NCBI GenBank assembly: GCA_030065115.1
Contig: JASJDO010000001.1
Coordinates: 1-64,000 of the forward strand
Source of the DNA: Rhizobiaceae bacterium
GTDB lineage: Bacteria; Pseudomonadota; Alphaproteobacteria; Rhizobiales; Rhizobiaceae
Reading direction: 5' to 3'
DNA length: 64,000 bases
Made by a program: the position numbers and the translations under genes. Below are positions 1 through 64,000 of this stretch, piece after piece. The notes below the pieces were generated by a model. It saw only the letters and a program-made list of their open reading frames with translations, had not been told where the DNA came from and made no database searches. Each line of letters starts with the position of its first letter. Positions within the stretch are counted from its first letter, which is position 1.

Positions 1-677
1 CAAGCCATCTTGTAGCGTCAATTGCTCCGGGTGACCAAGATCCGGTCCTCGCATTGCTTCCTGAAGGTTTGAAATCGGCCTGCCCAAATCTTCAATGGGT
101 GGGATATCTTTCGACAGTGGGAGTATATGGAAACCATGATGGTGCGTGGGTCGATGAAGAAACAGAGCCGAAGCCTGTATCAAAACGATCTGTCCAACGT
201 GTGAATGCAGAAGAAACCTGGTTGGAAGCATCGAGGAAGTCAGGCATTCCACTTGCGATTTTCAGATTGTCGGGAATTTATGGCCCAGGCCGTAATGCAT
301 TCATGAACATCAAAAAGGGTACTTCGCGACGCATGGTCAAACCGGGTCAGGTCTTTAACCGAATTCATCGCGAAGACATAGGGCAGGCAGTTGCCAATGC
401 CATGGCTAAAAATATTGGAGGTATATTCAATATCACAGACGATGAGCCGGCGCCGCCGCAGGATGTGGTCACCTATGCGCATGAATTAAAAGGCATTGCG
501 CCACCGCCGGAAATTGACTTTGAAACAGCGGATATTTCACCTATGGCGCGCAGTTTTTATGGTGAGAACAAGCGTGTTTCCAATCGAAAATCCAAGGACG
601 AACTGGGTATGGTCTACCGCTGGCCTGACTACCGCACATCGCTGCAACGAATGCTGCAAGAGGATAGCTGGGAATAA
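1..677 (+). CDS. SDR-family NAD-dependent epimerase/dehydratase, C-terminal part
   Basis: The reading frame is open from the left edge of the window, so the N-terminal Rossmann part with the nucleotide-binding glycine motif is missing. About 225 residues remain. Visible features are the STVGVYG stretch, which holds the usual SDR serine/tyrosine region, FRLSGIYGPGRNAF, typical of extended SDR epimerases of the YeeZ type, and a C-terminal HREDIGQAV segment like that of sugar-nucleotide epimerases. The substrate cannot be told from the sequence. The gene lies 39 bases upstream of trpF on the same strand, but nothing shows that it shares the tryptophan function. The family call is firm and the precise role is unknown. 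Confidence 0.8.
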   Translation, partial: SHLVASIAPGDQDPVLALLPEGLKSACPNLQWVGYLSTVGVYGNHDGAWVDEETEPKPVSKRSVQRVNAEETWLEASRKSGIPLAIFRLSGIYGPGRNAFMNIKKGTSRRMVKPGQVFNRIHREDIGQAVANAMAKNIGGIFNITDDEPAPPQDVVTYAHELKGIAPPPEIDFETADISPMARSFYGENKRVSNRKSKDELGMVYRWPDYRTSLQRMLQEDSWE

Positions 678-716
678 GGTCTAGACTCTTCTCCCGGTGC
701 ATGCCAATCCAACCCT

Positions 717-1379
717 ATGAATACGCCTGAATTGATCAAGATATGTGGCCTTTCCACCGATGAAGCCATCGACGCTGTTATAGGTGAGGGTGCGACGCAT
801 ATGGGGCTTATCTTTTTTGAAAAAAGCCCGCGGCATGTATCGATCGAGAAAGCGGCTGCGCTGTCAACTCATGCCGGAAATCGCGTACAGAAAGTCGCAG
901 TGACCGTGAACGCTGATGATCTGTATCTTCAACAGATTGTTGATGCTGTTGGGCCAGATCTATTGCAGCTTCATGGCAAGGAAAGCGTGGAGCGCGTGGA
1001 TGAGGTGAAGAGCCGTTTTGGATTGCCCGTCATCAAAGCGCTTGCAGTTAGTGGTGCTGAAGACCTTGAACATGCAAAAATTTATATTGGCAAGGCGGAC
1101 TATTTTCTGTTTGATGCCAAACCGCCAAAGGGTGCGGATTTGCCAGGCGGAAATGGTGTCGCATTTGACTGGGAAATCATGGACCAATGGCCTGCAGATG
1201 TGCCATATATCCTGTCTGGCGGGCTGAACCTTGAAAATATCAACGATGCCATACTTCATTCCGGGGCTATGGGTATTGATCTATCTTCAGGTGTTGAGAG
1301 CAGTCCGGGCGTAAAAGATACCAGGCTAATCCGGGAGTTTTTGCGGATGGTCACACAAAAGGATGAATGTGTTGAGTAA
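717..1379 (+). CDS. trpF: Phosphoribosylanthranilate isomerase
   Basis: TrpF converts N-(5-phosphoribosyl)anthranilate to the carboxyphenylamino-deoxyribulose phosphate in tryptophan synthesis in the cytoplasm. The 220-residue protein is a single TIM barrel of usual length. It opens with LIKICGL, which holds the catalytic cysteine, and has [12 protein letters not shown]. The later LQLHG, FLFDAK and [10 protein letters not shown] segments belong to the substrate phosphate- and product-binding strands, and the aspartate in LFDAK is the expected general acid. Its last 17 bases overlap trpB in another frame, which suggests coupled translation. The order trpF-trpB-trpA without trpC or trpD is usual in Hyphomicrobiales. 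Confidence 0.97.
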
Positions 1380-2592
1380 ACCGATTGAGCCAAACTCTTA
1401 TAAAACGGGCCCCGATGAAGCCGGACATTTCGGTATTTTTGGGGGTCGTTACGTTGCCGAAACATTAATGCCGCTGATTCTTGATCTGGAAAAGCACTAT
1501 AATGCAGCCAAGGAAGACGCGGAATTTCAAGCTGAAGTTGAGAATCTCAACAAACACTATACCGGACGGCCGTCACCGCTTTATTTTGCCGAAGGTCTGA
1601 CCGAGCATCTTGGTGGCGCGAAGATTTATTTCAAGCGTGACGAACTCAATCACACAGGATCGCACAAGATAAATAATTGCCTTGGTCAGATATTGCTTGC
1701 CAAGCGCATGGGCAAAACACGCATCATTGCGGAAACAGGCGCTGGGCAACATGGAGTAGCAGCGGCCACAGTTGCAGCAAAGTTTGGTTTTCCATGTGTC
1801 GTCTATATGGGTAAAACGGATGTCGAGCGTCAATCGCCGAACGTTTTTCGGATGAAGCTGCTGGGCGCTGAAATCGTTCCGGTCACCGCCGGTGCTGGGA
1901 CACTTAAAGATGCGATGAATGAAGCGCTTCGCGATTGGGTTACCAATGTGGAAGATACGTACTATCTAATTGGCACTGCTGCCGGACCGCATCCCTATCC
2001 TGAACTTGTCAGGGATTTTCAATCGGTCATTGGCAAGGAATGTCGCGAACAGATCCTGGAAGCCGAAGGTAAACTGCCAGACATGATTTGCGCTGCTGTT
2101 GGCGGTGGTTCCAATGCGATTGGCCTGTTTCATCCATTCCTTGACGACAAGGACGTGCAGATTGTCGGCGTGGAAGCCGGGGGCAAAGGTCTTTCAGGTG
2201 AAGAGCATTGTGCATCACTGTCTGCAGGCAAGCCGGGTGTCTTGCATGGTAACCGCACGTTTTTGCTGCAGGATGATGACGGTCAAATTCTGGAAGGGCA
2301 TTCGATTTCTGCAGGCCTCGACTATCCGGGCATTGGTCCTGAACATTCCTGGCTGAAGGACACCGGCCGCGTTGAGTATGTGCCCATCATGGACACGGAA
2401 GCCTTGGAAGCGTTCCAGCTTCTTTGCAAAACCGAGGGTATTATTCCTGCTCTTGAGCCAAGCCACGCATTGGCTGAGATCGTCAAGCGCGCGCCAAAAA
2501 TGGGTAAGGACCAAGTGATTGTGATGAACCTTTGCGGTCGTGGTGACAAAGACGTATTCACCGTTGGTGCTGCACTTGGCGTTGATCTTTAA
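1363..2592 (+). CDS. trpB: Tryptophan synthase beta chain
   Basis: TrpB condenses indole with serine to make tryptophan, using pyridoxal phosphate, in an alpha2-beta2 complex with TrpA. The 409-residue length is normal. The PLP-binding lysine is Lys102 in the HTGSHKINN motif. The phosphate-binding glycine loop GGGSNAIG and the ETGAGQHG motif of fold type II PLP enzymes are intact. The chosen ATG lies inside the end of trpF (17-base overlap), and the following trpA begins 12 bases after the stop. All catalytic elements I can check are present. Confidence 0.98.
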
Positions 2593-2604
2593 GGGGCTAA
2601 GAAC

Positions 2605-3432
2605 ATGACTTCACGCATTGATGCGCGTTTTGCGGCGCTAAAGGAAGAAGGTCGACCGGGTCTGGTTACTTTTGTAATGGCCGGTGATCCGGATGAGAAC
2701 ACTGCTCTGGAAGTGATCAAGGGCCTGCCCGCGGCTGGCGCTGACCTGATTGAAGTAGGCATGCCGTTTTCAGATCCGATGGCGGATGGCCCCTCGATCC
2801 AGCTTGCTGGTCAGCGTGCGCTCAAAGGTGGCATGACACTTGCCAAGACGCTCAAGACAATTGCGGAGTTCCGAAAGGAAGATCAGGATACACCGATCGT
2901 TTTGATGGGCTATTACAATCCGATCTATATTTATGGAAACGAGAAGTTCATTGAAGATGCAAAGTCTGCTGGTGTTGACGGGTTGATCATTGTTGACGTG
3001 CCGCCTGAGGCAGATGATGAACTCTGTTTGCCTGCCATGGATGCTGGCTTGAATTTTATCCGCCTTGCTACGCCGACCACAGATGGTGATCGCCTGCCTC
3101 GCGTTCTCGAAAATACGTCCGGATTTTTGTACTACGTCTCGATTACGGGCATAACAGGTGCTGCTGCACCTGACCCCGGGAAGGTTGCAGCATCTGTTGC
3201 CAGAATCAAGGAATCAACCGATCTGCCGGTTGCGGTAGGATTTGGTGTCAAGACAGCGCAACAGGCTGCTGATATTGGAAAAGGGGCCGATGGTGTTGTT
3301 GTGGGCTCTGCACTGGTGAGCGCAATTGCCGACAGTCTGGATGAAAACGGAAACGCTACTGCTGAAACGCCATCAGCGGTTCATGTGTTGGTCGCTGACC
3401 TTGCATCCGGCGTTCGCTCTGTTAAACACTGA
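2605..3432 (+). CDS. trpA: Tryptophan synthase alpha chain
   Basis: TrpA splits indole-3-glycerol phosphate to indole and glyceraldehyde-3-phosphate and channels indole to TrpB. The 275-residue TIM barrel carries both catalytic acids: Glu50 in [11 protein letters not shown] and Asp61 in PMADGP. The mobile loop after strand 6 is visible as [11 protein letters not shown], and the phosphate-binding glycines appear as VGFGVKT and VVVGSALV. The gene starts 12 bases after trpB and is followed by accD after 57 bases, as in other rhizobial genomes. Confidence 0.98.
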
Positions 3433-3489
3433 TTTGAATTCTTATATACCGTTACGGCAGCTGCTTCGTAACTTTCAAGGAATGAACCC

Positions 3490-4410
3490 ATGAACTGGAT
3501 TACCAATCTCGTCAGACCAAAAATTGGTGGAATTTTGGGTCGGAAAGATTTGCCGGAGAACCTATGGGTCAAATGTCCGGAATCTGGGGAAATGGTTTTC
3601 CATAAGGATCTGGAAGCGAATATGGGTGTTGTACCCAATTCTGGCTATCACATGAAGATTTCCGCTAAGGAACGGTTGGCACAGTTCTTTGATGGTGGAG
3701 AATACGAAACTCTGGAAATGCCAAAGGTAGCGCAGGATCCACTCAAGTTTCGCGACAAATCGAGATATACCGACAAGCTCAAAGACGCGCGCAAGAAAAC
3801 CGGCCTCGAAGATTCCATTCTTGCCGGCAAGGGAATGGTCGATGATCTTGAGATGATCGCGGTTGTCCATGAGATGGCCTTTATCGGCGGCTCACTTGGA
3901 ATGGCAGCTGGTGAAATGATCATCAAGGCAATGGAACTTGCAGCAGAAACCAAAACACCACTTGTGTTGTTTGCGGCTTCCGGGGGAGCGCGCATGCAGG
4001 AAGGCATACTTTCCCTGATGCAATTGCCACGGACTACTGTTGGTGTGCAAATGATGAAAGATGCCGGTGTTCCTTACATTGTCGTTCTCACCAACCCGAC
4101 TACAGGTGGTGTGTCGGCTTCCTATGCGATGTTGGGCGATGTTCATATTGCCGAACCTGGCGCTGTGATCGGTTTCGCCGGTCGACGTGTGATCGAAGGA
4201 ACCATTCGCGAAAAACTTCCTGATGATTTCCAGACCTCCGAATATCTTCTGGAGCATGGCATGGTAGACATGATCGTCAGCCGTTTGGAGATGAAGTCAA
4301 CGATTTCCCGTGTGGTGCGTTTGATGCTCAATCTCCCACCAGTTGAGGGAGCAAATCCAGATCCTGTGACACAATCAGCTGAACCTGAAACGGTTTCTGA
4401 AGACAGCTAG
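3490..4410 (+). CDS. accD: Acetyl-CoA carboxylase carboxyltransferase subunit beta
   Basis: AccD is half of the carboxyltransferase that moves CO2 from biotin on AccB to acetyl-CoA, giving malonyl-CoA for fatty acid synthesis. The 306-residue protein has the crotonase-like carboxyltransferase core with [27 protein letters not shown] and [10 protein letters not shown]. It is odd in its N-terminal zinc ribbon: where the E. coli protein has four cysteines, only the first remains (Cys29); the others are Ser32, Val48 and Ser51. From memory, related Hyphomicrobiales AccD proteins look the same, so this is probably a lineage trait and not damage. The start ATG follows an AAGGA element (3477-3481). 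Confidence 0.97.
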
Positions 4411-4424
4411 AGTGTAATTCGGCA

Positions 4425-5735
4425 TTGTATCCGCGCACTGAAGCCTTAGTCGAGGAACTTCTCAAAAATCACCCTAAAGGTTTTGACCTTTCGCTCGGGC
4501 GGATAACAGGCTTGCTTGAAAAGCTTGGTAATCCACATGAACGGATTCCTCCCGCGATTCATGTTGCCGGAACCAACGGCAAAGGTTCGACGATTGCATT
4601 TTGTCGTGCAATTCTGGAATCAGCCGGGTACACGGTGCATGTCCATACATCACCGCATCTAGTGAACTGGGGCGAACGATACCGGCTTGCTGGAAATCTA
4701 GTGGATGACAATACGCTGGCTGATGCAATCGAACGTGCAGCAAAAGCAAACGCTGGTACTCCGATCACTGTATTTGAAATCATGTCAGCAGTCATGTTCA
4801 TTTTGTTCAGCGAACATGACGCCGATTATTCGCTGGTTGAAGTTGGCCTCGGGGGTAGGGCGGATGCGACCAATATAATTGAAAATCCTGCGATTTGTGC
4901 CATCGCGCCGATCGGGCTGGATCATCAGGCATATCTGGGTGAAACGATTCGTGAAATTGCCTTCGAGAAAGCTGGCATCATCAAACATAGCACGCCTGTT
5001 GTTGTTGGACCTCAACAGGACGAGGCCAGAGATGTCATTGGAGAAGTTGCTGAGAAACTCCAAGCTCCGATTTCTTTTGCTTTGCAGGATTTTGACTACT
5101 ACCGCGATGCAACTGGCTTTGTGTATCAGGATGAAGATGGATTGCTGGATTTGCCACTTCCGAGGCTTGCAGGAGAACATCAATTAGGAAATGCGGCTCT
5201 GGCGATATCTGCCATCAGGAAAAGTGGCATCGAAGTTTCAGACGAGGCTTTCGCCAAAGCCATGAAACATGTTGTGTGGCCCGGAAGATTGGAGAAGCTT
5301 CCGGCGGGCGAAATTACGACTGAGATTGGGACAGGGGCTGATATCTGGATCGATGGGGGACATAATCCGGATGCGGGTCGCGTAATCGCCACTGAACTTA
5401 AACGACAGATGGTCGGTGATGATCAGAAACTCCTCATGATTTGTGGCATGATCAATACGAAAGAGCCATTGGGCTTTTTCAAACCGTTTTCTGAAATGAA
5501 TACCGAATTGGTCAGTATACCGGTGATGATGAGTGACGCCGGGATAGAGCCCGAGAATCTTGCAGCTTTGGCTGAAGAAGCAGGCCTTCAAGCACAAGCC
5601 ACAGACAGTCTGGAAACTGCAATTGAGATAGCCCGCCAGAAATATGAAAGTGATCCGTCGCTGCGAATATTGTTTTGCGGATCCATCTATATGTTGGGCG
5701 AAGTGCTGGAGAAGAATGGCACGCCTCCGCGGTGA
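4425..5735 (+). CDS. folC: Bifunctional folylpolyglutamate synthase/dihydrofolate synthase
   Basis: FolC adds glutamate to dihydropteroate and then to folates using ATP. It is a Mur-ligase-family protein of 436 residues, normal length. The P-loop is HVAGTNGKGST near residue 47, followed by HTSPHL, the folate-site segment, and GLGGRADATN. The C-terminal Mur-ligase domain contains WIDGGHNPDAG. No ATG or GTG fits the N-terminus. The first plausible start is a TTG at 4425, 14 bases after the accD stop, so translation may depend on coupling to accD. The gene closes the trp-accD-folC series. Confidence 0.95.
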   Translation: MYPRTEALVEELLKNHPKGFDLSLGRITGLLEKLGNPHERIPPAIHVAGTNGKGSTIAFCRAILESAGYTVHVHTSPHLVNWGERYRLAGNLVDDNTLADAIERAAKANAGTPITVFEIMSAVMFILFSEHDADYSLVEVGLGGRADATNIIENPAICAIAPIGLDHQAYLGETIREIAFEKAGIIKHSTPVVVGPQQDEARDVIGEVAEKLQAPISFALQDFDYYRDATGFVYQDEDGLLDLPLPRLAGEHQLGNAALAISAIRKSGIEVSDEAFAKAMKHVVWPGRLEKLPAGEITTEIGTGADIWIDGGHNPDAGRVIATELKRQMVGDDQKLLMICGMINTKEPLGFFKPFSEMNTELVSIPVMMSDAGIEPENLAALAEEAGLQAQATDSLETAIEIARQKYESDPSLRILFCGSIYMLGEVLEKNGTPPR

Positions 5736-5756
5736 CACGATTTGTACACATCAAAA

Positions 5757-5779
5757 AACCCGACCAATCCGGCCGGGTT
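5757..5779 (-). terminator. Intrinsic terminator of trxA
   Basis: Read on the minus strand, AACCCG pairs with CGGGTT around a short partly paired centre, and a run of six T follows (5753-5758 on the plus strand). It lies about 30 bases past the trxA stop. The stem could also slow transcription leaving folC on the other strand, but the plus side has no T-run. Confidence 0.85.
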
Positions 5780-5808
5780 CTGAAAATTCTACATCTGACT
5801 GAAGGTTA

Positions 5809-6129
5809 TTAGGCAGCGCCGTTGATCCAGTCTACCAATGCATTCTTGGGTTTTGCGCCAACCTGCATGGAAGCTGGCTGGCCATCCTTGAACAGTATCA
5901 GGGTCGGGATCGAACGGACACCAAACTGCGCTGCGATATCCGGATTTTCATCGATATTCACCTTGGTGATCTTGACCTTGTCACCCATCTCATCGGAAAT
6001 TTCTTCCAGGCTGGGACCAATAGCCTTGCAAGGGCCGCACCATTCTGCCCAGAAATCTACAACCACCGGAACATCTGCGCCCAAAACATCGGATTCGAAA
6101 TTGCTGGTGTCAATCTTTTGCGTAGCCAT
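5809..6129 (-). CDS. trxA: Thioredoxin
   Basis: This is a cytoplasmic disulfide reductant for ribonucleotide reductase, peroxiredoxins and other partners. The 106-residue protein has the classic active site WCGPC (Cys31 and Cys34), the buried aspartate in VVDFWAEW and the cis-proline segment RSIPTL. It is of standard length with no signal peptide. The start is supported by a purine-rich GAGG element a few bases upstream. It lies 109 bases downstream of addA, with its own terminator. Thioredoxin next to addAB is usual in rhizobia. Confidence 0.98.
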
Positions 6130-6238
6130 ATCGGGCCTCCTCTAATTATGTGGATCACACGAAATAGCCGTGCGGATATCAAATTCTGTTTGAACGTAAG
6201 AATGCGGTCTCCTAACGTCAAGCCATGTGAACATCTGT

Positions 6239-9200
6239 TCACCCGTTCTTGACCGTTTCGAGAGCCGCTGTGAGGATCTCGTCCGGTAAAATTGCCAATT
6301 CGGGCCCGCTTGTCCACAGCAATGCACATTCAACGTTTTTCGATGGATAAATTTGCGTGATCAGATGTCGGTATAATGCCAGTTGCGTGATGTATTCAGG
6401 CGGGTATGTACCGAAATGCGAAGGAATGTGCTTGTTTGTTTTATAGTCCAAAATCATGACCCGATCAGGAAACATGATCAGTCTGTCAATTTGCCCTGAC
6501 AGGAGCCGAAGTCCGGAACGGGTTTGCAGACTGCCAATCAAAGGGACTTCTGCTCTACTTTCAGCATCAAAAACATCGCGAAACGGATGTTTTGTGAATA
6601 GGATTTCGATGGTTTGAAGAACATGATCACAAACCGTTTTCGGTAACTCTTTGCCCTTTGAAGATACATATTCCTGCGCTTTTTCCAGTCGTTTGTCTGG
6701 CGACACATCTGGCAGGACTTCCAGCAATTGGTGGACCATATTGCCGATTTTCAGGGCGAATGGAGAATTGTCAGTGGTTTGTTCAAAAGCTGGGTGGCGT
6801 TGTTCCTTGAGTGCTTCATCGATCAAGGCATAGGCGCCTGATGGGGTGAGTGGTCTCGGCAATGGAGGATCAGCTTTGGCCGGGGTGTGTAGCCACTCTG
6901 GAAGATCGGTTGGAGGTGTCTCGTCATCGCCAGAAGCTGCCTTGGCAGCCATAGGGACTGGAGCGCGTTCTTCCTTCACCCAGCGTATACCTCCCCCTAA
7001 CTCTTCCGGGATGGGTGTTGCTGAGGGCGTCAAAGTGTTTTCTACCATACGATGCCAATAGTCATGTTTAGGATCGCGGGTTCCCCGATATCCGCAAACG
7101 ATCAGCCTATCGGCTGCCCGTGTCATCCCGACATAGAGAAGCCGCCGATATTCGGCATTTGCTGCTGCCTCCGCGTCTTCTGTGATTTTTCGGGTTACAG
7201 ATGTCTGATCTGTTGAAGTCGGGACCCAGACAAATCCACGGTTAGGATTTCTGTCTCCCACTTCCAAAACCTTTGACCGATGGCTGGAAATCCATGGGCT
7301 GCCACAAGAATCCACCAAAAACACAACCTTTGCTTCCAAACCCTTGGAGGCGTGCACAGTCAGAATTCGTACTTCGTCACGATCCAGTTCAAGTTCCCGT
7401 TTGATTTCAGGATCGGCTTTCGTCAGCATGGCGATGAATGCTTCTAGCCCACTGCCACCATCGCGAACAAAGGCGATGATCTCGTCCACAAATGCGTCCA
7501 ACACATCTTCTGCTTCCATGCCGAGTTGAGCCAGCAGTTTCTTGCGGCCACCATGTGCGCCAAACAACCAGGCATAGAATTCAAACAAGCCAAGCGATTT
7601 TTCCTTTGCCCTGATTTCTTCGAGAACGGGCAGTGCAGCAGAAGCGGCCTCATTGCCGGCATGTTCACTATCCTCTGAACAGAACCGTAGCTGTTCAAAC
7701 AGAGTTCTTGGCCCGCGATCATGTGCAATTTCGAACAATTGAGTGTCGGACATGCCGATGAAAACACCCTTTAGCACCGCAGCAAGATTGAGATCATCTT
7801 CCGGCAACAATGCGAAACGCCCCATTGCCAACAGGTCTTCGACAGCAATGTGTTCTAACAGACGCAGCCGGTCAGCGCCTGCAACTGCCAAGCCTTTGTC
7901 TTTCAGGGTTCTGGTCAGGGCAGTGATAAACCGGTCGCGTTTGCGAACAAGAACCAGAATGTCGCCAAAACGCAGAGGCTCGCCAGTTCCGGGCAGTGGT
8001 TTTCCCACCCATTCTCCGATGCTTGTTGCAATACGCTCGGCTAGCAAGACTGCCGGATCATTGACACTTTCGCGATCAATGGGAGCAATCCAGCTTTCAG
8101 TTTTTTCGGTTTTCTCGCGCGCGAATACCGGCCAAACCTGAACTTCACCTGGATCATTTGCCCTGACAGCATCATGTACAGGTGCTTCCCCGTTTTGGGT
8201 CAATCCGTTTGCATTGGCTTCATTTTCAAAAACCAGATCAACGGCATGAAGTACATCTTTTGTGGACCGGAAGGAGAGGTCGAGCCTCGCTTTTTTCAGA
8301 GATTTTCCAAGTGCTGTGACCTGCTTGTCCAAAAGACGTTTCTGCAAATCAAATTCTTTCGGATCTGCGCCTTGAAAGGAATAGATGGATTGCTTTTCGT
8401 CACCGACAACAAAAACGGATCTTTCCTTTTTGCTTGCGCTCTCCCCTGCATAGAAATCTTCGGTCACAGCATTGATAATTTCCCATTGAGCGGGGCTGGT
8501 GTCCTGAGCTTCGTCAACCAGAACGTGATCCACCCCATTGTCCAAGCGGTATCTGATCCAGTCGCGAATGTCGGGACGCTTAAGCAGGTTTACAGTTTTC
8601 CAAATCTGATCGTCATAATCGATCTGACCTCTGGCACGCTTCATACGTTCATACTGTTCCAAAACGCCAAATGCGATTTTGAAAAGATTTCGCGTATTGT
8701 TGATTGTCCTGATTGCTGTAATTTTATCCAGAGCTTTGAGAAGAGCAGAACCTGTAGACAGAATTGTTTCAACCAAATCAGGAAACTGCTTCTTGATTGC
8801 TGCTGTGGCAATGCTCTTTTCAGATCGAAGGTCGCCTTTTTGTGTCAGGCATATTTCTACCCAAAGGTTAAATTGCACCGAAGGTTCTGCTGTTCGACCC
8901 AAAGCTTCGAGTTTCTTACCAAGTTCAATATCAGTTTTCTTGTCACTGGCGTTGCAGGCAAGCTGAACCTCTGCAAAATAAGCTGCGTTCTGTGAAGCGT
9001 GTTTGATGAAAGTATCGCGAACTTCATCCTCTGTATCATCAGGGCGTATTCCAAAAATCGGATAAAGCCTGTTTACTGCTAGATCCACATCGCCAGAATT
9101 CTGGTCCATATCCAGGACCCAATCCTGAAACGCGTGGCGATTTGCAATGATTTCAGAAATGGCCATTTCAATGCTGGCGTCACTTGCTGTGGGTACGAGG

Positions 9201-9745
9201 GCGCTGAATGCATCAAACATGTATGAGTTCTGCGGATTTCCAAGTACCTTTGCCTTCGCTTCTGCCAACATGGCAGCTTGAGTAGTTTCCTGAATGACTT
9301 CAAAATGTCCGGAGACATTCGCTTCCAATGGGAATTGATGGAGGAGCGCTTCGCAGAAAGCGTGAATGGTCTGAACCTTAAGGCCGCCAGGGGTGTCGAG
9401 CGCTTCTGCAAAGAGTTGACGGGCTCGCCTCAGTGCCTTTCCCGAGGGCAGTGAACCTGTTGAATGATGAATCTCGGCTTTTAGGTCTTTATCCGGCATC
9501 ATTGTCCATTTGGCCAATGTGTCGAAGATACGGTTTTTCATGTTTGCCGCAGCGGCCTTGGTGAAGGTAAGGCACAGGATTTTGTCTGGTGAATTGCCAT
9601 CAAGCATCAAACGGATGACCCGCTGTGTCAGCACGTGTGTTTTTCCGGATCCCGCATTGGCGGAAACCCAGACAAAGCGCTTTGGGTCCGATGCAGAAAA
9701 TTGCTCATCAAGTGTGGTTTTGGGGATTTGAAGCTTTTTAGTCAT
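6239..9745 (-). CDS. addA: Double-strand break repair helicase-nuclease AddA
   Basis: AddA is the UvrD-type helicase and nuclease subunit of the AddAB (RecBCD-like) enzyme, which processes broken DNA ends for RecA. The protein has 1168 residues. Motifs in order: Walker A ANAGSGKTHVLTQR, motif II VDEAQDTSPAQW, motif III GDEKQSIYSFQGADP, motif V TVHASKGLE, motif VI VGMTRAADR, and a C-terminal PD-(D/E)XK nuclease with GQIDRL and ILDYKTNKH. The ATG at 9745 was chosen because it overlaps the addB stop by eight bases (ATGACTAA). An upstream in-frame start would run far into addB. Confidence 0.96.
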   Translation of the reverse strand: MTKKLQIPKTTLDEQFSASDPKRFVWVSANAGSGKTHVLTQRVIRLMLDGNSPDKILCLTFTKAAAANMKNRIFDTLAKWTMMPDKDLKAEIHHSTGSLPSGKALRRARQLFAEALDTPGGLKVQTIHAFCEALLHQFPLEANVSGHFEVIQETTQAAMLAEAKAKVLGNPQNSYMFDAFSALVPTASDASIEMAISEIIANRHAFQDWVLDMDQNSGDVDLAVNRLYPIFGIRPDDTEDEVRDTFIKHASQNAAYFAEVQLACNASDKKTDIELGKKLEALGRTAEPSVQFNLWVEICLTQKGDLRSEKSIATAAIKKQFPDLVETILSTGSALLKALDKITAIRTINNTRNLFKIAFGVLEQYERMKRARGQIDYDDQIWKTVNLLKRPDIRDWIRYRLDNGVDHVLVDEAQDTSPAQWEIINAVTEDFYAGESASKKERSVFVVGDEKQSIYSFQGADPKEFDLQKRLLDKQVTALGKSLKKARLDLSFRSTKDVLHAVDLVFENEANANGLTQNGEAPVHDAVRANDPGEVQVWPVFAREKTEKTESWIAPIDRESVNDPAVLLAERIATSIGEWVGKPLPGTGEPLRFGDILVLVRKRDRFITALTRTLKDKGLAVAGADRLRLLEHIAVEDLLAMGRFALLPEDDLNLAAVLKGVFIGMSDTQLFEIAHDRGPRTLFEQLRFCSEDSEHAGNEAASAALPVLEEIRAKEKSLGLFEFYAWLFGAHGGRKKLLAQLGMEAEDVLDAFVDEIIAFVRDGGSGLEAFIAMLTKADPEIKRELELDRDEVRILTVHASKGLEAKVVFLVDSCGSPWISSHRSKVLEVGDRNPNRGFVWVPTSTDQTSVTRKITEDAEAAANAEYRRLLYVGMTRAADRLIVCGYRGTRDPKHDYWHRMVENTLTPSATPIPEELGGGIRWVKEERAPVPMAAKAASGDDETPPTDLPEWLHTPAKADPPLPRPLTPSGAYALIDEALKEQRHPAFEQTTDNSPFALKIGNMVHQLLEVLPDVSPDKRLEKAQEYVSSKGKELPKTVCDHVLQTIEILFTKHPFRDVFDAESRAEVPLIGSLQTRSGLRLLSGQIDRLIMFPDRVMILDYKTNKHIPSHFGTYPPEYITQLALYRHLITQIYPSKNVECALLWTSGPELAILPDEILTAALETVKNG

Positions 9746-12700
9746 CGCTGTCCTCTTCCCCAAAGGACCATTCGCGGACGCGGGCCAGATGATCATAATC
9801 ACCGCTCATTTCGCTATCCTTGAACGGGGCGTAGCGCGAGATGTATCCTTGATCCGGGTTTGAGTAGGCGGTTACGAGTTCTTGCAGGTTGTCGCTAGCT
9901 CTCAAAACTATTTCATCAATGGGATTTTTTGCGTCGGCAATCTTTTCGGCTCCAATTTTTTCGCCGGTTCTAAGTCGTAGATATTTCATGTCTGCAACAT
10001 GTGAGCTCACCAGTCCTTCAAAACCACCGCGTTGCGCAATCAAAGCCTCCAATGCAAGTTGGGGCGAAAGCGTTCTCGCCTGATCCTTGCTTGGGCTTCC
10101 TCCGGTCTTGTAGTCGAACAGATTGATGTCACCGGATTTGAGGACATCGATCCGATCTGCACGTGCCCTTAGCGTAAATTCGGTTTCGCCAATTTTTGTT
10201 TCACCTTCAATCTCCGTCAGGATCGCCTTGCACTGCACTGAAGCCTGATACTCGGTTTCCCACTCGACATAGGCTTTCGCGATTTCGGCAAAGCGCAATA
10301 CCCACACCCTTTCAATATCGGCGGGCAATTGCTGTTCCTTGATTGCTTGCGATGCAATATCGATCAGATGGCTCAGGCGCTGCGTTACGGGCAGGCAGGG
10401 CCCGTCCGTTTTGACGTAATTCTCCAATATCGCGTGATACAGGGTCCCTTTCAGCAGATGATCAGCCTCGCGCTCCAACGGCTCAATTGGGGATAGTTTC
10501 AGTATCCGTTTTGCGTAAAGTGCATAGGGATCCCGTATCCACGTTTCGATATCCGTGACAGGAAGTCCCCTGGGGCGCGCTTCAAGAGGTGGTTTTTCAT
10601 TGGGGCGTTTTGCTCGTTCACCGTGTTTCGTCGATGCATCCAAAGCATTTGCATATTCTACATATCGGTTGCCGCGCGATTTTATCGTCGCGGTCAGGTC
10701 TTCTCCCAACAACGCGGTTAGCCGTTGTAGCCAACGTGAGGCAACTGTGGGCGACTTATCAACGCGGCCTGCCCGTGAATAGAAAACTTCCTTTGCGCCG
10801 CTCAATTGTTGAAAATCGTGGGCAGCAAGGCCGGTGCGGCGTTCCGGTGAAGGCATATTGAGTTGACGCCGAAGAGTCCTGTTCAGAAACGCGTCGCTTC
10901 TACTGTTCTGTGGCCAGGTATCTTCATTAAGGCCTGCCAGAATGACACGGTCATGCTTGAGCAAGCGTACTTCCAACGGGCCATAGATATGTAATCTTGG
11001 ATGTGTGTTCCCACCTGTTCGGCTGACGCGACCGGAAAGCAGTGCATCAAGAATGTCAGGCACTTCTTCGAAATTGACTGCGTAATCTCCCGAGCGTCCG
11101 GTTAGAAGCTCCTGAAAGAAAGCGTCCAGCTCATTGGAACCCCTCGTCAGTGCCAGCGCGGTTTTGCCGTCTTCGCCCGTTGCAAGTGCTATTGCAGCCT
11201 GGCGCAGAGCATTTGATACATCAAAGAGCGTTGTTGCAGGTTTTAATTCAATCACAGGGGAGAAGATTTTATCAATCGTTTCGAGCCAGTCTTCAAGATC
11301 TGCAATAAACTGTTCGTCCAGGTATTCCACCTTTGTTGCGGTTCTTGGGTTTCCCAATAACTCCCGTTTTCGGTTGATGAAGAATTCCAGATAGGCACCT
11401 GCTCTTGGTGTATGGATGCTGCCTCGCAAGCAGAGCAGTTCGAAAATTCGTGCAAATGCTTCCGCTTTTTCTGACGTTCTACCAGCAAGGCATAGTGGAT
11501 TTTTCAGTAACGCAGTGATATCCGGATGGCTTGGAGTGTCTTGTGCTACTTTCATGATATTACGGACGAACACTCCTGCCGGAGTATTTATCAGCGGAAT
11601 GCCCGCAGAATCATCCACGCTCACACCAAATCGCAACAATTCCATGGATACTCTTTGTGCCAAGCTTCGGTCAGGTGTCACAAGCGCAGCATTTGAGGTT
11701 TCGTCCTCCAGAACTTCACGCATGGCGATTGCGATCGCCAGTGCTTCCTGGCGTTCATTAACGGCTTCGATGAGGGCAGTTTTCTCAAAAGCTTTTGATC
11801 TGTCTTTTGGTGTTGTAGCATCGAGGTTCAGGTGCCAGTCTGCGCTGAAATCAGACAAGGCAAGTGCCGTGCTGACGAGATCCGAACGCAATTTCAAATG
11901 TTGGGATGTGTTGCCCAGTTCGACAATGTTCGAGCGGTCAATACCAAGGAAACGGATTGTGCGTGCGAGCCCGAACTGTGGATGAGATTCGATAAGGGGA
12001 TCATCAGACAGTCTTGAATTTTGAAGCCTGTTCCATGCTTCATTTGACATCCCCATGTCCACGCCTGGAAGGACAATGGCGCCATCGAGCAAGTTGCCGA
12101 CAACCCGCAGCAACAATTGCGTACTGGGAACCGAGCCCGTTGTGCCTGCGACTATGACCGGTCCTTTCGGCGGTTTGGATTCATATCGCTCCGCGCGGGC
12201 ACGTAAAAGGCTTACTGCACGAACTGCCGGATCCATCAAGTCGTTTTCTTTAAGATGTTCGGGCCAGTAGTTCATGATGATTTTCAGGAATTCGGCTGTC
12301 AACCGCCACCAGTCGGCATATTCGTCCGGGACAAGCTCGTTTACGGTGTTCCAATCGGTTTCCTCCTGAACGATTTGGGTCAGAAGATTTGCAAGATCAT
12401 CGGCAAGTCTGATTGAATCAGCAGAGCTTGTAGGAATGAGGATGGTTTCATCGCCGAACAATTTCTGAATATTCGAAGCCAGCGTATCCTTCCAGGTTTG
12501 GATCAGCATTGCCAATTGCAATGTCCGGTCCAGAGCGCTTATTGATGTTGGAAGTGCGGCAAATTCTTCAACATCCACATCAATACCGAACTCATCATCG
12601 TCCGTGTCTCCTAGCGTGCGAATAGTGGGAAGAAGAGTAGCCGACCCTTCAAAACGTGCGAGAAAGGCGCTTGACAAAGCTCGGGCAGCCCGACGGTTTG

Positions 12701-12869
12701 GTACATAAATTGTTGCGTCTGCGAGCTTAAAAGGGTCTTTGCTAGGGCAAAACCCTTCGACAAGTACCCCATCCAGAATAGCATCGACGAGTGCATGAAG
12801 AAAATCGCTGCCGGGATGGACAGAAAACACGTTACCCAGAACATGCACGCGTTTGTCGGTGCTTTTCAA
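9738..12869 (-). CDS. addB: Double-strand break repair protein AddB
   Basis: AddB is the partner of AddA, an inactivated helicase-like subunit with a second nuclease domain that takes part in Chi recognition and end resection. The protein has 1043 residues, of the length seen in alphaproteobacterial AddB. It is poorly conserved overall. The diagnostic parts are the N-terminal PNRRAARALSSAFL region, GLNEDTWP and SRAGRVDKSPTVASRWL in the middle, and a C-terminal RADRIDV...LFDYKTGGSPSKDQA nuclease motif. It precedes addA with an eight-base overlap and follows the MurU-like gene by 50 bases, so the genes are probably one transcript. Confidence 0.95.
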   Translation of the reverse strand: MKSTDKRVHVLGNVFSVHPGSDFLHALVDAILDGVLVEGFCPSKDPFKLADATIYVPNRRAARALSSAFLARFEGSATLLPTIRTLGDTDDDEFGIDVDVEEFAALPTSISALDRTLQLAMLIQTWKDTLASNIQKLFGDETILIPTSSADSIRLADDLANLLTQIVQEETDWNTVNELVPDEYADWWRLTAEFLKIIMNYWPEHLKENDLMDPAVRAVSLLRARAERYESKPPKGPVIVAGTTGSVPSTQLLLRVVGNLLDGAIVLPGVDMGMSNEAWNRLQNSRLSDDPLIESHPQFGLARTIRFLGIDRSNIVELGNTSQHLKLRSDLVSTALALSDFSADWHLNLDATTPKDRSKAFEKTALIEAVNERQEALAIAIAMREVLEDETSNAALVTPDRSLAQRVSMELLRFGVSVDDSAGIPLINTPAGVFVRNIMKVAQDTPSHPDITALLKNPLCLAGRTSEKAEAFARIFELLCLRGSIHTPRAGAYLEFFINRKRELLGNPRTATKVEYLDEQFIADLEDWLETIDKIFSPVIELKPATTLFDVSNALRQAAIALATGEDGKTALALTRGSNELDAFFQELLTGRSGDYAVNFEEVPDILDALLSGRVSRTGGNTHPRLHIYGPLEVRLLKHDRVILAGLNEDTWPQNSRSDAFLNRTLRRQLNMPSPERRTGLAAHDFQQLSGAKEVFYSRAGRVDKSPTVASRWLQRLTALLGEDLTATIKSRGNRYVEYANALDASTKHGERAKRPNEKPPLEARPRGLPVTDIETWIRDPYALYAKRILKLSPIEPLEREADHLLKGTLYHAILENYVKTDGPCLPVTQRLSHLIDIASQAIKEQQLPADIERVWVLRFAEIAKAYVEWETEYQASVQCKAILTEIEGETKIGETEFTLRARADRIDVLKSGDINLFDYKTGGSPSKDQARTLSPQLALEALIAQRGGFEGLVSSHVADMKYLRLRTGEKIGAEKIADAKNPIDEIVLRASDNLQELVTAYSNPDQGYISRYAPFKDSEMSGDYDHLARVREWSFGEEDSDD

Positions 12870-12919
12870 ACTGATGGTTCGCGCTCCCGTTTTGCGCGAA
12901 TCCTTCGACGATTGTCGTG

Positions 12920-13675
12920 TCAGGCAGCGCTTTTTGCTATTGCGTCTTCAGCCTCATGGATCGCGTCAGGTGTTCCCACATGCAACCAAAGACCTTCTAG
13001 GCGTAGCCCAAAGAGCCGCTCTTTTTCAAGCGCTTCATCGAATTGTCTGTTGAGACTGAATGCCCCTGATGGTGCCGTGTCAAAAATCGATGGGTCGAGG
13101 ATTGCGGCACCTGCATAGGCGAAGGGAGCGACCTTGTGCTCAATCCTTCGCGTCAGGCGACCATCTGCATCCATCGTAAAATCGCCGCGCGAGCCAAATC
13201 CAACGGCTGTTGCCATTCCGGACAAGAGCAGAAGAATGTCCATTTCAGATGATTGCCAGAATTCTGCCATTCGTACGAGGTTGGGCTTGAACCCTTCGAT
13301 CCAGAAAGAATCTGCATTGAGCAGATAAAACGGGTCCTCTCCGAGCATTGGCAGGGCGTTTGCGATACCGCCGCCTGAATCGAGCAGTTCAGCACGCTCA
13401 TCTGAAATGTGAATTTTCATGTCACGACGTGATTGGACATGGTCTTCGATCTGGTCTGCGAGGTAGTGAACATTCAATACCACTTCTTCAACCCCTGCGC
13501 GTTGCAGTGCGTCAAGCGCATGGTCCAGCATGGGCTTCCCATAAACTTCGATCAAAGGTTTGGGGGTTGATTCTGTAATCGGGCGCATCCGGGTACCCAG
13601 ACCTGCCGCCAGGATCATCGCTTTTTTGGGCCCGTGTTCAGTTGTTACGGGGCATACAACCGTGCTTGTAGACAT
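12920..13675 (-). CDS. murU: Nucleotidyltransferase, probable N-acetylmuramate-1-phosphate uridylyltransferase
   Basis: The 251-residue protein is a sugar-phosphate nucleotidyltransferase of the GT-A fold. It has the nucleotide-binding AAGLGTRMRP signature and TPKPLIEVYGKPML, then LLNADSFW where the metal-binding aspartate sits. The neighbour upstream is a kinase of the AmgK type. In Pseudomonas and Caulobacter, AmgK phosphorylates N-acetylmuramate and MurU turns the product into UDP-MurNAc, a fosfomycin-insensitive recycling route. From family and context the MurU role is likely, but related enzymes use other sugar phosphates. The 15 or so residues before the nucleotide site are longer than usual, so the real start could be slightly further in. 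Confidence 0.8.
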   Translation of the reverse strand: MSTSTVVCPVTTEHGPKKAMILAAGLGTRMRPITESTPKPLIEVYGKPMLDHALDALQRAGVEEVVLNVHYLADQIEDHVQSRRDMKIHISDERAELLDSGGGIANALPMLGEDPFYLLNADSFWIEGFKPNLVRMAEFWQSSEMDILLLLSGMATAVGFGSRGDFTMDADGRLTRRIEHKVAPFAYAGAAILDPSIFDTAPSGAFSLNRQFDEALEKERLFGLRLEGLWLHVGTPDAIHEAEDAIAKSAA

Positions 13676-13756
13676 TTCGTCTCCTGTTCGGGCTTTGCCT
13701 CTCGCCCGATTCTCTTACGTTCTCTCTTGTTTCAACCATCTGATGCATTGAGTTTG

Positions 13757-15232
13757 TTACAATTTAATTACAGTTTCCAGCCAATCCCTGTATTCGGACA
13801 ATATAGAATGATTGAGGCTGCGCTTCAGATATTCTTTCATTCTTGGCAAGTGTGAACGGTATTGTGGCTTGCCGTCGCGGATATCCAAACGAATGAAAAT
13901 ACCTAGGATCTTTGTTGTCCGCAGTGCAGACATGATAGCATAGCTCTCGCGAAAGACGGTTTCATCAAACTGTGAAGACGCACTCTTTCTCACTGAGATG
14001 TAGTGATCTACAAGCTGATTTTCCAGTCTCTCGCTAACATCAACACGGGCGTCTTGGGCAAGGGAAGCCACGTCATAGGCTTCCGGACCGATCAATGCAT
14101 CTTGAAAATCGATCAATCCGATTTGTTCTTTGGGAGTATCGCCCTCAAGCCAGATGATGTTTGGTGAGTGATAATCGCGGAGCACTAACGAAGACGGATG
14201 ATGTTGCGCTTTTTCAATGAGGGCTTCCCAAATTGAAGTGAATTGGGCCTCTTCAAATCCGCCGTCAGTTTCGTGAGGTAGATACCAGTCCTTGAAAAGT
14301 CCGGCTTCGATCATCATCACATCAACATCGTAAGTAGAGATGGTGTGTTTTCGACCAGAAGCAAAGTCGATTTGTTTTTCGAAGCGTTCCTGATGAACTT
14401 CAGCAAGCAGAGCGGTTGCGGACATATACCGCTCTGGAATGGGTTGCTTTTTCTCATCGATAATAAGTTGAGCGCCCAGATTTTCGGTCACAAGTAGTCC
14501 GGATTCCAGATCTTTGGCGAGAATTTCAGGCGCCCTGAAGCCATGCTCCCTCAGCGTCTTTGCGATGGCGACAAAAGCTGAAACATCTTCAGCCAGGCGC
14601 GCGATCTGACTGTAGGGTTTGCCATTCAAGACTGGTGGACCATCCGTCATCGCCGGCGAATTCATTAGGATCAGTTTTTCTTCGCCAATCGTTTCGTAGG
14701 CGCGGCTGGATGCATCACCGGTAAGGAACCTGCGGAGTTGATTCTTGTAACCGTGCGCTGCCATAAATTCGCGAATTTCGAAGCTGCGTTCAAGTCGCAT
14801 CATAGCAGCTTCGGGTCCGCTAATTTTGATTTCGCGTGCGTTTTCCCCGCTTTCATCCAGTTGGATCAGAATGGCGTTTTCCGGAATTTTGTCAAATACG
14901 TTCTGCGGCCATTCCATAAGAACGCAGCCGGTCTCCAACTGCTCCGACCAACCAAGTTCATCAAGTTCATCGATGCGAGAAATCCGGTACAGGTCATAGT
15001 GAAATACTGGAAACCTTGCATCATAGGCTTGGCAGATCGTGTATGTGGGACTTGGTACTTCTAATGCTTCATTTTCCGCGATCTGGCGAATGATTGCACG
15101 GGCGAGTGTTGATTTGCCAACCCCTAGATCGCCGGACAGAAGCACCAGGTCGCCGGCTTTCAATCCACAAGCGAGTTCAGCTCCCAGGTGTTCGGTTTCA
15201 ACTTGGTTCTGGGTAGTGACACAGATTGCCAT
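13757..15232 (-). CDS. TsaE / AmgK-like sugar kinase fusion protein
   Basis: This 491-residue protein has two parts. Residues 1 to about 145 are TsaE, the ATPase that drives the t6A37 tRNA-modifying TsaBDE complex, with Walker A GDLGVGKST (34-42), PSPTYT, VFHYDLYRI and ELGW. The rest is an aminoglycoside-phosphotransferase-fold kinase with TGDASSRAYE, the catalytic LRDYHSPNIIW loop and the metal-binding GLIDFQDA. The kinase half resembles AmgK, the N-acetylmuramate/N-acetylglucosamine anomeric kinase, and a MurU-like gene follows. The fusion is common in Hyphomicrobiales, so it is unlikely to be a frameshift artefact. Its start lies 3 bases after the stop of the DivL-like gene. Confidence 0.92.
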   Translation of the reverse strand: MAICVTTQNQVETEHLGAELACGLKAGDLVLLSGDLGVGKSTLARAIIRQIAENEALEVPSPTYTICQAYDARFPVFHYDLYRISRIDELDELGWSEQLETGCVLMEWPQNVFDKIPENAILIQLDESGENAREIKISGPEAAMMRLERSFEIREFMAAHGYKNQLRRFLTGDASSRAYETIGEEKLILMNSPAMTDGPPVLNGKPYSQIARLAEDVSAFVAIAKTLREHGFRAPEILAKDLESGLLVTENLGAQLIIDEKKQPIPERYMSATALLAEVHQERFEKQIDFASGRKHTISTYDVDVMMIEAGLFKDWYLPHETDGGFEEAQFTSIWEALIEKAQHHPSSLVLRDYHSPNIIWLEGDTPKEQIGLIDFQDALIGPEAYDVASLAQDARVDVSERLENQLVDHYISVRKSASSQFDETVFRESYAIMSALRTTKILGIFIRLDIRDGKPQYRSHLPRMKEYLKRSLNHSILSEYRDWLETVIKL

Positions 15233-15235
15233 GCA

Positions 15236-17770
15236 TCAAGCTGCCGCTGGATTGGAATTGGCTGCGTTTTCAATGGCAGGGTGATCGCGATCAGCTGAGT
15301 CTGCAGGAATTTCCTTCTGCGGGAACCTGCAGAGGAAAGAAGCACCGCTTTCTGCTGTTTCTTCAAGCTGAACAGACCCACCGTGAAGTTCTACAAAGCC
15401 TTTGACGATCGAAAGGCCGAGACCGGTTCCGGTTCGTTTGCCGGTTGCAGGTTCAGATTCAAAGCGGTTGAAGATGTGCTCTCGCTTTTCTGCGTCCACT
15501 CCGGGTCCTTCGTCACGAACCCGCAAGTCATAATATCCGTCCGATAGCGCACCGGAAATGGATATTGTGCTGTTTTCGGGAGAGAAGTTTACTGCGTTTG
15601 AAATCAGGTTCTTCAAGATCTGGCAGAATCGGTCACTGTCTGCGACCAGATAGTCCGCTTGCTTTGCAACATGCACATTGATCTGCAGGCTCTTTTGCTG
15701 GATCGGCTCAATCAGCGAGACAAGAACACTGTCGATAGAGGACTGGAAGCCAACATTGGTGAGGTTCAACTCGACGGTTTCAGCATCGATGGACGCAAGA
15801 TCAAGAATGTCATCCACGAGTGTGCGCAAGACCTGAACGGAAGAATGAATATGTCCGAGATACTCGTTTTGCTTCTTGTTCAATTCACCAATTTCTGGCG
15901 TGCCAAGCAATTCACCAAATCCTGATATGCTGGTGAGCGGAGCGCGCAGCTCATAAGAGACGTGTTGGATAAATTTGCTCTTTAGAAGATCAGAAGCCTC
16001 CAGAGCCTCGGCGCGTTCCTTAAGGGCCTTTTCAAAGTTCACATTGGCTGAAATGTCGACCATTGTCAGCATGGACTGGCCTTCTGGCAGCGGTACTACG
16101 GAATATTCCAGCGTTTTGTCGCTTCGCAAATGCATGCGTCCGCTGATGCCATCCCTCTGGTCGTCAAAGCCGGTAATCTTGCCCAGGATCACGTGCAAAT
16201 CCTGCTCATTGGAAATGCTATCGTTCCAGTCCCGGATGATGCCGGAAATATGGATGCCCTCAGCAACTTCTATCCCTGCATTTGCCCAAAGTTCCTCGAG
16301 TGCCGGATTAAACAGTTTCAGTTTTCCGTCAGACGCGAACACAGCAACGGCTTCGGACAGATGATCAAGGGTTTCACCCTGTATGCGAATTAGTGAGTTG
16401 TAATTGCTTTCCAGCGCAAGGCGCTCGGTGACATTTTCAAACACCCAGGCTGCTCCGCCGGTATTCTGTGGGCTCACTACAACCCGAACTGTTTGCCCAT
16501 CCATCAGATGCCACCACTCTTCAGAGGTTTCCAGGGCCTGGTAGATTTCAAGCTGGCCATCGCGCCATTTTCGCCAGTCAGGATGATCTGGGAGCAATTT
16601 GCCATCCCGCATGGCATCAAGAACCTCGGCGTTCGATGGCGAAGAATCCAGAAAAGCAGAATCCAATTGCCATAATTGCTGAAAGCCACTGTTGAAGAAT
16701 ACGAGCTTTTTCGATTTGTCGAAAATTGCAACCGCAGTAGCAAGTTGATCCAGCATTCGCGCATGGCTGTCATTCGTTTCTTCGAGCATTCTGCGCGTTT
16801 GCTCCAAGTCACTCTTGTCGATGGCAATTCCTGCGGTTCCCGCTTCTGACCGCATTCCGAATACTTCCAGACGCTTTCGATCGCCGGCAACCGTAGCGGG
16901 AACTTCTTCATGAAACAGGTTGCCATCCGCATCTGCCTCGTGAATACGGTCTCTCAGTCCTGGATCGAACAGATCGAGATTTTTCTGAACAACATCTTTC
17001 GGGGTTTCACCATCAACGGCATCAGTGTAAGCGCTGTTGACCCATGAAAGTTTGCCTTCCTCAGACCTGATCCAGAATGGCATTGGCAGTTTGCGAAGAA
17101 GATTTTCGAGGGTGGAGAAGGTCGTTTCCAAGCGCTCATGTTTTGTCTTGAGCTTGACGTGTTCTTCGCGTTCTTTTTCAAGATTGGAAAACCGCGCATA
17201 GGCGTAGCTGCCTGATGTATTGCCTGTGACGTTAAGAATCGTAACATTTTTGGCTCTAAGCGTTGTTTCAAATGTTCTGCCCTCTTCACACAACTCCCTG
17301 ATCATTCGGTCAAGTGTTTCTGAGGATGCAGCATCTGCCCAAGCACTGAAATTTAAAAAGACATCGAGGGCGTCTGGCGCGCCGACGGAAGTCGATAGTG
17401 TTCCATAGCTGACAGGCTGCTCATCCTGGTTCCAAACAATTGTCATTTGTCCAGGATTTGTAAGCAGCGCTTCGTTTCTGTCGTTTGCAGCCTTGAGTTC
17501 TGTTATTCCGACCTTTAATGCCCGGTTTTCTTCTGAAACGCGTGCACGCTCCCTTATCATCCAGAAGGCAGACAGCAACGCAAAGCTCATCGCGCCGCCG
17601 AACACAGCAAGCATGAGAATGGAAGTGCCGTTTAGCGGAACAGGTAGATTGGAAACACTGAATGTGTCTTGCTGAGCGAATGCTGGAAACGTGTTCAGGC
17701 CAGCAGTAAACGCTGTTGTGGACGCCAGCAATTTGCGTAAACGGTGTTTCTTAAAACAAGTTACCTTCAA
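15236..17770 (-). CDS. divL: DivL-like PAS sensor pseudokinase with tyrosine in the H-box
   Basis: This is a large cell-cycle type sensor kinase. From the N-terminus: a likely signal-peptide stretch ending FPAFAQQ, a membrane helix (SILMLAVFGGAMSFALLSAF), a coiled coil, several PAS-like domains, and a histidine-kinase core. The H-box reads HVSYELRAPL, with tyrosine (codon 15953-15955) where the phospho-accepting histidine should be. This is the hallmark of Caulobacter DivL, an allosteric regulator of CckA. The ATP-binding N, G1 and G2 boxes are intact. The start is uncertain: a TTG at 17770 gives a sensible signal peptide, an ATG at 17848 is possible, and longer frames run into the ahcY terminator. 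The gene ends 3 bases before the TsaE fusion. Confidence 0.85.
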   Translation of the reverse strand: MKVTCFKKHRLRKLLASTTAFTAGLNTFPAFAQQDTFSVSNLPVPLNGTSILMLAVFGGAMSFALLSAFWMIRERARVSEENRALKVGITELKAANDRNEALLTNPGQMTIVWNQDEQPVSYGTLSTSVGAPDALDVFLNFSAWADAASSETLDRMIRELCEEGRTFETTLRAKNVTILNVTGNTSGSYAYARFSNLEKEREEHVKLKTKHERLETTFSTLENLLRKLPMPFWIRSEEGKLSWVNSAYTDAVDGETPKDVVQKNLDLFDPGLRDRIHEADADGNLFHEEVPATVAGDRKRLEVFGMRSEAGTAGIAIDKSDLEQTRRMLEETNDSHARMLDQLATAVAIFDKSKKLVFFNSGFQQLWQLDSAFLDSSPSNAEVLDAMRDGKLLPDHPDWRKWRDGQLEIYQALETSEEWWHLMDGQTVRVVVSPQNTGGAAWVFENVTERLALESNYNSLIRIQGETLDHLSEAVAVFASDGKLKLFNPALEELWANAGIEVAEGIHISGIIRDWNDSISNEQDLHVILGKITGFDDQRDGISGRMHLRSDKTLEYSVVPLPEGQSMLTMVDISANVNFEKALKERAEALEASDLLKSKFIQHVSYELRAPLTSISGFGELLGTPEIGELNKKQNEYLGHIHSSVQVLRTLVDDILDLASIDAETVELNLTNVGFQSSIDSVLVSLIEPIQQKSLQINVHVAKQADYLVADSDRFCQILKNLISNAVNFSPENSTISISGALSDGYYDLRVRDEGPGVDAEKREHIFNRFESEPATGKRTGTGLGLSIVKGFVELHGGSVQLEETAESGASFLCRFPQKEIPADSADRDHPAIENAANSNPAAA

Positions 17771-18037
17771 TCGATCATACGCCCTGAGGATCCAGTGATT
17801 TTCACGCGAACATAAAGCCCAGACAGTTTTGCAACTGCTGGCTGACATACGCGCAATACACTCTAGAAAACCTGTTTTATAAACAGGTCCAAACCCTGGC
17901 ATGCCAATGGTCCCCTCGCCGAACGATTCCCAAGCCTGCCCTGCCCTATCATTCCCCAGCTCTTGTGGCTGATTCGTGGAAATATTTGATTCTCGATAGA
18001 CTATACAATTCGCGATTCTGCTGGAAGAGTCGCGGGC
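17771..18037. other. Non-coding gap between ahcY terminator and the DivL-like gene
   Basis: About 270 bases upstream of the DivL-like gene. The frame stays open by chance, but the translated residues look unlike any domain and the far end is the ahcY terminator. The region probably holds the DivL-like promoter. I see no strong palindrome or RNA gene in it. Confidence 0.5.
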
Positions 18038-18074
18038 AAAAAAATATCCGCCCACTTTGTCAAGCGAGCGGATA
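18038..18074 (-). terminator. Intrinsic terminator of ahcY
   Basis: On the minus strand TATCCGC pairs with GCGGATA, with wobble pairs extending the helix inward, and seven T follow directly (18038-18044 on the plus strand). It begins about 30 bases after the ahcY stop and separates ahcY from the DivL-like gene. Confidence 0.9.
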
Positions 18075-18102
18075 CTATATGTTGTGGATAGTACGAACTA
18101 AA

Positions 18103-19497
18103 TCAGTACCTGTAGTGTTCTGGCTTGTACGGGCCCTCGGTTGTCACTCCGATATACTCAGCCTGTTCCTGTGAAAGCTCTGTCAATTGAACACCAATCT
18201 TTGCCAAATGCAGTCGGGCAACCTTCTCGTCGAGATGTTTCGGCAGGATATATACTTCGTTGTTGTACTCATCGCCTTTAGTCCAAAGCTCGATCTGCGC
18301 GAGGACCTGGTTGGTGAAAGAAGCAGACATCACAAATGACGGGTGACCGGTTGCGTTGCCCAGATTGAGCAGGCGGCCTTGGGACAGAAGGATCATGCGA
18401 TTGCCGTTTGGCATCTCGTACATGTCTACCTGATCCTTAATGTTCGTCATTTTCAGGTTTTGCAAACTTGCGACCTGAATTTCGTTGTCAAAGTGACCGA
18501 TATTGCCAACAATCGCCATGTCCTTCATCTCACGCATATGCTCGAGACGGATAATGTCCTTGTTGCCAGTAGTGGTGATGAAGATATCTGCGTCTGAAAC
18601 CGCATCTTCAAGTGTTGTGACTTCGAAACCATCCATGGCAGCCTGCAGTGCACAAATCGGGTCGATTTCTGTTACCTTTACACGTGCACCCGCACCACGT
18701 AGAGAAGCCGCAGAACCCTTGCCCACGTCGCCATAGCCACATACAACTGCGGTCTTGCCAGCCATCATGGTATCTGTTGCCCGGCGAATGCCGTCTACAA
18801 GAGATTCCTTACAGCCATATTTGTTGTCAAACTTTGACTTGGTGACGGAATCATTCACATTAATTGCAGGGAATGGAAGCTGACCATTTTTGTGCAATTC
18901 ATAGAGACGATGAACACCGGTTGTTGTTTCCTCTGAAACACCCTTGATCGCATCCCGTGTCTTGGTGAACCAGCCTGGGCTTTCTGCCATACGTTTCTTG
19001 ATCTGCGCTTTGATGACTTCTTCCTCCTCAGAAGAAGGTACCGGAATGATGTCTTCGCCAGCTTCTGCACGTGCGCCAAGAAGAACGTAGAGTGTTGCGT
19101 CACCACCATCGTCGAGAATGAGGTTTGGACCTTCATCAAACAAGAATGACTTGTCGAGATAGTCCCAGTGCTCTTCGAGGGTTTGACCTTTGATCGCAAA
19201 AACCGGAATGTTTGCGGCAGCAATCGCGGCAGCGGCGTGATCTTGTGTTGAAAAGATGTTGCACGATGCCCAGCGGACTTCTGCACCCAGTTCAACCAGG
19301 GTTTCAATCAGAACTGCAGTTTGAATGGTCATGTGCAGCGAGCCCACAATACGTGCGCCCTTCAGTGGCTTTGATTCTCCAAATTCTTCGCGGAGTGCCA
19401 TCAAGCCTGGCATTTCTGTTTCAGCGATATCAAGCTCTTTCCGGCCAAAATCTGCCAGCGAGATATCCTTCACTACGTAATCGGTAAAATCGGACAT
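18103..19497 (-). CDS. ahcY: Adenosylhomocysteinase
   Basis: AhcY hydrolyses S-adenosylhomocysteine to homocysteine and adenosine in the cytoplasm and so relieves product inhibition of methyltransferases. It is an NAD-dependent protein of 464 residues. Recognisable parts are [15 protein letters not shown], the [14 protein letters not shown] active-site stretch, [13 protein letters not shown], the NAD-binding [10 protein letters not shown], and the C-terminal HYRY that completes the NAD site. The ATG at 19497 was chosen because GAAGGA stands seven to eight bases upstream and the N-terminus [15 protein letters not shown] matches the family. A longer in-frame start lies within a palindromic promoter region. 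It has its own terminator. Confidence 0.98.
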
Positions 19498-19517
19498 GGG
19501 ATTTCCTTCAAAGGGTT

Positions 19518-19567
19518 GGAACGCACCTTTTGGGGTGTTTTGCGGTTCCATATCAGGAACGGAAGGA
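19518..19567 (-). promoter_or_regulatory. ahcY: ahcY leader with mutually exclusive short hairpins
   Basis: In the ahcY leader a GGAAC element (19545-19549) can pair with a GTTCC upstream of it (19556-19560) or with one downstream (19518-19522). The second pairing is extended by CACC/GGTG. In addition TCCTTC at 19562-19567 is complementary to the GAAGGA ribosome-binding site at 19504-19509. This could let the leader open or close the start site. The helices are short, and the sequence does not match the SAH riboswitch pattern I know, so a chance origin is possible. Confidence 0.3.
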
Positions 19568-19578
19568 TTCAGCAATAG

Positions 19579-19600
19579 CATATAAAGATTTCTTTATATG
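19579..19600 (-). promoter_or_regulatory. ahcY: Perfect palindrome in the ahcY promoter, probable operator
   Basis: A 22-base inverted repeat with 10-base arms (CATATAAAGA and TCTTTATATG) and a two-base centre stands about 80 bases upstream of the ahcY ATG. It has no GC content to act as a terminator, and its AT-rich arms contain a -10-like TATAAA. Site size and position fit a dimeric repressor. An ArsR-family SAH sensor of the SahR type is a reasonable guess from knowledge of ahcY regulation, but no such regulator gene is in this window. Confidence 0.6.
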
Positions 19601-19615
19601 ATGATTTGATGGTGA

Positions 19616-19894
19616 TTAAGCCTCTTCACCAAAACGCTCTTCCACCAATGACTTAATGGCCGCCAGTGCCTCATCGGCTTCAGGTCCAGTCGCAGAAACA
19701 TGGATTTCACTGCCTTTGCTGGCAGCGAGCATCATCAATCCCATGATGGAATCGCCACCCACCACATGCCCGTCCTTGCTCACCCGGATTACGGCATCGA
19801 ATTGCCCGGCGATTTCGACAAATCTGGCGGAAGCACGTGCGTGAAGGCCGCGCTGATTGGTAATCTTGAGTATTCCGAATTTTTCGTCAGACAC
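19616..19894 (-). CDS. ptsH: HPr phosphocarrier protein of the regulatory PTS
   Basis: HPr passes phosphate from enzyme I to EIIA. The 92-residue protein has His18 in RGLHARASA, the phospho-accepting site, and a second regulatory region around Ser49 in GGDSIMGLMML, the site used by HPr kinase. No sugar permease (EIIB/EIIC) is encoded nearby, so this is likely a regulatory and not a transport system. It follows the EIIA gene by two bases and is part of the chvI-chvG-hprK-EIIA-HPr series. ahcY downstream has its own promoter region. Confidence 0.96.
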   Translation of the reverse strand: MSDEKFGILKITNQRGLHARASARFVEIAGQFDAVIRVSKDGHVVGGDSIMGLMMLAASKGSEIHVSATGPEADEALAAIKSLVEERFGEEA

Positions 19895-19896
19895 GA

Positions 19897-20301
19897 TTAC
19901 TTTGATCCCTCAAGCAAAGTACTCGCAATCTGAATGTATTTTCGTCCGGCTTCCTGCGAAATTTGGCAGGCCTCTTCAATGGAATGTGTTTTTCGGACAC
20001 CGGCCAGTTTGACCAGCATCGGAAGGTTAATCCCGGCAATCACCTCGACATTGCTCTCTTGCATCAATGAAATTGCCATATTGCTGGGTGTTCCGCCGAA
20101 AAGATCTGTCAGAAGTATGACGCCATTTCCCTGATCTACGCGTTTGAGCGCAGCCTCAATATCGTTTCGTCTGACTTCCATATCATCATCCGCTGCAATG
20201 CATATGGTTTCTAACAAGGTCTGCTCGCCAACAACATGTTCAAGTGCCTTGCGAAACTCAATTGCCAGATCTCCATGCGTTACGATGACTAGTCCGATCA
20301 T
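19897..20301 (-). CDS. PTS EIIA component, mannose family
   Basis: This 134-residue protein is a stand-alone EIIA domain of the mannose/fructose/sorbose family. His9 in GLVIVTHGD is the expected phosphorylation site, and VILLTDLFGGTPSN is the second family signature. Without EIIB or EIIC, its role is presumably regulatory, reading the phosphorylation state of HPr. In related alphaproteobacteria such an EIIA (often named ManX or EIIAMan) is tied to central carbon and virulence control. It lies 61 bases after hprK. Confidence 0.95.
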   Translation of the reverse strand: MIGLVIVTHGDLAIEFRKALEHVVGEQTLLETICIAADDDMEVRRNDIEAALKRVDQGNGVILLTDLFGGTPSNMAISLMQESNVEVIAGINLPMLVKLAGVRKTHSIEEACQISQEAGRKYIQIASTLLEGSK

Positions 20302-20362
20302 GCCGTTATCCTACCGATTTCACTTGATGACCATGCGTTTGATTTGACACTGAGTCCAGACC

Positions 20363-20809
20363 CTAGACGAGTTCTGCCGTTGATTGATCAATCCATGCAA
20401 GAATTATGCGCGCAGCATGTTCTTCATGACGCATTGGTACATTTATCGATGGAATTTCCATACCCAGAATTCTGCATGTCTTTGGTTCGGGTATACGCTC
20501 AATCTCATTGTCTGGAACAAGTTTCGCAACCAGTTGGATTTGGGCTTCTCTTTCGAATGGAATTTCGGTGATGCCAAATCCCCTGATTTCCACTTTACCG
20601 GCAATAGTTTTAGGCGTCTTAGCATGGAGACTGCCATGGCGATTTTCAAGCATCACCTGGTCATCTGAAATAAATGTACACTTCAAAGCCCTCAGTTTTG
20701 CCCGCTCAAGTAAACCGAGAGCAAGCGAGGTTTTTCCACTACCGGAAGGTCCTTCAATCAGTATGCCCTGTTGTTCGATTGAGATAACGTTGCAATGATG
20801 GTTGATCAT
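20363..20809 (-). CDS. hprK: HPr kinase/phosphorylase, short alphaproteobacterial form
   Basis: HprK phosphorylates the regulatory serine of HPr and removes it again. The protein is only about 148 residues because it consists of the C-terminal kinase domain alone. The Firmicutes enzyme has about 310 residues. The P-loop is GPSGSGKTSLAL, followed by FISDDQVML and the C-terminal EIPSINVPM segment. The ATG at 20809 was preferred. A TTG at 20842 would give 159 residues and overlap chvG by 20 bases. Neither has a clear ribosome-binding site, so coupling to chvG is likely. Confidence 0.93.
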   Translation of the reverse strand: MINHHCNVISIEQQGILIEGPSGSGKTSLALGLLERAKLRALKCTFISDDQVMLENRHGSLHAKTPKTIAGKVEIRGFGITEIPFEREAQIQLVAKLVPDNEIERIPEPKTCRILGMEIPSINVPMRHEEHAARIILAWIDQSTAELV

Positions 20810-20822
20810 AGGTTTGTCGCGG

Positions 20823-22748
20823 CTAGGTTCTGGACGTATCAAGCGGGAGCGCTACGATGAACCGGGCCCCGGTTTGACCACCGGTCCGGTTTTCCGCACG
20901 AATTGATCCACCATGCGCCTCTACAATCTGACGGCTGATGGATAAGCCAAGGCCGGAATTCTGGCCAAAGCCGTCTGTATCTGCGCGATCCGTATAAAAT
21001 CGTTCGAAAATTCGATTTGTGTCTTCTGCCTGTATGCCTGGACCATTGTCCTCAATCATCATGACAAGGGACTTTGCGTTTCTCGCCAGACGAATGCTTA
21101 TTTCCCCATTATTGTCAGGAACAAAGGAAACCGCATTGTCCAGAAGGTTGTTAATTACCTGGCCAAGGCGTGTGTCATGGCCGGAAACAAAAAAACCATG
21201 CTTGCCAAGCCGTGAAGTATCAATACTGAGATCGATTTTGACATTCTTGTCGCGATGCGTCACTTCCCTTGAGGCATCCACAACATCTGACACCAGTTTT
21301 GCAAAATCTATCCGGTAGGTCTTGTCTCGCACCAGATCAGCATCAAGGCGCGATGCGTCAGAAATATCTGTGATCAGTCGATCGAGGCGCTTCACATCAT
21401 GCTGGATAACCGCAAGCAGGCGATTATGAGAATCCGGGTTTTTTGCCAATGGCAGGGTCTCCACCGCACTGCGCAAAGACGTGAGTGGATTCTTTAGCTC
21501 GTGACTGACATCTGCCGCAAAGCGTTCGATTGCTTCGATCCGTGAGTAAAGAGCATTGGTCATATCCGCGACCGAGCCAGACAAATCACCAATCTCATCA
21601 TTGCGGTGAGACATGTCAGGAATGTTGATGCGAGATTTTACACCGCGCTTTACCTTCTCAGCGGCTTCGGAAAGTTTCCGCAACGGATTTGCAATTGTGC
21701 TGGCCAGGATTGCTGACAGGACAAACATTGTGATGAACGCAACCAAGAATACGCGAAGAATGTCCAGTCGCTCTTCTCTGACAATCCGGTCGATATCATC
21801 ACCTTCGGTAGATAGGAGCAAAACGCCCAAGACAGCACGAAACCTCTGAATCGGAACAGCAACGGAAACCGTCAGTTTGCCTTGCTTGGTTTGCCGTACT
21901 ATCGGCCGTGGTGCGCCTACCAATGCTGATTGCACTTCCGGGTACAGCGTGCCAGGTCCTTCAAGCTCCTCATATATGGGGAGGTTGGAGTCGCGAAGCG
22001 CCCGGCTCAGCAAATCGCCAATCCACACACTCCAACCAATGCGTTTACTGCTGTTATCTTCTGACAAACGGGGAAGTTCGAATTGTTGAACCTGACCTGC
22101 TTCATACAAGAACCGGGAATCCAAAATCATGATTCCATCCGGATCGAAAATTCTGGCTCGTGTTTGCGTCGGTTTAATGAGCGTTCGGAAAATTGGTGCA
22201 ACCTGTTCGGGACTGATCGGATATTGCAGGTTGTCTGTTTGATCGAGCCTTGGCAGCACGCTTTCCCCGGTCTGCAGTTCCAACAGTTTCTCAGGATCAA
22301 TGGTAAATGCATCTGGTGTGGCCGTTACGGAGCCGGCAACTGCTGCTGCAATGATTCTGCCTTGTGTCAGCAGACTTTCGATTTTGGAATCGATCAATCC
22401 TGCCCTGAACTGATTCATATAAAGAATACTGGCAAGGAGGGCAGTCAGCGCCACCATGTTCAGAATGACAATCCGCCGCGTAAGAGATGAAAAAAGAACG
22501 CGCCTTACCGATTTGAAGGTTCTCGATAAAAAGCCCTTCTTTGCCCGGGTTTCATTTTCTGGACCCAGAGCATTTTCTGCATCGGTGATTTCACCTGTTG
22601 TGTGATCTTCGGAGGGGGTTACCTGTTCAGGATCGGGTACTTTGCTTCTGAGGGAAAACAGTGATGGTTTAATGCCTTTTTTTGCCGAAGCTTGTTTGTC
22701 AGCTTCGCCATCAACCGGCACATCTCCTTCGACTGTTTCCAGTGTCAT
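20823..22748 (-). CDS. chvG: Sensor histidine kinase ChvG (ExoS)
   Basis: ChvG is the inner-membrane sensor of the ChvG/ChvI envelope and acid-stress system of Hyphomicrobiales. The 641-residue protein has a cytoplasmic N-terminus, a first membrane helix (VALTALLASILYM), a periplasmic sensing domain, a second helix (FLVAFITMFVLSAILAS), a HAMP linker, the H-box DVSHELKNPLTSL with its histidine, and ATP-binding boxes LLDNAVSFVP, EDNGPGI and GLGLSISRQIVEAHGG. It lies 28 bases after chvI. In rhizobia the periplasmic protein ExoR inhibits this kinase; exoR is not in this window. Confidence 0.96.
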   Translation of the reverse strand: MTLETVEGDVPVDGEADKQASAKKGIKPSLFSLRSKVPDPEQVTPSEDHTTGEITDAENALGPENETRAKKGFLSRTFKSVRRVLFSSLTRRIVILNMVALTALLASILYMNQFRAGLIDSKIESLLTQGRIIAAAVAGSVTATPDAFTIDPEKLLELQTGESVLPRLDQTDNLQYPISPEQVAPIFRTLIKPTQTRARIFDPDGIMILDSRFLYEAGQVQQFELPRLSEDNSSKRIGWSVWIGDLLSRALRDSNLPIYEELEGPGTLYPEVQSALVGAPRPIVRQTKQGKLTVSVAVPIQRFRAVLGVLLLSTEGDDIDRIVREERLDILRVFLVAFITMFVLSAILASTIANPLRKLSEAAEKVKRGVKSRINIPDMSHRNDEIGDLSGSVADMTNALYSRIEAIERFAADVSHELKNPLTSLRSAVETLPLAKNPDSHNRLLAVIQHDVKRLDRLITDISDASRLDADLVRDKTYRIDFAKLVSDVVDASREVTHRDKNVKIDLSIDTSRLGKHGFFVSGHDTRLGQVINNLLDNAVSFVPDNNGEISIRLARNAKSLVMMIEDNGPGIQAEDTNRIFERFYTDRADTDGFGQNSGLGLSISRQIVEAHGGSIRAENRTGGQTGARFIVALPLDTSRT

Positions 22749-22776
22749 TCAATTCCTTTGTGCTGAATCTTTAAAC

Positions 22777-23484
22777 TCAGCTCTCCTTGAACCGATACCC
22801 AACACCATAGAGCGTTTCAATCATATCAAAATCGGTATCATCTACCTTGAACTTTTTCCGCAATCTTTTGATGTGACTATCAATGGTCCTGTCATCTACA
22901 TAGACCTGATCATCATAGGCCGCATCCATAAGAGAATCACGGCTTTTTACAACTCCAGGGCGTTGCGCAAGCGCATAGAGGATCAGAAACTCAGTCACCG
23001 TCAACGTTACCGGTTTGCCATTCCAAGTGCATGTGTGGCGCTCCTTGTCCATGACCAGCAGCCCACGTTCAAGTGTGTTTGCCGCATCCCCGTCCGCTAT
23101 CACAGACCCGTTGCCTGGTGTCGCAGCTGCCCGTCTGAGCACTGCCTTGACGCGTTCCACCAGAAGTCTTTGGGAAAACGGCTTCGTAATGAAATCATCG
23201 GCACCCATTTTGAGGCCAAATAGTTCATCTATCTCGTCGTCCTTGGATGTAAGGAAAATTACTGGCAGGTCAGAGGTCTGCCGCAAGCGGCGGAGAAGCT
23301 CCATCCCGTCCATGCGAGGCATCTTGATATCAAATATTGCTAGATCAGGGCGACGATGGTTCAGACCATCAAGGGCGGAGGCGCCATCGGTATAAGTTTC
23401 TACCTTATACCCTTCAGACTCCAGTGCAATTGAGACCGAAGTCAAAATGTTCCGGTCATCATCTACCAATGCAATCGTGGGCAT
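22777..23484 (-). CDS. chvI: Response regulator ChvI
   Basis: ChvI is the OmpR-family partner of ChvG. The 235-residue protein has a receiver domain with acidic pocket VDDDRN, phospho-acceptor aspartate in [12 protein letters not shown], and [18 protein letters not shown], followed by a winged-helix DNA-binding domain with [16 protein letters not shown]. The ATG at 23484 was chosen because GGAG stands upstream and [12 protein letters not shown] is the family N-terminus. The longer open frame upstream has no homology I can recognise. It is transcribed divergently from pckA, with about 290 bases between. Confidence 0.97.
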
Positions 23485-23774
23485 GAAAATCTCCGTCAGA
23501 TCAATATATAAAGTTCGAGACCTTCCGGTCTTCGCCAATGCATTGGCGACAAAAACGTGGGTAAAATATGGCGTCTGGAAATCCGCATTACCAGCCCAAT
23601 CTAAACCTTTAGTCGTACAAAATTGCAGTTTTTGAGTTCTTGGAAGCGGATTCTGACTCAAAATCAGTAAAAATACCAACTTATCGGTGGCATTTCGTTT
23701 CGTGTGTTTGTATGACAGGCCACCATTTAAGGCGATCAGCCGCACACTCTCAGACTATTGGAACGGAATCTTTC

Positions 23775-25364
23775 ATGGGCGCGGAAGCAATCAAAAACCA
23801 ATTAAACACGCTTGGCCTAACGCAACCCGGTAACATCCACGCAAATCTTCGTGCAGCAGAACTCTATGAGGCATCCATCGCGCGTGGTGAATCTACACTC
23901 ACTAATATGGGAGCCCTGCGGGTAGAGACAGGTATCCATACAGGGCGTTCTGCGCAGGACCGCTTTATCGTGAAGAATGATGCGACCCGCGATATCGTCT
24001 GGTGGGACAACAATAAAAGCATGTCTGAGGAAGGGTTTGCGAACCTCAAAGCAGACATGATGGCGCATGCTGCGGAGAAGGAACTTTTTGTTCAGGACCT
24101 GTATGGCGGTGCAGACAAGTCCTCACGCCTGAATGTCCGTGTTATTACAGTAAAAGCCTGGCATGCTTTGTTTATCCGCAACCTGCTTATTCGTCCTGAC
24201 GCATCTGATCTGGAAGGGTTCTCGCCGGAGTTTACTGTGATCAATCTGCCAGAGTTCGAGGCTGACCCCGAACGACATGATTGTCGCACGGGTACAGTCA
24301 TTGCCTGCGATTTTCAGGAAAAGTTGGTTCTGGTTGCGGGCACATCCTATGCAGGTGAAATGAAGAAGTCGGTTTTCTCGTACCTGAATTTCCTTCTACC
24401 TGCCTCTGGCATCATGCCAATGCACTGCTCGGCCAATCATGGTGATGCCGGAGATAGTGCAGTGTTTTTCGGGCTTTCTGGAACGGGTAAGACAACCTTG
24501 TCCGCCGATCCTAACCGCACGCTGGTTGGTGACGACGAGCATGGCTGGAATGAAGACGGTATTTTTAATTTTGAAGGCGGATGTTACGCAAAAACTATCC
24601 GCCTTTCTGCTGAATCAGAGCCGGAAATCTATGCAACGACGCAGCGGTTTGGAACGGTACTCGAAAATGTGGTTCTAGATGACAACCGTGCACCGGATTT
24701 CGATGACGGATCACTGACTGAAAATTCGCGTTGTGCCTATCCGATTGAGTTCATCCCGAATGCCTCAGAAACGGGCATGGCTCCGCATCCCAAGAACATT
24801 ATCATGCTGACAGCGGACGCTTTCGGAGTTTTGCCTCCAATCGCCAAATTGACGCCAGCTCAGGCAATGTATCACTTCCTGTCAGGTTATACAGCAAAGG
24901 TCGCCGGTACGGAGAAAGGTGTGACCGGGGCGCAGGCAACTTTTTCCACCTGTTTCGGTGCACCGTTTATGCCAAGACATCCGTCAGAATATGGCAGCTT
25001 GCTGCGTGATCTCATTGCAAAACACAATGTTGATTGCTGGTTGGTAAACACTGGTTGGACCGGTGGTGAGTACGGAGTTGGCAATCGTATGCCGATCAAG
25101 GAAACCCGTGCTCTGCTCACTGCCGCATTGGATGGTTCCTTGAAGAATGCCTCATTCCGCGAAGACGAGAATTTCGGCTTTATGGTTCCGGAGAACGTTC
25201 CGGGCGTGGACACTAGCATCCTAGATCCGCGTGGCACATGGTCTGACGCAGAGGCCTATGACACTCAAGCCAAAAAGCTTGTTGGCATGTTTGCTGACAA
25301 CTTCCAACAGTTTGAGGCTCATGTGGGCGAAGATGTAAAAGCAGTGGCTTTGAGGGCTGAATAA
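23775..25364 (+). CDS. pckA: Phosphoenolpyruvate carboxykinase (ATP)
   Basis: PckA turns oxaloacetate and ATP into phosphoenolpyruvate at the start of gluconeogenesis. The 529-residue length is normal. Motifs include [17 protein letters not shown], the P-loop [16 protein letters not shown], the metal-binding LVGDDEHGW, and [15 protein letters not shown]. The ATG at 23775 follows GGAACGGAA. Earlier in-frame starts add unrelated residues. Divergence from chvI is conserved in rhizobia, where ChvG/ChvI and pckA are genetically linked, but I cannot see a ChvI site by eye. Confidence 0.98.
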
Positions 25365-25437
25365 TATAAACTGACGTAAGGTGAGGGTATCTTGTGCCCG
25401 AATCGTCTTTTGTAGTCGGCAATATTAGGAGGCCAGA

Positions 25438-25893
25438 ATGGGCATTTTCGACTTTGTGAAGTCAGTAGGCAAGAAACTTGGTATTGGGGATGAAGAAACT
25501 CCGCCAAGCGCAGATGACCTGAAACAGGAACTTGATAGTCACGATCTGGGTACTGAAAATGTCACCGTTGAGATTGATGGCGACAAGGCAATCATCAAGG
25601 GTGAGGTGGCCGACCAGTCAATTTTCGAGAAAGCCATTATGGCAGTTGGCAATACGCTCGGTGTTTCGCAGGTTGAAGCCTCCGAAATCACAGTTGCGGA
25701 TGATTCTGGTGCTGCAGCTGAGGGTCCGGTTTTCCATGAAGTGAAAAAAGGTGACAATCTTTGGAAAATTGCTGAAAAACATTATGGCAATGGCTCAAAG
25801 TACACGGAAATTTTTGAGGCCAACAAGCCGATGTTGAAAGACCCGGACCTCATTTATCCGGGCCAGATGCTTCGCATCCCAAATCTGGGATAG
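25438..25893 (+). CDS. BON-LysM protein, Kbp (YgaU) family
   Basis: This 151-residue protein has an N-terminal MGIFDFVKSVGKKL helix, a BON domain (about residues 25-80) and a C-terminal LysM domain (about 99-150: HEVKKGDNLWKIAEKHYG to YPGQMLRIP). The order and length match E. coli Kbp, a cytoplasmic potassium-binding protein. There is no signal peptide, which also fits Kbp better than a peptidoglycan-bound LysM protein. It starts after an AGGAGG element just upstream of the ATG. The role is inferred from homology only. Confidence 0.9.
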   Translation: MGIFDFVKSVGKKLGIGDEETPPSADDLKQELDSHDLGTENVTVEIDGDKAIIKGEVADQSIFEKAIMAVGNTLGVSQVEASEITVADDSGAAAEGPVFHEVKKGDNLWKIAEKHYGNGSKYTEIFEANKPMLKDPDLIYPGQMLRIPNLG

Positions 25894-25928
25894 TGTGTAT
25901 CACTCTTTCAAAAGGTGATTGGCAGAAT

Positions 25929-28166
25929 TCAGTTTCTACCAAACAGCAAGTCGAGAATGCTTCTCGGCTTGTTTTCGTTTCCGCCAACACGTGCTGATGG
26001 TCTTGGGCGATTTTCGAGTTCTTCCAAACTGCGGCGGCGGTTCTGACTACCTGATTGGATGATATCGCTGATGGTACGACGCTCGCCGTTTGTCGCCTCC
26101 TGGTTCCTGATCGTTTGCGTTGGAATAGAAGCGACCACCGGATCAGGTACGTAATTTCCGGGAAGGGCTCCCAAAGGCTTTCCTTTGTGGGCAGTGGTCA
26201 TAAAAGATTTCCAGCTTTGTGCTGGCAGGGACCCGCCGGTTACTTTCTTGGTCGGGCTGCCATCATCATTGCCATACCAGATGCCTGTTACCAGATCAGA
26301 CGTATATCCGACAAACAATCCATCGCGTGATTTTTGGCTGGTGCCGGTTTTTCCGGCAGCCTCACGGTCACCCAAACTGGCCTTCCTGCCGGTTCCCTTC
26401 GAGATCACATGAGAGAGCATATAATTCATCATGCCGACTTCTCGTGGGCGTACCACCAACGTTGCGGGAATTCCGGAACGGTCATAGAGCACCTTGCCGT
26501 CCATATCCCTGATCCGTCTGATCAAGTGAGGATCGACAAACTCACCGCCATTGGCAAACGGCGCATAGGCACTTGTGAGTTCCAGAAGAGTTACCTCTGA
26601 TGTCCCGAGAGATATGGATGCATTGGCTTGCAGTTTAGAACGGATGCCCAACCGCTTTGCCGTGTTCACTACCTTTTGCGGCCCGATCTCAACCGCCATC
26701 TGGGCGGCAATTGTATTCAGTGACTTTGTAAGCGCAGTATCAAGGGTTACCGGCCCACGGTACTTCCGGTCGTAATTTACCGGTGTCCATTTGCCGATCT
26801 TGACTGGGAGGTCCTGTCGAACCGAAACCGGAGTTCGGCCGGCTTCCAATGCTGCAAGATACACAATGGGCTTGAAGGCGGACCCTGGCTGGCGTTTGGC
26901 CTCGGTGGCTCGATTGAACTGACTATCGGCATATTCACGGCCTCCAACAAGCGCGCGAATTTCGCCGGTAGGCGACATGGAAACCAAAGCGCCCTGACTG
27001 ACATTACGCTTTTTGCCGCTCTCTTTTAGCGTGTTTTCAATGGTTTCGCCAGCAAGCTTCTGTAGTGAAAGGTCAACGGTCGTGTCTATGATGACGTCTT
27101 CTTTAAGCTCGCCAAGCAGATTGATTGCCTCTTTCATTACCATGTCAGCAACATAATGCTCTGAACCACTCCAATAGCGTTTGGCTTTCTTGGCTTCCTG
27201 GGTCAGCGCTTTCGCGGCCTCACGATCCGTAATGAAGTCCTCTCGACGCATGGCGGCTAGCACCAATTGTGCGCGTTCTTCCGCCAGCTTTGGATTGCGT
27301 GCCGGGGAAAGCTTGGAAGGTGCCTTCAGAAGACCTGCAAGCAGTGCCGCTTCGGCAAGGTTCACGTCCCTTGCTGATTTTGAGAAATAGCGCCGGGACG
27401 CGGCATCCACGCCATAAGCGCCCGAACCAAAATACACGCGGTTGAGGTAGAGTTCGAGAATCTCATCTTTTGTATATTTTGTCTCGAGCCATATGGCGAG
27501 GATGAGCTCCTGCACTTTACGGCCAAGTGTCCTCTCCGGCTCAAGAAACATGTTCTTTGCCAACTGTTGTGTGAGTGTTGACCCGCCCTGAACCAGACGT
27601 TTTGCTTGAATGTTGCTGATCATTGCACGTGTAAAGCCGATCGGATCAAACCCGAAATGATGGTGATAACGATGGTCTTCGATCGCGATAACGGCCATTG
27701 GAATATAAGGCGACATCTCGTTCAGTCGCATGGATGCGCCGCCAGTTTCTCCTCGGTTGGCGATTAGCGAACCGTTGACAGAGACAATTTTAGCATTAGG
27801 AGGCCTTTCCGGGACTTTCCAGCTTGCCGAACTTGGCAATTGTGAGCCGTAATACCCAATGATACCGGCTACTCCAATGCCAGCCCAAAGGCCTAATACC
27901 AGGCTCCAATAGATCACGCCGCCGAAAAATCTCCAGATGCCGCTACGGTTCCGGCTCTTGTTTTTGCGAGCCTTCTGTCTGCGCACACTCGCTGATTTCG
28001 GTTTTTGTTTGCGTGATGCGGGTGCTTTCTTCTTCGGTGGTTTTTTGGGTGACACCGGTAGCGCCCTATCTTCAGCACTTACTCGCATTTCCCCTTTTCC
28101 ACGCGTATTTGAGGGCGCGTCGAAACGCGGCTCGATCCGCTGGTTTTTCTTGTTCTTTCGAAACAT
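25929..28166 (-). CDS. Class A penicillin-binding protein (transglycosylase/transpeptidase)
   Basis: This bifunctional enzyme polymerises and cross-links peptidoglycan on the outer side of the inner membrane. The 745-residue protein has a basic, lysine-rich cytoplasmic N-terminus, one membrane helix (FGGVIYWSLVLGLWAGIGVAGIIGYYG region), a GT51 glycosyltransferase with EDHRYHHHFG and GGSTLTQQLAKN, and a transpeptidase with catalytic serine in PGSAFKP, the SLNTIAAQMA segment and KTGTS. The C-terminus after about residue 680 is a basic unstructured tail. The ATG at 28166 was chosen; a GTG at 28193 is possible. It is convergent with the Kbp-like gene. Confidence 0.94.
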   Translation of the reverse strand: MFRKNKKNQRIEPRFDAPSNTRGKGEMRVSAEDRALPVSPKKPPKKKAPASRKQKPKSASVRRQKARKNKSRNRSGIWRFFGGVIYWSLVLGLWAGIGVAGIIGYYGSQLPSSASWKVPERPPNAKIVSVNGSLIANRGETGGASMRLNEMSPYIPMAVIAIEDHRYHHHFGFDPIGFTRAMISNIQAKRLVQGGSTLTQQLAKNMFLEPERTLGRKVQELILAIWLETKYTKDEILELYLNRVYFGSGAYGVDAASRRYFSKSARDVNLAEAALLAGLLKAPSKLSPARNPKLAEERAQLVLAAMRREDFITDREAAKALTQEAKKAKRYWSGSEHYVADMVMKEAINLLGELKEDVIIDTTVDLSLQKLAGETIENTLKESGKKRNVSQGALVSMSPTGEIRALVGGREYADSQFNRATEAKRQPGSAFKPIVYLAALEAGRTPVSVRQDLPVKIGKWTPVNYDRKYRGPVTLDTALTKSLNTIAAQMAVEIGPQKVVNTAKRLGIRSKLQANASISLGTSEVTLLELTSAYAPFANGGEFVDPHLIRRIRDMDGKVLYDRSGIPATLVVRPREVGMMNYMLSHVISKGTGRKASLGDREAAGKTGTSQKSRDGLFVGYTSDLVTGIWYGNDDGSPTKKVTGGSLPAQSWKSFMTTAHKGKPLGALPGNYVPDPVVASIPTQTIRNQEATNGERRTISDIIQSGSQNRRRSLEELENRPRPSARVGGNENKPRSILDLLFGRN

Positions 28167-28439
28167 GGGGTATCCGCTAGAGCGCCTGCTCACTATCTGT
28201 TTAGTGTGAGGGAATTACAGTTAATTTCCGGTGAATTTTGTCCGGAATGAAAATATCGCCAGACCATGGTCAAATCATGACCTGATTTTGCAGATTTCAT
28301 GAACCTGTTCTTGTCTGTAACTCATTGAATTTATTGACCTCACAAAGCTTTGATTACAATTTTAACGATCCCTTTAAACGGATATTAGGCAAACTGTGTT
28401 TTGGTTTCTTTCAGCAAAATAGCCCACGGGACAGGTGCA

Positions 28440-29594
28440 ATGGCCAATCTGGCATTGAATCCGGAAACTTATGATAAATCGCAACGTGTCGACTGGGTCG
28501 ACTACGCGAAAGGTTTTTGCATCCTGTTTGTTGTGATGATGCATGCGACACTTGGTGTAGAGAAACATGCGTTCGAAAAAGGACTTGTTTCCGAAGGTCC
28601 GGTTGGCTGGATGAACACCATCGTGACTTTCGCCCAACCGTTCAGGATGCCTGATTTCTTCATGATATCCGGCTTGTTTCTTGGCTTGGTAATCGCGCGA
28701 TCGTGGTTGCGATATGTAGATCGGAAAGTGGTTCACTTTTTCTACTTTTATGTTCTTTGGCTCATTGTGCAGTTTACTTTCCGGTCCATCGGCTGGATAG
28801 GTGAAGGCTTGGGACCTATTGACATTATTGGAAAATTTGGTGTTGCGCTGATCGAACCCTACGGCACGCTTTGGTTCATTTACATGCTGCCGGTCATGTT
28901 CGTCGTCACCCGTCTTCTGACAAGAATCCATTGGGGTGTGGTTCTGGGATTTGCGGCCTTGCTGGAGATTGCACCCATTCATACGGGTTGGCTGCTGGTG
29001 GATGAATTTGCATCACGATATGTCTACTTCTTCGCAGGATTTGCGCTTGCACAACCAATTTTCCGCCTTGCGACATGGGCCAGAGACAATACAGGAAAAG
29101 CGCTCGCATATCTGGGTGTGTGGGGCATTGTGAATGGGTTGATGACCCTGACTGCTTTCCCGGGTGCACTTTCAGGTCTGTATACGTCCTTTGGCCGGAG
29201 CGTCCCGGTAAACATTGCTCAAATGCCGATCGTTTCGCTAGCCTTGGGTACAGCAGGTGCGGTCGCAGTAATTTGCCTTTGCTCGGTGCTTTCCCGCTTC
29301 AAGCTGGCAAGTTTTTTGCGATATCTCGGCAGTCATTCAATCGTGGTTTATCTGGCATTCTTCCTGCCAATGGTGATTTCCCGCGAAATTTTGTTCCGCT
29401 TCGCCCCCTGGATTGATCTTGGAACCATGTCCTTAATAGTTCTAACGGTAAGCGTTTTAAGCTCCGTCATTGCATGGGAGTTCACCCGGATTACCGGCTG
29501 GTTCAAGTTCTTCTTTATTCGACCAAAATGGGCGTGTATTGATCGCGAAGACATTTCCCGCAATTCAAAAGCGTCCTTGCAACCAGCGGAATAA
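28440..29594 (+). CDS. Membrane acyltransferase family 3 protein
   Basis: This integral membrane protein of 384 residues has about ten hydrophobic helices. It opens with VDWVDYAKGFCILFVVMMHA, the family's conserved first helix with the catalytic histidine. Enzymes of this family move acyl groups to sugars of surface polysaccharides or periplasmic glucans; the OpgC and NodX types are relatives. The substrate here cannot be told. The ATG at 28440 has an AGG element at a suitable distance. The stop is one base from the stop of the convergent dipeptidase gene, so no terminator fits between them. Confidence 0.88.
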   Translation: MANLALNPETYDKSQRVDWVDYAKGFCILFVVMMHATLGVEKHAFEKGLVSEGPVGWMNTIVTFAQPFRMPDFFMISGLFLGLVIARSWLRYVDRKVVHFFYFYVLWLIVQFTFRSIGWIGEGLGPIDIIGKFGVALIEPYGTLWFIYMLPVMFVVTRLLTRIHWGVVLGFAALLEIAPIHTGWLLVDEFASRYVYFFAGFALAQPIFRLATWARDNTGKALAYLGVWGIVNGLMTLTAFPGALSGLYTSFGRSVPVNIAQMPIVSLALGTAGAVAVICLCSVLSRFKLASFLRYLGSHSIVVYLAFFLPMVISREILFRFAPWIDLGTMSLIVLTVSVLSSVIAWEFTRITGWFKFFFIRPKWACIDREDISRNSKASLQPAE

Positions 29595-29595
29595 A

Positions 29596-30981
29596 TTACT
29601 CCGCCAGTGCCTGCATAATCCGTGCCCAGGAACGCGCACCTTTATGGAAACTTTTCAGTTCGTATTTTTCATTCGGCGAATGAATACGGTCATCATCCTG
29701 TGCGAAACCTACAAGCAATGATTCGATGCCCAGAATCTCCTGAAAATGACCTACGACCGGGATTGATCCGCCCATGCCGGTCAGCGCGGTTTTTTTGCCC
29801 CATTCTTCGCTCAATGCGGTTGCTGCCTTCTTCATCTCCGGCATATCATAGCCGAGATGTACCGCCGCGCTGGCGCCATGTTCTTCAAATGTGACTGAGC
29901 AGTCAGCGGGCAATGATGCTTCAACGTATGCCCGGAAGGCTTTACGAATGGCGAGGGGATCCTGCGTCCCAACAAGCCGGAACGATACTTTTGCAGATGC
30001 GATTGCCGGGATGACTGTTTTGAAACCTTCGCCAGTATAACCACCGATGACGCCGTTGAACTCACAAGTTGGGCGGGCCCAGACTTGCTCAAGCACGGAA
30101 CGGCCGCTCTCACCTGCGGGAATTGAAAGTCCGATGTCGCCAAGGAATTCTTCTTCGCTGAAGCCGAGGCCGGCCCACATTTCCTTTATTTCATCCGGTG
30201 TCTCGGGAACACCATCATAAAATCCTGGCACTGTACAACGCCCCTTTTCGTCGTGAAGGCCGGCAAGAATGCGACTGAGGATACGGATTGGGTTCGATGC
30301 AGCTGAACCATACATTCCCGAATGCAGGTCCCGGGAAGCTGCCTGGATGGTGATTTCTTCTCCAAGTAGTCCACGCAGGGCAGTGGAAATTGCTGGTGTT
30401 TCGCGATCCCACATGCCAGTATCGCAGACCAGTGCGAAGTCGGCCTTTAATAATTCCTTGTTGGCTTCAAGAAACGGAATGAGAGAGGGTGAACCGGATT
30501 CTTCTTCACCCTCAAAGAAAATTGTCACCTTCACTGGCAGGCCACCGGTTTCTGATTTCCATGCCCGACAGGCTTCGACAAAGGTCATCAGCTGTCCCTT
30601 GTCGTCAGAGGTGCCGCGACCAGTCATTTGTTTTGAACCGTCAGGCATTTCCTTGATGGACGGTTGGAACGGTGGCTCATCCCATAATTCCAGAGGGTCC
30701 ACGGGCTGAACATCATAGTGACCATAAAATAGAACATGCGGTGCGCCTTCCGGTCCGTCATGATGCGCCACAACCATGGGATGTCCCGGAGTCTCATGCA
30801 GTTTTGCGTCAAATCCAATTGAATTGAGATCGGCGACGAGGATTTCTGCTGCTTTCTTGCATTCGCCGTTATACGCTGGATCAGTTGAAATGCTTTCAAC
30901 CCTCAAGAGTTCGAACAGACGTTCGATAGAGGTGTCGAGATTTGCATCAATTGAACTTAGTACGGCATCGATTTGTGACAT
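29596..30981 (-). CDS. M20-family metallodipeptidase
   Basis: This 461-residue zinc peptidase of the M20 (CNDP-like) family is probably cytoplasmic. The metal ligands are visible: FYGHYDVQPVDP, the EGEEESGSPSL pair with the catalytic glutamate, CDTGMWD, and a final histidine in DDRIHSPNEKYEL. The lid domain lies between. Start ATG 30981 follows a strong AGGAG. It probably cleaves dipeptides or related amide bonds; the exact substrate is unknown. The 341 bases upstream, before the divergent OsmC gene, hold the structured element described separately. Confidence 0.93.
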   Translation of the reverse strand: MSQIDAVLSSIDANLDTSIERLFELLRVESISTDPAYNGECKKAAEILVADLNSIGFDAKLHETPGHPMVVAHHDGPEGAPHVLFYGHYDVQPVDPLELWDEPPFQPSIKEMPDGSKQMTGRGTSDDKGQLMTFVEACRAWKSETGGLPVKVTIFFEGEEESGSPSLIPFLEANKELLKADFALVCDTGMWDRETPAISTALRGLLGEEITIQAASRDLHSGMYGSAASNPIRILSRILAGLHDEKGRCTVPGFYDGVPETPDEIKEMWAGLGFSEEEFLGDIGLSIPAGESGRSVLEQVWARPTCEFNGVIGGYTGEGFKTVIPAIASAKVSFRLVGTQDPLAIRKAFRAYVEASLPADCSVTFEEHGASAAVHLGYDMPEMKKAATALSEEWGKKTALTGMGGSIPVVGHFQEILGIESLLVGFAQDDDRIHSPNEKYELKSFHKGARSWARIMQALAE

Positions 30982-31081
30982 GAAAAACTCCTGAATTTGA
31001 GCATACACTAGTGCTCCAATTTGGGAGTGTCATGACAAATTTGATACTGGATGGCGTTTTTTGAAATTCTGGTTCTGTTTG

Positions 31082-31230
31082 CTGACCGGATCGTTGTCTG
31101 GGTGTCGGCGGGTAGGGGAAGGTAGACAACGATCCGGGTCAGTAATGGGACAGACAGTTTGGGCTTCTGGTCCGTCCTTCCCGTGTTGGCTCAGGGGAGG
31201 GCCGCTTCGGGAAAGTTGTCATCGACAACT
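31082..31230. ncRNA. Candidate structured RNA: four hairpins and a possible pseudoknot
   Basis: Four inverted repeats follow one another in this gap. H1: arms 31082-31099 and 31124-31142 pair over 18 bases with one bulge, around a 24-base G-rich loop. H2: 31148-31157 with 31167-31177, nine pairs with one mismatch and one bulge. H3: TTCCCG 31178-31183 with CGGGAA 31208-31213. H4: AGTTGTC 31214-31220 with GACAACT 31224-31230, loop of three. The H1 loop also holds GGGAAGG (31116-31122), complementary to CCTTCCC (31176-31182), which allows a pseudoknot as an alternative to H3. GC content is clearly higher than in the flanks. I cannot match it to a known RNA family, and strand is unknown. Confidence 0.45.
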
Positions 31231-31322
31231 GATAGGTATATTGGCATTCTCCCTGAAGATTACAAGAAACGAAAACGCGACCGGCTGTAACGCCTGTGTG
31301 AGTGAATCGAGAGAAGTTTGTG

Positions 31323-31793
31323 ATGGCAAAAAAGCATGATTTTCCCTCCCGTATTGTCTGGACCGGAAACCGCGGAACGGGAACCTCAGCCTATCGCGAC
31401 TATGATAGAACCTGGGATATGGCTCTCGAAGGTAAAGTTGTTCTAAGCTGTTCAAATGATCCGCTTCTCGGGGGAGATCCGTCAAAGTATAATCCTGAAG
31501 ACATGATGATTGCGTCTATCGCATCATGCCACATGCTTTGGTATCTGCATCTTTGTTCGCAGGCCGGTGTTACAGTTGTTGCCTATGAAGACAATCCGAT
31601 TGGGATTGGCGAAAGTGAACCGGATGGAACGGGCAGGTTTCTCGAAGCGATTCTGAAGCCAAAGATTACGATTACCGCTGAAAGCGATCCTGAAAAGGCG
31701 CTTAGCCTTCATGATGAAATACACAAATATTGTTTTATTGCCCGATCGATAAATTTTCCGGTTCGCTATGAACCTGAAATCGTGCAGCAGTGA
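31323..31793 (+). CDS. OsmC-family peroxide-detoxifying protein
   Basis: This small protein of 156 residues belongs to the OsmC/Ohr family, which reduces organic hydroperoxides with a cysteine pair. The two family cysteines appear in IASCHMLW and HKYCFIARS. The N-terminal WTGNRGTGTSAYRDYDRTW stretch is typical of the YhfA-like branch. The ATG at 31323 follows GAGAGAAG; an in-frame GTG at 31302 is less likely. It may be controlled by the structured element upstream. Its stop touches that of the convergent GNAT gene. Confidence 0.92.
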   Translation: MAKKHDFPSRIVWTGNRGTGTSAYRDYDRTWDMALEGKVVLSCSNDPLLGGDPSKYNPEDMMIASIASCHMLWYLHLCSQAGVTVVAYEDNPIGIGESEPDGTGRFLEAILKPKITITAESDPEKALSLHDEIHKYCFIARSINFPVRYEPEIVQQ

Positions 31794-32300
31794 TCAGTCC
31801 CAGGCGTAGGCGATTTTCTCAAGCTTGCGATTGTCGAAATGTTCGCAACCCGTGGCAATGGCCCGACCACCAGCATTTTCGTAAAAACGGATCGCAGGGT
31901 CATTGTCCGTCAGCACCCAGAGCGCAAAACCCTTGTACCCGCGGCGTTTCAGTTCACTGCGTGCCTCTGCAAACAGGGTAGCGCCAAGGCCAATCCCCTG
32001 ATACTCGGGTTTCAGATAAATTTCGTATATTTCACCTTCATGATGAAACGTGCTGACCCGATTCGGGCCAAGCGTCGCATAGCCTGCGATTTCATCTCCA
32101 ATTTCAATCACCAGAATAATGGTTGACCGGCGAATGGCAGTTGCCCACCAGTTTGCATCCCGTCGGTGGATCATACGTGCCAACGCGCCGTGCGGGATCA
32201 TGCCACTATAAGCCTGCCGCCAGGATTCAGAATGAATCGCGGATATGGTCGATGCGTCGTCCGGAGTGGCGCGTCTGGTTTCGGCAGTAATGGTGTACAT
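31794..32300 (-). CDS. GNAT-family N-acetyltransferase
   Basis: This 168-residue protein has one GNAT domain. The acetyl-CoA pyrophosphate-binding loop is YQGIGLGATLF, after the beta4 strand EIYEIYLKPE, followed by ALWVLTDNDPAIRFYENAGG, the usual C-terminal signature. The substrate could be a small amine or a protein N-terminus and cannot be told from sequence. The gene is convergent with the OsmC gene, with no bases between the stops. Confidence 0.93.
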   Translation of the reverse strand: MYTITAETRRATPDDASTISAIHSESWRQAYSGMIPHGALARMIHRRDANWWATAIRRSTIILVIEIGDEIAGYATLGPNRVSTFHHEGEIYEIYLKPEYQGIGLGATLFAEARSELKRRGYKGFALWVLTDNDPAIRFYENAGGRAIATGCEHFDNRKLEKIAYAWD

Positions 32301-32502
32301 GCCGCCATTAAAATTTACTTTTTGTTAACCAACAAGTGGAAAGTGCAAAACCCCCGGCTTTTCTGGCAATTTGCTGTCAGAAAAGCTCAACTTGACGGCT
32401 ATTGACCCAGATTGTAACACTTTCTGCATGGGGACAACGCGAATTCCCCATGAGGCGTCAGCCCAAATTCGCATTCGAAACCTGTCAAAGGGAGAATGCG
32501 CC

Positions 32503-33312
32503 ATGGCGTCACCGAATCAGATAACCATTTCAAAATTGCTGCGATTGATCGGTACAAGGGATTGTCCGGTCCTTCTGGATGTATGCATTGATGAAGACTT
32601 CAATGAGGATCCAAGACTGATTCCCTCAGCAAGGCGAATCCCCTTTCATGCGATAGGCAATGTTGTCTCTGAAGTGCGTGACAAGAAGGTGGTTGTCATT
32701 TGCCAGAAGGGATTGAAACTCAGTGCAGGGGCTTCTGCGCTCTTGCGAGCAGATGGTGTAGACGCCGAGTATCTTGAAGGCGGCCTTCTTGCGTGGCGCG
32801 CTGCCTCTGCCCCATTGGTGCCGTTCAACGCCATCCCGGACAATAGCGACCATGGTGGAACTTTGTGGGTTACCCGGCACAGGCCCAAAATCGACAGGAT
32901 TGCCTGCCCTTGGCTGATCCGCCGATTCGTCGACCGTCAAGCCCGGTTCCTGTTTGTGGAACCTTCACAGGTTGAATTGGTGGCGGAGAAGTTTGGAGCA
33001 ACAGCATTTGATATCGAAAATACCTTCTGGGGTCATCGTCGGGATGGGTGTACATTCGACACCATGATTGGTGAGTTTTCACTAAACACAGAACCGTTAA
33101 AGCGAATGGCAGAGATCATCCGTGCAGCGGATACCGGCAATCTCGACGCAGTTTCTGAAGCGGCAGGCGTTTCAGCACTTTTGCTTGGCTTGTCACGAAT
33201 GTTTAAAGATGATTTGCCTCAGCTTGAGGCGGGGGTGTTGTTGTTTGATGCGCTTTACCTGTGGTGCCGCGACGCAATTGATGAAACCCATTCCAGCATG
33301 AGGCAAAGATGA
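32503..33312 (+). CDS. Rhodanese-ChrB fusion, chromate-resistance accessory protein
   Basis: The 269-residue protein joins a rhodanese-like domain (about 1-110, VVVICQKGLKLSAG with the active-site cysteine) to a ChrB-type C-terminal domain (RHRPKIDRIACPWLIRRFVD, then ENTFWGHRRDGCTFDTMI). ChrB proteins accompany the ChrA chromate exporter as regulator or accessory enzyme. Its stop overlaps the chrA start by four bases (ATGA), so the two are coupled. The ATG at 32503 follows GGGAGAA and gives a rhodanese N-terminus. The earlier open frame adds no recognisable domain. Confidence 0.88.
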   Translation: MASPNQITISKLLRLIGTRDCPVLLDVCIDEDFNEDPRLIPSARRIPFHAIGNVVSEVRDKKVVVICQKGLKLSAGASALLRADGVDAEYLEGGLLAWRAASAPLVPFNAIPDNSDHGGTLWVTRHRPKIDRIACPWLIRRFVDRQARFLFVEPSQVELVAEKFGATAFDIENTFWGHRRDGCTFDTMIGEFSLNTEPLKRMAEIIRAADTGNLDAVSEAAGVSALLLGLSRMFKDDLPQLEAGVLLFDALYLWCRDAIDETHSSMRQR

Positions 33313-34604
33313 GCGTTGAAGCCAAGTTACAGGAAGCTAACGCACCGGATTTTCGCGAAGCAGTTTCGGCTTGGGCAAAAATAGGCTGCCTTTCATTTGG
33401 TGGTCCCGCTGCCCAAATCGCCCTCATGCACAAGGTTGTTGTCGAAGAAAAGGGCTGGCTTGAAGAAAAGCCGTTTCTCAATGCGCTCAATTTCTGCATG
33501 TTGTTGCCTGGGCCCGAAGCCATGCAACTGGCAACCTATGTGGGTTGGCGTTTGCATGGTACTATCGGGGGCCTTGTAGCTGGACTACTGTTTGTTCTGC
33601 CGGGTGCCTTGGTTATCCTGGTTCTTGCCTCGCTATACTCCACGTTTGGGCAACTTGAGTTTGTTCAATCTCTGTTTCTGGGGATCAAGGCAGCGGTCAT
33701 CATTATTGTCATCGAAGCGTTGATTAAAGTATCGAAACGCGCGCTCAAGTCACCTGAGTATTACGGTCTCGCTATTATCGCATTCGCAGGTGTTTTTGCC
33801 CTTTCGGTGCCCTTTCCCCTAATCATTTTGCTGGCAGCGCTTTACGGATATATCCGCAGTTCTTCAACGCGCCCCAAACCGGTGCTGGAGCAGCCGAAAA
33901 AACCGGTTTCGATTGCCAATGCTGTGCAAACCATCGCAATCTGGCTCGTGATCTGGTTCGTTCCATTTGTTGTGCTTTGGGCTGTTGGTTCAGATGGAAT
34001 TCTTGTCAAGATCGCTGCATTCTTTTCCAAGCTTGCGGTGGTCACCTTTGGCGGGGCATATGCGGTTTTGGCTTATATGGCCCAGGATGTTGTTCAGGCC
34101 AATGAATGGCTTACAACAGCCGAAATGGTTGACGGATTGGGATTGGCCGAGACGACGCCCGGACCGTTAATACTGGTTACTGAGTTTGTCGGATTTCTTG
34201 CTGCTGAAAAGGTCGGTGGTCTGTGGTGGGGCATCGCGGGAGCATTCGTCACATTATGGGTCACCTTCATTCCTTGTTTTTTATGGATCTTTGCAGGCGC
34301 GCCTTATCTTGAATGGATCGCTTCGCAACCACGATTGAGCGGCGCATTGTCGGCAATCACAGCTGTGGTCGTGGGGGTAATTTTGAACCTGTCCCTGTGG
34401 TTTGCAATCCATGTATTCTTCGCTGAAACGACAAGACTGGAAAGTGACGTGTTCTCGATTGTGGCGCCCGTGCCGTCCACGCTTGATTGGAAGGTCGTAG
34501 CGTTATCGATTGCGGTGGGTGTGATGCTGATCCGTTGGAAATGGAATTTGCTTATGGTGTTGGTTGTGTCAGCAGTTGGAGGACTATTTCTTTCTATGAT
34601 TTGA
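33309..34604 (+). CDS. chrA: Chromate transporter, long two-domain form
   Basis: ChrA exports chromate from the cytoplasm. The 431-residue protein has two related CHR domains: the first begins KIGCLSFGGPAAQIALM and has LLPGPEAMQLATY; the second begins KLAVVTFGGAYAVLAYM and has AETTPGPLILVTEF. Each holds about five to six membrane helices. A linker near residue 190 separates them. It overlaps the rhodanese-ChrB gene by four bases at its start and the convergent TAXI gene by 11 bases at its end. Confidence 0.96.
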   Translation: MSVEAKLQEANAPDFREAVSAWAKIGCLSFGGPAAQIALMHKVVVEEKGWLEEKPFLNALNFCMLLPGPEAMQLATYVGWRLHGTIGGLVAGLLFVLPGALVILVLASLYSTFGQLEFVQSLFLGIKAAVIIIVIEALIKVSKRALKSPEYYGLAIIAFAGVFALSVPFPLIILLAALYGYIRSSSTRPKPVLEQPKKPVSIANAVQTIAIWLVIWFVPFVVLWAVGSDGILVKIAAFFSKLAVVTFGGAYAVLAYMAQDVVQANEWLTTAEMVDGLGLAETTPGPLILVTEFVGFLAAEKVGGLWWGIAGAFVTLWVTFIPCFLWIFAGAPYLEWIASQPRLSGALSAITAVVVGVILNLSLWFAIHVFFAETTRLESDVFSIVAPVPSTLDWKVVALSIAVGVMLIRWKWNLLMVLVVSAVGGLFLSMI

Positions 34605-35961
34605 AACTTGCTTCGTTCAATTCTGTGATCCTGTCATTCACCACTTCTTTCACTGATTCCCATAGAAGTGAAAATGATTGGAATCCTTCTTCGGTGACAG
34701 CGTCATTATCAAGCGCGATTACCACATGTTCCAACTGCCCAAACAGCTCATTGCGCATGTTTTTCAACGCTGCAATATCGTTTGAATTCCGTGCTTTCTC
34801 AGCAATGTCCAGGAGCGTGTAGTTGTAACTGTCCATCCGATTTTTCTGGGTAGCTTCCCAGCGCGAACGCATTGCAAACAGGCTGGAAGATAGTAGTGCA
34901 AAAACCGTTACGAGAAGCGCCAAAGGCTCGGCATTTTCTTGAATAAAGGATGGTTCATCCCGTGTGTAATATTGCTCAGCACCTGCGTGTAAGGCGATAG
35001 GAGACCCAACAGTGAAGTTTGGTTGCTTGATCGCCGAGGCGAGTGAAAATCTGATCGTCAGATCGAAACGATGTTCGAAGAGAATGCGCGTAATTTCACG
35101 AGCGGTTTCTTCTGGCATGTCTTCGCGAGTGACCAAAAGCCGGTCTACCGTAGACGTAATTGTATCAACAAATGGTACGGGGTTGCGGCCTACGAAGGCA
35201 CCCATGGGAACCGTTCCGACGCCCAGGAACGGCCGTTTTAGTGCAATGGCTTCTGCCTGATCAATATCGACAAACCGCAAGGCAAGAGATTTTAATTCTG
35301 CGTCTGCAAAAAGGTTTAGCAACAGCCGGTCACGTAGGGACCTGACAGTGAATATTGCATCAACACTCCCGTCTAAAAGTTTATCCGCTGCGGTTTCAAA
35401 ATCCAAAGCCTGCCATTGCATGCCATTGATTGGCAAATCGTAATGGTCACCAATGATCCAAAACGAGCGAAACTCATCGGTGCCAAACCTTGGGACTGCG
35501 ACCCGCTTTCCGACCAGGTTTTTGACTTTGAAGACCGGTTTGTCTCTACGCGTTAAAATTTGAAAGTAGTCAGGAAACAGGTCTGCAACGAGCCGCACAT
35601 TGCTTGCAACCGGGGTGTCTGAGCGAATCGTGGCTGCTTCAACTTTTCCCTCATTGAGCAGGGTCGTATTGCGACTTGAATCGCGAGTGGCAATAACTTC
35701 AATCTTGAGCCAATCCGAATGTCGGCTGACCACATCAGCGACTTCCCGCATCAGTTCGTAGGAATCGGAGCGAAAAGGGCCGGAAGCGATGCGAATGGTT
35801 TGCGGGTCGGGGGAACGTGTCAGATAGCCGTACCCAGATAAGACAATTATTGCCAGCAAGCCCAAGATGATCCAACGGGTCAGACGGTATCCACTACCGG
35901 CTTTTTTCTTGGTGTTGGCCAATCTCCTCGATTTAGTATTTCTTGGCGCTTCTTTCTTCAT
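34594..35961 (-). CDS. TAXI-family solute-binding protein anchored by two membrane helices
   Basis: The 455-residue protein contains a TAXI-type (TRAP-associated) periplasmic binding domain, with IRIASGPFRSDSYELM at its start and VGKRVAVPRFGTDEFR and ALDFETAADKLLDGSVDAIFT further on. Unusually, the N-terminal helix (WIILGLLAIIVLSGYGYL) looks like an uncleaved anchor, and a second helix near the C-terminus (PLALLVTVFALLSSSLFAM) is followed by about 85 cytoplasmic residues of helical character. No TRAP permease gene is near. A role in sensing or membrane-linked binding seems possible. The ATG at 35976 would add five residues. Confidence 0.85.
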   Translation of the reverse strand: MKKEAPRNTKSRRLANTKKKAGSGYRLTRWIILGLLAIIVLSGYGYLTRSPDPQTIRIASGPFRSDSYELMREVADVVSRHSDWLKIEVIATRDSSRNTTLLNEGKVEAATIRSDTPVASNVRLVADLFPDYFQILTRRDKPVFKVKNLVGKRVAVPRFGTDEFRSFWIIGDHYDLPINGMQWQALDFETAADKLLDGSVDAIFTVRSLRDRLLLNLFADAELKSLALRFVDIDQAEAIALKRPFLGVGTVPMGAFVGRNPVPFVDTITSTVDRLLVTREDMPEETAREITRILFEHRFDLTIRFSLASAIKQPNFTVGSPIALHAGAEQYYTRDEPSFIQENAEPLALLVTVFALLSSSLFAMRSRWEATQKNRMDSYNYTLLDIAEKARNSNDIAALKNMRNELFGQLEHVVIALDNDAVTEEGFQSFSLLWESVKEVVNDRITELNEASFKS

Positions 35962-36022
35962 AACCAGCCTTGCCACATCCCGCTTGCGGAAAACTTAATG
36001 CAAAACCAGATGGTTGGCCAGA

Positions 36023-37246
36023 CTATCTTGCGTTGCGCGCGGCAAGTGTTCTCAACCTGAGTGCATTGAGACGGATAAAGCCATGAGCATCTTTCTGGTC
36101 ATAGGCCCCTTGGTCATCCTCAAAGGTCACGAGTTCTTCCGAATAGAGAGACTTGTCACTTTCGCGTCCAGTGACAATCATGTTGCCTTTGTAAAGCTTC
36201 AACCTGACTTTCCCTTCAACATATTCCTGTGATCTGTCGATAGCAGCCTGCAGCATCAGCCTCTCGGGGGAGAACCAAAAACCATTGTAAATCAGTTCCG
36301 CATAGCGAGGCATCAATTCATCTTTAAGGTGTGCAGCACCACCGTCCAATGTGATTGATTCCATGGTGCGGTGGGCTTGCAACAGAATAGTGCCTCCCGG
36401 CGTTTCATAGACGCCGCGCGATTTCATGCCAACGAACCGGTTTTCAACCAAGTCGATCCGGCCGATCCCGTTGTCGTGACCAAGCTTGTTCAGTTCGGCT
36501 AACAAAGCTGCGGGGCTCAAGCGTTTGCCATTGAGGCCGATGGCATCGCCTTTTTCGAACTCGATTTCGATCTCTGTTGCAACATCCGGTGCATCCATTG
36601 GCGAAATCGTACGTTGGTAAACGTACTCTTCTGCTTCTTTTGCAGGGTCCTCAAGCACTTTACCTTCTGAAGAAGAATGCAGCAGGTTTGCGTCCACTGA
36701 AAATGGCGCTTCGCCCAATTTGTCTTTCGGCACTGGTATTTGGTGATCGCGTGCAAAATCAAGAAGGTCGGTTCTGGATTTGAAAGACCAGTCGCGCCAT
36801 GGCGCAATAACCTTGATGTTTGGATCAAGCGCATAAGCTGAAAGTTCAAAGCGAACCTGATCATTGCCTTTGCCGGTTGCGCCATGCGCTATGGCATCTG
36901 CACCGGTTTCCCTGGCGATCTCAACCAGTCGTTTGGAAATCAATGGACGCGCAATGGATGTGCCCAGCAGGTAAATGCCTTCATACACGGTGTTTGCACG
37001 GAACATTGGAAAGACGTATTCCGAGACAAACTCTTCCCGAACATCCTCAATGAAGATTTCCTTGATCCCCAGCATCTCTGCTTTCTTGCGTGCGGGCTCC
37101 AGCTCTTCCCCTTGGCCAAGATCGGCGGTGAAAGTTACTACTTCCGCGTCATATTCGGTCTGTAGCCATTTAAGAATGATGGATGTGTCAAGTCCGCCGG
37201 AATAGGCAAGAACCACTTTATTGATTTTGTCTTTGGAATTGCTCAT
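36023..37246 (-). CDS. argG: Argininosuccinate synthase
   Basis: ArgG joins citrulline and aspartate with ATP in arginine synthesis. The 407-residue length is typical. The ATP-binding loop is [13 protein letters not shown], with [21 protein letters not shown] for citrulline and aspartate binding, and [13 protein letters not shown]. The ATG at 37246 was chosen because the family N-terminus precedes the P-loop by only about 10 residues; an upstream in-frame start would add 28 unrelated residues. It is divergent from the LysE exporter gene. Confidence 0.98.
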
Positions 37247-37356
37247 TGAGTACTCTTGAGAGTTAAATCGTCGAAAAAACGAATTGCCATTGGAGAGATT
37301 TCCGGCAATGTAGCCAGATTGCAGTTCCAATCAAGCGCAGAATTACGAAAGTTCAA

Positions 37357-37998
37357 ATGGAATTTATCCCGTCGCTTCCCATCTTGTCGGCTTTCACCCT
37401 GGCCGGGCTTGCGCTGACGTTGACACCGGGGCCTGACATGACACTTTTTCTCGGACGGGCACTCACTCAGGGAAGGGCAGCTGGTATGGCTGCAATGCTT
37501 GGCGCCTCTTCTGGGATCGTCATTCATACACTCCTTGCAGCATTTGGTATCTCTGCCTTGATTCAGGCTTCGCCGGTTGGATTTCTGATTTTGAAAGTGG
37601 TGGGTGCGCTTTATCTGCTCTGGCTTGCCATACAGGCAATTCGAGAGGGTTCAGCATTTTCCTTAGAGGCGGGAGAAACAAGAAAAGTAAGTCTGTTCAA
37701 TAATTGGCTGACCGGCATAGGCATCAACATGTTGAACCCGAAGATTGTGATCTTTTTCATTACCTTCCTGCCGCAATTTGTAACCACAACTGACCCACAC
37801 GCAGCAGGAAAGATGGTTTTTCTAGGTTTCTATTTTATTGTGATCGCAATTATATGCTCATTTTTCCTGATCTTTGCAGTCGATCAGGTCGCTGATTCAC
37901 TGAAGCGTAATCCGAAGATTACCAGAATTATTGATTGGGTATTTGCAGGTGTTTTTTCAGCCTTCGCTGTGCGGATTCTCTTCACCGAGCGCGGATAA
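37357..37998 (+). CDS. LysE/RhtB-family amino acid exporter
   Basis: This inner-membrane exporter of 213 residues has about six helices. The family signature TLTPGPDMTLFLGRAL is near residue 25, followed by GILxGASSG-like MLGASSGIVIHTLLAA and the NWLTGIGINMLNPKIVIFF segment. The exported substrate may be lysine, arginine, threonine or another amino acid. It stands divergent from argG, which might hint at arginine efflux, but the distance of 110 bases proves nothing. Its last 42 bases overlap the next gene on the other strand. Confidence 0.93.
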   Translation: MEFIPSLPILSAFTLAGLALTLTPGPDMTLFLGRALTQGRAAGMAAMLGASSGIVIHTLLAAFGISALIQASPVGFLILKVVGALYLLWLAIQAIREGSAFSLEAGETRKVSLFNNWLTGIGINMLNPKIVIFFITFLPQFVTTTDPHAAGKMVFLGFYFIVIAIICSFFLIFAVDQVADSLKRNPKITRIIDWVFAGVFSAFAVRILFTERG

Positions 37999-38463
37999 CC
38001 ATTCGCCTGAATTGCGCCCTGCAATAAGCCAGTAGAAAAACGCTGCTACAAATCCGCTGGCAAGCGACACGATCACGGTGCCGTTCGCGGGCATCGCGCC
38101 TTGTGGGAGCGCAAGTGCTGAAAACATGACGAAAAGTGCGCATAGGCCACCAAGCACGAGATGAACGGTCATACTCTGCCAACGCATGAGTTCACTGATT
38201 GCAATTGCGATGGTGACAGGCAATGTTGCCAGGCCTGCAAGTTGGAAGCTTGCGATTGTTCCAACGACAAATGAAGCAACTGCGAGAATGGTCCGGTCCG
38301 TATCAGGACTGAAAACGGATGTGCCATCAACTGTATTGGCAAGCTCTGGAAACATACCGGACACAAGACCAAAGCCGATGAACAGAGACCCGGCCAACAA
38401 TGCGAGCAGCAACGCGAAGCCAATCACAAACAGTCTGCCGATGAGATAAAGAACCAGTTTCAT
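37957..38463 (-). CDS. Small membrane protein of unknown function
   Basis: I do not recognise this 168-residue protein. It has four likely membrane helices: VIGFALLLALLAGSLFIGFG, LAVASFVVGTIASFQLAG with a possible continuation, VHLVLGGLCALFVMFSAL, and VIVSLASGFVAAFFYWLIAG. A loop of charged and acidic residues lies between the first two. It ends in a 42-base overlap with the convergent LysE gene. Another small membrane protein gene lies 26 bases upstream, so the two may be a pair. The start ATG is at the beginning of the first helix. Confidence 0.7.
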   Translation of the reverse strand: MKLVLYLIGRLFVIGFALLLALLAGSLFIGFGLVSGMFPELANTVDGTSVFSPDTDRTILAVASFVVGTIASFQLAGLATLPVTIAIAISELMRWQSMTVHLVLGGLCALFVMFSALALPQGAMPANGTVIVSLASGFVAAFFYWLIAGRNSGEWLSALGEENPHSEG

Positions 38464-38489
38464 GGACGTGTGTTAGCAGAAACCTTTTC

Positions 38490-38912
38490 CTATGCCGACA
38501 GAATTTTCTGACGCCAGCGATAATATGCATATGCACCGCTTGCGCCTCCAGGTAGCGAGCATACCGGTATCCAGATGCCTTGAACAAAATGTCCGCCGAG
38601 AAAAAGCGCCAAGAGGAAATGGGCCAGAATAGCAGTTACTACGCCACAGATGCAGTAATATCCGACTGTGTGACGGTTGGATTTTGCGGCGTAGAAGACG
38701 GTCATCAAAAATCCCGGAAGAGCCGTAGCAAGTGTATATAAGATGCCTGCCCAGAAAACTACCAGTGCACCTTCAAGTGTGTTGTGAAATGAGCCAAACC
38801 GCCCGCCATCAGGGAATATAGTGGGTGCAAATATGAAGAATTCTGTCACAAAAACCGCAACAACTACAGCAATACAATAGCCAACCACAAAGAGTAATAT
38901 TTTTGATTTCAT
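38490..38912 (-). CDS. Small membrane protein of unknown function
   Basis: This 140-residue protein has about four hydrophobic helices (ILLFVVGYCIAVVVAVFVTEF; a middle VVFWAGILYTLATALPGFLMTVFY; YYCICGVVTAILAHFLLALFL; and a C-terminal VCSLPGGASGAYAYY). I do not recognise the family. The ATG at 38912 was preferred because it gives a lysine followed directly by the first helix. An upstream start at 38990 would add a cysteine-rich stretch without a hydrophobic segment. It precedes the other small membrane protein gene on the same strand. Confidence 0.7.
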   Translation of the reverse strand: MKSKILLFVVGYCIAVVVAVFVTEFFIFAPTIFPDGGRFGSFHNTLEGALVVFWAGILYTLATALPGFLMTVFYAAKSNRHTVGYYCICGVVTAILAHFLLALFLGGHFVQGIWIPVCSLPGGASGAYAYYRWRQKILSA

Positions 38913-39010
38913 CAGCGGATTCACTTTGAATTGGCTTCGATTGAAACTGACACTAGGTTTGCTGTGTGCACAAATCCTGCATGAATTCACCAGTATTTTT
39001 GGAGATGGGC

Positions 39011-40243
39011 CTATTCTCCATGCCCTGCGATCATCATGGCTTCCAGTGCCAAGCGATCGGTTTTTTTCAGGCGCTCGGATTCTGATTTGAGTTGTCCGCA
39101 GGCTGCCAGAATGTCATCGCCCCGGGTTTTGCGAATCGGTGACGCATAGCCGTTGGCGTTGATGAAATCGGCGAATTTTTCGATCTGTTCCCAATCAGAA
39201 CATTCATAGCTGGAGCCCGGCCAGGGATTGAAAGGAATAAGATTGATCTTTGCTGGAACGCCCTTCAATAGGCGCACCAGTTCCTTGGCATCGGCAAGCG
39301 AATCGTTCACGCCCTTGAGCATCACATATTCAAACGTGATCCGCCGTGCATTTGAAAGCCCCGGATAATTGCGACAGGCGTCCATCAACTCCTTCAGCGG
39401 GAATTTTTTGTTTATCGGTACCAATTCATCGCGCAATTCGTCGTTCACTGCGTGCAGGGAAATCGCCAACATGACACCGATTTCGTCACCAGTGCGCGGG
39501 ATGAAGGGAACCACACCGGATGTAGACAGTGTGATCCTGCGTCTTGAGAGCGAAAGGCCGTCTCCGTCAGAAGCGATCAACAAGGCTTGTTTGACATTGT
39601 CGAAATTATAAAGCGGTTCACCCATCCCCATCATAACTATATTGGATACTTTGCGTCCCTCAGAGGGAACGATTGCTCCCGCAGGTGTATCTTTGTCCGG
39701 GAAATCGCCCAAACGGTCACGCGCTACCAACAATTGCGCCAGGATTTCGCCTGATGTCAGGTTCCGCACAAGTTTCTGTGTCCCTGTGTGGCAAAACGAG
39801 CAGGTCAATGCGCAGCCGACCTGAGATGATATACACAGCGTTCCGCGTCCCTCTTCGGGGATATAGACGGTTTCGATTTCGACCGGTTTTCCAGCGCCAA
39901 GCGAGGGAAATTGCATCAGCCATTTGCGGGTGCCGTCATTTGAAATCTGTTCTTCAACGATCTTCGGGCGGGCAATGTCGAACTTTTCCTCCAGCATTGC
40001 CCGAAAATCCTTCGACAGGTTCTTCATGTCGGAAAAATCCGATATCCCGCGGATGTAAAGCCAATGCCAGATTTGGCTGACCCGCATTTTCACTTGTTTT
40101 TCAGGAACGCCCTCGGCTCGAAGAGCATCGGCCATTTGCTCGCGGCTCATGCCAACCAGCGATGGTTTGTCACCGGTAGCTGGCTTCAAAGCGTCAAGTT
40201 TCGAGCGTGTTTGGGTATCTGTTAGATCAAGGGATATGGACAT
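39011..40243 (-). CDS. rlmN: Dual-specificity 23S rRNA A2503 / tRNA A37 C2-methyltransferase
   Basis: RlmN is a radical-SAM enzyme that methylates C2 of A2503 in 23S rRNA and of A37 in some tRNAs. The 410-residue protein has the iron-sulfur motif [13 protein letters not shown], the SAM-binding [13 protein letters not shown], and the methyl-carrying cysteine near the C-terminus in [11 protein letters not shown]. The N-terminal [19 protein letters not shown] matches the RlmN RNA-binding region. It starts just downstream of ialB's end, 61 bases away on the same strand read right to left. Confidence 0.97.
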
Positions 40244-40304
40244 GGCGATCCATTACCACGAGATGGTTGCCAAATCACGCCAAATTTGAAGGGAGAAGTT
40301 GCCC

Positions 40305-40820
40305 TTAGCTGCAGTTCGCGATTTCTTTCAGGGAAGCGGTAACACCCGACAGAGAGTATGAGTAACTCGTCTGGGTTCCCCGACGTGACTGGCCGGTGAC
40401 AGACATTTTGCTGCCTGCCCGCATCGCTGCGACCACTGTTGGCTCTTCAGCCGGGTTCTCAATCCATGCATTGCTGCCCTTGGTGAACATTGAAAATGTC
40501 TTGCCATCAATGTTCAGGGTTACTTTGGAATTGTCCGCAAACGGATAGCCGACTGTAAATTGTGGTTCCAGATTTGTGCCTTGGCCAGGATGTTTTGCCA
40601 GCATGAAGAACACATCGCCATGATCGCGATCAGATGGTTCTTTTTGGGTTGGAATTGAAAGCACATAGCACACTTTGCCCGCACCGCCATTATGTGTGTA
40701 AGCACCCCATGCATTGTGCTGCTTGATGCGCGTTGGCGCCTGGGCCAGTGCCGCTGTTGAAAGGGTTGCTGCCAGAAGTGCGCCGCTAACCGCGCTTGCC
40801 AAAACAAGTTTTGTCTTCAT
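40305..40820 (-). CDS. Invasion-associated locus B (IalB) family secreted protein
   Basis: This exported protein has 171 residues, with a clear signal peptide (MKTKLVLASAVSGALLAATL..., cleavage after ALA near residue 26). The body has the IalB-family features GAYTHNGGAGKVCYVLS, GDVFFMLAKHPGQ, a two-cysteine pattern (near the start and the last residues ANCS) and VVAAMRAGSKMSVTG. Bartonella IalB helps erythrocyte invasion, but family members are common in free-living Hyphomicrobiales, with no known function. Upstream (40868-40901) are phased TTAA elements. Confidence 0.9.
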   Translation of the reverse strand: MKTKLVLASAVSGALLAATLSTAALAQAPTRIKQHNAWGAYTHNGGAGKVCYVLSIPTQKEPSDRDHGDVFFMLAKHPGQGTNLEPQFTVGYPFADNSKVTLNIDGKTFSMFTKGSNAWIENPAEEPTVVAAMRAGSKMSVTGQSRRGTQTSYSYSLSGVTASLKEIANCS

Positions 40821-40867
40821 GTCCCGATCTTCGTCCCGTATTCCACCGCAAAGCGGATTGATCTTTG

Positions 40868-40901
40868 TTAATTGCCCTTAATATGCGTTAACAAAACTTA
40901 T
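40868..40901. promoter_or_regulatory. Phased TTAA elements upstream of ialB-like gene
   Basis: TTAA occurs at 40868, 40878 and 40888, then TTAT at 40898, exactly 10 bases apart, about 50 to 80 bases upstream of the ialB-like ATG. One helical turn between copies suggests a protein-bound or curved region. The spacing is six bases between the motifs, while the CtrA box has seven, so I do not call it a CtrA site. Confidence 0.35.
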
Positions 40902-41037
40902 CAAATCGTAAACGAATTGAATAAAATTGTCAGTTTTGGTCGGGCAAATCACTCTCGTCATCACAGATTATGTAGACTTGAAACAAAATCAAGGCAGGAT
41001 TCTGACTGGCAGATCACAAATTCGGCTTTTTGTGTGA

Positions 41038-41574
41038 CTAGGGAAGCCTAGTGCCTCCCGAATACAGCCTTTTGCCATGAATATGTGGCTGTTTGTCTTC
41101 CACCGGTCCGCCAGCCCCAATCGGTCTTTCTGCAAAGCGACCCATGGAATGCATCCGGTCATACATGACAACCACACCTGCCATGGCGACATTAATACAG
41201 AAATTCATGGGAATTTTCACAGTGTAGTCACACCGTTCAATCATCTCTGGCGAAAGAGAGCCTCCTTCGGGACCCAGAACATAGGCTGCACGGGTTGGAT
41301 GTCTGAAACTGGGTAGGTCCACGGCGTCGGGCGTCAATTCCACGCCAACCAAGGTGCAATCATCGGGCATTTGCATGGTTGCCACGTTGGGATAGGAGTA
41401 CCAGGGCACATGATCCTGTGATTTGGCAGTATCTGATTTCGGAGCGCCAATACGCTTGGCTGGGGCAACAGTGAAAATAAATTTGGCACCGAATCCATGG
41501 GCAGATCTGGCGAGATTGCCAAAATTCATGGGCTTTGAAATGCCTTCGACCCCAATACCAAAATATCCGCGCAT
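41038..41574 (-). CDS. SpoU-family RNA 2'-O-methyltransferase
   Basis: This 178-residue SAM-dependent enzyme of the SPOUT class has the three family motifs: NFGNLARSAHGFGA (motif 1), YVLGPEGGSLSPEMIERCD (motif 2) and VKIPMNFCINVAMAGVVVMYDR (motif 3). It belongs to the small TrmH/TrmL-like proteins. Substrate could be a tRNA position; the typical serine before NVA in motif 3 is cysteine-isoleucine here, so I leave the target open. AAGG stands before the ATG. Confidence 0.9.
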   Translation of the reverse strand: MRGYFGIGVEGISKPMNFGNLARSAHGFGAKFIFTVAPAKRIGAPKSDTAKSQDHVPWYSYPNVATMQMPDDCTLVGVELTPDAVDLPSFRHPTRAAYVLGPEGGSLSPEMIERCDYTVKIPMNFCINVAMAGVVVMYDRMHSMGRFAERPIGAGGPVEDKQPHIHGKRLYSGGTRLP

Positions 41575-41627
41575 GGTTTTCGCCTTTGTCTAACGGGCAA
41601 GGCAATACGGGAAGGGTCAGGAAAAGT

Positions 41628-41993
41628 CTACTCTTTCAGTTTTTCCCGGGCAGCTTCGCGATGACCATCAGTGATGTGACTTTTGACAGCGGTGTAGGCT
41701 GCTGTGAGCACGGCGATATCGTCCGTCAAGCCAAAGCCGATCAGAAAGTCGGGAATCGAATCAAGCGGCAGAATGAAGTAGGCAAGGGCTGCCAACAATA
41801 TACCACGGACTTTTGGCGGCGTTTCAGGATCAAGCGCGCAATAGTAGCAAGCGATTACCTCATCCATGAAGGGGATGCGGTTTGCGGCAGTTTTCGCTTT
41901 TTCCCAGAATTTTTCCCTGATTTCCTGCGCACGGGATTTTTGCTCAGCATCATCGCCTGGCATCAGGATTTCGTCGATTTCAACTTTTTTCAT
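41628..41993 (-). CDS. YkvA-family DUF1232 protein
   Basis: This 121-residue protein contains the DUF1232 signature YFILPLDSIPDFLIGFGLTDDIAVLTAAY in a hydrophobic stretch that probably crosses or inserts into the membrane, with a charged helical N-terminus (AQEIREKFWEKAKTA). The function is unknown. GGGAG before the ATG supports the start. It lies between the SpoU methyltransferase and phhB genes on the same strand, without an evident functional link. Confidence 0.88.
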   Translation of the reverse strand: MKKVEIDEILMPGDDAEQKSRAQEIREKFWEKAKTAANRIPFMDEVIACYYCALDPETPPKVRGILLAALAYFILPLDSIPDFLIGFGLTDDIAVLTAAYTAVKSHITDGHREAAREKLKE

Positions 41994-42035
41994 GGTTCTC
42001 CCTTGTTGTTCAAATGGGAGTTCTCGGACACTGAA

Positions 42036-42329
42036 TCAAGCAGATGCAAAGATATTGAGTGCTTTAGCAAGCTTGATGTCGAGTTCAGTAAGACCATCAA
42101 CGTCATGGGTGGCAAGGGTTACATCAACCGTCTTATAAACGTTGAACCATTCGGGATGATGGTCAAGCTTCTCTGCTTTCAGCGCGGCGCGGGCCATAAA
42201 TCCAAAGGCCTGATTAAAATTGTCGAACACGAACTCTTTTCTGATCGCTTCACGTCCGTCCACAAGTTCCCAGCCGTCCAATTCGGATAAAGCATCAGAA
42301 ATTTCATCTGCTGTAAGTCTAATAGGCAT
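42036..42329 (-). CDS. phhB: 4a-hydroxytetrahydrobiopterin (pterin-4a-carbinolamine) dehydratase
   Basis: The enzyme recycles the pterin cofactor after aromatic hydroxylation; many bacteria without phenylalanine hydroxylase also carry it. The 97-residue protein has the active-site motif [17 protein letters not shown] with its histidines and the [11 protein letters not shown] segment. The ATG at 42329 was chosen over one six codons upstream because it overlaps the thpR end by 11 bases; either is possible. The length matches the family. Confidence 0.93.
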
Positions 42330-42882
42330 GGGCTGTTTCTTTCTCAATCAGGTCGTAACTCTCTTCTATCACATATGGACCACCGCCAATTGAGTTTCGA
42401 GAAGAAAACAAGACAAACCTGGTCACATCAAAGTCGATACTTTGAAATCCTCCGCGTCCTGAGAGGTATTTTGCGATATCGGGAGTTTTAGCTCCACGGA
42501 TCCGCGCAAGGGTCACATGCGGTTTGTATTTTCGTCCCGATGCGTTCATTCCGATTTGTTGACAGATGCGTTCATGCTCAGCCTGTAATTCAAAGAGCGG
42601 TTCTGAGCGCGAAATTCCGGCAAACAAAGAATGGGGTTTGGAGCCGCCAAAGGCATCGACGTTTTCAAGATGCAGGGAGAAGGGCTCGGTTTTTACCCGT
42701 TCCAATGCATAGCTCAACTCTCGCGCCATACTCATTTCCACATCGCCTATAAAACGCAGGGTAATATGCAGGTTTTCCCGATCAATCCATCGTGCACCTG
42801 GAAGTCCGCCCTGAAGCAAAGAAAGCTGCATTGCCACATGTGCCGGGATTTCAAGAGCGGTAAATAGTCTTGGTATGGTCAA
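42319..42882 (-). CDS. thpR: RNA 2',3'-cyclic phosphodiesterase (LigT/ThpR)
   Basis: This 187-residue member of the 2H phosphoesterase superfamily has the two tetrapeptide motifs of the active site: HITL in [12 protein letters not shown] and HVTL in [12 protein letters not shown]. The family opens 2',3'-cyclic phosphates at RNA ends. The only plausible start is a TTG at 42882, with AGAGGA very close in front. Its end overlaps phhB by 11 bases, so translation may be coupled. Confidence 0.92.
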
Positions 42883-42980
42883 ATCCTCTATTGAGGAACG
42901 AATCGATTGCAGACAGGCTAGTGCTTAAAGTGTGACAGTTTTCGCTAAGAATGAAAACCGGATGGAGAGGCAAGGCACAA

Positions 42981-43628
42981 TTAACAGGTCTCTGCGAGTA
43001 GTTTTTCCACAAAAGGCAATGAGCGTTCCACAATGACAGCGATACCCTTGGTATTTGGATGAATGCCGTCACTCTGGTTCAAATCGCGTTCTGCGGCAAC
43101 TCCGTCCAGAAAGAACGGGTACAGCAACACATCATGCTTTTCTGCAAGTTCAGGGTAAATCGCATTAAACGCCTGTCCGTAAGCACCTCCCATATTGGGC
43201 GGGGCCATCATGCCAGCAAGCATGACATTAATACTCTTCAGTTTGAGTTTACTGATGATCTCATCGAGGTTTTTTCTGGTTTGTTCAACGGGGATGCCGC
43301 GTAGCGCATCATTGGCTCCGAGTTCTAGAAGAACTGCATCGGTATCGTCTCCCAAAGACCATTCGAGACGTGCCAATCCACCGCTTGTGGTGTCTCCGGA
43401 CACTCCCGCATTCACAACTTCAAGACCGTTTTGCTCTGAAAATATGGATGCCAGTTTTTCAGGATATGCTTCTCCGGGAGGAAGTCCATAGCCTGCAACC
43501 AGACTGTCGCCTAATATGACGAGCTTCTTACCATCGCATTGCAGATTGCTTGCATGTGTAGGACCGCCGAGGGCAAGCAAAGACAGAAAGATTACCAATC
43601 CGTAATACAAGTGTGGTTTTAAATTCAT
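42981..43628 (-). CDS. GDSL-family arylesterase, TesA-like
   Basis: This SGNH-fold hydrolase has 215 residues and a signal peptide or anchor (YYGLVIFLSLLALGG). Block I is VILGDSLVAGYGL with the nucleophile serine, followed by VNAGVSGDTTSGG, LLELGANDALRG and the catalytic DGIHPN near the C-terminus. It probably acts in the periplasm as esterase/thioesterase/lysophospholipase, like TesA. The divergent partner genes are a YbbA-YbbP-like ABC pair, an arrangement found in many proteobacteria, E. coli included. Confidence 0.93.
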   Translation of the reverse strand: MNLKPHLYYGLVIFLSLLALGGPTHASNLQCDGKKLVILGDSLVAGYGLPPGEAYPEKLASIFSEQNGLEVVNAGVSGDTTSGGLARLEWSLGDDTDAVLLELGANDALRGIPVEQTRKNLDEIISKLKLKSINVMLAGMMAPPNMGGAYGQAFNAIYPELAEKHDVLLYPFFLDGVAAERDLNQSDGIHPNTKGIAVIVERSLPFVEKLLAETC

Positions 43629-43680
43629 GGCAAGACCCCATATGGATGACTTAAACGACTTATCTGGAGTGTGAATCGCT

Positions 43681-44361
43681 TTGAAACAAGATTTGGCACA
43701 CGCAATTTTTATCAGAGATCTTCACCTCTTTCTCGGCGACAAGGCTTCCCGGGTCCATGTTCTTAAAGGGATGGATCTGGAAATCGCCCCTGCAACATCA
43801 ACCGGTATCGTGGGGCCTTCCGGTTCAGGTAAGTCCACGTTACTGATGGTGATCGCCGGTCTGGAACGAGCGGATAGCGGACGAGTTGAGATTAACGGTG
43901 TAGATATCACAGGCATGACCGAAGATGCGCTTGCGGCGTTTCGCGGGCGCAATGTGGGCATTGTTTTCCAGTCGTTTCACCTTATTCCCAATATGACAGC
44001 ACAGGAAAATGTGGCTGTTCCGCTGGAGCTTTCCGGCAAAAGCGATGCAATGGATATTGCTGCGAAAGAGCTGGAGGCGGTTGGACTTGCCCAGCGTCTC
44101 AATCATTATCCTGCTCAACTTTCCGGCGGCGAACAGCAGCGCGTTGCCCTTGCCCGCGCACTAGCGCCATCCCCTTCTGTGCTGATTGCTGATGAGCCGA
44201 CGGGTAACCTTGACGGCGAGACCGGTCGCCAGATAGCAGACTTGTTGTTTGAGCGTCAGCGCGACAAGGGAACTACCCTTGTGCTTGTGACCCATGATCC
44301 CAAACTTGCCGAACGCTGCGACCGCATGGTGCCGGTCCGTTCCGGCATAATTGAGGCTTAA
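43681..44361 (+). CDS. ABC transporter ATP-binding protein, YbbA/LolD type
   Basis: This 226-residue ATPase of the MacB/LolD group drives FtsX-type permeases. It has Walker [12 protein letters not shown], the Q-loop [17 protein letters not shown], the signature [15 protein letters not shown], and Walker [14 protein letters not shown]. The chosen start is a TTG at 43681, because no ATG or GTG lies in frame before the first strand. The permease gene follows after five bases. Divergence from tesA matches the ybbAP-tesA arrangement. Confidence 0.93.
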
Positions 44362-44366
44362 CTTAA

Positions 44367-46901
44367 ATGGGTTCGGATACGGGTTTCTTTCTCGCTCTCA
44401 GATTCGCATTGCGTGAAATGCGTGGCGGGCTGCGAGGGTTTTACATTTTTCTTGGTTGCATTGCTCTGGGAGTTGCCGCCATTGGTGGGGTAAACAGTGT
44501 TGCCCGTTCCATTACATCCGGGATTTCTGCTGAAGGTCAGGCCATCCTTGGTGGCGATTTGTCATTCTCGCTGGTGCAGCGTGAGGCGAGCGCCGAACAG
44601 CTTTCATTCTTAAATGAACAGGGGACGGTCACAAAACTGATCACCATGCGCGCGATGACACGGTTGCCAGATGGTTCAGATCAAACGTTGGTTGAACTCA
44701 AAGCGGTAGACGACATTTATCCGGTCTATGGTGAGTTTACAGATGCAGATGGAAACCTGGTTGAACTTGCAGACAATGAAGCAGTTGCAGAACCTGTCTT
44801 GTTTGAACGGTTTGGTATCGAGCCGGGAACCGAAATTGAAATCGGTAAGGCGAAATTTGTTCTCAAATCAGCGATTGGAAATGAACCAGACCGAGTAGGT
44901 GAGAATATCGGCTTTGGTCCAAGAATGCTGATATCACTTGGTGGGATGGAGAAGACCGGATTGATCCAGCCCGGTTCACTGGTGCGTTATCACTATAAAA
45001 TCAAACTGAACGAACCAACAGAAGCCAAAATTACCGAAGTTTCTGAAGCTGCTGAAGCGCAATTTCCTGATGCTGGTTGGCGGATTCGTTCCCGGGATCG
45101 GGCTGCACCGGCGCTGACCAGAAGTGTGGACCGGTTCTCACAGTTTCTCACTCTGGTAGGTCTTACCTCACTGGTGGTGGGTGGCGTGGGAGTTGCCAAT
45201 GCGACAAGGGCTTTCCTCGAAACCAAACGGTCGGTTATTGCGACACTAAAGAGTGTTGGTGCATCCGGCAGGTTTGTTTTTCAATTGTATCTGGCGCAAA
45301 TCCTGCTGATGACCGGACTGGGAATTTTATTGGGCATCGGCCTTGCAATCGCCATGCCTTACGCTGCTCGGGGGGCGTTAGGAAGCATACTCCCGGTTTC
45401 GGATGGTTCGCTCGTTTTCATTCCGTCGTTGATGCTGGGTGCGTTTTATGGGCTTCTGACGTCATTAATCTTTGCGATTTGGCCACTGGCAGTGGCACAA
45501 GAAGTCAAACCTACAGAACTGTTCCGAGCGAGTAGTTTTGCTCTCTCTAGACGGTTTCCCAAGGCGATTTACGTCTTTACATTGTTTGTTTTGATCTACA
45601 CTCTGGTTGGAACCGCCATTTATTTCTCTGACAATCGCTTTATTTCGGTGGTCTTTATTTCGGCGATTGCATGCTCGTTTGTTTTGTTGCGTGTCGTTGC
45701 TATGGTGATCCAATGGATGGCGAAAAGAGCACCGCGCAGTAAATCGACTGCAATGCGGATGGCAGTTTCAAACATCCATCGCCCTGGCTCTCTAGCACCT
45801 TCGGTAATCCTTTCCCTCGGCCTTGGCCTCGCATTGTTGGTTGCGCTTGCTTCAATTGATGGAAATTTGCGCTACCAGATCAGCAATAACATTCCTGAAG
45901 ATGCACCTGACTTCTTTTTTGTTGATATTCAGAACAATGAAATCGATCAGTTCAAGGCCTCACTGAAGGCGCAGGATGATGGTGGAAAAATCATTGCTGT
46001 ACCGATGCTGCGCGGTCGCGTTATTTCTTTGAAAGGCATTCCATCAGCAGAGTATCCCGTAGAAGGGAATGGCGAATGGGTTCTGCAGGGTGATCGTGGT
46101 ATCACTTACGCCAAAAATATTCCGGAGAATTCTACTCTTTCAGAAGGTGAATGGTGGCCCGATGACTACTCAGGTCCGCCGCTGGTCTCAGTAAGTGCCG
46201 AAGAAGCTGGCGAACTTGATCTTTCAGTCGGCGATAAGGTGGTTGTCAACGTGTTGGGTCGCAATATCGAAGCAGAAATTGCGTCCCTGCGCGAAGTTCA
46301 GTGGGAAACGCTTGGTATAAACTTTGTGTTTGTCTTCTCCCCCAACACATTTGCAGGTGCGCCGCATGCGTTCCTTGCCACGTTGACGGCAAGCGATGCC
46401 GTGGCTGACAATTTTGACGGATCCTTGCTCAAGCAATTGGCAAAGGAGTTTCCAACCGTTGCAGCAGTTCGAATTCGCGATGCGCTTGATACGGTGAATA
46501 CGCTGATTGCGCAGCTTTCTACGGCGATCAGGGCTGCTGCTCTTGTGGCGCTGTTTTCATCTGTTTTGGTGTTGGCAGGGGCTCTTGCTGCTGGAAACCG
46601 GGAGCGTGTTCAGGATGCCGTTATATTAAAGACGCTTGGAGCGCAGCGGTCCAGCCTGATGAAGATGCTGGTTTATGAATACTCAATCTTGGGATTTGCT
46701 ACCGCAATTTTTGCGATTGTGGCTGGATCATTGGCTGCGTGGTTCGTCATCACGGTAATCATGGATTTCGGATTTGTTGTGTTGCCTGGTGTGAGTCTAA
46801 CGACAATATTGGTGGCATTGGCGTTTACCATAATTCTTGGACTCGCTGGCACTTGGCGTATTTTGGGACTCAAAGCCGCACCCTATTTAAGAGAATTGTA
46901 A
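44367..46901 (+). CDS. ABC transporter permease, YbbP-like FtsX family
   Basis: This 844-residue inner-membrane permease has a first helix near residue 27 (FYIFLGCIALGVAAIGGVN), a large periplasmic domain (about 50-255), four to five helices with a typical FtsX core (VGGVGVANATRAFLETKRSVIATLKSVGA), further helices around 400-460, a second extracellular domain (about 510-725), and three C-terminal helices (RIRDALDTVNT onward; DAVILKTLGAQRSSLMKML). This ten-helix, two-domain plan matches YbbP. Substrate is unknown; the family may export or extract lipids or hydrophobic compounds. Confidence 0.93.
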   Translation: MGSDTGFFLALRFALREMRGGLRGFYIFLGCIALGVAAIGGVNSVARSITSGISAEGQAILGGDLSFSLVQREASAEQLSFLNEQGTVTKLITMRAMTRLPDGSDQTLVELKAVDDIYPVYGEFTDADGNLVELADNEAVAEPVLFERFGIEPGTEIEIGKAKFVLKSAIGNEPDRVGENIGFGPRMLISLGGMEKTGLIQPGSLVRYHYKIKLNEPTEAKITEVSEAAEAQFPDAGWRIRSRDRAAPALTRSVDRFSQFLTLVGLTSLVVGGVGVANATRAFLETKRSVIATLKSVGASGRFVFQLYLAQILLMTGLGILLGIGLAIAMPYAARGALGSILPVSDGSLVFIPSLMLGAFYGLLTSLIFAIWPLAVAQEVKPTELFRASSFALSRRFPKAIYVFTLFVLIYTLVGTAIYFSDNRFISVVFISAIACSFVLLRVVAMVIQWMAKRAPRSKSTAMRMAVSNIHRPGSLAPSVILSLGLGLALLVALASIDGNLRYQISNNIPEDAPDFFFVDIQNNEIDQFKASLKAQDDGGKIIAVPMLRGRVISLKGIPSAEYPVEGNGEWVLQGDRGITYAKNIPENSTLSEGEWWPDDYSGPPLVSVSAEEAGELDLSVGDKVVVNVLGRNIEAEIASLREVQWETLGINFVFVFSPNTFAGAPHAFLATLTASDAVADNFDGSLLKQLAKEFPTVAAVRIRDALDTVNTLIAQLSTAIRAAALVALFSSVLVLAGALAAGNRERVQDAVILKTLGAQRSSLMKMLVYEYSILGFATAIFAIVAGSLAAWFVITVIMDFGFVVLPGVSLTTILVALAFTIILGLAGTWRILGLKAAPYLREL

Positions 46902-47051
46902 GGATTCGGGTGAAAAAACCTCAATATGGGTTGTTTTGAAGCAGATTCTTGGGCGTCTAAGTCTTGAGATTGCTACAATTAAACATCATATTACATCCAA
47001 GCCGCGCGTTTGCGGCGTCAACCTTTGTCATCGATGGGAGTGACCGAATAC

Positions 47052-47783
47052 ATGGCTGACTATCAAGAAAATCAAATGAACTACGGTTCAGCAACACGTG
47101 CCAGTGTGCAATATGATGAGGGCCTGCGCTCTTACATGCTGGGTATTTACAATTACATGGCGCTAGGCATTGCGTTTACCGCTGTTGTCACACTTGCTGT
47201 CATGAACGTGCCCGCATTTCTCGCATTTGTGGGGCAGATGCCTTGGCTCTTCTTCATTCTGCTGATTGGCGCAAGCATGTTCGGACCAAACATGATCCTG
47301 AACTCACGCAGCGTGGCAACGGCGCATGTGGCATTCTGGGGCTATGCAGCACTTTGGGGCATTGCAATGGCTCCGATGATGTATGTGTACCTGAACGCAG
47401 CACCAAACATGGTTGTTCAGGCGTTTGCAATTACCGCCGCCTTGTTCGGCTCGATGAGTGTTATCGGGTATACAACCAAGAAAAACCTGTCTGGCATCGG
47501 CCAATTCGCAGTAATGGCAGTTATTGGTGTGTTGATTGCGATGGTGGTTAACTGGTTTATGCAGAGCACTATGTTCAGCCTGATCATTTCTGGTGTTTAT
47601 GTGCTTGCAATCTCCGCAATTACTGCATGGGAAACCCAGGAAATCAAAAACATGTATGATGCTGGACATGAAGGCGATGTTGCCACAAGAAAATCAATTT
47701 TCGGCGCATTCCTTCTGTATGGAAGCTTCATTTCCATGTTCGTTCACATCTTGAACATTCTTGGAATTATGGGCGACGAGTAA
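47052..47783 (+). CDS. Bax inhibitor-1 / YccA family membrane protein
   Basis: This 243-residue protein has seven likely membrane helices. It is of the BI-1 (TMBIM) family, related to E. coli YbhL and YccA. The signature helix regions are YMALGIAFTAVVTLAVM near the N-terminus and ITAWETQEIKNMYDAG near the C-terminus, with the last helix LYGSFISMFVHILNILGI. YccA interacts with FtsH. The ATG at 47052 gives a soluble glutamine-rich start as in close relatives; earlier in-frame starts exist at 47010 and 47034. It has its own terminator 29 bases after the stop. Confidence 0.92.
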   Translation: MADYQENQMNYGSATRASVQYDEGLRSYMLGIYNYMALGIAFTAVVTLAVMNVPAFLAFVGQMPWLFFILLIGASMFGPNMILNSRSVATAHVAFWGYAALWGIAMAPMMYVYLNAAPNMVVQAFAITAALFGSMSVIGYTTKKNLSGIGQFAVMAVIGVLIAMVVNWFMQSTMFSLIISGVYVLAISAITAWETQEIKNMYDAGHEGDVATRKSIFGAFLLYGSFISMFVHILNILGIMGDE

Positions 47784-47811
47784 GTCTCGTCAGCCGACCA
47801 TAACCTATCAG

Positions 47812-47836
47812 CGGCGCCTTTAACGGCGCCGTTTTT
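47812..47836 (+). terminator. Intrinsic terminator of the BI-1 family gene
   Basis: CGGCGCC (47812-47818) pairs perfectly with GGCGCCG (47825-47831) around a TTTAAC loop, followed by five T. It lies 29 bases after the gene's stop and before the convergent DUF2794 gene. Confidence 0.93.
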
Positions 47837-47862
47837 GTTTGTCCTTTGTTCGGAAACAGGTT

Positions 47863-48225
47863 CTAGACTGTTGTCAGTTTAGGTTTCTTCTGAAGAATCT
47901 TGAGCACGGTTTTGAGGTCGTGCCCGCGCTTCAAGATCAGTCCATTAGCATTGATCACTGACCAGGCGCCCTGTCTGCGGGCGAGTTTTGGTTGCTTCTC
48001 TATGGTGTATAACGGGACTTCACTGGCTCTTTTGAATATTGAAAAGACTGCCCGGTCTTTCAGCATGTCGATGGCGTAATCCCGCCATTCACCGGTTCCG
48101 ACATGAAAGCTGTAAAGTTGGATTAGAGCATCGATCTCGCGACGATCGAAAGCAACGACTTCGGGCGCTTTTTGCTGCTTTTGCGCAGAAAGGGGCACCA
48201 CGTTCGAACCAGGCATAATATTCAT
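47863..48225 (-). CDS. DUF2794 family protein
   Basis: This 120-residue protein is recognisable by FDRREIDALIQLYSFHVGTGEWRDYAIDMLKDRAVFSIFKRASEVPLYTIEK, a pattern nearly confined to Alphaproteobacteria. The function is unknown. It is predicted soluble, with a conserved basic tail. The ATG at 48225 was used; a second Met three codons on (MPGSN) is equally possible. A short palindrome at 48259-48274 stands about 35 bases upstream. Confidence 0.9.
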   Translation of the reverse strand: MNIMPGSNVVPLSAQKQQKAPEVVAFDRREIDALIQLYSFHVGTGEWRDYAIDMLKDRAVFSIFKRASEVPLYTIEKQPKLARRQGAWSVINANGLILKRGHDLKTVLKILQKKPKLTTV

Positions 48226-48258
48226 GGTGAGATCATGAAACTGAAAAGACGTGAATGC

Positions 48259-48274
48259 AACTGAAAATTCAGTT
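48259..48274 (-). promoter_or_regulatory. Short palindrome upstream of the DUF2794 gene
   Basis: AACTGAA and TTCAGTT form seven-base arms around two A, 34 bases before the DUF2794 ATG. The size could suit a dimeric regulator, but short palindromes of this kind occur by chance. Confidence 0.3.
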
Positions 48275-48389
48275 CAAACACGGGCAAAAAATGAGACTAT
48301 CGGGTCCATTAACAGGTGGATTAGAAATTTTGCCATGAAATGATCACAAATCGATCAAGATTACGACTTTTTGCACTGTAATTATGTAA

Positions 48390-48527
48390 CCGTTGCCTCA
48401 GACGGTCCGGCTTGAACATCACCGGTTTTCAGCCCCCCCAGCCCCCGGCGGTAACAAGCCGGACCTCACATTCTGGGTAACATTTAATCCCCATATTCCT
48501 CGACCGGCTTTTGCCGGTCTTTTTTTG
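48390..48527 (+). ncRNA. Candidate small RNA with long hairpin and intrinsic terminator
   Basis: No plus-strand gene precedes the terminator at 48502-48526, so something else is likely terminated there. Upstream lies a long nested hairpin: GTTGCC-T-CAGA (48392-48402) pairs with TCTG-GGTAAC (48472-48481) with one bulge, then an internal loop, then a perfect 11-base helix GGTCCGGCTTG (48404-48414) with CAAGCCGGACC (48455-48465). The apical part (48415-48454) is rich in C (seven in a row, then five) and could be unpaired. The gap is otherwise AT-rich, with -10-like TAATTAT at about 48379-48385. The shape recalls 6S-like or trans-acting sRNAs, but I cannot match a family. Confidence 0.55.
48502..48526 (+). 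terminator. Intrinsic terminator without upstream plus-strand gene
   Basis: GACCGGC (48502-48508) pairs perfectly with GCCGGTC (48513-48519) around TTTT, followed by seven T (48520-48526). Orientation is plus, while both flanking protein genes are on the minus strand. It is the 3' end of the candidate small RNA. Confidence 0.85.
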
Positions 48528-48531
48528 AGTT

Positions 48532-49281
48532 CTACAAGTCTTCTATATAGACAGCGCCAATAATGGGGCCTGGGTCGCCTTTGTCACTCATGGATTGAAG
48601 AATGAATGCAAAGCGATCATGACCATTGCGCTTGAGGTCAGAGATTGGATATTCAATGTTCAATCCTTCAGGCTTGATCATGCCAAGAGGTTGAAGATCA
48701 CTCATAATATTATGGTATTCGATCGTTTTGCCGGTATTTTCGCCACGCTTGATGTCTACGCTAGCCGCTTTCTTCAGTGAGACCAGATAGAGAGTGGCGT
48801 CGCCTACATTTGCTCCAGCATCAATTGAAATGCCAATACTGTTGTCATTGACCGATGCGTTGATGGGCACGGTCAAACCAATACCCCGTGCGTTGTGTTG
48901 AGAAATGACCTGTTGTATTGCGCTTTCGCGTGATCCGACAACGTGATTGCGGCCATTGATTACAGCTTGAGGCGTATAGACCTGACTTTCACGCATGGAA
49001 CGTGCGTAGCCATATTGGCGCAATGTATTGCCTTTTGATGCAAAAACATCTTTCCAGCCCAGATAGTCCCAATAGTCCACGTGAACACTGATCGAGAGGA
49101 TGTCGCCATCTTTTGCATATTTCTCGACAATTTTGTCCGCAGGGGGGCATGAGTGGCACCCTTGGCTGGTGAATACTTCCACCACGGCTTTTGGTGTCTT
49201 TATGCTAGCAGCATCAGCTATGTTCACCGAGAACATCATTGCTGACAGAAGCATAATGCTTTTTTGATTAAATTTACTCAC
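48532..49281 (-). CDS. Secreted DUF1223 thioredoxin-like protein
   Basis: This 249-residue protein has a signal peptide (SIMLLSAMMFSVNIADAA). It has the DUF1223 pattern VEVFTSQGCHSCPPADK with a CxxC pair like a thioredoxin active site, then HVDYWDYLGWKDVFAS and YTPQAVINGR. It is predicted periplasmic. The function is unknown, possibly in redox folding or metal binding. The start is a GTG at 49281 with GGGAG nine bases upstream. It lies downstream of acnA but beyond the acnA terminator. Confidence 0.9.
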   Translation of the reverse strand: MSKFNQKSIMLLSAMMFSVNIADAASIKTPKAVVEVFTSQGCHSCPPADKIVEKYAKDGDILSISVHVDYWDYLGWKDVFASKGNTLRQYGYARSMRESQVYTPQAVINGRNHVVGSRESAIQQVISQHNARGIGLTVPINASVNDNSIGISIDAGANVGDATLYLVSLKKAASVDIKRGENTGKTIEYHNIMSDLQPLGMIKPEGLNIEYPISDLKRNGHDRFAFILQSMSDKGDPGPIIGAVYIEDL

Positions 49282-49381
49282 TACGTCGGGCTCCCAGTAC
49301 CTTCATAGAAGTTAGTGGGGTCACTTGTAAATTGCTACTCACAAGACGGTGACACACAAGTTTGTGTATTTTCCTCTAAAA

Positions 49382-49410
49382 AGGCCGCCCTTTTTACCAA
49401 AAGGCGGCCT
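49382..49410 (-). terminator. Intrinsic terminator of acnA
   Basis: On the minus strand AGGCCGCC (49403-49410) pairs with GGCGGCCT (49382-49389) around a 13-base loop and is followed by T residues (A-run 49378-49382 on plus). It lies about 20 bases after the acnA stop. Confidence 0.9.
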
Positions 49411-49430
49411 AATTTGTAATTTTTTGCAGT

Positions 49431-52130
49431 TTAGGCTGCGCGGTTCAGGTTGCGCAATACATAGTGGAGAATGCCGCCTGCATTGTAGTAATCAAGTTCG
49501 TCCTCAGTATCTACACGAACCAGAAGTTCAATGTTTTTGACCGATCCGTCACCATAGGTGATTTCTGCTGTTACGGTCTGGCGCGGCTTAAGGTCGGCAA
49601 GGCCCTGAATGGTAACCTGCTCGTCACCCTTCATGCCCAGGCTTTCCCAGCTGTCATCACCGGTAAATACAAGTGGCAGAACGCCCATGCCAATCAGGTT
49701 AGAGCGGTGAATACGCTCAAATGACTGAGTGATAACGGCGCGAACGCCCAGAAGCCGTGTGCCCTTGGCTGCCCAATCCCGGGAAGAGCCGGTTCCGTAT
49801 TCCTTGCCAGCGAAGATCACCAAAGGCGTGCCTTCTTCCTTGTAACGCATGGCGACATCATACATTGCACCCTGTTCACCAGATGGATAATGCTTGGAGA
49901 AGCCACCTTCCACGTCATTCAGCATCTGGTTCTTGATGCGAATGTTGGCAAAAGTGCCGCGCATCATGATTTCGTGGTTGCCACGACGTGAACCGTAGGA
50001 GTTGAAGTCGATCGGGCGTACCTGACGATCTGTCAGATAACCGCCTGCAGGCGTATCAGACTTGAATGAACCTGCTGGTGAAATATGGTCTGTTGTGATT
50101 GAGTCTGCAAAGAGACCAAGAATACGTGCGCCATTGATGTCATCAATCGGCTCGGCTTCCATGGTCATGCCTTCAAAGTAAGGCGGGTTCTGCACGTAAG
50201 TAGATTGTGACGACCAGCCATAGGTTTCGCCACCTTCTACCTCGATTTCCTGCCATCCGGCATCACCCTTGAAAGCGTTGCCGTAGCGGGTGTGGAACAT
50301 TTCTTCGTTGATGGATGTGCGGATCAGGTCTGCAATCTCTGTTGAAGAAGGCCAGATGTCTTTGAGGTATATGTCATTGCCATCCTGATCCTGGCCCAGT
50401 GGGTCAGTGTTCAGGTTCACATGCATGGAGCCTGCAATTGCATAGGCAACAACCAAAGGTGGTGAAGCCAGATAGTTAGCACGACAATCCGGGCTTACCC
50501 GGCCTTCGAAGTTGCGGTTCCCCGAAAGAACGGATGTTGCCAGCACATCATTATCGTTGATCGCTTTGGAAATAGGCTCCGGCAAAGGACCTGAGTTACC
50601 GATACAGGTTGTACAACCGTAACCTACGAGGTTGAACCCAAGCGCATCCAGATCGTCCTGAAGGTTTGCCTTCTCAAGATAGTCTGTCACGATTTGTGAG
50701 CCAGGAGCGAGAGATGTTTTAACCCAGGGTTTGACGGTAAGGCCTTTGGCACGTGCGTTGCGTGCAAGAAGACCTGCGCCGATCATGACTGACGGGTTGG
50801 ACGTGTTGGTACAGGACGTAATCGCTGCAATCACAACATCGCCATCATCGATCTTGTAGTTGGAATTCGCGACTTCGTGGCGTTTCTCTTCACCCTTTTT
50901 GAGGATGTTGCCTGACTTGATGCCTTCAGCTGCTTTTGCGAATTCAGTGTCAGCGTTTGCAAGCACAACACGGTCCTGTGGACGTTTCGGGCCGGAGATT
51001 GACGGTACAACGTCCTCAAGTTTCAGAGATAGTGTTGAAGAGAAGACCGGGTCTGGTGTGTCATCTGCACGCCACATGCCTTGTGCCTTGGCATATTCTT
51101 CAACCAAGGCAACACGATCCGCTTCACGGCCTGTCGAGCGCAGGTAATTGAGTGAATCATCATCAACCGGGAAGAACCCACAGGTAGCACCATATTCCGG
51201 CGCCATGTTGGCGATTGTCGCCTGATCTTCAAGTGAAAGGTTGGACAGGCCTGAACCGTAAAACTCAACGAACTTGCCAACCACGCCTTTTTGACGAAGC
51301 ATTTCAACCACTGTAAGCACGAGGTCTGTCGCTGTGGTGCCCTCGGTGAGTGAACCAGTGAGCTCGAAGCCGATGACTTCAGGCACCAGCATGGTGACCG
51401 GTTGGCCAAGCATGGCGGCTTCGGCTTCGATTCCACCAACGCCCCAACCAAGAACAGAAAGGCCGTTGACCATTGTCGTATGAGAGTCCGTGCCAACCAG
51501 AGTATCCGGGTAAGCAACGGTTGTCCCGTCGATGTCTTTCGTCCAAACGGTTTGAGCGAGGTTCTCAAGGTTAACCTGGTGACAGATGCCTGTGCCTGGA
51601 GGAACAACGCGGAAATTGTCAAACGCCTGCTGACCCCATTTCAGGAATGTGTATCGCTCGCCATTGCGTTCATATTCACGGTCCACATTCATGGTGAAGG
51701 CTTTATCGTTCGCGAAATAATCAACCATCACTGAGTGGTCGATCACGAGGTCTACCGGTACCTGCGGGTTAATGGCTTTTGTGTCACCGCCAAGGTTGGC
51801 GGTTGCGTCGCGCATGGCGGCCAAGTCAACAACTGCGGGCACGCCGGTAAAGTCCTGCATCAACACGCGGGCAGGGCGATAGGCGATCTCGGTTTCCTCG
51901 GAGCCTTTATTGTCGAGCCATTTTGCGACAGCCTTGATGTCGTCCGCAGTAACAGAGCGACCATCTTCAAAGCGCAGAAGGTTTTCCAGAAGAACTTTCA
52001 AAGAAAATGGCAAACGGGAAATCCCGTCCAAACCGTTCTTCTCTGCTTCAACCAGTGAATAGTAAGTGTATTCCTTGCCGTTCACGGTCATAGTGGTTCT
52101 ACAATTAAAGCTGTCGAGCGAATTCAACAT
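49431..52130 (-). CDS. acnA: Aconitate hydratase A
   Basis: AcnA isomerises citrate to isocitrate in the TCA cycle with a [4Fe-4S] cluster. The 899-residue protein has cluster ligands in [16 protein letters not shown] and [33 protein letters not shown], and the swivelling C-terminal domain with [16 protein letters not shown]. The first residues [21 protein letters not shown] match rhizobial AcnA, so the start at 52130 is favoured over an in-frame ATG 13 codons later. It is divergent from ccmA, with about 170 bases between. Confidence 0.98.
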
Positions 52131-52303
52131 ATAGCAATTCCATATTTTTCGGGTTGCGGTTGAGCGCTACCGGGAGGAGGTGCGCTGAGTTGTGGCCGTT
52201 ATAGGCAGAATGTCTGAAGATGTGAAGCGTTCTTTGGTCGAATGCCAATCTGCACTGCATTAGCGCTTTGCGCGCAGTAATTTAACGGCTAAAGACACTG
52301 ATC

Positions 52304-52912
52304 ATGAAGTTGTGTGTTGAAAACATGGCGTTGATGCGCGCTGGTGAAGAAGTGGTGCGGGATATCTCGTTTGAGTTGAACGCTGGTGAGGCACTTGTGG
52401 TAACCGGCGAGAATGGCTCCGGGAAATCCACGACCTTGCGAGGTGTGGCCGGACTTCTGCCCTTGGCAAGCGGCGAGATTTCCCTGGTTGATGACACTGG
52501 TAAGGTGTTTGAAAACCCGGTGCGAGAATATTGTCACTATCTCGGCCATAAAAACGGAATGAAGCCATCTTTGAGCGTACGTGAGAATCTGGATTTCTGG
52601 CAAAAATTCATGGGCGAAAACCTTCTGAGTGTAGAAGAAGCTCTCGAGGAAGTAGACCTGAGCCACACTATTGATCTCCCCTATTATTACCTTTCTGCGG
52701 GTCAGAAACGCCGCGTTGCGATTGCGCGGTTGTTGGTTTCCGACCGTCCTATATGGATATTGGATGAACCCACATCGGGACTGGATGCTCAATCCGTCAC
52801 CCTGTTTACATCGCTTGCGAAGGCTTTTGTTGAGGATGATGGGATTCTGATTGCCGCAACGCATTTGCCATTAGGTCTTGATAAAACCAAAACCCTGGAG
52901 ATTGGCAGCTAA
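52304..52912 (+). CDS. ccmA: Cytochrome c maturation ABC ATPase CcmA
   Basis: CcmA powers the CcmABCD complex that releases heme-loaded CcmE for c-type cytochrome assembly. The 202-residue ATPase has Walker A GENGSGKSTTLRG, signature YLSAGQKRRVAIARLL, and Walker B IWILDEPTSGLDA. Its stop overlaps the ccmB start by one base (TAATG). acnA-ccm divergence is common in Hyphomicrobiales. Confidence 0.96.
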   Translation: MKLCVENMALMRAGEEVVRDISFELNAGEALVVTGENGSGKSTTLRGVAGLLPLASGEISLVDDTGKVFENPVREYCHYLGHKNGMKPSLSVRENLDFWQKFMGENLLSVEEALEEVDLSHTIDLPYYYLSAGQKRRVAIARLLVSDRPIWILDEPTSGLDAQSVTLFTSLAKAFVEDDGILIAATHLPLGLDKTKTLEIGS

Positions 52913-53571
52913 TGCTGGCGCTCCTCAAACGTGAGATCAGGATTGCGTGGCGCGCAGGGGGAGGAGCACTCACAGGTGTTCTCTTCTTTCTGGCCGTTGT
53001 GACCGTATTTCCATTTGCTGTTGGACCGGATACCAAACTTCTTTCTCATCTCGCGCCAGCGATTTTGTGGATTGGCGCATTGCTCGCCAGCCTGTTGGGT
53101 TTGGACCGGATGTTTGCTCAGGAACGGGAAGATGGTTCACTCGACATGTTAGTAATGCAAGGCCATCCGCTGATGCTGGTTTTCTTTATGAAAGCATTTG
53201 CTCATTGGCTGATGTCCGGTTTGCCATTGGTTTTGGCAACACCCTTGTTCGGTATCATGTTAAACCTGTCTCCGCTTGGTATTGGCGCAACCATGATCAC
53301 CTTGCTTGCAGGAACGCCTGCGATCTCGTTTATCGGTGCTGCAGGTGCATCAGTTGCGGTGAAACTGCCGCGCGGAGGCATGTTGATTTCGGTTTTGGTG
53401 CTGCCTCTGGTGATTCCGGTACTTGTTTTTGGAATTGCAGCGATTACCGGGGCTTTGACTGATCCTGCGCCGTTTACGACACCATTCCTGTTTTTGTGCG
53501 CTATAACTCTTTTCACGTCCGTGTTAGGTCCTCTTGCTGCCAGCGTGATGTTGCGGCATTCTGCCGACTGA
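52912..53571 (+). CDS. ccmB: Cytochrome c maturation permease CcmB
   Basis: CcmB is the membrane partner of CcmA, 219 residues with six hydrophobic helices. Family features are LLKREIRIAWRAGGGALTGVLFFL at the N-terminus and FAQEREDGSLDMLVMQGHPL after helix 2. It overlaps ccmA by one base at its ATG and is followed by ccmC after 26 bases. Confidence 0.96.
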   Translation: MLALLKREIRIAWRAGGGALTGVLFFLAVVTVFPFAVGPDTKLLSHLAPAILWIGALLASLLGLDRMFAQEREDGSLDMLVMQGHPLMLVFFMKAFAHWLMSGLPLVLATPLFGIMLNLSPLGIGATMITLLAGTPAISFIGAAGASVAVKLPRGGMLISVLVLPLVIPVLVFGIAAITGALTDPAPFTTPFLFLCAITLFTSVLGPLAASVMLRHSAD

Positions 53572-53597
53572 CAATTTGACATGACGAAGATTATTTG

Positions 53598-54362
53598 ATG
53601 ACCATGACAAGCGAAACTGCGATCCGATCCAATGCCAGTAACTTGTGGGGTCTAGCAAACCCGACACGGTTTATGGGTTTTGCCAATCGCGCAATCCCGG
53701 TTCTGGGTATTGCGACAATGTTGTTGTTCGCGATCGGACTTTACTTGTCTTTCACCGCACCGGAAGACTACCAGCAGGGATATACCGTGCTGATCATGTT
53801 CATTCATGTGCCAGCGGCCTGGCTTGCCATGATGACCTATTCCGTCATGAGCATCTCTGCACTTGGATCGATTGTGTGGCGTCATCCCTTGGCGGATGTC
53901 TCTCTTCGTACCGCTGCGCCCCTGGGTGCTGTTTTCACATTCCTGGCTCTCGCAACCGGCTCACTATGGGGCAAGCCCATGTGGGGCACATGGTGGGAAT
54001 GGGACGCCCGAATGACTTCAGTATTGATCCTGTTCATTATCTATCTGGGTATCATCGCGCTTTCAAAGGCATTTGATGAACCATCTGAAGCCGCGCAACC
54101 GCTCGCTATCATGACGCTGGTTGGTGTGCCGTTGCTTCCGATCATCAAGTTCTCAGTCGACTGGTGGAATACGCTTCACCAGCCTGCAAGCGTTTCCCGC
54201 TTTGACAGGCCTGCCATGGGACCGGAGTTTCTCTACCCTCTGTTGATCATGGCCTTGGCGTATATGGCTTTGTTTTTTACCCTTCATTTCATGTCGATGC
54301 GAAATGAAGTGCTCGCTCGTAGAATTCGCGCCATGAAAATGAAACAGGCGAGGAGAAAATAG
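53598..54362 (+). CDS. ccmC: Heme-handling membrane protein CcmC
   Basis: CcmC presents heme to CcmE in the periplasm. The 254-residue protein has six membrane helices and the tryptophan-rich WWD-type motif WGKPMWGTWWEWDARMTS, flanked by the heme-ligand histidines (in MFIHVPAAW and WWNTLHQPAS). The ATG at 53598 was preferred over the TTG just before it. Its end precedes ccmD by two bases. Confidence 0.97.
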   Translation: MTMTSETAIRSNASNLWGLANPTRFMGFANRAIPVLGIATMLLFAIGLYLSFTAPEDYQQGYTVLIMFIHVPAAWLAMMTYSVMSISALGSIVWRHPLADVSLRTAAPLGAVFTFLALATGSLWGKPMWGTWWEWDARMTSVLILFIIYLGIIALSKAFDEPSEAAQPLAIMTLVGVPLLPIIKFSVDWWNTLHQPASVSRFDRPAMGPEFLYPLLIMALAYMALFFTLHFMSMRNEVLARRIRAMKMKQARRK

Positions 54363-54364
54363 TC

Positions 54365-54520
54365 ATGTTTGGTGAACATGCAGCGTTTATCATTCCCTCC
54401 TATTTGATCAGTTTCGTTGCGTTGGCGGGGGCAAGTTTGGTGATTTGGCGAACGCATATTGCCAGAAAAAAAGAGCTCGCCCGTATGGAAGCTCAGATGG
54501 ATCAAGCTAATAATGAATGA
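54365..54520 (+). CDS. ccmD: Heme exporter protein CcmD
   Basis: This tiny protein of 51 residues stabilises the CcmABC-CcmE complex. It has a short polar N-terminus (MFGEHAAFIIPSY), one membrane helix (LISFVALAGASLVIW) and a basic charged tail (RTHIARKKELARMEAQ), the standard CcmD plan. It starts two bases after ccmC and overlaps ccmG by eight bases (ATGAATGA). Small size makes it easy to miss; position and pattern make the call secure. Confidence 0.93.
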   Translation: MFGEHAAFIIPSYLISFVALAGASLVIWRTHIARKKELARMEAQMDQANNE

Positions 54521-55091
54521 CTCGCCGTCAAAAAAGCCAAATCTTTGGTTTGCGATTTTGCCATTGGCGGTGTTTCTGGCTTTGACAGGTGTATTTTATT
54601 CGCTGCTTTCAACTGAAGGGAGGGATACATCGGCTCTACCTTCTGCGTTACTCAACGATCCAGCGCCTGTGCTAATTGTGCCGCCACTTTCCGAAACGGG
54701 TTTGCCGGGTTTGGAAGCCGATACCTTCAAAAGTGGCAAGGTCAGTGTTGTTAATATTTTCGCATCCTGGTGTGTCCCGTGCCGACAGGAGCATCCGCAA
54801 ATCGTCAAACTCGGAGAAGACGAACGGATCCAATTGGTTGGCATCAATCACAAGGATAGCACAAGCAATGCGCTGACATTCTTGAGTGAACTCGGAAATC
54901 CCTATGATGTTATTGGTGTTGATCGTAGTGGACGTGCTGCAATTGAATGGGGTGTCTATGGTGTGCCTGAAACCTTTCTGGTAGATGGCAGTGGAGTGGT
55001 TTTCTACAAACATGTAGGACCCATCAGTCCTCAACAGTTAGAGGAGCAGATAATGCCTTTGCTTGAACAGAAGCTGGCGAACGCTACCTGA
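54513..55091 (+). CDS. ccmG: Thiol:disulfide interchange protein CcmG (DsbE)
   Basis: CcmG is a membrane-anchored periplasmic thioredoxin that reduces apocytochrome c before heme attachment. The 192-residue protein has an N-terminal anchor (FAILPLAVFLALTGVFYSLL), the active site FASWCVPCRQEHP, and GVYGVPETFLVDG with the cis-proline. The ATG at 54513 lies inside ccmD. A frame starting at 54459 would extend into ccmD without homology. Confidence 0.96.
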   Translation: MNDSPSKKPNLWFAILPLAVFLALTGVFYSLLSTEGRDTSALPSALLNDPAPVLIVPPLSETGLPGLEADTFKSGKVSVVNIFASWCVPCRQEHPQIVKLGEDERIQLVGINHKDSTSNALTFLSELGNPYDVIGVDRSGRAAIEWGVYGVPETFLVDGSGVVFYKHVGPISPQQLEEQIMPLLEQKLANAT

Positions 55092-55097
55092 CAAGAG

Positions 55098-55646
55098 ATG
55101 AACGATTTTCTGAAACCTTCTTTCAGCCATCGCACACCAGACGGTGATACGCATGGCCGCAATGTCTGCGACCATTGCGAGTTTATTCACTATGAAAATC
55201 CAAAAATCGTTGTCGGATCGGTCGTGCGTCATGAGGGCAAAATATTGCTTTGCCGTCGCGCAATTGAGCCCCGCAAGGGGTATTGGACAATTCCTGCCGG
55301 ATATATGGAGCTTCGAGAAACTCCGGAAGACGGCGCAAAGCGCGAAGCGATGGAAGAGGCGAATGCTGATTTGCACCTGGGAAGTCTGCTTGCAGTGTAT
55401 ACCGTGGAACGGTTGTCTCAGGTTCAGCTTATTTATCGCGCTACGCTCAATTCACCTGGATTCTCTGCAGGGGAAGAAAGCCTTGAAGTCGACCTTTTTG
55501 AATGGGATGACATCCCGTGGAATGATATCGCATTCCCGACAGTGCATTGGGCGCTTAATCATGATCGGGCAGTGGAGGCTGGTGAACTGATTGCTCCTCT
55601 CAAGAACCCTTTGGGTGGTGAGACGGACCTCAAAACCATGAAATAA
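55098..55646 (+). CDS. Nudix hydrolase with N-terminal zinc site
   Basis: This 182-residue protein has a short N-terminal zinc ribbon half ([14 protein letters not shown]), then a Nudix domain (about 38-165). The Nudix box [24 protein letters not shown] matches the consensus with alanine replacing the final glycine. ADP-ribose or NADH-like dinucleotides are typical substrates of NudC-related ribbon proteins; the true one is not visible. It starts six bases after ccmG, probably co-transcribed, but without evident link to cytochrome assembly. Confidence 0.93.
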
Positions 55647-55673
55647 AAAAGCGCCACGGTTTCCCGCAGCGCT
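55645..55673 (-). terminator. Intrinsic terminator of katG
   Basis: On the minus strand AGCGC pairs with GCGCT, extended by TGCGG/CCGTG around a GAAA tetraloop, followed by six T (55645-55650). It lies just past the katG stop and also separates it from the convergent Nudix gene. Confidence 0.88.
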
Positions 55674-55697
55674 CAATACTAGATCTGGCTCAACAAC

Positions 55698-57989
<2,292 letters not shown>

Positions 57990-58008
57990 TTATTGATAAG
58001 AAAAATTG

Positions 58009-58899
58009 ATGATTAATATCACCCTGAAACAACTTCGTTATTTCGATATACTCGCAAAAGAGGGGCATTTCGGCAGAGCGGCAGAAAAATGTGCGATTTC
58101 ACAACCTGCGCTCTCGATGCAAATCAAGGAATTGGAGGAAATTCTAGGCACATTGCTGATTGAAAGGTCTGCACGAAATATCCGGTTGACGGGATTTGGT
58201 GAACGGTTTCTCGTTCAGGTGAGAGAAGTCTTGAAATCGGTCGATGAGCTTGGGGACATGGCTCGAGCGGCAAAGGGAGACTTTTCGGGGCAGTTCCGGC
58301 TAGGTATAATTCCGACTGTGGCACCTTACCTGTTGCCAAAGATCATGCGTGAAATCTCCCTGGCCCGTCCTGGCCTGGAGACCCATGTCCGCGAAACCCA
58401 GACACAAAGGCTGGTGGAAGAATTACTTGATGGAAATCTGGATGCTGCGATCCTGGCGTTGCCGGTTTCTGAATCTGCACTGATGGAAGCGTTCCTGTTC
58501 ACGGAAGAGTTCGTCCTGGTGCGGTCTACGGGTGATGCAGACAAACAGCCGCCCAATCAGGAAACGTTGAAGGAGATGAAGCTTTTGCTCCTGGAAGAAG
58601 GTCATTGCTTTCGCGACCAGGCGTTATCGTTCTGCAGCATACCGACAAATCGTGCGCGCGAAACCCTTGATGGCAGTTCGCTTTCCACGCTTGTGCAAAT
58701 GGTTAGTGCCGGAATGGGCGTGACATTTATCCCGGAAATGGCGGTTGATATTGAGACGCGGTCTGCTGATGTTTTGACGCAACGGTTTGACAATCCAAAA
58801 CCTACGCGCACCATTGGAATGGTCTGGCGAAAAACCAACCCGCTTCATGATCAACTGGTTCAGATTGCCGGGCTTGTCAGAAAAGCAGCGACGCAATGA
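58009..58899 (+). CDS. oxyR: LysR-family peroxide sensor OxyR
   Basis: OxyR is a redox-sensing activator. The 296-residue protein has an N-terminal winged helix (LKQLRYFDILAKEGHFGRAAEKC...QPALSMQIKELE) and a substrate-binding-like domain that includes Cys200 and Cys209 in GHCFRDQALSFCS, the pair that forms a disulfide on oxidation. It is divergent from katG, a known target. The ATG at 58009 was chosen; a TTG directly before it is in frame. A VOC-family gene follows after 19 bases. Confidence 0.96.
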   Translation: MINITLKQLRYFDILAKEGHFGRAAEKCAISQPALSMQIKELEEILGTLLIERSARNIRLTGFGERFLVQVREVLKSVDELGDMARAAKGDFSGQFRLGIIPTVAPYLLPKIMREISLARPGLETHVRETQTQRLVEELLDGNLDAAILALPVSESALMEAFLFTEEFVLVRSTGDADKQPPNQETLKEMKLLLLEEGHCFRDQALSFCSIPTNRARETLDGSSLSTLVQMVSAGMGVTFIPEMAVDIETRSADVLTQRFDNPKPTRTIGMVWRKTNPLHDQLVQIAGLVRKAATQ

Positions 58900-58918
58900 A
58901 AGAGAAAGAATTTGGACG

Positions 58919-59347
58919 ATGGATTATGAAACGGTTGACGCGGACAGGTTTGGCAAATCGCTCCAAGGGATCGGACTGAACCTGCTTGTCAGGGATGTAA
59001 AATCGTTAGCCTGCTTTCTGGTCGATGTCTTTGACATGAAAGCACATCAAGTTACGGATGATTTTGCAATCATGACTTATGGCAATGATGTGTTTCAACT
59101 TCATTCAGATGGGACCTATCACGGTCATCCCTTGCCTTCTCTCCTGCCTGAAAACGGTCCAAGAGGCGGGGGTATTGAGATCAGGCTTTATAATACCGAC
59201 CCAGATGAGGCTGCCCACAAGGCTCAAACCCATCCTCATGCTACGACCTTGCTGCAGGAAGCAATGGATAAACCGCATGGCTTGCGGGAGTGTTTCATTC
59301 TTTGTGAGAACGGCTATGCTTGGGTGCCGAGCAGGCGGTTGACTTAG
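58919..59347 (+). CDS. VOC (glyoxalase/dioxygenase fold) protein
   Basis: This 142-residue single VOC domain protein has LNLLVRDVKSLACFLVDVFDM near the start, typical beta-alpha-beta pairing, and a C-terminal strand FILCENGYAWVPSRRL. Metal ligands are not clear; a histidine in FQLHSDGTYHGHP and a glutamate in GIEIRLYNTD are candidates. Function is unknown. The gene lies 19 bases after oxyR on the same strand, so it may be co-transcribed. Its stop overlaps the convergent yciB gene by four bases. Confidence 0.8.
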   Translation: MDYETVDADRFGKSLQGIGLNLLVRDVKSLACFLVDVFDMKAHQVTDDFAIMTYGNDVFQLHSDGTYHGHPLPSLLPENGPRGGGIEIRLYNTDPDEAAHKAQTHPHATTLLQEAMDKPHGLRECFILCENGYAWVPSRRLT

Positions 59348-59994
59348 GGTTGAGGTTCCTCTTCCTCAATGCCGTGTTTCAACATCACCGGATATTGGAA
59401 CATCATGAAAATGATGGTCATGGGCATGACTCCCCAAAGTTTGAAAGCAACCCAGAAATCGGTGGTTTGAGTGCGCCACACAACTTCGTTGACCAGCGCG
59501 AGAAAAAGAAAAAAGCATCCCCAGCGGAACGAAAGTTTTGTCCAACCCACATCATCCAGCTTGAACGGCCCATCAAAGAGAATTTTCATGACTGGCGTTT
59601 TGAAAATAAAAAGCGTACCCAAGATTGCAACGCCGAACATTGTGTTGATGATGGTTGGCTTTACCTTGATGAAAAAATCATCCTGCAGATAAAGCGTCAG
59701 CATGCCGAAGATTACGACCATCACAAATGTGATGAGTGGCATTAACGCCACCTTGCGCTCAAACAACCAGGTGATGATCAGCGAAATCGTCATTGCGACC
59801 ATGAAAAAGGCCGTACCAACAAATATCTTGCCACCCAATTGCGCAAGAATTGGAAACATTTCCGCAAGCTTGTCACCATTGTTGTTGGCCATGATGAACA
59901 CAACCAGTGGCCCGGTTTCCAGCGCCAGTTTGGCCCATTGGTTCAGGGGAGGGCGGGTTTCTGTTTCAGCGCTATGGCCTAACTCATTACTCAT
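59344..59994 (-). CDS. yciB: Septation protein A (YciB/IspA family)
   Basis: This 216-residue inner-membrane protein has about five helices. Features of the YciB family are LALETGPLVVFIMAN near residue 25, FVGTAFFMVAMTISLIITW, and KPTIINTMFGVAILGTLF, with a C-terminal VNEVVWRTQTTDFWVAFKLWG. YciB takes part in cell-envelope and septum formation in E. coli and Shigella. The ATG at 59994 is one base from the ftsY stop. Earlier in-frame starts lie inside ftsY. Confidence 0.93.
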   Translation of the reverse strand: MSNELGHSAETETRPPLNQWAKLALETGPLVVFIMANNNGDKLAEMFPILAQLGGKIFVGTAFFMVAMTISLIITWLFERKVALMPLITFVMVVIFGMLTLYLQDDFFIKVKPTIINTMFGVAILGTLFIFKTPVMKILFDGPFKLDDVGWTKLSFRWGCFFLFLALVNEVVWRTQTTDFWVAFKLWGVMPMTIIFMMFQYPVMLKHGIEEEEPQP

Positions 59995-59995
59995 T

Positions 59996-61882
59996 TTAGC
60001 TGCTTTCCAGTCCTGCGATTGCCTTGGCAAATACATCTGCTTCAAAGGGTTCAAGGTCCTCGACCTGTTCGCCTACGCCGATGAAATATACAGGTAATTT
60101 ATGCTTCGCAGAGATTGCGACAAGTATCCCGCCTCTCGCAGTGCCATCAAGTTTTGTCATGACAAGGCCGTTGACCCCTGCCACATCCTTGAAAATTTCT
60201 ACTTGATTCAAGGCGTTCTGACCTGTTGTCGCATCGAGGGTTAACAATACCGTGTGTGGGGCTGAAGGGTCCTGTTTTTTCAGAACGCGGATGATTTTCT
60301 CCAACTCATCCATCAATTCCTTGCGGTTTTGCAGGCGGCCTGCCGTATCCATCAGCATCACATCCTTGCGCTGAGCTTGCGCTTCAGCATAGGCGTCAAA
60401 GGCAAGGCCCGCTGCATCTGCGCCGTGGTCACGCGACATTACCGGCGCCTGTGTGCGATCACCCCAAATATGCAGTTGCTCGATTGCTGCCGCGCGGAAC
60501 GTATCCCCCGCTACCAGCAGAGTGGAGAAACCGGCATCATAGAGTTTCTGGCTCATCTTGCCGATAGTTGTGGTTTTACCAGATCCGTTTACACCAACAA
60601 CCAGAATGACATGGGGTTGATGATCCAGGTCCAATTCAAGCGGTTGTGCAACGGGTTCAAGTGTTTTGGCTATTTCATCCGCCATGACTTGGCGCACTTC
60701 TTCGTCGGTTATGTCTTTCCCCATGCGTTGAGACGCAAGCGCATCGGTAATGTTCATGGCAGTTTCAACGCCCAAGTCTGCCTGAATGAGGATATCTTCA
60801 AGGTCCTGAAGCGTATCTTCGTCGAGTTTTTTCTTGGTAAAGACCGAAGTAATATTTTCTGTGAGATTGCTTGAGGATCGGGCAAGTCCCTTGCGCATGC
60901 GCTTGAACCAGCCTTCACGTCGTTCTTCCTCAGGCTCAGGCTCAGGTTGAGCGGCTGCTTTCGCTTCTTCCTCCAGACGTGCCTGTTCTGCCTCAAGTGC
61001 CGCTTGTTTTGCCTGCTCCTCAGCTTCAAGGCGAGCCTGTTCTGCTGCAAGTTCTTCTTGTCTTGCGCGTTCTTCTGCTTCGAGCCTTTGTTTTTCTTCT
61101 TCAGCGGCAAGCTTTGCAGCTTCCTCGACCGCGATGCGATCAGCTTCTTCTTGTGCTGCTTTTTCTGCTGCAAGGCGTTCTTTTTCAGCAGCCTCCGCAG
61201 CCAACCGTTCCGTTTCTTCTTTCTCGGCCCTTTCGCGCTCCGCCTGCTCTTTGGCAGCACGTTCAGCCTCTTCACGTGCTTCTTTCTCACTGGCTGCGCG
61301 CTTAGCTTCGGCCGCAGCAAATTTTTCTGCTGCAGCTTTTTCCTTTGCAGCCTGTTCTTCCGCGTTCTTTTGAGCGTCTTCCCGTTCTTTGTCTTCTTTG
61401 GCTTTTTGCTCTGCGGCTGCTATTTCCGCCGCTTTAAGCGCAGCCTCTTCCTCTGCCTTGCGCTTGGCCTCTGCCTCAGCAGCAGCCGCCTCTTCTTCAG
61501 CCTTGCGCTTGGCCTCGGCTTCGGCGGCTTTTTTCTCTTCCGCTTTGCGTTTTGCCTCGGCGGCCTCTTTCTCAGCTGCCAACCGTTCCTTCTCGGCAGC
61601 TTCTGCAGCCTTCTTTTCCTCGTCAGCCCTTGCACGAGCAGCCTGCTCGTCCTTCTCAGCCTTTAAGCGGGCAGCTTCTTCCTGAGCAGCTCTTTGGACT
61701 GCTTCCCGTTCTGCTTCACGTTTAGCTTGTTCCGCAGTTAGGCGTTCCGCCTCCGCCTTCTCAAGTTGCGCTTTCCTCTCTGCTTCCTGACGGACAGCTT
61801 CCTCGTCCTCCGCTTTTTTCTTCTTCCCGAATCCGAAAGAGAATACGCGTTTTAAAAGCCCCGGTTTCTTTTCTTCAGCCAC
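59996..61882 (-). CDS. ftsY: Signal recognition particle receptor FtsY with long charged N-terminal arm
   Basis: FtsY is the membrane-associated GTPase that docks SRP-ribosome complexes at SecYEG. The 628-residue protein ends with a standard NG domain of about 300 residues: NITDALA..., P-loop GVNGSGKTTTIGK, DTAGRLQNRKELMDELEK, TKLDGTARGG. In front are about 310 residues of repetitive A/E/K/R sequence (AEAKRKAEEEAA repeats, EQAERERAEKEE) that must form a long coiled coil or single helix. Start is a GTG at 61882 (VAEEKKPGLLKRVFSFGFGKKKK), with a basic amphipathic tip that could bind the membrane. It follows mtaB by five bases. Confidence 0.96.
   Translation of the reverse strand: MAEEKKPGLLKRVFSFGFGKKKKAEDEEAVRQEAERKAQLEKAEAERLTAEQAKREAEREAVQRAAQEEAARLKAEKDEQAARARADEEKKAAEAAEKERLAAEKEAAEAKRKAEEKKAAEAEAKRKAEEEAAAAEAEAKRKAEEEAALKAAEIAAAEQKAKEDKEREDAQKNAEEQAAKEKAAAEKFAAAEAKRAASEKEAREEAERAAKEQAERERAEKEETERLAAEAAEKERLAAEKAAQEEADRIAVEEAAKLAAEEEKQRLEAEERARQEELAAEQARLEAEEQAKQAALEAEQARLEEEAKAAAQPEPEPEEERREGWFKRMRKGLARSSSNLTENITSVFTKKKLDEDTLQDLEDILIQADLGVETAMNITDALASQRMGKDITDEEVRQVMADEIAKTLEPVAQPLELDLDHQPHVILVVGVNGSGKTTTIGKMSQKLYDAGFSTLLVAGDTFRAAAIEQLHIWGDRTQAPVMSRDHGADAAGLAFDAYAEAQAQRKDVMLMDTAGRLQNRKELMDELEKIIRVLKKQDPSAPHTVLLTLDATTGQNALNQVEIFKDVAGVNGLVMTKLDGTARGGILVAISAKHKLPVYFIGVGEQVEDLEPFEADVFAKAIAGLESS
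61420..61800 (-). repeat. ftsY: Degenerate A/E/K/R repeat region in ftsY
   Basis: Within the ftsY arm the units KRKAEE, AEAKRK and AAEKERLAAE return many times, giving DNA with repeated GC-rich GCNGANGCNAAGCGCAAGGC-like units. The repeats are imperfect at the base level, so they are old or under codon drift, and length could vary by slippage. Confidence 0.75.
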
Positions 61883-61887
61883 TTGGT

Positions 61888-63201
61888 TTAGCCCGCCTTT
61901 GCATGACGAATCGGTTCACCGATCAGATGTTTGCCGTTATGGCCTGAAATCGCCATCTCGACAATTTCACCCTGTGGAAGGTCGTTGGTCTCAACCGTCG
62001 TGAACTGAGGTGTTCTCCCCAATCCGCCACGCTCGATCAGAACAGGATGAATGCCGGAAGCTGATCGTTCCAGATGTTTCTGAAAAGCACTCTCCCCAAC
62101 TTGCCTTAACCGTGCTGCACGCTCTTTGACCAATCCGCGGTCCAGCTGAGGCATTTTGGCTGCAGGCGTTTGAGGGCGGGGAGAAAAGGGAAAAACGTGC
62201 AGAAAATCGAGCCCGCATTCTTCGACGATCGAAACTGAGTTTTCAAACATGGCTTCGGTTTCTGTCGGAAAGCCCGCGATCATGTCCGCGCCGAAACTGA
62301 TGTCGGGTCGTGCGGTTCTGACTGTGTTGCAAAACTCAATCGAATGATCACGCAGATGCCGCCGTTTCATGCGCTTCAACATCATGTCATCACCGTGTTG
62401 AAGCGAAAGATGAAGATGTGGCATGAAGCGCGCGTCTGAAGCAATCGCCTCCATCAGGGGCTCGTCGACTTCAATTGAATCGATGGATGAAAGCCGCAAG
62501 CGCGGAAGTTCCGGGACCTGTGTCAGTATCTTCTGAACAAGCGTGCCAAGGGTTGGTGAGCCAGGAAGATCGGCGCCATAAGATGTGGTGTCGACACCGG
62601 TCAGTACGACTTCGAGATAACCGTTCCCAACAAGTTTTCTGACCTGTTCCACGATTGCACCCATAGGCGCAGACCGGGAATTGCCACGGCCATAGGGGAT
62701 GATGCAGAACGTGCAGCGATGGTCACAGCCGTTTTGAACCTGTACAAAGGCGCGGGAGTGCCCGCCCAGTGAATCAATCATGTGTGGTGCGGTTTCCTTG
62801 ACCTCCATGATATCATTCACACGAACTTTCTCGGTGTCGTTGATCCCGAATTCCGGGAGCGCGCGATAGCTTTGTGCGTGAAGCTTTTCCTCGTTGCCGA
62901 TCACCAGATCGACTTCTTCCATGTTGCCAAAGCTTTGGGCTTCGGTTTGTGCGGCACAACCGGAGACAATAATACGCGCATTCGGATTTTCCCGGCGGGC
63001 ACGGCGGATAGCCTGTTTGGCTTGCCTCACCGCTTCCCCGGTAACGGCACAGGTATTAACGAGAACAGCCCCGTCCTTCAGCGTTTCGAGCCCTGCCGAT
63101 TTTGCTTCACGCAGCATAACTTCCGATTCATATGCATTGAGCCTGCATCCGAAAGTGAGCACTTTTAGCTGATTGTTTCCGGTTTCTTCGCTGTCATCCA
63201 T
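61888..63201 (-). CDS. mtaB: tRNA t6A37 methylthiotransferase MtaB
   Basis: MtaB converts t6A to ms2t6A at position 37 of ANN-decoding tRNAs. It is a radical-SAM enzyme of 437 residues. The N-terminal cluster domain has FGCRLN and VNTCAVTGEAV and VSGCAAQ, the radical-SAM motif is CDHRCTFCIIPYGRG, and a C-terminal TRAM domain is present (RGGLGRTPQFTTVE...GEIVEMAISG). The ATG at 63201 overlaps the dapF stop by one base (TGATG). The TsaE fusion in this same window makes the t6A substrate that MtaB acts on. Confidence 0.96.
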   Translation of the reverse strand: MDDSEETGNNQLKVLTFGCRLNAYESEVMLREAKSAGLETLKDGAVLVNTCAVTGEAVRQAKQAIRRARRENPNARIIVSGCAAQTEAQSFGNMEEVDLVIGNEEKLHAQSYRALPEFGINDTEKVRVNDIMEVKETAPHMIDSLGGHSRAFVQVQNGCDHRCTFCIIPYGRGNSRSAPMGAIVEQVRKLVGNGYLEVVLTGVDTTSYGADLPGSPTLGTLVQKILTQVPELPRLRLSSIDSIEVDEPLMEAIASDARFMPHLHLSLQHGDDMMLKRMKRRHLRDHSIEFCNTVRTARPDISFGADMIAGFPTETEAMFENSVSIVEECGLDFLHVFPFSPRPQTPAAKMPQLDRGLVKERAARLRQVGESAFQKHLERSASGIHPVLIERGGLGRTPQFTTVETNDLPQGEIVEMAISGHNGKHLIGEPIRHAKAG

Positions 63202-64000
63202 CAACCGGCCTCGCGGGTGAATTCACCGGTTTCCGGATTGAGCATGCCAGCGAATTCAAATTCAGCCGGCCCGGTCATCAGGATGCGTGCATTTTCTGTC
63301 CATTCGATTTCCAGATCGCCTCCGGGAAGAGTGACGATAGCCTTCGGATCGGTCAGGTCTTTGCGCACAGCGCAAACAAGTGCCGCGCATGCTGCTGATC
63401 CGCACGCTTGCGTGAGACCTGCACCGCGTTCCCAGGTTCGCAAAATGATGTGATTGCGTGACAGCACGTTGGCGATGGAAATGTTGCAGCGCTCGGGAAA
63501 GATCGGATGATATTCAAGCAGGGAGCCAAAGCGATCCAATTCATAAGACCAGACATCCTCTGGCGCCCAGAAAATACAATGCGGGTTGCCAATATTGGCG
63601 ACGCTTGGAGTGTGCAGAACCGGGTCGTCTATCGGCCCAACCTGAAGTTCTATGCCGGTTGTGTCCGCGAATTCTTCTTCCAGGGGAATGTCTTCCCAAC
63701 CAAATTTCGGGACGCCCATATCGACAGTGATGCGCGCCTCGCTTTCATAGGTCGCGTTCAACAATCCGGGTTTGGTGCGGAACAGCCATGTGTCTTTTGG
63801 CGTTTCTTGATTCATCCATGACACAACACAGCGCGTGCCGTTGCCACAGGCTTCCGCTTCGCTGCCGTCCGAGTTCAAAATGCGAATGTCGGCATCCACA
63901 CCGGGCGTTCCGGGTTTGCGTACTTCCATGATCTGGTCGAACTTGGTTTCCGGATTCTGATCAAGCGCAATTGCTGCTGCTTCCGAAATTTTGGACGCAG
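63201..64000 (-). CDS. dapF: Diaminopimelate epimerase, N-terminus beyond window
   Basis: DapF turns LL- into meso-diaminopimelate for lysine and peptidoglycan. The reading frame stays open to the right edge, so about 30 N-terminal residues are missing. Both catalytic cysteines are seen: EACGNGTRC and QACGSAAC. NIGNPHCIFW and GSEAEACGNG-type signatures are intact, and the visible N-terminal part ends in KFDQIMEVRKP. One base overlap with mtaB suggests coupling. The order dapF-mtaB-ftsY-yciB is conserved in Hyphomicrobiales. Confidence 0.96.
   Translation of the reverse strand, partial: ASKISEAAAIALDQNPETKFDQIMEVRKPGTPGVDADIRILNSDGSEAEACGNGTRCVVSWMNQETPKDTWLFRTKPGLLNATYESEARITVDMGVPKFGWEDIPLEEEFADTTGIELQVGPIDDPVLHTPSVANIGNPHCIFWAPEDVWSYELDRFGSLLEYHPIFPERCNISIANVLSRNHIILRTWERGAGLTQACGSAACAALVCAVRKDLTDPKAIVTLPGGDLEIEWTENARILMTGPAEFEFAGMLNPETGEFTREAG

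Follow-up and report, generated by a model that had tools for sequence, protein, structure and literature searches.

The question raised by this locus is what the dense cluster of hairpins between a dipeptidase gene and an osmC-like gene represents in the window, by which we mean the whole 64-kb stretch of DNA that was analysed. The first-pass annotation had left several readings side by side: a riboswitch-like leader of the osmC-like gene, a leader of the dipeptidase gene on the other strand, a stand-alone RNA, or a palindromic repeat element. The stand-alone RNA proved right in kind; with considerable confidence, the element is best explained as a predicted minus-strand gene for a small RNA roughly 150 nt long, a strongly diverged representative of the ar7 type. 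Its parts and neighbours are the following.

29596–30981, minus strand: M20 family dipeptidase-like gene (Pfam Peptidase_M20 and M20_dimer; NCBIfam PRK09104), 100 bases downstream of hairpin H1.
31082–31230, minus strand: predicted small RNA gene, about 149–150 nt, with a start near 31230 predicted from the candidate promoter and the last paired base at 31082; delimited by matches to the covariance models R1 and (unfiltered, full length) R2 described below.
31082–31142, minus strand: H1, 18 pairs, loop ACCUUCCCCUACCCGCCGACACCC at 31100–31123; the last hairpin of the RNA, lacking a U-run in the window.
31148–31177, minus strand: H2, loop AAGCCCAAA at 31158–31166.
31178–31213, minus strand: H3, C-rich loop CCUCCCCUGAG at 31190–31200.
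31214–31230, minus strand: H4, short 5' hairpin, drawn from folds; its sequence varies among species.
31238–31243, minus strand: candidate -10 box CAATAT, chosen by eye.
31261–31266, minus strand: candidate -35 box CTTGTA, chosen by eye.
31323–31793, plus strand: osmC-like gene (Pfam OsmC), the divergent neighbour, judged to lie outside the RNA gene.

The hairpins of 31082–31230 are real. The 18-pair hairpin with one bulge that had been read from the letters (31082–31099 with 31124–31142) is present in the sequence as H1, the three further hairpins said to follow it were located as H2, H3 and H4, and the rise in G+C is indeed confined to the element (0.59 over 31082–31230 vs. 0.38 and 0.46 on either side). 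The region 31060–31260 folds with -79.8 kcal/mol as the plus strand and -63.3 kcal/mol as the minus strand, the corresponding folding z values being -3.15 and -4.79; among 200 dinucleotide shuffles, none folded as well on either strand. The suggested pseudoknot between GGGAAGG and CCTTCCC did not hold up in the same way: the complementary pair exists, but among 10 genomes of the genus only G005, the nearest relative, shares it with the window, and it is therefore not conserved. Inspection of the genus alignment by eye also suggested, in two rows, a possible contact of another kind, between AUGCCCA in the H2 loop and UGGGCAU in H3.

The genus set comprised 12 genomes, the named records among them being uncultured Rhizobiaceae, and the M20 gene was found in 11; it was not found in G003, a genome that is 71% complete. 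The covariance model R1 was built from eight sequences of the genus, excluding the window and G005, and its own structure lacks H2. It finds the window element end to end (31213–31071, minus strand, 62.7 bits, E 1.2e-14), as its only match at E<=10 in the 64 kb and its only match at E<=1 in the 3.2-Mb host genome. Upstream of the M20 gene and on its strand, R1 matches strongly in 10 of the 11 genus genomes (eight of these matches being the model-building sequences, which match by construction) and weakly in G011 (15.7 bits). In all 11 genus loci measured, 69–118 bases separate the element from the downstream start of the M20 gene, which shares its strand. Across 151 genomes of the family, R1 gave matches at E<=1 in six, of which three belong to the genus and two to genus g77, the sixth match standing at E 0.7. 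Another R1 match (23.6 bits, E 7e-4) lies at 3538–3678 on the plus strand of locus L176 (genome G099), beyond osmC (2960–3418) and not before the M20 gene, and may be a copy of the RNA that has changed its place.

Compensatory base changes, which the first-pass annotation had proposed looking for in the arms, are present: 23 of 35 named pairs changed on both sides, comprising 6/10 in H3, 8/8 in H2 and 9/17 in H1, where 97.1% of cells are paired. The poorest fit is that of H3 (69.7% of cells), whose outer stem is shifted in the window and G005. RNAalifold predicted 30 pairs from 10 genus sequences, 19 of them with compensatory changes; the remaining sequence, G011, was omitted from this alignment (A1) and from the eight-row alignment A2 because its element looked degenerate. 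Over the 35 named pairs, 53 cells carried both-side changes vs. a shuffled mean of 21.9, with 0 of 500 shuffles as high, a control that leaves relatedness in and concerns a structure drawn from the same alignment; sliding the arms against each other abolishes the signal. All 10 genus sequences keep UCCCC unchanged in the H3 loop and GCCCA in the H2 loop.

The minus strand is the favoured strand of the RNA. Folding z is lower on the minus than on the plus strand in 11/11 genus genomes. Strict, strand-symmetric pair scoring counted 24 G-U vs. 3 A-C pairs when read as the minus strand, a scoring adopted after the result of a looser one was known and whose binomial value is made too small by sequence kinship; the first, looser scoring, which overran the helices, gave 61 G-U vs. 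52 A-C and no asymmetry. These observations bear on the notion that the element is a plus-strand leader of osmC, or else a palindromic repeat, both of which would suit hairpins that fold on either strand and, for the leader, an osmC gene that stands divergently beside the element in 7 of the 11 genus genomes (G000, G004, G005, G006, G008, G010 and G011). Yet pair asymmetry, folding z and the match to ar7 agree on the minus strand, and G007 and G009 (97% and 99% complete) carry the element although neither gave an osmC match at E<=0.001; the osmC leader is thus unsupported. The repeat reading fails because the genome copy search returned a single copy (one match at E<=0.001 and one R1 match), and a plasmid search found no match to the element. 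Taken together, the osmC leader and the repeat are extremely improbable. Beyond osmC, a chrB-a RNA (RF03078, 66.3 bits) occupies 32425–32505 on the plus strand, ahead of genes for a ChrB/rhodanese-domain protein and a chromate transporter; it is a known cis-regulatory RNA and separate from the hairpin element.

An identification through Rfam, another check that had been suggested, returned no match for the element at gathering scores. At E<=10 the sole line was a 10.5-bit plus-strand match far under the cut-off of its family, taken as chance, and the ar7 model (RF02342) gave no match to the element even at this threshold; the best weak ar7 matches in G000, G004, G007 and G009 fall elsewhere than the element. 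The ar7 model matched 124 of the 151 family genomes at E<=0.001, 99 of them above the cut-off, and none of the three genus genomes at E<=0.001. In most of the Rhizobiaceae searched, ar7 occupies the place that the element has in the genus. Among 20 M20 loci, 15 contained an Rfam ar7 match, 14 of which end 77–127 bases before the M20 gene on the same strand, while the fifteenth, in L068, ends 698 bases before it; no Rfam ar7 match was found in the three genus loci, L054 or L111. The L068 locus (Agrobacterium pusense) also carries matches to ar7, ar35, the C1_109596F thermometer and ar14 within about 3.2 kb (2171–5339).

A second covariance model, R2, was built from 21 ar7 sequences only. With default filters it did not find the window element; unfiltered, it placed the element first of 26 matches (31234–31083, minus strand, 17.5 bits, E 0.0022), the next match in the window reaching 12.7 bits (E 0.043). 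Applied to 28 loci, R2 gave 11 matches, 10 of them at the M20-upstream place and strand: two in the genus, end to end (G009, E 3.9e-4, and G007, E 1.7e-3), and eight outside it (G177, G087, G015, G068, G143, G112, G022 and G148). It missed 9/11 genus loci and 9/17 other loci. A third model, R3, built from eight bridge and six ar7 sequences with no member of the genus, obtained only 11 pairs; it missed the window element and gave four matches in the 11 genus loci, one at E 0.9. As a caveat, E-values of home-built models such as R1 and R2 should be read as approximate. Rfam ar7 matches the G087 genome best (E 0.018) at the very place that R1 picks out there, and the loops of this place are of ar7 type in H3 and of genus type in H1. 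The link of the element to ar7 is weak where it is direct and stronger where it runs through relatives.

These intermediates also weigh on the view that an unrelated small RNA took the place of ar7 at this locus and acquired its C-rich loops by convergence. This view would account for H1 and H2 loops unlike those of ar7, for the failure of the Rfam ar7 model to recognise the element, and for bridge genomes such as G073, which have hairpins at this place that no model sees; it sits badly with the end-to-end matches of an ar7-only model in G007 and G009, with its unfiltered match in the window at the same boundaries, with the g77 bridge sequences, which combine an ar7-type H3 loop with a genus-type H1 loop, and with a promoter spacing similar to that of ar7. 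Replacement by an unrelated RNA therefore appears very unlikely. The hairpins of G073 (locus L169) lie between the M20 gene and osmC, before M20, and have C-rich loops; neither R1 nor R2 finds them, and they are perhaps a further diverged form.

The element is very likely a diverged ortholog of ar7. Rfam ar7 (RF02342) is presumably the Sinorhizobium meliloti RNA SmrC7, also called sra03 and SmelC023, an equation that fits the shared polA locus. SmelC023, sra03 and SmrC7 are given as names of one RNA in PMC7143759. Its gene adjoins that of DNA polymerase I, and of its four hairpins the 5' domain is described as variable, the two in the middle as carrying conserved loops on stems that vary, and the last as a terminator (PMC3927594); the length is reported as 147 nt for SmelC023 (PMC2873474) and as 148–150 nt for SmrC7, with a processed form of 106 nt (PMC2780559). 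The element has this same arrangement, with a variable 5' hairpin, two conserved loops on varying stems and a 3' hairpin. Its hairpin loops, like those of ar7, are C-rich; it lies on the same strand before the M20 gene, as do ar7 loci outside the genus; and it resembles ar7 in its candidate CTTG-type -35 box, its 17-base spacer and its predicted length of about 150 nt. The two differ in that the element goes unrecognised by the Rfam model, its H2 loop reads GCCCAA where ar7 has AUCCCCCUCUCC, its H1 loop carries CUACCCRCCGAC, and the U-run of a Rho-independent terminator is absent from it in the window. The window also differs in the absence of polA, and in G004 and G006 osmC sits between the element and polA; in G007 and G009, polA is within about 900 bases of the element, beyond one intervening gene. 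Among 80 named M20 loci, 52 contain polA, which Pfam confirms in L076. Mesorhizobium huakuii 7653R is a case where Smr7C is stated as not discovered (PMC5596092), unlike several other Mesorhizobium loci, L076 among them, in which Rfam ar7 is present.

On the minus strand, the 5' hairpin is preceded by CTTGTA-N17-CAATAT. By eye, NTTGNN and a 17-base spacer can be recognised in the nine genus members shown, with a poor -10 box in G006, and similar boxes also precede ar7. A strict consensus promoter scan found nothing at the element. The implied length is about 150 nt here and a predicted 144–165 nt in the relatives. In many of 15 ar7 loci an inverted repeat, TTACA-N4-TGTAA, stands about 10 bases before the -35 box (at about 2701–2716 in L076), and looks like a putative regulator binding site. 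At the 3' end, a T-run following H1 was noted by eye in six genus members and is absent in the window, G005, G004, G007 and G009; a terminator scan of 30950–31340 found none.

The last of these results is what a cis-acting leader of the dipeptidase gene would lead one to expect, that is, a riboswitch-like or attenuator RNA on the minus strand that runs on into the M20 gene and controls it by folding. The shared strand, which the first-pass annotation had allowed for, stands, and so does the constant proximity of 69–118 bases in 11/11 genus loci; the T-run after the last hairpin in six genus members speaks against it, as does the occurrence of SmrC7 as a discrete transcript in S. meliloti (PMC2780559). 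The distances at ar7 loci disfavour the leader further. Among 30 such loci, polA was found in 28 and M20 in 26; the M20 start follows ar7, always on the same strand, at 83–198 bases in 12 loci and at 505–1070 bases in 14, and four have no M20 gene in the locus. Since the spacing varies in this way, ar7 is not simply an M20 leader, although in the window species transcription may read through into M20; a leader function for the element is quite unlikely.

As a small RNA of the ar7 type, the element would be transcribed from the candidate promoter at 31238–31266 on the minus strand and would act in trans on several mRNAs. The three C-rich loops may pair with sequences near start codons that are G-rich or resemble a Shine-Dalgarno site, and such pairing would mostly repress the target mRNAs, as has been published for the analogous sX13 of Xanthomonas; by this analogy, the mechanism is reasonably plausible. 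According to PMC3771888, sX13 has three stable hairpins whose apical C-rich loops repress mRNAs carrying G-rich motifs close to the start; its authors point out that ar7, too, lies at polA and has C-rich loops, and they state that sX13 has no sequence similarity to ar7. Like ar7, sX13 has C-rich hairpin loops and a gene beside polA; it belongs to another class of bacteria and is taken here as an analogue, with no claim of homology. The Cuckoo RNAs of Rhizobiales likewise have C-rich, anti-Shine-Dalgarno-like loops, with the motif CUCCUCCC. This motif is absent from the element, which shares with them the C-rich, anti-Shine-Dalgarno-like character of the loops. PmaR of Agrobacterium was also considered for its C-rich loop; it is not identical to the RNA predicted here because it is described as one long stem and as restricted to Agrobacterium and one Rhizobium strain (PMC6234868). 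Expression data exist for SmrC7, which is up about 13-fold in nodules (PMC2780559); no established target was found for it in the open-access literature consulted.

The present reading explains an unannotated structured element and would extend the ar7/SmrC7 family to genera in which the Rfam model has no significant match; the bridge sequences of g77, G015, G068 and G143 are material for a better family model. A bolder proposal, which we consider rather unlikely, is that ar7 has swapped its target-recognising loops in this genus (H2 to GCCCAA, H1 to CCCUACCCRCCGAC) with its locus, promoter spacing and layout retained, and that the species of the window has in addition lost the terminator, so that a single RNA could serve in trans and also as the leader of the dipeptidase mRNA. 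The presumed target-choosing loops are conserved within the genus but unlike those of classical ar7, and a comparison of targets could therefore test for a change of small RNA regulon; if the loop exchange is true, these genomes would form a natural series in which the rewiring of a small RNA regulon may be watched.
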